A stretch of DNA of 20,695 nt from a virus: the IMG/VR virus record IMGVR_UViG_3300005581_000173, positions 1 through 20,695 of that record. One strand, written 5' to 3'. The notes beneath the pieces were generated by a model. It did not search any database, was not told the DNA's origin, and was given only the letters and a program-made list of their open reading frames with translations. The position numbers and the translations under genes were made by a program. Shown here piece by piece: positions 1 through 20,695 of this stretch; the first letter of the stretch is position 1; the number at the start of each line of letters is the position of its first letter.

Positions 1-102
1 GTACCAAACCTCAGGTGCTAAACCTTCAATCAATTCGTTTTCATCAATACCGACTATTACCTCGGTAACGATGTTGTTGTTCAGAAAAGCGTAGTGTGCC
101 AT
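1..102 (-). CDS. Partial conserved small phage protein, N-terminus only
   Basis: Only the first 34 codons are inside the window; the gene runs off the left edge. The translation begins MAHYAFLNNNIVTEVIVGID and continues through an acidic stretch to Pro-Glu-Val-Trp-Tyr. I recognise this opening as typical of small proteins encoded next to tail-fibre genes in many marine and freshwater phages (MAH-[YF]-A-x-L-[DN]-x-NNIVT-x-VIV). Their function is not established to my knowledge. The ATG overlaps the stop codon of the upstream glycine-rich adhesin by one base (TAATG), so translation is probably coupled to it. No strong Shine-Dalgarno sequence is visible, which fits coupling. A virion or tail-tip role is inferred from position only. 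Confidence 0.75.
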   Translation of the reverse strand, partial: MAHYAFLNNNIVTEVIVGIDENELIEGLAPEVWY

Positions 103-1031
103 TATGACCAACTCACATTTCCTGTGCCAGCAGTAAAGGTTGTTATTTTGTTAGCACCGTCTGTTGTTGTTGAACCCGTTAAACCCGAACCAATATTTAT
201 AGTAAAATTATTTAAGTAACGCAAAATAACCACACCTGAACCGCCTGCGCCAGCAGCCGTGTATGTACCAGCACCGCCGCCACCGCCACCAAGATTCGCT
301 GTACCTGCTGTACCTGCTGGTGTAGTATTTTTACCACCAGCACCACCGCCACCTGTTCCACCAGCACCAGCAACATCTCCGCCATAAGTACCAGCACCGC
401 CACCACCACCGCCACCATAGGTAACTGATGAACCAGTAATTGCAACTGCCCGACCTGCACCACCAGCACCAGCAAGAGCAGCATTTTCGGGACCAGTACC
501 AGCAACGCCAACTGCTGATGCGCCACCGCCACCACCAGCAGCACGATTGCCTAAACCTGGACCGCCCCAATTACCGTTACCGCCCGCAAAACCTTGACCG
601 CTAGTGCCAGCAGCACCCGTATTTGAAGAATTATGTCCCTGTCCGCCACCACCGCTACCACCAGTACCAGCAGTATTTGTTGAAGCGTTACCGTCACCGC
701 CATCACCACCACCAGTTGAAGTGATTGTGTCAAAAACAGAATTAGAACCTGCGGTAGTTGCAGCACCACCAGCACCAACAGTAACCGTGTAATTATTATT
801 GAGTCCAAGTAATAATATTGTTTCTAAACTCCCCGAACCACCAGTTCCCGTAACCGTGCTACGCAAACCGCCCGCACCGCCACCACCGCCAGGTTTATCA
901 CTATCATTAGCGCCGCCACCGCCACCACCAGCGACAACAAGATAATCAACTTGTAGTGGAGTTTCAATTATTGCCTGACCCCACTTAGATACCGCTTGCC
1001 CTACTCGTGTGCGCTGACCGTATCTAGACAT
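102..1031 (-). CDS. Glycine-rich tail adhesin / fibre-tip protein
   Basis: 309-aa protein, probably a receptor-binding adhesin at the tail or fibre tip. After a short basic N-terminus (about residues 1-27), the motif VDYLVVAGGGGGG (28-40) opens a glycine-rich region to about residue 270. Runs of five to seven glycines alternate with short Thr/Ser/Ala/Asn stretches, and the region closes with AGGSGVVILRY (261-271). This layout is familiar from phage glycine-rich domain proteins and resembles the polyglycine-II sandwich of T4-like S16 gp38 adhesins; the structural match is inferred. Residues 272-309 are Thr/Gly-rich and end in Gly-Asn-Val-Ser-Trp-Ser. The Shine-Dalgarno TAAGG overlaps the stop codon of the upstream gene, 7 nt before ATG. 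It sits at the end of the fibre cluster and is coupled by TAATG to the next gene. Glycine codons are mostly GGT/GGC. Confidence 0.8.
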   Translation of the reverse strand: MSRYGQRTRVGQAVSKWGQAIIETPLQVDYLVVAGGGGGGANDSDKPGGGGGAGGLRSTVTGTGGSGSLETILLLGLNNNYTVTVGAGGAATTAGSNSVFDTITSTGGGDGGDGNASTNTAGTGGSGGGGQGHNSSNTGAAGTSGQGFAGGNGNWGGPGLGNRAAGGGGGASAVGVAGTGPENAALAGAGGAGRAVAITGSSVTYGGGGGGGAGTYGGDVAGAGGTGGGGAGGKNTTPAGTAGTANLGGGGGGAGTYTAAGAGGSGVVILRYLNNFTINIGSGLTGSTTTDGANKITTFTAGTGNVSWS

Positions 1032-1040
1032 TGCTAAACC

Positions 1041-1400
1041 TTACGCTATTTCGTTTACAAACCCGTGAATAATAACAACGTTCGCAGTTGCAGCAAACGC
1101 TTTAACAACGAGAGCAGTAGCGTTACCTTGCAACGGCAAACCAGGAACCAACAAATACAAACCTGATTCGGCAGGAACAGTAAACTCGATATTGCCATCA
1201 GGTGCAGTAGCCTCACCCCACTCAATCGTCAATTTAACTGTTGATGCAGAACTGTTCACCGCATACAACCACACCTCATGAAAATGTGCTGTGTTCGTAG
1301 GACCAGTATGAATCGTTGTACCAGCCGTAGCAGTCTGAACAACCTTGATACCTTTACCGTCAGTCGAACCGCTTAAATGATTTTTAGTGAATGTTGCCAT
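1041..1400 (-). CDS. Small beta-rich virion protein next to the fibre genes
   Basis: 119-aa protein beginning MATFTKNHLSGSTDGKGIKV. It is rich in Thr, Val and Ala with alternating hydrophobic residues, and it has no signal peptide or transmembrane helix. Small proteins of this look (HLSGST-x-G-[KR]-GIKV, then [EI]-W-LYAVN, LTIEWG, VPAESGL, VVKAFAATANVV) recur beside tail-fibre genes in phages. I know of no assigned function. A beta-sandwich decoration, fibre or tail accessory protein is likely. The start is well supported by AGGAG 7 nt upstream of ATG. The 15-nt gap to the preceding gene carries a leader very similar to that of the repeat gene at 7716. Codons mostly end in G or T, like its fibre neighbours and unlike the upstream tail gene. 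Confidence 0.78.
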   Translation of the reverse strand: MATFTKNHLSGSTDGKGIKVVQTATAGTTIHTGPTNTAHFHEVWLYAVNSSASTVKLTIEWGEATAPDGNIEFTVPAESGLYLLVPGLPLQGNATALVVKAFAATANVVIIHGFVNEIA

Positions 1401-1415
1401 GTGTTATCTCCTATG

Positions 1416-1928
1416 TTAACCGAAAATTTGTGAACCTAAAACGATAGCCGAATCATCACCCGAAGTTAAACCTGAAGAAGCAGGCGCAGCCCAAGCAGCA
1501 TCAGTACCGTTAGAAGTTAGCACATACGTTGAAGCACCAATAGCGATACGACCAACCGTAGGACCAGCACCCATCGTCAACAAATCGCCACGAGTAGTCA
1601 TCGTCGACGCAAAAGTATTCGCCTCATCAGCGTCAGTTGCTGTAAAGACAGGGTAACAAGTAGCGCCAGCAGAATGCGAAGCAGCAGTCGTCCCATCAAC
1701 ACCACGGGTCATAACCGAAAGTGATGAACCTGTTCGTGTACCAACCAAAACTTTTTCTTCAGTAACCAAACCTGGGTCAATCACCATGAAGAACGGACCA
1801 GTCGCAGTACTATTCCACGCCGTAACAGTACCCGTCAAAAGTGCTGTGGTGTCACCAGCCGTAATCGAGTTCGTGAGCGTACACGCTGGAGCCGCACCCG
1901 CATAAGACCGTCTAGTAACTGCTGCCAT
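1416..1928 (-). CDS. Tail fibre-like protein with RG-x-TTAA-x-H module
   Basis: 170-aa probable tail-fibre or fibre-base protein. Residues about 20-95 form a beta-rich module containing EEKVLVGTRTG and, at 75-89, RGVDGTTAASHSAGA. The same pattern stands at residue 75 of the 295-aa tail protein at 3794-4681. Residues 110-147 (TTRGDLLTMGAGPTVGRIAI, then TSNGTDAAWA) match the short repeat-like segment common at the distal part of phage tail-fibre shafts (TT-[KR]-GDLL ... VLT-x-[DN]-G ... W). The C-terminus is short and Ser/Gly-rich, so this may be a short fibre or an adaptor for the adhesin encoded downstream. AGGAG lies 5 nt before ATG. The gene follows the 617-aa tail gene after 8 nt and precedes the 119-aa gene by 15 nt. 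Confidence 0.75.
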   Translation of the reverse strand: MAAVTRRSYAGAAPACTLTNSITAGDTTALLTGTVTAWNSTATGPFFMVIDPGLVTEEKVLVGTRTGSSLSVMTRGVDGTTAASHSAGATCYPVFTATDADEANTFASTMTTRGDLLTMGAGPTVGRIAIGASTYVLTSNGTDAAWAAPASSGLTSGDDSAIVLGSQIFG

Positions 1929-1936
1929 CTATACTC

Positions 1937-3790
1937 CTAATCTTGAACCGAACGCATTGTAACAGTACAAGTTCCTTCCAAATCCCAGTCTTGCTGGTAT
2001 CCGTCTATCACCTGAAATTCTAAATCTTCAACTACCACAGAATATGTTTCCATGTTCTCTTGATAGTTTACCACTATCGGGTCTGTTACCAAATCCCGTA
2101 ATGCTTGTAGTTCTGATTCTACATCAAAATAGTATTCGGTGTCGTGTACCCTTAGATGGTGGTGCATGAAGATTGGGACACGAAAAACTTGGCTTCGGGC
2201 TGGGGATGCGTAAGCCCTAGCCATCCAACGGGTGAGGGTTGGTGCTGTGGTTGCTGACCCTCTGGCTAATACCAGTTTAAATTTGGCTTCAATAAATTTG
2301 GCTTGCGGACCTGTTGATACTGCTTCTGTTGACAACGCTTTTTCGTGAGGTGTCATCGAGGTGTATTCGCCTGAATCTGACGAAATGTATGGGGTGACTG
2401 TGCCATATAGGGGGGTGGTTCGGATATCGAATTTGGCTACGAACTTGCGGTCTGGGATACCCCAACGGTAGATGCCTGTAACAATTTCTCCTTCGGTCAC
2501 ATAGTTTGCTGTGTCTTCCACATAGACACCTGCGCCTGATACTGCGAACACCCGTTTGTTATCGTAAGTGGCACACGACAGTACGTTGGCTGTTGATGTG
2601 TGCATCAAATCTGTTGCGTGCGCTGGGGTGTTTGTTGCGATGAATGTTGATAGGTCTAATCTGCCTAAACCTGTGGATGTGCTGTCGTATTGTGACCATG
2701 TGAACCACACGTATTTGTCTTCGGCTGTGAACGATACGACGTCGCCTGTTGTTGGGATTAGGGCGCCAGCGGTGAGGTTCCCTGCGCTGTCTGGTGTCGA
2801 GTATCGGACGCCTTTGTTTGTGCCGATGAATATTCCGCCGAGGTATCCGTAAACAACTTTAGGTATTTCGCCTGTCGGTAGGTCGAGTGCAACAACTGGT
2901 TGGTCGAGTACACCTGCCGAGGTGATAGTAATTTTGTAGATTGCTCCACGGTCCCCTGAGTATCCTGCAACATAGATGGCGTTTTGACCTGAAGCAAAAC
3001 TTACCCAATTCCATGTTGATATCGGATGAACGTAATCGTCGCCGCCGACGTTACCTGATGGGTCATAGTAGAGGTCTGTTGCGCCTGCACCTGAATCACC
3101 TGATATAAGCAAATGTCCTTTAACGAAATCAACATAATAGAATTGATGACCGTAAGCAACGTTTGATGCGGTGTGGGATGCGTTTACTTTCCAAAGTCCG
3201 AAACTGTTTGTTGTGCCAGCGTATGTGAGATATACGTTTGTGCCGTCTGATGCGATGTCTCTGGCGGTGAGTGCAGGTAAACCTGTTACCGATGTCCATG
3301 TTGGGGATGCTGCAAAAGGGTTAGAGGAGTAGCGGACATCTGCGCCGTCTAACATATATAGTTCGCCGTTTGCTACAACCACCTGTAGGTTTGTGTTCGC
3401 TGACGAACGTGATTGTTTCGTAGCATTCAACAAAGTTAACTGCCCTTTAGTCCAAGGGTTAACACCTTTGCTTGAGAAGTAACGGTAATCTTGCGCTTCG
3501 GCTGTGTCAGCATACTTTTGACCTGCACCGTAATGCCATGACGCTTCACCACGACGCCACAATCCTTGCGGGTTGATTGCCGCTTCGCCTGGGCTTGTTG
3601 ACTGGTCAACCGAATCACGGACACGTGGTTCAAAACCTCTAGTGAACGTTCCCGCTTTCAAGTCAATCAGATATGGTCTGCCGTTAATAGCAATCGGAAA
3701 AATATCTGGTACTAGTGTTGTTGTTGTTCCGCCCGCAAAAAATCGTGGTGCTGGATAGAACGCATCGGTGAAACGTAGTAGTGCTACCAC
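1937..3790 (-). CDS. Large tail protein, probable beta-propeller-like nozzle/minor tail protein
   Basis: 617-aa probable tail protein. The N-terminal part has INGRPYLIDL (about 35-44) and a Trp-rich segment with GLWRRGEASWHYGAG, a pattern I associate with minor tail proteins of actinobacterial phages. The middle (about 140-440) is made of repeated short beta-strand units such as NLQVVVANGELYMLDG, NVYLTYAG, NAIYVAGYSG and GGIFIGTNKGVRYS, which suggests a beta-propeller. The last 120 residues (from RSQVFRVPIF on, including DPIVVNYQENMETYSVVVED) look like a separate beta-sandwich tail domain. The start codon is GTG, supported by AAGGA 7 nt upstream within the end of the preceding gene. The gap to that gene is 3 nt. 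Position between the connector-like and fibre genes agrees with a nozzle or hub role; a siphovirus-type minor tail protein is the alternative. Confidence 0.75.
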   Translation of the reverse strand: MVALLRFTDAFYPAPRFFAGGTTTTLVPDIFPIAINGRPYLIDLKAGTFTRGFEPRVRDSVDQSTSPGEAAINPQGLWRRGEASWHYGAGQKYADTAEAQDYRYFSSKGVNPWTKGQLTLLNATKQSRSSANTNLQVVVANGELYMLDGADVRYSSNPFAASPTWTSVTGLPALTARDIASDGTNVYLTYAGTTNSFGLWKVNASHTASNVAYGHQFYYVDFVKGHLLISGDSGAGATDLYYDPSGNVGGDDYVHPISTWNWVSFASGQNAIYVAGYSGDRGAIYKITITSAGVLDQPVVALDLPTGEIPKVVYGYLGGIFIGTNKGVRYSTPDSAGNLTAGALIPTTGDVVSFTAEDKYVWFTWSQYDSTSTGLGRLDLSTFIATNTPAHATDLMHTSTANVLSCATYDNKRVFAVSGAGVYVEDTANYVTEGEIVTGIYRWGIPDRKFVAKFDIRTTPLYGTVTPYISSDSGEYTSMTPHEKALSTEAVSTGPQAKFIEAKFKLVLARGSATTAPTLTRWMARAYASPARSQVFRVPIFMHHHLRVHDTEYYFDVESELQALRDLVTDPIVVNYQENMETYSVVVEDLEFQVIDGYQQDWDLEGTCTVTMRSVQD

Positions 3791-3793
3791 CGT

Positions 3794-4681
3794 TTAATCC
3801 TTAGATAGGAACGTTGGGTATGCTCTTGCTAGGCGTGCTGCTTCTGCTTGGATTCTGTCACGACGCAACCTGATAAGACTTGTTGTGCTGTTAGCAACAG
3901 CACCCATTGTTACTTCGTCTGCACGTCGAGTGTCGCCCTGAGATTCTGTGAAGTTGCGTTTAATTTCTCGTGGTGACATCAACCGTATCTGTGCGCCCAA
4001 AGCCACAATGTCTGTTACCGTTTCCTGAACACCGCAAACACTATTGATATCTGTTGCTTCTGTAGACGATGCCGTATATGCGGCTTTGTAGACGACACGT
4101 AGACGCCCTGGGAATACTGCTTGGTCAAAACGTAAGGCGAACCCTGAAGCGAAGTCGTCGGTTGGTAGGTCACGGATGAGACGGATTTTGCGGGCAATAG
4201 GATAATCGTCTGTCATATATCTGACCGACACAGTTAACAAATCTATGATACTTGTCACACTTGTTAGGTCTATCATCGGGTCCGAACCGTTGTAATCGAT
4301 GTTTAGCGACTTCACCTGAAACAGTCCGTGCATCGGTGAAGACAAATCTGATAGTTCGTCGTTAATGGATTCAAATACTTGCGCTCGAGGGAACCTTGGA
4401 TTGACTGTAATTACAGCACCAGAGGTGTGTGCCGCAGCAGTTGTGTTATTGAATCCTCTTTGTACCGTCAACGTTTTCGTTGGTACATCTGTCGCCCAAA
4501 TGTACATCAGTTCTGAATCTATTTCTAAAACTTGTCCAGTACGCAAACCTTCCAGGGGGTAGTCAACTACAACACTCGTACCGTTTGAGGTGAGTGTTGT
4601 AGTTAGTTTATTGCGGGCTTCTACCGTTCCTGATAAAAGTTGTCGCAATGTCCTATCAATGACTACTGCTGTTGTTGTCAT
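3794..4681 (-). CDS. Probable head-tail connector or tail tube protein
   Basis: 295-aa virion protein. Residues about 35-95 are a beta-rich module with LRTGQVLEIDSELMYIWA followed by LTVQRG-FNNTTAAAHTSGA at 72-89, then VNPRFP (93-98). The last part is alpha-helical and basic, with RLRRDRIQAEAARLARAYPT near the C-terminus. This arrangement (an IDDEL-type turn, RG-x(2)-[NG]-TTAA-x-H, VNPRFP, then helices) occurs in phage neck or tail proteins encoded just before the large tail protein. By position it would be the tail-tubular or adaptor protein, but I cannot assign it exactly. ATG directly abuts the TAA of the 37-aa gene upstream (TAAATG), and only a weak A/G-rich Shine-Dalgarno (AAGAAG) is present, so coupling is likely. 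Confidence 0.65.
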   Translation of the reverse strand: MTTTAVVIDRTLRQLLSGTVEARNKLTTTLTSNGTSVVVDYPLEGLRTGQVLEIDSELMYIWATDVPTKTLTVQRGFNNTTAAAHTSGAVITVNPRFPRAQVFESINDELSDLSSPMHGLFQVKSLNIDYNGSDPMIDLTSVTSIIDLLTVSVRYMTDDYPIARKIRLIRDLPTDDFASGFALRFDQAVFPGRLRVVYKAAYTASSTEATDINSVCGVQETVTDIVALGAQIRLMSPREIKRNFTESQGDTRRADEVTMGAVANSTTSLIRLRRDRIQAEAARLARAYPTFLSKD

Positions 4682-4795
4682 TTACTTCTTTTTCTTAGCC
4701 TTCTTCATTGGTTTGCCAGTTTTCTTTGCTTCCATTTTGGCTGCCATTTCACCTTTTGCTGTGTAAGCAAATTTCTTTTTTCCTACCATTGGCAT
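4682..4795 (-). CDS. 37-aa lysine-rich microprotein
   Basis: A very small basic protein, MPMVGKKKFAYTAKGEMAAK then further Lys-rich sequence ending in KKAKKKK. Sixteen of its 37 residues are lysine. I recognise the opening [MG]-VGKKKF-[AP]-YT-x(2)-G from tiny proteins in structural clusters of many environmental phages, where their role is unknown. The charge suggests binding to DNA or to an acidic virion partner. The start is the ATG one base after the TAA of the preceding gene (TAATATG), with AAAGG about 8 nt upstream; the downstream gene begins directly after its stop. A longer reading of this frame starting at 4963 would overlap almost the whole preceding gene and has no comparable ribosome-binding site, so I prefer the short form. 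Confidence 0.75.
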   Translation of the reverse strand: MPMVGKKKFAYTAKGEMAAKMEAKKTGKPMKKAKKKK

Positions 4796-4796
4796 A

Positions 4797-5093
4797 TTAT
4801 TTGCCTTTCTTGTTACGTGTGGATATTGCTTTAGCCTTAGAACGTGCATCGGTTTTCGACGACGCACCCCAAGCCTGCAATGATAATAGCAGTCTTGTTG
4901 GTTTGCCTTTGCTATCTCTTTCAGGTCCTGGCATATTTCCCATGCGTGCAAGGAATGATGCACGTCGAGGGTTGTCGCCTGATTTAACTGGCGCTTTCAA
5001 TGTGCCGCCTTTGTATGAGGCACGTCCTTTTGCGTTTAGTCCGCCTGCAGGGTTCTTGCCTTCTTTGCGTTGCCATGCTGGTGTTTTAGCCAT
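4797..5093 (-). CDS. Small basic conserved phage protein (DUF6321-like)
   Basis: 98-aa basic protein, MAKTPAWQRKEGKNPAGGLN followed by AKGRASYKGG, NPRRASFLARM, MPGPE and LLLSLQAWGASSK. The N-terminal AW-x-RKEGKNP-x-GGLNAKGR signature and the following SF-x-ARM box are shared with a family of small phage proteins that I recall as DUF6321, found in cyanophages and other environmental phages. The family name is from memory and was not searched. No enzyme motif or membrane segment is seen. Arg and Lys are spread through the chain, so nucleic-acid binding or a packaged virion role is plausible. GGAG lies 7 nt before ATG, overlapping the end of the glycosyltransferase gene, whose TGA stop is one base upstream. 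It is followed after one base by the 37-aa basic microprotein. Confidence 0.8.
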   Translation of the reverse strand: MAKTPAWQRKEGKNPAGGLNAKGRASYKGGTLKAPVKSGDNPRRASFLARMGNMPGPERDSKGKPTRLLLSLQAWGASSKTDARSKAKAISTRNKKGK

Positions 5094-5094
5094 G

Positions 5095-6225
5095 TCATAT
5101 CTCCAATAAGTTGCCTGAATTTTTTAGTACGTCGCGTACGTTTAACACTACATTATAGGTCATCCCAGGTTTTAAATCTATGTAATGTTCCCCAATGGTG
5201 GCTTTGATTGACCGTTGAACTTGTATGTCGCAACGTGGTTCGAACGGAACCCATTCTTTAGACGCTGTTTTGTTTGATGGTTTAACTATTTGTAGTAGTT
5301 GTTTTGCTGATGTGTCCCAGTTGAATGCTTCTGTTTGGGGTGCTGTTTGTTCGGCTTGTTTACGGTATTTGTCACGGTTGTTGTAGATGTCTTTGATGGC
5401 TTCGGCTGTTGCTTCTTGGTCTGGTTCATCCCAGTCGCCTACGTTTTGCCATACACCTTTGGCTGTTGGGACAAGTGTGGTTGGGATTCTGTGGGTGGCT
5501 AAATCTGAGAACTCTCTATGCCCGTGGGCATTAGATACGATGGTTGGTATACCTGCGGAGATTGCTTGTAGGGGCATCAGCCCGAATCCTTCGCCTCTGG
5601 ATATCGATATAAATGCGTCGGCAGATAATACTAAATCTCGTTCTTCTTCAACGGTCATCCATTCACGATGGACTATGACGTTTGGGTATTCTAAATCTTT
5701 TGGTGCGAACAAATGTGGTGGAACTATTTTGATGTGAAGTTCTGCGTCGGGTAACTGTAGTTTGTTGAATACTTCTAGTACGACATCCAGACTTTTGCGA
5801 TACCATTCGGAGCCGCCGCATAACAGTTTAAATTTTTTGTTTGGTTTATGTGGTTGCGGATACCAGATGGTGCGGTCTACTGCGAGTGGGATGACTCGAA
5901 CGTTGTCGTGGTATTTGGAAAACAGTTCCCAGTTATGTAAACTTGGTACTAGAACTGTTTTGAATTCTTTTACATACATTGAGAATTCTGGTGGTAACCA
6001 GTTTGTTTCCCACATTGTTAACAGGTGCGGGGTTTGTTGTTTGTGCCAGCCTTTAATCATGTTTGGTCTTAAAGCAAAAACTGTGTGTTCTGCTAAGTCG
6101 TCAAACGTGACGTGTTTGGATAGCGCTTGGCGTAAGCCTTGAACCATTTTGCCGTACCCAACTTTAGGTATATCGACTCCGACAAGGTTCAGGTATTTGG
6201 TAGAATGCCCGTCTCCACTTGCCAT
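5095..6225 (-). CDS. GT-B glycosyltransferase (GT4-like) with C-terminal extension
   Basis: 376-aa cytoplasmic glycosyltransferase expected to transfer a sugar from a nucleotide-sugar donor. The N-terminal half has the G-x-G-K donor-side loop region (VGYGKMVQGL, 22-31) and an MWETNWLP segment (71-78). The C-terminal Rossmann half has GGSEWYRKSLDVVLEVF (137-153), EWMTVEEERDLVLSADAFI (188-206) and the sugar-nucleotide site SRGEGFGLMPLQAISAGIP (209-227). The GT4 E-x7-E motif is present as E212-x7-Q220, with the second Glu replaced by Gln. Residues about 327-376 go beyond the usual fold and end in LKPGMTYNVVLNVRDVLKNS, resembling tails seen on other phage structural-cluster proteins. The target is unknown: a virion protein, DNA or host surface glycan are all possible. 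Its start lies 37 nt inside the end of the preceding gene, with AAAGG about 14 nt upstream. Confidence 0.85.
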   Translation of the reverse strand: MASGDGHSTKYLNLVGVDIPKVGYGKMVQGLRQALSKHVTFDDLAEHTVFALRPNMIKGWHKQQTPHLLTMWETNWLPPEFSMYVKEFKTVLVPSLHNWELFSKYHDNVRVIPLAVDRTIWYPQPHKPNKKFKLLCGGSEWYRKSLDVVLEVFNKLQLPDAELHIKIVPPHLFAPKDLEYPNVIVHREWMTVEEERDLVLSADAFISISRGEGFGLMPLQAISAGIPTIVSNAHGHREFSDLATHRIPTTLVPTAKGVWQNVGDWDEPDQEATAEAIKDIYNNRDKYRKQAEQTAPQTEAFNWDTSAKQLLQIVKPSNKTASKEWVPFEPRCDIQVQRSIKATIGEHYIDLKPGMTYNVVLNVRDVLKNSGNLLEI

Positions 6226-6464
6226 GGTTCTTGTGCTCGCCTTTCTACTTCTGCTGCACCATCCACACGTTTAGGTTGCAGACCGTTAGCACGTAACCGT
6301 TTGTATGCGGGCATATCTTTCTTCCAACCTTGTTCCGTTGTGTTATGTTCCGCGACCTTAGAGCCACGTGAGGTAGTGCTGTTTGTTGCCATTCTGATTC
6401 CCGCTACTCTGCATCCGAAGCACCCTTCGACATCCAAGTTGGGATGTGTTTCCCTATGTTTCAC
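6189..6464 (-). CDS. Conserved actinophage-type CFGC protein
   Basis: 91-aa protein with the N-terminal signature HPNLDVEGCFGCRVAGI, a middle basic segment, and KDMPAYKRLRANGLQPKRVDG toward the C-terminus. I recognise this pattern ([HY]P-x(2)-DVEGCFGC, then D-x-x-AYKRLR-x(2)-G-[VLI]-QPK-x-[IV]-DG) from small proteins in structural clusters of actinobacterial phages, where the function is unassigned. The single C-x-x-C pair could bind a metal only with other ligands or as a dimer. The start codon is GTG, in a GTGA overlap with the stop of the preceding gene. No ATG in frame offers a better start, since the conserved HPNLDVEG begins only seven codons in. Its 3' end overlaps the glycosyltransferase gene by 37 nt. 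Confidence 0.78.
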   Translation of the reverse strand: MKHRETHPNLDVEGCFGCRVAGIRMATNSTTSRGSKVAEHNTTEQGWKKDMPAYKRLRANGLQPKRVDGAAEVERRAQEPWQVETGILPNT

Positions 6465-6757
6465 GTAATGTAACTCCCGTATCCTGCGGCTGTTAATGCT
6501 GTAACTTCTTCTGCTGTTACTTCGTTGTTGTGTCCACCATAATATGTTTTTGTAACGGTTGTCATATCTGATGGCTGCTTTTGTACATATGAACTGTCGG
6601 TTAGTAGGTACACGTTTTTGCCTCGCGGTGATGCCACGATGTGTGTACCTAGCCTGTTCGCTGCACGTTGTTCTTTTGGTAGATATTGTCCGTTCATGTA
6701 TTCGCCGACGATTACTGGAACAACTAGGTCTTCGGTGGGTGGGCTGAATGTGGACAT
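6461..6757 (-). CDS. Small protein sharing its C-terminal domain with the repeat protein upstream
   Basis: 98-aa protein of unknown function. Residues about 42-98 (ASPRGKNVYLLTDSSYV, TYYGGHNNEVTAEEVTALTA, ending AGYGSYIT) match the C-terminal 60 residues of the 319-aa gene just upstream: Y-x-LT-[ND]-S-[ST]-Y, then YYGGH, EV-x(2)-LTAAGYG-x(2)-IT. The N-terminal 40 residues are different and include VPVIVGEYMNGQYLPKEQRAA. The two genes are adjacent and joined by a TAATG overlap, so the small one looks like a paralogue of the C-terminal domain. A role as a virion accessory or assembly partner is inferred from location alone. The nearest Shine-Dalgarno candidate is GGAG about 13 nt upstream, too far for efficient independent initiation, which favours coupled translation. 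Confidence 0.72.
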   Translation of the reverse strand: MSTFSPPTEDLVVPVIVGEYMNGQYLPKEQRAANRLGTHIVASPRGKNVYLLTDSSYVQKQPSDMTTVTKTYYGGHNNEVTAEEVTALTAAGYGSYIT

Positions 6758-7716
6758 TATGTGATGCTCGCTCCGTATCCTGCTGCTGTTAGTTCTGCTA
6801 CTTCTGTGTCGTCTAAGAAAATGTCATGCCCACCGTAATACACTTTTGATATAAGTTCTGGTCTGCGTGGGTCTGTTATCTGATATGTGCTGTTTGTTAG
6901 TTTATACAGGTTGTATGCCCTGATTCCTTGCGGTGCGAACGCAAACAATCTGTCACTACCTTCAGCGAACTTTGGTGCGAAAGCATATGTTGATGTGTTT
7001 GGTACACGGAAGATATGTGACTTAACCCAGTCGGCTGTTTGTGTTCCTGTGCCTGAACCTGTTGCGGTGCGACGATTGATACGGGCGCCAACACTTTCCG
7101 ATGTTCCCAAGCCTGAACCTGTGGCTGTGCGGATAGATACCAGCAGCCAGTCGGCTGTTTCTGTTCCTGTGCCTGAACCTGTTGCGGTGCGAACACTCAC
7201 AACTAAGTCGATACCTATACCCGACCCAACACCCGAACTTGTTGCGGTACGTACTGGTATCAAAACACCCGTTGTAGTCGCTGTCCCTAAACCTGAACCT
7301 GTCGCTGTTCGTGGTGCAATATGCAACCCAGTCGAGTCCATAGTGCCAACACCAGAACCTGTAGCAGTTTTTATTATTGTCAACAAACCTGTAGCAGTTT
7401 GAGTACCTGTACCTGAACCTGTTCCTTGTCTTTGTCTTAAGACAGATGCACTACTTGATGCTGTACCTAAACCTGAACCTGTAGCCGTGATGGTGAACAC
7501 GGCACGCACACCAAGATAGAAACGACCGCCCGTAAGGTACGGGAAACTGAAGTCTGTTAGTTGACCTAAACGTGTTTGCGATGCGCCATGCACCGCAGAG
7601 TCTGTACCTATTCCCGTTCCTGTTGCTGTGCGTTGTACTACCTGAAAGTATGTTCCCCGATAAAACGGGCGTGTATCAACAAACGGTTCTTTAAAACCTG
7701 TAACTGCTGTAGTCAT
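6757..7716 (-). CDS. Virion protein with eight 20-residue TATGSGxGT repeats
   Basis: 319-aa protein, not recognised by function. After a non-repetitive N-terminus with one degenerate unit (RTATGTGIGT, 29-38), residues 76-235 hold eight tandem units of exactly 20 residues. Each opens with [RK]-TATGSG-x-GT and closes with short hydrophobic segments such as LLVSI or VLIPV. The alternation of Thr/Gly turns and beta-prone stretches suggests an elongated beta fold. Residues about 236-319 form a separate domain (FRVPNTSTYAFAPKFAEG, then YYGGH and LTAAGYGASIT), which recurs in the next gene. No membrane segment is seen. An elongated decoration or fibre protein is my best guess. The ribosome-binding site AGGGG lies in a stem-loop that reaches into the start codon. 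The upstream gene ends 19 nt before. Confidence 0.72.
   Translation of the reverse strand: MTTAVTGFKEPFVDTRPFYRGTYFQVVQRTATGTGIGTDSAVHGASQTRLGQLTDFSFPYLTGGRFYLGVRAVFTITATGSGLGTASSSASVLRQRQGTGSGTGTQTATGLLTIIKTATGSGVGTMDSTGLHIAPRTATGSGLGTATTTGVLIPVRTATSSGVGSGIGIDLVVSVRTATGSGTGTETADWLLVSIRTATGSGLGTSESVGARINRRTATGSGTGTQTADWVKSHIFRVPNTSTYAFAPKFAEGSDRLFAFAPQGIRAYNLYKLTNSTYQITDPRRPELISKVYYGGHDIFLDDTEVAELTAAGYGASIT
7012..7491 (-). repeat. Eight in-frame 60-nt coding repeats
   Basis: Eight tandem 60-nt units encode residues 76-235 of the repeat protein with no register slip. Most copies have diverged. The stretches 7027-7071 and 7147-7191, two units apart, differ at only one of 45 positions, which points to recent duplication or gene conversion of a 120-nt segment. 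Confidence 0.85.
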
Positions 7717-7733
7717 AAGGGGTTATCCCCTAT
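7715..7733 (-). promoter_or_regulatory. Stem-loop covering the ribosome-binding site of the repeat gene
   Basis: On the minus strand the 19-nt gap between two genes reads ATAGGGGATAACCCCTTATG. The arms AUAGGGG and CCCCUUAU pair (one bulged U) around an AUAA loop. The Shine-Dalgarno AGGGG is in the left arm and the first two bases of the ATG are in the right arm. No T-tract follows, so this is not a terminator. It could keep translation of the repeat gene low unless ribosomes arriving from the upstream gene open it. Pairing is seen in the sequence; the regulatory effect is inferred. Confidence 0.5.
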
Positions 7734-7735
7734 GT

Positions 7736-8104
7736 TTAATCTAGGGACAGGGTTAGTGTAGTGATTTGAAAAGTGTCACCAGCAGTAACCGCCGCAGACG
7801 AAGACAACGCACCAGTCCACAAAGCATTACCCGCAGTCGAAGCATCCCACGCAGACCAATGCGTAAGTGTTTCCGTTGAAGCAACGTTAGTCCATTCAAG
7901 AGTCGCTGATGTTGCAATAGAACCAGATGCTGCTGAAGCCCAAGCAGCAGATTTGCGTGTTGTTTCGCCAGCAGCGTTAGATGTCGCTGCTTCACCAGGG
8001 TCGCCTGTATGCAATTTGATATACACAGTTGTCGGCATGGTCCAAGCAGTTGTACCTGTTACGTGTTCAAGAATTTTGTTTTCGGCGTAGTTAGAGATAG
8101 ACAT
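7736..8104 (-). CDS. Small beta-rich phage tail/virion protein
   Basis: 122-aa protein beginning MSISNYAENKILEHVTGTTA, then VYIKLHTGDPGEAATSNAAG, with a Ser/Thr/Ala-rich remainder ending DTFQITTLTLSLD. The sequence pattern (S-x-SNYAENK-[IV]-L-[DE]-H, VY-[IV]-x-L-x-T-x-DPGE, a segment like W-x-x-[AS]-SG-x-IA, then ITTLTLSL) belongs to a family of small structural proteins frequent in phages of many hosts and sometimes annotated as tail fibre protein. The exact role is not known to me. It is the first gene after the capsid terminator and would be driven by the extended -10 element at 8125-8133. AAAGG lies 5 nt before ATG. Codons move from A/C-ending at the 5' part to G/T-ending at the 3' part. 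Confidence 0.78.
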   Translation of the reverse strand: MSISNYAENKILEHVTGTTAWTMPTTVYIKLHTGDPGEAATSNAAGETTRKSAAWASAASGSIATSATLEWTNVASTETLTHWSAWDASTAGNALWTGALSSSAAVTAGDTFQITTLTLSLD

Positions 8105-8124
8105 ATAAACCTTTCAACGTGACG

Positions 8125-8133
8125 AGTATAGCA
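8125..8133 (-). promoter_or_regulatory. Extended -10 promoter candidate after the capsid terminator
   Basis: The minus strand reads TGCTATACT, an extended -10 (TGn followed by TATACT, five of six consensus bases). No good -35 hexamer is present; that place is occupied by the terminator stem and T-tract. Transcription would start near 8118, giving a leader of about 14 nt that still contains the AAAGG ribosome-binding site of the next gene. Confidence 0.45.
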
Positions 8134-8165
8134 AAAGCAAAAGCCCCCCGCCGAAGCAGGGGGCT
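8131..8165 (-). terminator. Intrinsic terminator downstream of the major capsid gene
   Basis: On the minus strand a 10-bp stem, AGCCCCCTGC pairing with GCGGGGGGCT (one T-G pair), is closed by a TTCG tetraloop on a C-G pair (8142-8165). It is followed by TTTTGCTTTTGC (8131-8141 and just beyond). The C(UUCG)G loop is a known extra-stable tetraloop. The T-tract is interrupted by GC, so some readthrough is possible. It lies 18 nt past the capsid stop codon. Confidence 0.88.
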
Positions 8166-8183
8166 GTCGCTTATCAAGTGCTA

Positions 8184-9149
8184 CTAGTTAGAACCGATTG
8201 ATGATGCCGATTCGATTCGACGAAGCGAAGCCTCGCGGAAGCGACCGTAACCACCAAGCCAGTACCAACCGACTGGTTGCAAACGCATCAAAACGTCGGT
8301 CACGTTACCGCGAACGATTTTTGGTACAGCGCCGTTACCGTCTTGTGTTGCGTAAGCCTTAGCAAGAGCCTGACGACCCATGATGTGTGTGCAGTATGCA
8401 TCAATCGTACCAGTTGAACTGGTACCGTTTGAAGCGTTCGTGAACACTTTGGCTCGTGGTGTCTCAATGAAACGTACCGACTCAAACAAGCCGATTTCGC
8501 CATTGTAGATACCTTCTGGGTTTACGTAGTTCGCTGGTGTACGCCATGCTGATACGTCTGTGTTCGAACGGAAGTCGTACGACACGTCTGGGTGGATGTA
8601 ACCCATGTAGGAACCGTTGAAGGTTGCTACGTTTGCTCCACGAAGTTGTGCAACAACTCTGCGAACATCGTCAGCGTGAAGAATGTCATCTGTTGAGATT
8701 GATTCTCGGCTGGTTGGGGTTGTTGTGCCACCTGTGGCGTAAACGACGTTGGTTCCTGCGGCAAGAACTTCACGGATAACTTGGTCGATTGAATCGCCTG
8801 CGTTGTATCCGATGATGTTCGCTGCTGCTGAATCAACATCTGTGAATGCTGTTCCACGGAGTTTTGCTGTTGTAACAACTGCGTTGCCGTATTCAGCCAA
8901 GGTAACTGTTACCTGGCTGTCTGAGAGCGCTACTGGTGTTACGTCAGTTACTTCGTTCAGCGTTGATGTCGCTGCCGAAATGTCTGCGAAGATGGTGAAT
9001 GTGACGCCAGTTCCAGGCATTGCCTGTTGTACTGGTTGTACGTCTGCTGCTTGGTCGAACAAGAGTTCTGAACGTAATGCGAAGTACGCAAGACGGTCGA
9101 ATGCTACCTGGTCTACCGAGAGAGACGAGAGTTGGGTTTCGCCTGCCAT
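8184..9149 (-). CDS. Major capsid protein, N4-gp56 family (HK97 fold)
   Basis: 321-aa major capsid protein that forms the icosahedral shell. Family-typical features are VTVTLAEYGNAVVTTAKLRG (80-99), the SYMGYIHPDVSYDFRSN segment (180-196; HPDV-x-YD is characteristic), GLFESVRFIETPR (220-232), and a C-terminal VGWYWLGGYGRFREASLRRI (293-312) followed by ESAS. The length agrees with short members of the N4-gp56 family; no N-terminal prodomain is obvious, which fits a separately encoded scaffold. The gene is 32 nt after the scaffold candidate, with AAGGAA about 9 nt before ATG, and is followed by a strong terminator. Codons in the 5' part end mostly in A/C, whereas the 3' part uses more T-ending codons. 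Family assignment is from recognised motifs; no search was run. Confidence 0.9.
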   Translation of the reverse strand: MAGETQLSSLSVDQVAFDRLAYFALRSELLFDQAADVQPVQQAMPGTGVTFTIFADISAATSTLNEVTDVTPVALSDSQVTVTLAEYGNAVVTTAKLRGTAFTDVDSAAANIIGYNAGDSIDQVIREVLAAGTNVVYATGGTTTPTSRESISTDDILHADDVRRVVAQLRGANVATFNGSYMGYIHPDVSYDFRSNTDVSAWRTPANYVNPEGIYNGEIGLFESVRFIETPRAKVFTNASNGTSSTGTIDAYCTHIMGRQALAKAYATQDGNGAVPKIVRGNVTDVLMRLQPVGWYWLGGYGRFREASLRRIESASSIGSN

Positions 9150-9181
9150 GATTATTTATTCCTTTTGTTTTGAGGGGGATA

Positions 9182-9631
9182 TTATTGTTGTGCTGCCCGT
9201 GCCTCAGACAAAATTTGTTCTACTTCTCGTGGCGAAGTTGCTTCGTTTAACCTTCGTGCCCAATCAACTGGTGGTTGAGATGTTTGGCTTCCAGCGGCGA
9301 CTTTATTGGTTCGCTGCCATGCCTGCATCTCATCCGCAGATGGTTGAGTCTGGGGTGGACTAATCAATTGCGCCTCTACAGCAGCCTGACGAATCGCATC
9401 TGGGTTAAGGTCGCCATCGTATGCTTTAACGAAATATTTTGACATCGGTTGAAGCGGGTCAATGCCTGCTTTAACAAATGCTAATTCTCGTTTCGCTGAC
9501 TCGGCTTCCGCCACCTGCTTTCGTAGGTCTGCGGTTTCCTTTTCCAATTGCTTCATCCTTGCCCTAACTGGGTTTCGGGTTTCGGATTCTTCTATCTGGT
9601 CTTCGCTGTCGTAGTTGTCAAACTCTGACAT
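9182..9631 (-). CDS. Capsid scaffolding protein candidate
   Basis: 149-aa acidic, helical protein, probably an internal scaffold for procapsid assembly. Residues 1-20 are acidic, about 21-50 form a charged coiled coil (VRARMKQLEKETADLRKQVA followed by EAESAKRELAF), then KAGIDP and KYFVKAYDGDLNPDAIRQAA. A Gln/Pro/Ser-rich linker leads to a short C-terminal helix (WARRLNEATSPREVEQILSE). This layout and the position directly before the capsid gene match scaffolds of actinobacterial phages. I choose the ATG at 9631 because AGGAG stands 8 nt upstream. The ATG at 9658, nine codons earlier, has no Shine-Dalgarno and adds a Trp/Cys/His-containing segment unlike the rest. A promoter and leader of about 120 nt precede it. 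Confidence 0.78.
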   Translation of the reverse strand: MSEFDNYDSEDQIEESETRNPVRARMKQLEKETADLRKQVAEAESAKRELAFVKAGIDPLQPMSKYFVKAYDGDLNPDAIRQAAVEAQLISPPQTQPSADEMQAWQRTNKVAAGSQTSQPPVDWARRLNEATSPREVEQILSEARAAQQ

Positions 9632-9710
9632 ATGGCACGCTCCTGTTTCTGCCCACATCGCAACGGAGGGTTGTGATGGCTGCTATTGATTTGTCACCCC
9701 GAATTGCTCC

Positions 9711-9743
9711 ACACAGACTGGGGGATTCTGTGTAGGTTCCTAC
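9711..9743 (-). promoter_or_regulatory. Structured 5' leader of the scaffold-capsid transcript
   Basis: The predicted leader RNA contains a perfect 7-bp stem, ACACAGA with UCUGUGU, around a 9-nt loop AUCCCCCAG (9711-9733). Immediately upstream and overlapping by two bases is the inverted repeat GTAGG-AA-CCTAC (9732-9743). In RNA the two elements compete for the shared bases; in DNA the second is a near-palindrome about ten bases after the predicted start and could be an operator. Either function is inferred. Confidence 0.45.
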
Positions 9744-9759
9744 TTTCGTATCACGTTCG

Positions 9760-9788
9760 ATATTACACACCTTGTTTGGTGTTGTCAA
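9760..9788 (-). promoter_or_regulatory. Sigma70-type promoter for scaffold and capsid genes
   Basis: On the minus strand a perfect -35 box TTGACA (9783-9788) is followed after exactly 17 nt by TAATAT (9760-9765; four of six -10 consensus bases). The spacer contains the inverted repeat ACACC-N6-GGTGT, a possible operator. Transcription would begin near 9753. It lies in the only sizeable gap of the window (9659-9796, 138 nt), right after the stop of the 342-aa gene. Confidence 0.72.
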
Positions 9789-9796
9789 CTATCTCA

Positions 9797-10825
9797 CTAT
9801 TCGATTGTTTGTAGGTTGACTTTTCCGCCTGCTTCGAATTCTCCTCGGCGGCGTCGTTTGCGTGTGCCTACTCGTTGGGCTGCTTGTGCGCTTGTGCCAA
9901 GGGTGCCTGCGATGGCTTCTTCTTGGGTTAAGGCTTCTTCGCCCATTAACGGTCTGTATAGGCTTTCTTGTTGTTTGAAGGTGGTGAATCCTGCTTGTGC
10001 TTCGGCTTCGGTGACGCCTTGGCGGACTAGTTCTTCAGCGGACGTGGCTGTTAGGGCTATGCCTGCTTGTTTGCGGGCTTGTGCGCCTACCTCTGCGGCT
10101 CTGGCGGCACGCAGGATGTTGTCTTGGGCTTTGGCTGGGTCTACGAAGAATGCTGCGATTGAGCCGTCGTCTAGGTTGTACAAAGTTTTTAGTTCGTTGA
10201 TGACTGTTGGGTCGGCGTTGCGTACAGCCTGATAGCCCTGTGTCACTCGTGCCAAGATTTCATCTGGGGAAATGTCGTTGATGAGGAAGTTTTGTAGCGA
10301 TGCGGGGTCGTCGTAGAATCCTGCTGGCATTCCTGAGTCACGTAAGTTTCTGCGGTATTGCGATTCTAAGAGAAGTGTTTGGCTAACGGAGTAGACAGGT
10401 TTGCCTGCTGCTCGGCGTGCTTCGTTTGCTGCAAATCGTCGTTTAAACGCTGGTGATTCACGTAGTTGGATACCGATTTCGTCGACTGTTGATGTGCCTG
10501 TAATGAGGCGGTTGGATAGGGCTGTGCGGATTTCGTTAACTAAATCTGGGTCATCTAATCCGTAGAATGCAAGAGTTTTTCTGAGGATGGTTGTGGCTGT
10601 TTCATTGTCGCCTGGTGGGATAAATGAGACTGCACGACTAGTTGTTCTGACTGGTTCTTCGTCTTCTGTTTCTGTTTGTCTAACAGGTTGTCTACCTAGC
10701 CCATAAGCGGTTTCTTTTGGGGCGTAAGCAGCAGCGATTTCGGCAGTAAAATCACGGACAGGTGCTGTAACAGGGCGACCACGTGCTTCAGATAGGGCTT
10801 GTAGGTCTTCTGGTGTCATTGACAT
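9797..10825 (-). CDS. Helical protein of the portal-capsid block, unknown function
   Basis: 342-aa mainly helical protein. Residues 1-75 are Pro/Thr/Glu-rich and probably disordered. The middle has AFYGLDDPDLVNEIRTALSN, ESPAFKRRFAANEARRAAGK and a DSGMPAGFYDDP segment. The C-terminal part has LTATSAEELVRQGVTEAEAQ, SLYRPLMGEEALTQEEAIAG, and a strongly basic RKRRRRGEFEAGG before the end. I have seen this C-terminal pattern in uncharacterised proteins of actinobacterial phage structural clusters; no function is known to me. The basic patch could contact packaged DNA. It is the last gene of the unit that starts at the portal. It begins in a TAATG overlap with the 620-aa gene, with GGAAAG about 8 nt upstream, and is followed by the capsid promoter. 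Confidence 0.72.
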   Translation of the reverse strand: MSMTPEDLQALSEARGRPVTAPVRDFTAEIAAAYAPKETAYGLGRQPVRQTETEDEEPVRTTSRAVSFIPPGDNETATTILRKTLAFYGLDDPDLVNEIRTALSNRLITGTSTVDEIGIQLRESPAFKRRFAANEARRAAGKPVYSVSQTLLLESQYRRNLRDSGMPAGFYDDPASLQNFLINDISPDEILARVTQGYQAVRNADPTVINELKTLYNLDDGSIAAFFVDPAKAQDNILRAARAAEVGAQARKQAGIALTATSAEELVRQGVTEAEAQAGFTTFKQQESLYRPLMGEEALTQEEAIAGTLGTSAQAAQRVGTRKRRRRGEFEAGGKVNLQTIE

Positions 10826-12687
10826 TAGATAATCTTTCCGAACGCTTGAGCAATATTAGCCGACAAAGAACGTGCCTCATCCTTAGCATTATTAGTTCTT
10901 TCCCAACCGTATTGTGGGTCAGAACGTAATAGTTTTTCCCATTCGCTGTTAGTCATCAAACGCTTCTTGCCTTCTTCACCGAAACTTACCGCTTGTTCAA
11001 AAGCGCCTGTGGACATATCAATAGCGTTTTCGTCAAGTTCTAAAAGTTGCGCTGCGCTTGTTTTGTAATTCGCGGCAATGCTTTTCATTGTCATGCCCTG
11101 GTCTAACAAATCTTTCAAATGCCCATAACGTTGCCCAGCAAATACTCTTTGTTGACGTTCGTAATCGGCTGGTAAAATTTGTCCTGTCAGAACTTGTTCA
11201 ATGTCGTCGTCTGATGGATTACCAAAGAATGATTTAGCAATGTTTTGTGTTCTGATGTAATCAGCAGATTCTTTTACACGTTTCAACGCTGTTGGGTTTA
11301 TGTAATTATTTGCGTCATCTTTTTGAAAGACTTGTTCGTAAACTTTTTGTTTGAGGATGTCACCTTCATATCCAAAGTTGATGGAATCTGACACAAATTT
11401 GGTAAAGTCGCTGCCTTCAAAACCTAATGTGCCTACAAGGGATTGAATGGTTTTTAGTTGTTTTGAGGTTGATATTTCTTTATAAAATTCTGTGCCTTCT
11501 AATTGGGCTTCAAAACGTGCTCTGCCTTCTGGTGTTTTGTATGATTCTTCGGCAATGGCTGTGCTAAGGACTTTAAACAGTTGAGGATATTTAGTGCGGT
11601 CTAAGTCGAGTAGCCATGCTTTTGCTGGGAATTGTTCTCGAATTATTGTTTCCCATGCGTTGCTAACCGCTGCTGCTTCTGGGGCTTTGCCTTCGGCTAC
11701 GGCTGTTTTGTATTCTTTGCGTAATATTTCACGGTTTGCTGGGGTGTTTTCTAAACCACGGGCGATGAGTTGTGCGCTTACAAATGCTTTTCGTTTGGCT
11801 ACGTCAACTACTGGGGCGGCGGCAACGCCCGAGCCTACTCCAGCACCTGCGCCTGCTCCAGCACCTGCACCTGCTCCAGCACCTGCGCCTGCTCCTGCTC
11901 CAGCACCTGCACCTGCTCCAGCACCTGCTCCTGCACCAGCGCCCGTGGCTACTGTCGGTTTCATGGCAGCAAATCGTGCGTTTTCTGCACGGTCTTCCAT
12001 TGGAGCAACTGTCGAAGTTCTACCTTGTTGACTTAAAATCGCTGTAGGAGTACCAATAACTTTTGGTGTTACCGTTGGCGCTGGCTTATCTGCAATAAAT
12101 TCTACCGTTGATTTGTTTTCTCTTACAGTTTGCGCTTCACCAGATTTAGGCAAAACAAGTGTTGCCAATTCTCCAGCCTGCACTTTTTTCAAAACTTGTT
12201 GTGCGTCACGCAATTCTTTTTCTTCAATTTTGCCACTTTCAAAATCAGCAGATGCTTTATCTAATTGAAACTTAGCAACACGCAACGCCGTTTTTTGTTG
12301 ACGTTCTTGATTTTCTGCTTGCTTCTTTAATCCTTTTAACTGGGGGAGAAGTTCATCTCGAACTCTTGTCAAAGAATAAACATCGTTTTTGTATTTAAGA
12401 TTGGTTACGCCTTCATCTAAAGCGTTTTGAGCAGCCTTGAGGTCTTTTGTTATTTGTGCAAGGTCAAGTTTTTCTGTAACAATTTCTTCGGGAACAAATT
12501 CATCTTTTGCCAACCATGCTGGGGGATTCTTAAAGAATTCGATAACATCTGTTATTGCACCCCAATCTTGTGGCGAGGTTTTTTCAGAAATTTCACCATT
12601 CAACCAACGGTTATATAGATATTGTTTTGTGCTATCAGGAACAATAAGGTTTTTAATCCATTCGGGCATCGGTTTTTGTTCAGCCAT
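10825..12687 (-). CDS. Coiled-coil protein with (Gly-Ala)17 linker
   Basis: 620-aa protein with three parts. Residues 1-60 hold an N-terminal domain with two Trp-containing segments (PEWIKNL, QDWGAITDVI). Residues about 75-165 are a Lys/Glu/Gln-rich coiled coil (LKGLKKQAENQERQQKTALR and neighbours). Residues 249-282 are a strict Gly-Ala repeat of 17 dipeptides, then GVGSGV and Ala/Val. The remaining 330 residues are helical and end in a segment with YGWERTNNAKDEARSLSANI then AQAFGKII, which I associate with uncharacterised actinophage virion-block proteins. No enzyme motif or membrane helix is evident. It is probably an elongated, flexible internal or connector protein, but this is inferred. 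AAAGGA lies 8 nt before ATG, and both ends are joined to neighbours by TAATG overlaps. Confidence 0.72.
   Translation of the reverse strand: MAEQKPMPEWIKNLIVPDSTKQYLYNRWLNGEISEKTSPQDWGAITDVIEFFKNPPAWLAKDEFVPEEIVTEKLDLAQITKDLKAAQNALDEGVTNLKYKNDVYSLTRVRDELLPQLKGLKKQAENQERQQKTALRVAKFQLDKASADFESGKIEEKELRDAQQVLKKVQAGELATLVLPKSGEAQTVRENKSTVEFIADKPAPTVTPKVIGTPTAILSQQGRTSTVAPMEDRAENARFAAMKPTVATGAGAGAGAGAGAGAGAGAGAGAGAGAGAGAGAGAGVGSGVAAAPVVDVAKRKAFVSAQLIARGLENTPANREILRKEYKTAVAEGKAPEAAAVSNAWETIIREQFPAKAWLLDLDRTKYPQLFKVLSTAIAEESYKTPEGRARFEAQLEGTEFYKEISTSKQLKTIQSLVGTLGFEGSDFTKFVSDSINFGYEGDILKQKVYEQVFQKDDANNYINPTALKRVKESADYIRTQNIAKSFFGNPSDDDIEQVLTGQILPADYERQQRVFAGQRYGHLKDLLDQGMTMKSIAANYKTSAAQLLELDENAIDMSTGAFEQAVSFGEEGKKRLMTNSEWEKLLRSDPQYGWERTNNAKDEARSLSANIAQAFGKII
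11842..11943 (-). repeat. Gly-Ala coding repeat, 17 dipeptides
   Basis: 102 nt encoding seventeen Gly-Ala dipeptides, built from hexamers such as GGTGCT, GGAGCA, GGTGCA and GGCGCA arranged in imperfect 12- to 42-nt blocks. The third-base variation shows that it is not a simple perfect microsatellite, though its length is likely to vary by slippage. The opposite strand is open in several frames only because of this repeat. Confidence 0.9.
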
Positions 12688-13502
12688 TATGCCTGTCCTT
12701 TAATTTTTTTATCAAGAATGTCAAACAAACCTAAAGCACCAACCGCTTGGGCTTCTGGACCAAACTGCTGCTGAACCTGTCCCTCGGCGGCAACAGCAAG
12801 ACTTGGTGCACGAACACCACCCATTGCTTCGGTAATTTCCATACGCTCATAAGTTTTCACAAACTTTTCAATCTCGTTAGGTGACAGGCTACGCCCTAAT
12901 ATTTCTTGAGTTGTTTTTTGTAGCACGGAACGGATGTCTTGTTTTGCTGTGGTGCGAATAACTCTGCGAGGCGCTACATACGGTTTTACTTCTGCAAGAA
13001 ATTTGTCTAAGGCTGCATCAATCGTTAAACCTGAATCATTTGCGTAACGCATAAATTCTTTTGTTATAGAAATGTCTTCAGTACCAAAACCTGTTCCGCC
13101 GAGAGGTCTACCGTTTTTGCCGTATAACCCTCGTGATGCTAAAGCGTTTTGAAATAAATCCCTATCGGCTTTGCCCATGCGTGCAAGTTCGCTTTCGGCT
13201 TCCTCGTCTTGGTATAGTCCGCGTTCGAGAACACCCGATTTATTTAAAAGTTTTTGCCCTTGAAACAAAATATCAAAACCTTGACGTTGACGTGTGGCGG
13301 CATCGCCGCTATCTGAAACAGTTCCGCCAAGAATATCTTGTGGGTTGAGTTCTCTAAGTTGCGGCGCTGTTAAAAATACTTTACGACCTGGCAATTTAAC
13401 ATCTGGCGCTAACCCACCAGATACCTTAGGCGCAATAATAGGAGCCTGAGCAGGCGGTGGGGTGACTGGTGCGTTAGGGTCTGTTGATTCGTTGATTGAC
13501 AT
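12687..13502 (-). CDS. 271-aa protein of the portal-capsid block, unknown function
   Basis: 271-aa protein. The first 35 residues are Pro/Ala-rich and probably disordered (VTPPPAQAPIIAPKVSGGLA). Then come VFLTAPQLRELNPQDILGG, a segment with SRGLYGKNGRPLGGTGFGTE followed by DISITKEFMRYANDSGLTID, and a helical part with SVLQKTTQEILGRSLSPNEI followed by EKFVKTYERMEI. The LGR-x-LS-x-[NE]-E-[IL]-x-x-F pattern occurs in uncharacterised proteins of phage structural clusters. No catalytic motif is visible. The C-terminus is helical and Gln/Ala-rich. TAATG overlaps at both ends tie it to the 1628-aa giant upstream and the 620-aa protein downstream; GAGGT lies about 6 nt before ATG. A role in the virion interior or at the portal is inferred from this context. 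Confidence 0.7.
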   Translation of the reverse strand: MSINESTDPNAPVTPPPAQAPIIAPKVSGGLAPDVKLPGRKVFLTAPQLRELNPQDILGGTVSDSGDAATRQRQGFDILFQGQKLLNKSGVLERGLYQDEEAESELARMGKADRDLFQNALASRGLYGKNGRPLGGTGFGTEDISITKEFMRYANDSGLTIDAALDKFLAEVKPYVAPRRVIRTTAKQDIRSVLQKTTQEILGRSLSPNEIEKFVKTYERMEITEAMGGVRAPSLAVAAEGQVQQQFGPEAQAVGALGLFDILDKKIKGQA

Positions 13503-16500
13503 TAATCTACCTCTGCCGCAAGTTTATCTTCAAAAATTCTTGCGAACTCTGGGGTTTGTTGTACGAGCGTTGCAGCAATACTAGCCAACCAATCCTTTAG
13601 AGGCTGTGTTTTTGGTGATTGGAAACTTGAGAACCCTGCTGCTGCTGCGTTCGCTAATGCTTGGTCACGGGCATCCAAATATTCTTTGACTGCGTTCGCT
13701 ACGTCGTTGTCGGCTAAACGGTTATCGGTTACGGCTGTACGCAAATCGTTGATGAAGTTAGGGAATTCGCCTGGGTTGAAATCGGCTTTAATTGGGAACC
13801 CTGGGTATTCTTTGTTGAGGAATCCACGCCATTGGCTTAGCCAGTCTCGTTGTTCTTGGTTGAGGGTTGCACCAAGTTGGTTGCGTTTCTCACGGTAGAT
13901 AGATGCGCCGATGCGGTATTGGGCTGCGGCAACCATTTCTTCTGCTGTCAAACGTTTGCGTTCACCTTTTTGGATTTGACGGTTAAAGGCTTCAAAACTA
14001 AACGAATCCCCACCTGGGGCAAAGAACCCTGCAATGCCTTTGTACTGTGTCATCAGGTCGTTGTTGTCTTTAGCCCAATCGGAAAACACTTTGGTTGGTT
14101 CGATACCGCTGGTTGTTGGTTCAGTTTTATGACCCATGTAGATAAATGAGTCTTCACCAAACTGTTTGATAAATTCTGATACGGCGGTGTCTGGGTTTTT
14201 CGTTTTAAGTTTGTAGAACTCTTGCGAGAGTGATGATGCGATGATGTCACCGCCGTCGGTTTCTAAACGAAAATCAATTTGTGGTGAGGCTGGTCCTGTG
14301 AATTGGAATAAGGCACGCATTCCTGCGAGGACTTGTGCTTTGCGGCGTGCATCAGCATACAGTTTTGCCATGTCGTTAGCATCTTTGGTGTTGTAACTTC
14401 CGCTTTGAATTTTGTGGCGGACTACTTCTGCGTAGGTGTTGGCGTAAATTGTGCCAAGTTTTCCCGTGTCACCTTTAATTGCTTCGAAGCCTCGAACAGC
14501 CCATTGCGGTGCGAGCGACGATACACCTTTTTCGCCGTATGGCAAAATCATTTTGCGAATAAATTCTAGTTGAGGGACATCTGGAAGTATGGCTGATGCT
14601 GCAATTTGTATGACTGGACCGCCGCCTGGCAAGTTCAATACTTGGAATGCGCCTTGTATTGGGAACTGAAACATTGCCCCTGCCCATCCGCCAATAGGAA
14701 AATTGAATACGTTTTTGCCGTTTATCGGGTCTTCTGCAAACCATCCCGATAAAGCGTTGTCTGAGTTGTCTGAGTCGTAGTCTGCTGCGTCGAATGCGAG
14801 TTGGGTTTTGCGGATTCGTGATGGGTCTTCTACAAGGTATGAAGTGTATTTGCTGAGTGTTTCTCTGAAAGCGGTGGCGAAAGGAACGACAACTCTGAGG
14901 GTGTCTTCAATGTTCGATTTTTCCACGGCGTTGTAGAGAACTTCTCTTAATTCTTGAAGTGCGACGATGGATGAAAATTCTTCTAGTTGTTCTAATGTGC
15001 CGTCACCTGTTGCAACTTTGCCGAATATACGATTGTATATTTCTTTGTTGCCAACATATTTTTCTGGTGTTAAACGCTTATTGTTGTTTGCAATATTGAT
15101 TTCGTCTACATATTTGACGATGTTGTTTTGTAGTTTTTGTTGTTCTGTCGCCGATAAAAGGTAGGCGTTATCCGCAACATTTTTGTAAAACGATTGACGG
15201 TATAGAGGTGAGCGTTCTAGTTTTTGTGTTGCTGTGCCAACCAAATCATTAAAGAAGAATTTGACAGCCGAGTTCATAAATCCAGCAATTTTGCCTAAGT
15301 CTTGTTTTTCGTCAACTTGCATACGTTCCGCACGTTTAACCATTTGTGCTAATTCGTTGCGTGCACCTTTGAAATCGATTAGTTCACGTAGTCGTTCGCT
15401 GCCTAACAACGACAAGTCTTTTTGTGGGTCGCCAAACGCTACGCCTTTTGCTATTGGTTGAACATCTGCTTTTGTTTGTGTAACTAATTTGCCTGGGTTA
15501 AAAGGGTCTGGGACTTGTACTGTTCTAACATTGGTGATGACGCCTTTTTGGTTAACGCTTAGTTGGACAACTGTGCCTGGTTGAATGTCGGCTGGGTTTA
15601 AAAGTTTTGAGGGTGCAACTGTTTGTCCTTTAATTGGTCGATTGATGCTGTCTTCAACAAAAAGGTTTGCTGAATCAATATTGGTTTTTCTTGCGGCAAC
15701 TTGGAATTCTCCAGGTGCGCCAAAAGGTACTGGCTCTAATAATGGAACACGATTGTATGATGAAATGAATCGCAAATCTTCATCGATTTGACCTGTTGCT
15801 ACATCTTTTTTTAGTACGTTAGAAATTTTTGATGTTGCTAATTTGTCTACCCATGCGGCGATAAGTGTGTTGTCGTCCGTGTTTCTTAGTTTGATAAACG
15901 TTGAGCCTGAACCTTTAGGGTCGGCAACACGCACGCCGTTTTTAAAATAGTTAAGTATTTTTTTGCGGGCTTCACCGCCTTCGGTTGTTGTCTGCAACCA
16001 GTCAACTATTCGAGCGGTTCTTTGATTTTGTGGAAGTGACCAAAGTTGGGCAACTTTTCTTAGGATTGGGTCTGCGTTAATTTGACCAAGATTGTCTACG
16101 TAGCCTGTTGTGTGCGCTGTCGCGTCGGTGGCACGGTTAACTAAACCAAAGTTTTGTGAACGCCTTAAATTTTGGTTTGCGTTTGTTGGGTCTACTAAAT
16201 GGTTGTAGACGCTAAGATTTATTGCTTCTGAAACTTCTTGTGCAGCAGCGCTAAAATTTTTGCCGAAAGCATCATCGAAGATGTTTTCAAAGGTCAAGAC
16301 CTTTGCGTCTTTACCTAATAGTGTGCCGACAAAACGTTGGTTCATCGCTATTTGTATAAATTGTAATGGGTGCGAAAAAAAACTTTGGTATCCGTTGGCG
16401 GCTATTCTGATATGTGAATCGATTAAGTTGCGGACAACATAACCGCCAGTTGCCAACACGAATGGTTTCCAAACTTCTTGTTGAAGTTGTTCGGCAGCAG

Positions 16501-18388
16501 CAATGATGTGGCGCTGATTGCCATCTCGGTTAATTGCCGCTTTCATAATTGGGTTGGATGTAAGACGTTTTAGTTTTCTGAAATCTGGCAAAACATATGT
16601 TCTTTGAACCAATTCAACTAGCGCTGTTGGACTTATCATTTGCAAGGCGTCTTGTTCTGGTGGCGTAAAATTGTTTAATTGATTTGGGTCTATCATCCCG
16701 CTTGCTTTCAACATTTGGATTGCGCCACCATCGTCAATTTGACCTGCGGCATCAACGGCATATGTTGCTATTCTTGCTTTTTCTGCGTCTTTTAATTCTT
16801 TAACTGCTGCACCAATACGTTTATCGCCACCACCTAAATCGTTAACCAAGTCAATGAAATCATCAAATAGTTTGTCGTTTAATAGATTGCGGTCACCTTC
16901 TGGTGCGCTTAAAGCAACGGCGGCTTTACCCATAAACTCTTCGTATTTTGCTGCTGCTTTTTGTGGGGCGCGTACACCTTCTAGATATCTGCTGTAAGTT
17001 TTTACGGCGTTTGAACGGTCAATTGATGTTCCGTTCACAATGGCTTGTTCCGTAGGAATTGACGACCACCATCGACCATTGCGTATAGTTCGGTAAAGAG
17101 GGACTCGTTCTCTCGCTAATTCTCTAATTGCGGATGTTGCGCCGACACCTTTTACGTCGCCAATAAGTTTTGGAAAAAAACTTTGTTGTGTTCTTGGGTC
17201 GAGCGCTGCTGATGCTTGTCCAATTATCGCTTTAATTTTTATTGACTCGTCGGCTTCGGCTAACCGCATTGCCGCTTCTGGGTCAATGCGATATTTGAAA
17301 TCTGCCATAATTTTTGCGGCTGCTTTGCCTCGTTCAAGTTGTGCAGACGCTGGAGTCATTGTTCCGTTTTGTGCTTGAATCACAAGATTGTCTGATGCAG
17401 TTTTGGCGTAACCAGAAATTCGTTCTGTTAGTCTTCGGGCTTTGTCGTTGCTTTCAAACCATTGAAAATATTTTGACCCGACAAACGCTTGAGCGTTTGG
17501 ACTGTTTAATCCCGCTATGCCACGTTGAGCGATTGACTCTGCTGCTTGGGCTTCTGCTATTGAAAGTTTTGGAATTATTTGTGATTCAACTAAACCTGTT
17601 TCTGAAAGAACTTCTCCAACTTTGCGGCTGATGGCTCGTGTGCCAATTAATCCTTTTACTGTTTCTCCACCAGCAAGGTCAACAACTTTTGCTGCTTTGA
17701 TTCCTTGACCAACGACAATAGTTGGGTCAGCAAAAATATTTACGGAAGCGTCGAAGAAGCCTGATAGCAGGGAGTATTCTTTTGTTCCTGGCGTAAACAC
17801 AAGGTTTGCTGCGCCACGCCCAACAGTCCATGCATGGTTGTTGATTGTCCCACGAAACTCTTTTGCTCTTTGTGCTTGTGTTACAGCGGCTTCCCCACCA
17901 AAAAAGAATCCTTCGCCTGAGTCTTGCCCTGAGAGCATTGTTCCAAGTTGTGTTGAAGCAAATACCCCTGCTGCGCCTTCTGGGTCATTTGGTGAAAATA
18001 TTTGTGATGCAACGTTTTGTGTTAGGTCTGGAGTAAGTTGTAGTGCGGCGAAACCCCAACGTGTTGCGGCTTTTACTTTGCTGTAAATATTTCTATCAAA
18101 CCAGCCTTTAGGGTCAGATTTGTTTGGGTCGTTTTGTGTAGCAAGTTTTGTTGCTTCCATTTTTGCTACAGCGTCAACAGCCTGTTTTGATAGCCCTGGT
18201 TGTTTTGCCATGTCTAACAAGACACGTGGCGACACCCATCCGTTCTGTTTATAAAGTTCAGATACTTTTGCTGCTTGTTGTGGGGTTACTGTTGCTTGTA
18301 TCTTTTTTTGTGCATCAATGTTTGCTTGTGCATCTTTGTCGTTGTTGTCTTCGTCAACAGGGTCAAATGCGCTAAATACACCAGCCAT
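13502..18388 (-). CDS. Giant 1628-aa probable internal virion (ejection) protein
   Basis: 1628-aa protein, almost a quarter of the window. The start is soluble and acidic, with a helical segment VTPQQAAKVSELYKQNGWVS. Amphipathic or hydrophobic stretches occur at about 111-132, about 635-665 (ATGGYVVRNLIDSHIRIAAN) and about 1230-1268 (FPIGGWAGAMFQFPIQGAFQ onward). Around 1166 is VVVPFATAFRETLSKYTSYL, a type of segment I associate with large internal virion proteins of podovirus-like phages. I see no lysozyme or transglycosylase active-site motif and no RNA-polymerase motif, so enzymatic activity is not claimed. The frame is open throughout without interruption. The gene follows the portal and a 134-aa protein in TAATG coupling, with AAGGA 5 nt before ATG. 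A pore-forming or ejected role is inferred; a tail-length protein is the main alternative. Confidence 0.72.
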   Translation of the reverse strand: MAGVFSAFDPVDEDNNDKDAQANIDAQKKIQATVTPQQAAKVSELYKQNGWVSPRVLLDMAKQPGLSKQAVDAVAKMEATKLATQNDPNKSDPKGWFDRNIYSKVKAATRWGFAALQLTPDLTQNVASQIFSPNDPEGAAGVFASTQLGTMLSGQDSGEGFFFGGEAAVTQAQRAKEFRGTINNHAWTVGRGAANLVFTPGTKEYSLLSGFFDASVNIFADPTIVVGQGIKAAKVVDLAGGETVKGLIGTRAISRKVGEVLSETGLVESQIIPKLSIAEAQAAESIAQRGIAGLNSPNAQAFVGSKYFQWFESNDKARRLTERISGYAKTASDNLVIQAQNGTMTPASAQLERGKAAAKIMADFKYRIDPEAAMRLAEADESIKIKAIIGQASAALDPRTQQSFFPKLIGDVKGVGATSAIRELARERVPLYRTIRNGRWWSSIPTEQAIVNGTSIDRSNAVKTYSRYLEGVRAPQKAAAKYEEFMGKAAVALSAPEGDRNLLNDKLFDDFIDLVNDLGGGDKRIGAAVKELKDAEKARIATYAVDAAGQIDDGGAIQMLKASGMIDPNQLNNFTPPEQDALQMISPTALVELVQRTYVLPDFRKLKRLTSNPIMKAAINRDGNQRHIIAAAEQLQQEVWKPFVLATGGYVVRNLIDSHIRIAANGYQSFFSHPLQFIQIAMNQRFVGTLLGKDAKVLTFENIFDDAFGKNFSAAAQEVSEAINLSVYNHLVDPTNANQNLRRSQNFGLVNRATDATAHTTGYVDNLGQINADPILRKVAQLWSLPQNQRTARIVDWLQTTTEGGEARKKILNYFKNGVRVADPKGSGSTFIKLRNTDDNTLIAAWVDKLATSKISNVLKKDVATGQIDEDLRFISSYNRVPLLEPVPFGAPGEFQVAARKTNIDSANLFVEDSINRPIKGQTVAPSKLLNPADIQPGTVVQLSVNQKGVITNVRTVQVPDPFNPGKLVTQTKADVQPIAKGVAFGDPQKDLSLLGSERLRELIDFKGARNELAQMVKRAERMQVDEKQDLGKIAGFMNSAVKFFFNDLVGTATQKLERSPLYRQSFYKNVADNAYLLSATEQQKLQNNIVKYVDEINIANNNKRLTPEKYVGNKEIYNRIFGKVATGDGTLEQLEEFSSIVALQELREVLYNAVEKSNIEDTLRVVVPFATAFRETLSKYTSYLVEDPSRIRKTQLAFDAADYDSDNSDNALSGWFAEDPINGKNVFNFPIGGWAGAMFQFPIQGAFQVLNLPGGGPVIQIAASAILPDVPQLEFIRKMILPYGEKGVSSLAPQWAVRGFEAIKGDTGKLGTIYANTYAEVVRHKIQSGSYNTKDANDMAKLYADARRKAQVLAGMRALFQFTGPASPQIDFRLETDGGDIIASSLSQEFYKLKTKNPDTAVSEFIKQFGEDSFIYMGHKTEPTTSGIEPTKVFSDWAKDNNDLMTQYKGIAGFFAPGGDSFSFEAFNRQIQKGERKRLTAEEMVAAAQYRIGASIYREKRNQLGATLNQEQRDWLSQWRGFLNKEYPGFPIKADFNPGEFPNFINDLRTAVTDNRLADNDVANAVKEYLDARDQALANAAAAGFSSFQSPKTQPLKDWLASIAATLVQQTPEFARIFEDKLAAEVD

Positions 18389-18792
18389 TAGTATCCTTCA
18401 CGGATATATGAGTCCAACATATCTGCGAGTTCTTCGCTTGGGTAGGCTGCGTATAGTGCTCTGAGTTCGTCGAGTATTGGGTCGCCGTTGCGTACACCTG
18501 AGTATCCGCTCATCGGAGCCATTCTCCCTGGTCCGAATGGTGCGCCTGCTGTTACTGGTTCGTCTGGGCGTTCTGTTGGTCTGTCTAATGGTCCGAATTG
18601 TCCTGGGCGTGGTCGTTCAACTGCTGCTTGTGGTGGGGCAACTACTGGTTGTGGTGATGCTGCCATCGGTACTTGTTGTTGTGCCGCGATTTGTTTGCCT
18701 GCTTCACCGTAAGTTTGACCTGGGGCTGCTTTTGCCGCCAACTTTTTTGTTGGGTTCCTTAAATCGGAACGGTTCGGATATTGTTTTGCCAT
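18388..18792 (-). CDS. 134-aa portal-adjacent protein
   Basis: 134-aa protein. A basic N-terminus (MAKQYPNRSDLRNPTKKLAA then K) is followed by a Gln/Pro/Ala/Gly-rich, probably disordered middle. The C-terminal helix is conserved-looking: GDPILDELRALYAAYPSEEL then ADMLDSYIREGY. I recognise this C-terminal pattern (D-x-[VI]-LDELRALY-x-A-[YF]-PSE-x-L) from small proteins encoded just after portals in actinobacterial phages; no function is assigned. The protein could bridge the portal and another virion protein by its C-terminal helix. It starts in a TAATG overlap with the portal stop codon, with GGGAG close upstream, and ends in a TAATG overlap with the giant gene. Confidence 0.75.
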   Translation of the reverse strand: MAKQYPNRSDLRNPTKKLAAKAAPGQTYGEAGKQIAAQQQVPMAASPQPVVAPPQAAVERPRPGQFGPLDRPTERPDEPVTAGAPFGPGRMAPMSGYSGVRNGDPILDELRALYAAYPSEELADMLDSYIREGY

Positions 18793-20615
18793 TAACCTAA
18801 TCTCCCTGCGAGGCTAAGTACACCACCTGGTGTCCCTGGTTGTGCTGATGCTCCTGCTTGTGGTCCGCCAAGTGATGCGAGTAGTCCTTCGATGCCTCCT
18901 CCGCCTGCTGGTCCTGCTGGTGCTTCTGCACCCATTCCTGGTGCCGCTAACCCTGGTTGTGCTTCTGGTGAACCTGCTGGAACTGCTGTTGCTTGACGTT
19001 CTTGTGCGCGTTCGTTTGTTCGGCGTACTGCTTCGTAGAGTGGAACGTTTTCTTCTACTGTAAGTTTTGTTAAATACGCTAAATCTTCTGGCTGGTATGG
19101 TCCGTTAGGGTCTGCGGCTTGTGCTTGGATGCTGGACAGTAGTGCGGCTTCCATTGATTCTGCTGTGATGCGGTCTTTTTCTAGTTCTGGGTCTGTGATT
19201 AGCGGGTCGGCTTCTCTTGCCGATTCTTTTGACATTAGCCCTGTGCCAAGTCGTTGACCTAATCCTACGATGAGTCCGTTGACATCTGCGCCTGATGACG
19301 GGTAGTTGACGTAGTGGAAGTCTGTTTCCCAAATTTTGTTTGGTACGTAATCTACTTTGCCGATTCCGTTTCTTCCTGCGATGAAGAACGATTTTTCTTT
19401 TGCACCCCAATAGTTTTTTTCGATTGCGATAGCAATTTTGTCTTCTTCCATTAAAGATTGTGCGAAGATTGCTTGGGCTTCTTGTACACGGAAGTCGACT
19501 GTTGCTGAGAGGATTGATTCGCCTCGGCGTCCTGTGCGGATGTTTGTTCCTGATTCGCCGCCGAACTCTGCTGGGATTGCGCCTTCTAAGCGTTCTTGTC
19601 GTTCGAGTCTGTCTAGTGCGACATCGGTTTTGTAGCCTGGGTTTGTTTGCAACTGTTGGATGTCTCCGCCTTTGACTACACCTAACTGTCCTGTTTTGCC
19701 TTCTGCCATTTGGATTATTTCTGGGTTTTCACCTGGGCGTGCTACTAGGTATTCGTCTGGGAAGATGCCGCGTTCGATAGCGATTTCTGTGAGGGCTTGT
19801 AGTCGGGCACGTGTGTAGTACATTCCCATTACGCCGTCGAATTGTCCGCGTGGGATGTCTAACGAGATTCTTTTTGGGATGATTACTAAAGGCATTTGTG
19901 TGCGGTTCGGGATGCGTTCTAGTTCGATTACTTCGATTCCTTGGCGTTCAACCATTGTGTATTCGACGTTGCTTTCTGCGCCCATTACGCAGATAACTAT
20001 TTCTTCTTCGTCGACATATTCGAGGATTGTAAATTGTGTGTCGTAACGTACTCTGCCCATGCGGAGTTTGCCGACTACTTTGTCTGAGTAGTTTGCTACT
20101 AGCCAGTTGTATGGTTTGAGGTAGGTGAAGATGCAGTCGTCTGGGATGAGGTTATCTGGGTCGTCTGATACTGCAGGGTATGTGTCTAACGGGTTTCGTA
20201 CTGACCATTTTGGTACGAGTGTTTTGAAGTCTGGTTTGATGATTACTGGTGCCGATGAGTAGGCGAGTAGGTGGCGTGCGCGTCGACGCATTTTGATATC
20301 CATTTTGTTTGTGTCCCAAATGGATAGCATTGCTTTGCGTCTTGTGCGTGAGTAGTCTTTGCTGCGTTCGTTGCCTTCTTTGATTGGTGGGAAGTATGGC
20401 ATCGGCATTGTTGATGCGACTCGCATCGATGTTTGGTCTAATCCTTGTACTAGTAGGTTCGCTACGTTTGTGCGGGCGTTGCGGTCGAGTTCTGAGAGTG
20501 GTACGATTACGTCACCGTTTGCGAGGTCGCGGACTCGGCGCATTTGCGCGAGGATAGGTCCTTGTGTTTCTTGGCGTGATTTGTATAGCGATACTATTTC
20601 TTCTGCGGTTTTCAT
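18792..20615 (-). CDS. Portal protein
   Basis: 607-aa protein best explained as the portal, the dodecameric ring at one capsid vertex through which DNA is packaged and ejected. The N-terminal part shows EEIVSLYKSR, a helical RDLANGDVIVPLSELDRN and NVANLLVQGLDQTSMRVAST. The core has SVRNPLDTYPAVSDDPDNLI (the R-x-PLDTYPA turn is typical of portals), then a long beta/helix region. GESGTNIRTGRRGESILSAT precedes the C-terminal helical region (QAIFAQSLMEEDKIAIAIEK). The last 70 residues are Gly/Ala/Pro-rich, as in disordered portal tails. It is the first complete gene of the window, and ATG at 20615 has only a weak AAGAAAG upstream. Its length agrees with portals. The assignment is from sequence pattern and order, not from a search. 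Confidence 0.78.
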   Translation of the reverse strand: MKTAEEIVSLYKSRQETQGPILAQMRRVRDLANGDVIVPLSELDRNARTNVANLLVQGLDQTSMRVASTMPMPYFPPIKEGNERSKDYSRTRRKAMLSIWDTNKMDIKMRRRARHLLAYSSAPVIIKPDFKTLVPKWSVRNPLDTYPAVSDDPDNLIPDDCIFTYLKPYNWLVANYSDKVVGKLRMGRVRYDTQFTILEYVDEEEIVICVMGAESNVEYTMVERQGIEVIELERIPNRTQMPLVIIPKRISLDIPRGQFDGVMGMYYTRARLQALTEIAIERGIFPDEYLVARPGENPEIIQMAEGKTGQLGVVKGGDIQQLQTNPGYKTDVALDRLERQERLEGAIPAEFGGESGTNIRTGRRGESILSATVDFRVQEAQAIFAQSLMEEDKIAIAIEKNYWGAKEKSFFIAGRNGIGKVDYVPNKIWETDFHYVNYPSSGADVNGLIVGLGQRLGTGLMSKESAREADPLITDPELEKDRITAESMEAALLSSIQAQAADPNGPYQPEDLAYLTKLTVEENVPLYEAVRRTNERAQERQATAVPAGSPEAQPGLAAPGMGAEAPAGPAGGGGIEGLLASLGGPQAGASAQPGTPGGVLSLAGRLG

Positions 20616-20695
20616 CCAGCACGCTTTCTTTTAGTTGCAACTACGTCTAATATACACTATTTCAGTAGCCAACTGGGGCGCCATTGTCGTGGTGG
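20616..20695 (-). other. Leader region upstream of the portal gene, with end of an unidentified gene possible
   Basis: The 80 nt upstream of the portal carry stops in all three minus-strand frames (TGA at 20662-20664, TAG at 20657-20659, and TAA overlapping the palindrome at 20640-20642). The end of an upstream gene, which by usual order would be the large terminase, may lie here, but 10-12 codons are too few to identify it. An AT-rich TGTATATTAG is a weak -10 candidate without a matching -35. I cannot call a promoter. Confidence 0.35.
20632..20643. promoter_or_regulatory. Perfect 12-bp palindrome upstream of the portal gene
   Basis: TAGTTGCAACTA is a perfect palindrome about 17 nt upstream of the portal start codon and just after the AT-rich segment. 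It could be a dimeric protein binding site. A chance origin is possible, since a 12-bp palindrome is not rare in a window of this size. Confidence 0.3.

What the first reader, a model, noticed from the sequence alone, without database searches (positions are those of the whole stretch)
7012..7491. Exact 8 x 60-nt repeat array coding for a TATGSGxGT protein
Eight 20-residue units without any register slip, one ninth degenerate copy nearer the N-terminus, and a near-identical 45-nt pair exactly 120 nt apart. The repeat has no family that I recognise. The strict period suggests a regular elongated beta structure whose length evolves by unit duplication, as expected for a host-facing fibre or decoration.
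Basis: partly seen in the sequence, partly recalled or inferred. Interest (0 to 1): 0.58.

Follow-up and report, generated by a model that had tools for sequence, protein, structure and literature searches.

The report
Repeat rope of a phage side-fibre
The repeat gene probably encodes the rope that strings together the beads of a phage side-fibre, and very different phages carry ropes of different sequence but the same 20-residue repeat length next to the same bead gene.

Summary
The array is real: eight 60-nt units without slip, a ninth upstream copy, and a 44/45-nt pair 120 nt apart. It lies in a 319-aa protein of phrog_23524, function unknown. The gene follows a homologue of gp80, the bead protein of a fibre of podophage GP4; from recall, that fibre is five gp80 dimers on an elongated rope protein. 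I read the window protein as such a rope: exchangeable N-terminus, 20-residue shaft units, C-terminal anchor domain.

The best support is comparative. In IMG/VR loci chosen by gp80 alone, the next gene has its best self-similarity at 20, 40 or 60 residues in 56 of 68 cases, against 26 of 422 genes further away; after clustering, 36 of 43. Named phages agree. The window rope shares no detectable sequence with the other ropes: the spacing is conserved, the sequence is not. In the window family gp80 is in the locus in 242 of 242 testable cases, and unit number varies from about 7 to 15.

AlphaFold leaves the array unfolded as a monomer. Contact between rope and gp80 was not shown here.

The parts
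6757..7716 (-). 319-aa repeat protein, proposed rope (shaft strand) of a gp80-type fibre; phrog_23524
   Evidence: ORF; PHROG match 1-319, E 1.2e-111
7630..7716 (-). N-terminal segment, residues 1-29; this end is exchanged in relatives (proposed tip)
7570..7629 (-). ninth, degenerate unit, residues 30-49
7489..7569 (-). 27-residue insert between unit 1 and the array (RLGQLTDFSFPYLTGGRFYLG); unit-to-unit step 47 = 20 + 27, kept in relatives and found at other units in a few
7009..7488 (-). array of eight 20-residue units, residues 77-236
6760..7035 (-). C-terminal domain, residues 228-319 (overlaps the last unit), phrog_8987-like, proposed anchor to the virion
   Evidence: AF2 mean pLDDT 80.7; structural neighbour in Streptomyces phage HaugeAnator
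7736..8104 (-). 122-aa gp80 homologue (PF23140, Podophage GP4 fiber I protein), proposed bead of the fibre
6461..6757 (-). 98-aa stand-alone paralogue of the C-terminal domain; its start codon overlaps the rope's stop codon by one base
8184..9149 (-). major capsid protein, context gene

Best explanation
The protein is the rope of a gp80-type side fibre. Each 20-residue unit offers a docking site for a gp80 subunit, so a run of units strings gp80 dimers into a bead chain. The C-terminal domain holds the chain to the virion and the exchangeable N-terminus is the far tip. Shown: the repeats, the gp80 homologue next door, constant co-occurrence, the same 20-residue period in sequence-unrelated proteins beside gp80, changing unit number and N-terminus. 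Inferred: physical contact with gp80, one unit per gp80 subunit, direction of the fibre, place of attachment.
For: gp80 homologue directly upstream. gp80 present in 242 of 242 testable window-family rope loci, 231 directly upstream, 11 displaced; 192 of the 242 came from rope queries. In loci chosen only by a gp80 profile, best lag 20/40/60 in 56 of 68 +1 genes, 9 of 74 -1 genes, 26 of 422 others; 36 of 43 clusters at 50% identity. In 22 named gp80 loci, adjacent genes with z>8: 13 of 14 at lag 20; non-adjacent: 2 of 15. 0 of 106 ORFs at lag 20 with z>6 in three stretches taken as gp80-free. Window rope in a cluster of its own. Array unfolded as monomer, as expected for a rope. Exchangeable N-terminus and 7-15 units. 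8jou holds 10 chains of gp80; fibril role and dimer described in PMC13243795 (passages); in Sf14, gp30 threads through whiskers completed by gp31 dimers (passages of PMC11821841), and a chain of that study's entry 9c39 is a gp80 homologue.
Against: No contact or complex was shown. The GP4 rope itself was not found among PDB sequences, so its repeat was not checked. 12 of 68 +1 genes lack the period, and among named phages Mvi-JY20 and X1 show none, while Pinnie has best lag 10 and Lietuvens and phiM5 fall below threshold. Of 7 scorable bacterial-genome loci, 2 had lag 20. Units of different ropes share no hydropathy pattern beyond chance, and no general odd-even alternation matching dimers was seen (27 of 62 ropes). 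Virion presence unknown.
Confidence: 0.75

Rival explanations
1. A self-folding fibre: the 20-residue units form a beta shaft or beta-solenoid on their own (probably as a homotrimer), and gp80 is only a neighbouring structural gene.
For: Strict period and alternating hydrophobic residues in the second half of many units; the gene lies among virion genes.
Against: AF2 with 20 relatives gives pLDDT about 22-34 over the array and few strands. A self-folding shaft would not explain why the period 20 tracks gp80 in sequence-unrelated proteins. AF2 of a monomer cannot exclude a trimer.
Confidence: 0.12
2. A disordered, Thr/Ser/Gly-rich linker or glycosylated spacer of the C-terminal domain whose repeats expand neutrally.
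For: Low predicted order; a glycosyltransferase gene lies close by (5095-6225).
Against: Neutral expansion does not fix one period across unrelated sequences. Within the family the units are conserved in order, with position-specific residues kept, and the step 20 dominates.
Confidence: 0.08
3. Head decoration: gp80 and the repeat protein coat the capsid rather than form a fibre near the tail.
For: The genes follow the capsid gene directly; PHROGs calls the gp80 family 'head protein'.
Against: The solved homologue is a GP4 fibre protein (PF23140 name; 8jou), and in many phages the pair lies among minor tail genes.
Confidence: 0.05

Closest known systems
Fibre I of Ralstonia podophage GP4: gp80 dimers on a rope protein (Zheng 2023, J Mol Biol 435:168258; abstract recalled, paper not read)
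   Same: A gp80 homologue (8jou chain a, E 3.6e-13) beside an elongated protein proposed as rope.
   Different: The GP4 rope sequence was not in hand, so homology and its repeat step are untested; the C-terminal anchor here is phrog_8987-like.
BcepIL02 gp55/gp56 and other Lessievirus pairs (phages related to GP4 in gp80)
   Same: gp80 homologue followed directly by a virion-associated protein with about 20-residue units.
   Different: No sequence similarity of the repeats to the window rope; steps of 20-23 rather than strictly 20; other C-terminus.
Minor tail proteins beside gp80 in mycobacteriophages (Megabear, Bernardo, Archie, BrownCNA and others)
   Same: Lag-20 array beside gp80.
   Different: Other sequence; in most of them the repeat gene lies 5' of gp80, and several carry a Gly_rich_2 domain.
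Sf14 / Felix O1-type whiskers (gp30, gp31; PMC11821841, passages)
   Same: A gp80 homologue (9c39_K) and a protein that threads through the whiskers.
   Different: The neighbouring 166-aa protein in the relative ECOH1 shows no 20-residue array by eye; that it is gp30, and the gp80 homologue gp31, is inferred from gene order.
LSH1 gp34-36 module (PMC13243795, section 16 read)
   Same: A gp80-like dimer (gp35) beside a protein with an N-terminal lyase-like domain and a long stretch that AlphaFold could not model.
   Different: Whether that stretch has a 20-residue period was not tested.
phrog_23524
   Same: Covers the window protein end to end.
   Different: The family has no assigned function.

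Membership tests
phrog_23524 | Full-length profile match | tested here: met
   1-319 of the protein to 1-342 of 342, E 1.2e-111
gp80-rope fibre (GP4 fibre I type) | gp80 homologue encoded next to the rope | tested here: met
   PF23140 E 3.3e-32; 8jou_a E 3.6e-13; 231 of 242 directly upstream, 242 of 242 in the locus
gp80-rope fibre (GP4 fibre I type) | Sequence homology of the rope to the GP4 rope | tested here: inconclusive
   No GP4 rope sequence found in the PDB copy; window rope not similar to ropes of GP4 relatives
gp80-rope fibre (GP4 fibre I type) | 20-residue period as in other genes beside gp80 | tested here: met
gp80-rope fibre (GP4 fibre I type) | Rope physically threads gp80 dimers in the virion | not testable with these tools
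   No multimer prediction or virion data on hand
phrog_8987 (C-terminal domain only) | Profile match and same fold as stand-alone members | tested here: met
   E 0.00018 for residues 285-318 and 4.4e-05 for the 98-aa paralogue; HaugeAnator 128-aa protein prob 0.99 but E 0.043
Self-folding beta shaft or beta-solenoid | Predicted regular strands in the array | tested here: not met
   pLDDT about 22-34 and few strands in the array, monomer only

The most novel reading that the evidence does not exclude
Tailed phages of podo-, sipho- and myovirus type share one fibre principle: a 20-residue rope register set by gp80. Rope sequence is free, rope period is fixed, and the number of units is a ruler that sets how many gp80 beads, and so what fibre length, the virion carries, with a swappable adhesin at the N-terminal tip.
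Probability: 0.5. Interest if true: 0.77.

Novelty: new variant of a known kind. Interest (0 to 1): 0.62.

Why it matters
As far as I know, a gp80-rope fibre has been resolved in GP4 only, with a related whisker in Sf14. The period rule gives a sequence signature for such fibres in many unannotated phages, turns 'hypothetical', 'minor tail' or 'serine-rich adhesin' genes into candidate fibre shafts, and suggests an explanation for the stretch beside the gp80-like protein of LSH1 that its authors could not model. If units count beads, fibre length becomes readable from sequence and testable by deleting units.

Tried and rejected
Pfam and PDB sequence search found nothing for the repeat protein. 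tblastn of it in 50,697 phage records found nothing, nor did megablast of the window or tblastn of the 98-aa paralogue. A hydropathy pattern shared across rope clusters was sought and not found: mean r 0.443 against 0.421 for the null. Odd-even alternation was sought and not found generally, although the window's own units show it (similarity at unit distance 1, 2, 3, 4: 1.94, 2.38, 1.86, 2.21). The GP4 rope was sought in PDB sequences and not found (one search gave one hit, a beta-lactamase at E 0.2). Fold search of the C-terminal domain in the PDB gave no match under E 0.001; the viral library gave three, none with a function. Fold search of the full-length model was not run, its confidence being too low. 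Paper searches for the repeat string, '20-residue repeats' with phage and tail fiber and '20 amino acid repeats' with bacteriophage and fiber returned no paper; only this open-access library was searched, so absence from print is not shown.

Rows dropped before counts: one search used 22 of the 23 gp80-bearing named loci then in hand (DC1 left out as near-duplicate of BcepIL02) and only uncut coding genes of about 100 aa or more, gp80 excluded; ECOH1 and BcepMigl, fetched later, are in no count. One search used 76 of 80 loci (4 had no gp80 ORF in the simple ORF list). The 68 are the same-strand +1 ORFs. One search was given 12 of the 13 genome loci; 5 had no gp80 ORF and 7 were scored. The unit counts include one false match in the C-terminal domain of most ropes, which I subtract. 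One search gathered ropes by their C-terminal domain, so its conservation is partly by selection.

Full report
OBSERVATION. The window is a virus record of 20,695 bases. The repeat gene is 6757-7716 on the minus strand, 319 aa. Eight units of exactly 20 codons occupy residues 77-236, nt 7009-7488; a ninth lies at residues 30-49, nt 7570-7629; the 45-nt pair is 44/45 identical at 120 nt distance. The lag-20 score of 283 compares with a highest value of 64 in 2000 shuffles. The finding is confirmed, except that units are exact in length, not in sequence (22-49 of 60 nt shared between any two).

WHAT IT BELONGS TO. Pfam has no family for the protein; PHROGs has phrog_23524, full length, no function. 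Upstream lie a gp80 homologue (7736-8104; PF23140 'Podophage GP4 fiber I protein gp80', E 3.3e-32; PHROGs 'head protein') and the major capsid protein (8184-9149), whose nearest named relatives are Streptomyces phages at about 43% identity. The gene order portal, very large protein, capsid, small genes, tail genes resembles Streptomyces phage Olicious of the Beephvirinae. The gp80 homologue matches PDB 8jou chain a, present in 10 chains. I recall from the abstract of Zheng 2023 that GP4 fibre I is five gp80 dimers linked by an elongated rope protein at the tail vertex; I did not read that paper. An independent text describes 8JOU_g as forming a fibril connecting an adhesin to a tail collar, and as a dimer (PMC13243795).

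ANATOMY. In relatives the protein has three parts. The N-terminus is exchanged: short in the window, about 200 residues longer in L154 and L159, a short tag in L263 and L265. The shaft is a run of 20-residue units: step 20 makes up 801 of the 1147 steps in the 25 commonest classes, of which 106 (steps 90-98) are the false C-terminal match; steps 46-48 occur where a 27-residue insert (RLGxLTDFSFPYxTGGRFYLG) sits between units, and 18-24 are small shifts. The C-terminal 92 residues fold in prediction (mean pLDDT 80.7), resemble a 128-aa protein of Streptomyces phage HaugeAnator (prob 0.99, E 0.043) and match phrog_8987, to which stand-alone proteins of Olicious and ct2KA10 also belong. A 98-aa stand-alone paralogue follows in the window (6461-6757). 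So the rope looks like an array fused to a copy of a small virion protein. AF2 of the whole protein gives pLDDT about 22-34 in the array and 77-86 only for residues 271-319.

COPY NUMBER. Of 118 distinct complete relatives, 71 are 321-325 codons long (stop to stop), the others 252 to 621. By motif scan, after subtracting one false match in the C-terminal domain, unit number runs from about 7 to 15, mostly 9. It is thus stable in near relatives and changes in the wider family.

CO-OCCURRENCE. gp80 lies in the locus in 242 of 242 window-family rope loci with room upstream: 231 directly upstream, 11 separated by 0.8-3.5 kb. These are loci, not distinct genomes: some contigs were fetched more than once. 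In the 7 displaced loci whose upstream frames I printed, other genes lie between, some adhesin-like or fibre-like by eye. Some loci had been fetched by gp80 itself; 192 of the 242 came from rope queries, 8 of them displaced. In Olicious and ct2KA10, by eye, the translated stretches show neither a gp80-like gene nor an array, only the stand-alone phrog_8987 protein; no profile search of every ORF was run there.

THE 20-RESIDUE RULE. Reading the neighbours of gp80 in other phages showed repeat proteins again. I scored every sizeable gene in 22 named gp80 loci by ungapped self-alignment at lags 8-60 against shuffles (250 genes). Adjacent genes (43): 14 with z>8, of which 13 have best lag 20 and one lag 10. 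Non-adjacent genes (207): 15 with z>8, of which 2 have lag 20, both in Imvubu (one is the rope homologue two places from gp80), and one lag 21 in ctvy9321, three genes from gp80. Weak or missing: Mvi-JY20 and X1 none; Lietuvens and phiM5 with lag 20 best but z only 2.3 and 0.2; Itty13 lag 41; Gmala1 lag 60; Pinnie lag 10. I then took 80 IMG/VR loci chosen only by a gp80 profile. In 76 usable loci with 570 ORFs, adjacent ORFs with z>6 number 51, with lags 20 (37), 40 (7), 60 (4), 10 (2) and 36 (1); at ranks 2-3, 18 ORFs, none listed at 20, 40 or 60; further out, 17 ORFs, 3 at lag 20. With no z threshold the +1 gene has its best lag at 20, 40 or 60 in 56 of 68 loci, the -1 gene in 9 of 74, others in 26 of 422. 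Clustering the +1 genes at 50% identity leaves 43 clusters, 36 with such a lag; Fisher p about 6e-30 against the distant genes. Three stretches taken as gp80-free (Olicious, ct2KA10, the first 50 kb of Slicko01; not tested for gp80 by profile) gave 0 of 106 ORFs with lag 20 at z>6. Among 7 scorable bacterial-genome loci, several with weak gp80 hits, 2 had lag 20.

INDEPENDENCE. The 69 ropes compared fall into 8 single-linkage blastp clusters; the window's stands alone. The largest cluster has 52 members and may be joined partly by low-complexity units. The mycobacteriophage ropes mostly sit 5' of gp80 and the others 3', so the association does not rest on one gene order. Units from different clusters share no hydropathy pattern beyond chance. 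What is shared is the length 20 and the neighbour gp80. The simplest reason is geometric: the step of the gp80 chain. That is inference.

MECHANISM PROPOSED. gp80 subunits dock on successive rope units and form a bead chain; the C-terminal domain anchors it, the N-terminus is the tip. One unit per gp80 subunit is a guess from 10 gp80 chains in 8jou and about 11 units in BcepIL02 gp56. BcepMigl, among the listed phages the one whose gp80 is nearest to GP4's (67%), has a shorter rope of 246 aa, so the number is not fixed even there. In Sf14, gp30 threads through whiskers completed by gp31 dimers (PMC11821841), and PDB 9c39_K is a gp80 homologue; that 9c39_K is gp31 is my inference from gene order in the relative ECOH1.

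PAPERS. Passages only: PMC10925440, PMC11784390, PMC12796354, PMC11821841. PMC13243795: passages and section 16. Zheng 2023: not read, recalled. Literature searches.

VERDICT. A real array, most likely the rope of a gp80-type side fibre. The element is a new variant of a known kind; the period rule across phages was not found in the library searched.

Noticed in passing
window 11833-11943: A GA-dipeptide run (GAGAGAG...) in the 620-aa protein 10825-12687, seen by Tandem Repeats Finder as periods 18, 24 and 42; its C-terminal half matches phrog_34303.
   Followed up: no
window 102-1031: A glycine-rich protein, Pfam Gly_rich_2, probably a second adhesin; the same domain occurs in the mycobacteriophage proteins Megabear gp25 and Archie gp24 that also carry 20-residue arrays.
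   Followed up: partly
window 5095-6225: A glycosyltransferase gene inside the virion gene block.
   Followed up: no
L079, L154, L221 ropes: The 27-residue insert (RLGxLTDFSFPYxTGGRFYLG) occurs a second time at another unit in these ropes, so it behaves as a movable module within the shaft.
   Followed up: no
L180, L188, L265, L182, L238, L153 upstream of the rope: Genes resembling adhesins or tail-collar fibres, by eye, sit between gp80 and the rope in displaced loci.
   Followed up: partly
C-termini of ropes in L213, L281, L307, L349, L288: Many of the other ropes end in a W-rich stretch with a step of about 10 residues, perhaps their own anchor.
   Followed up: no
window 13502-18388: A 1628-aa protein with no PHROG match, in the place of Olicious gp9; perhaps an internal or ejection protein.
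   Followed up: no
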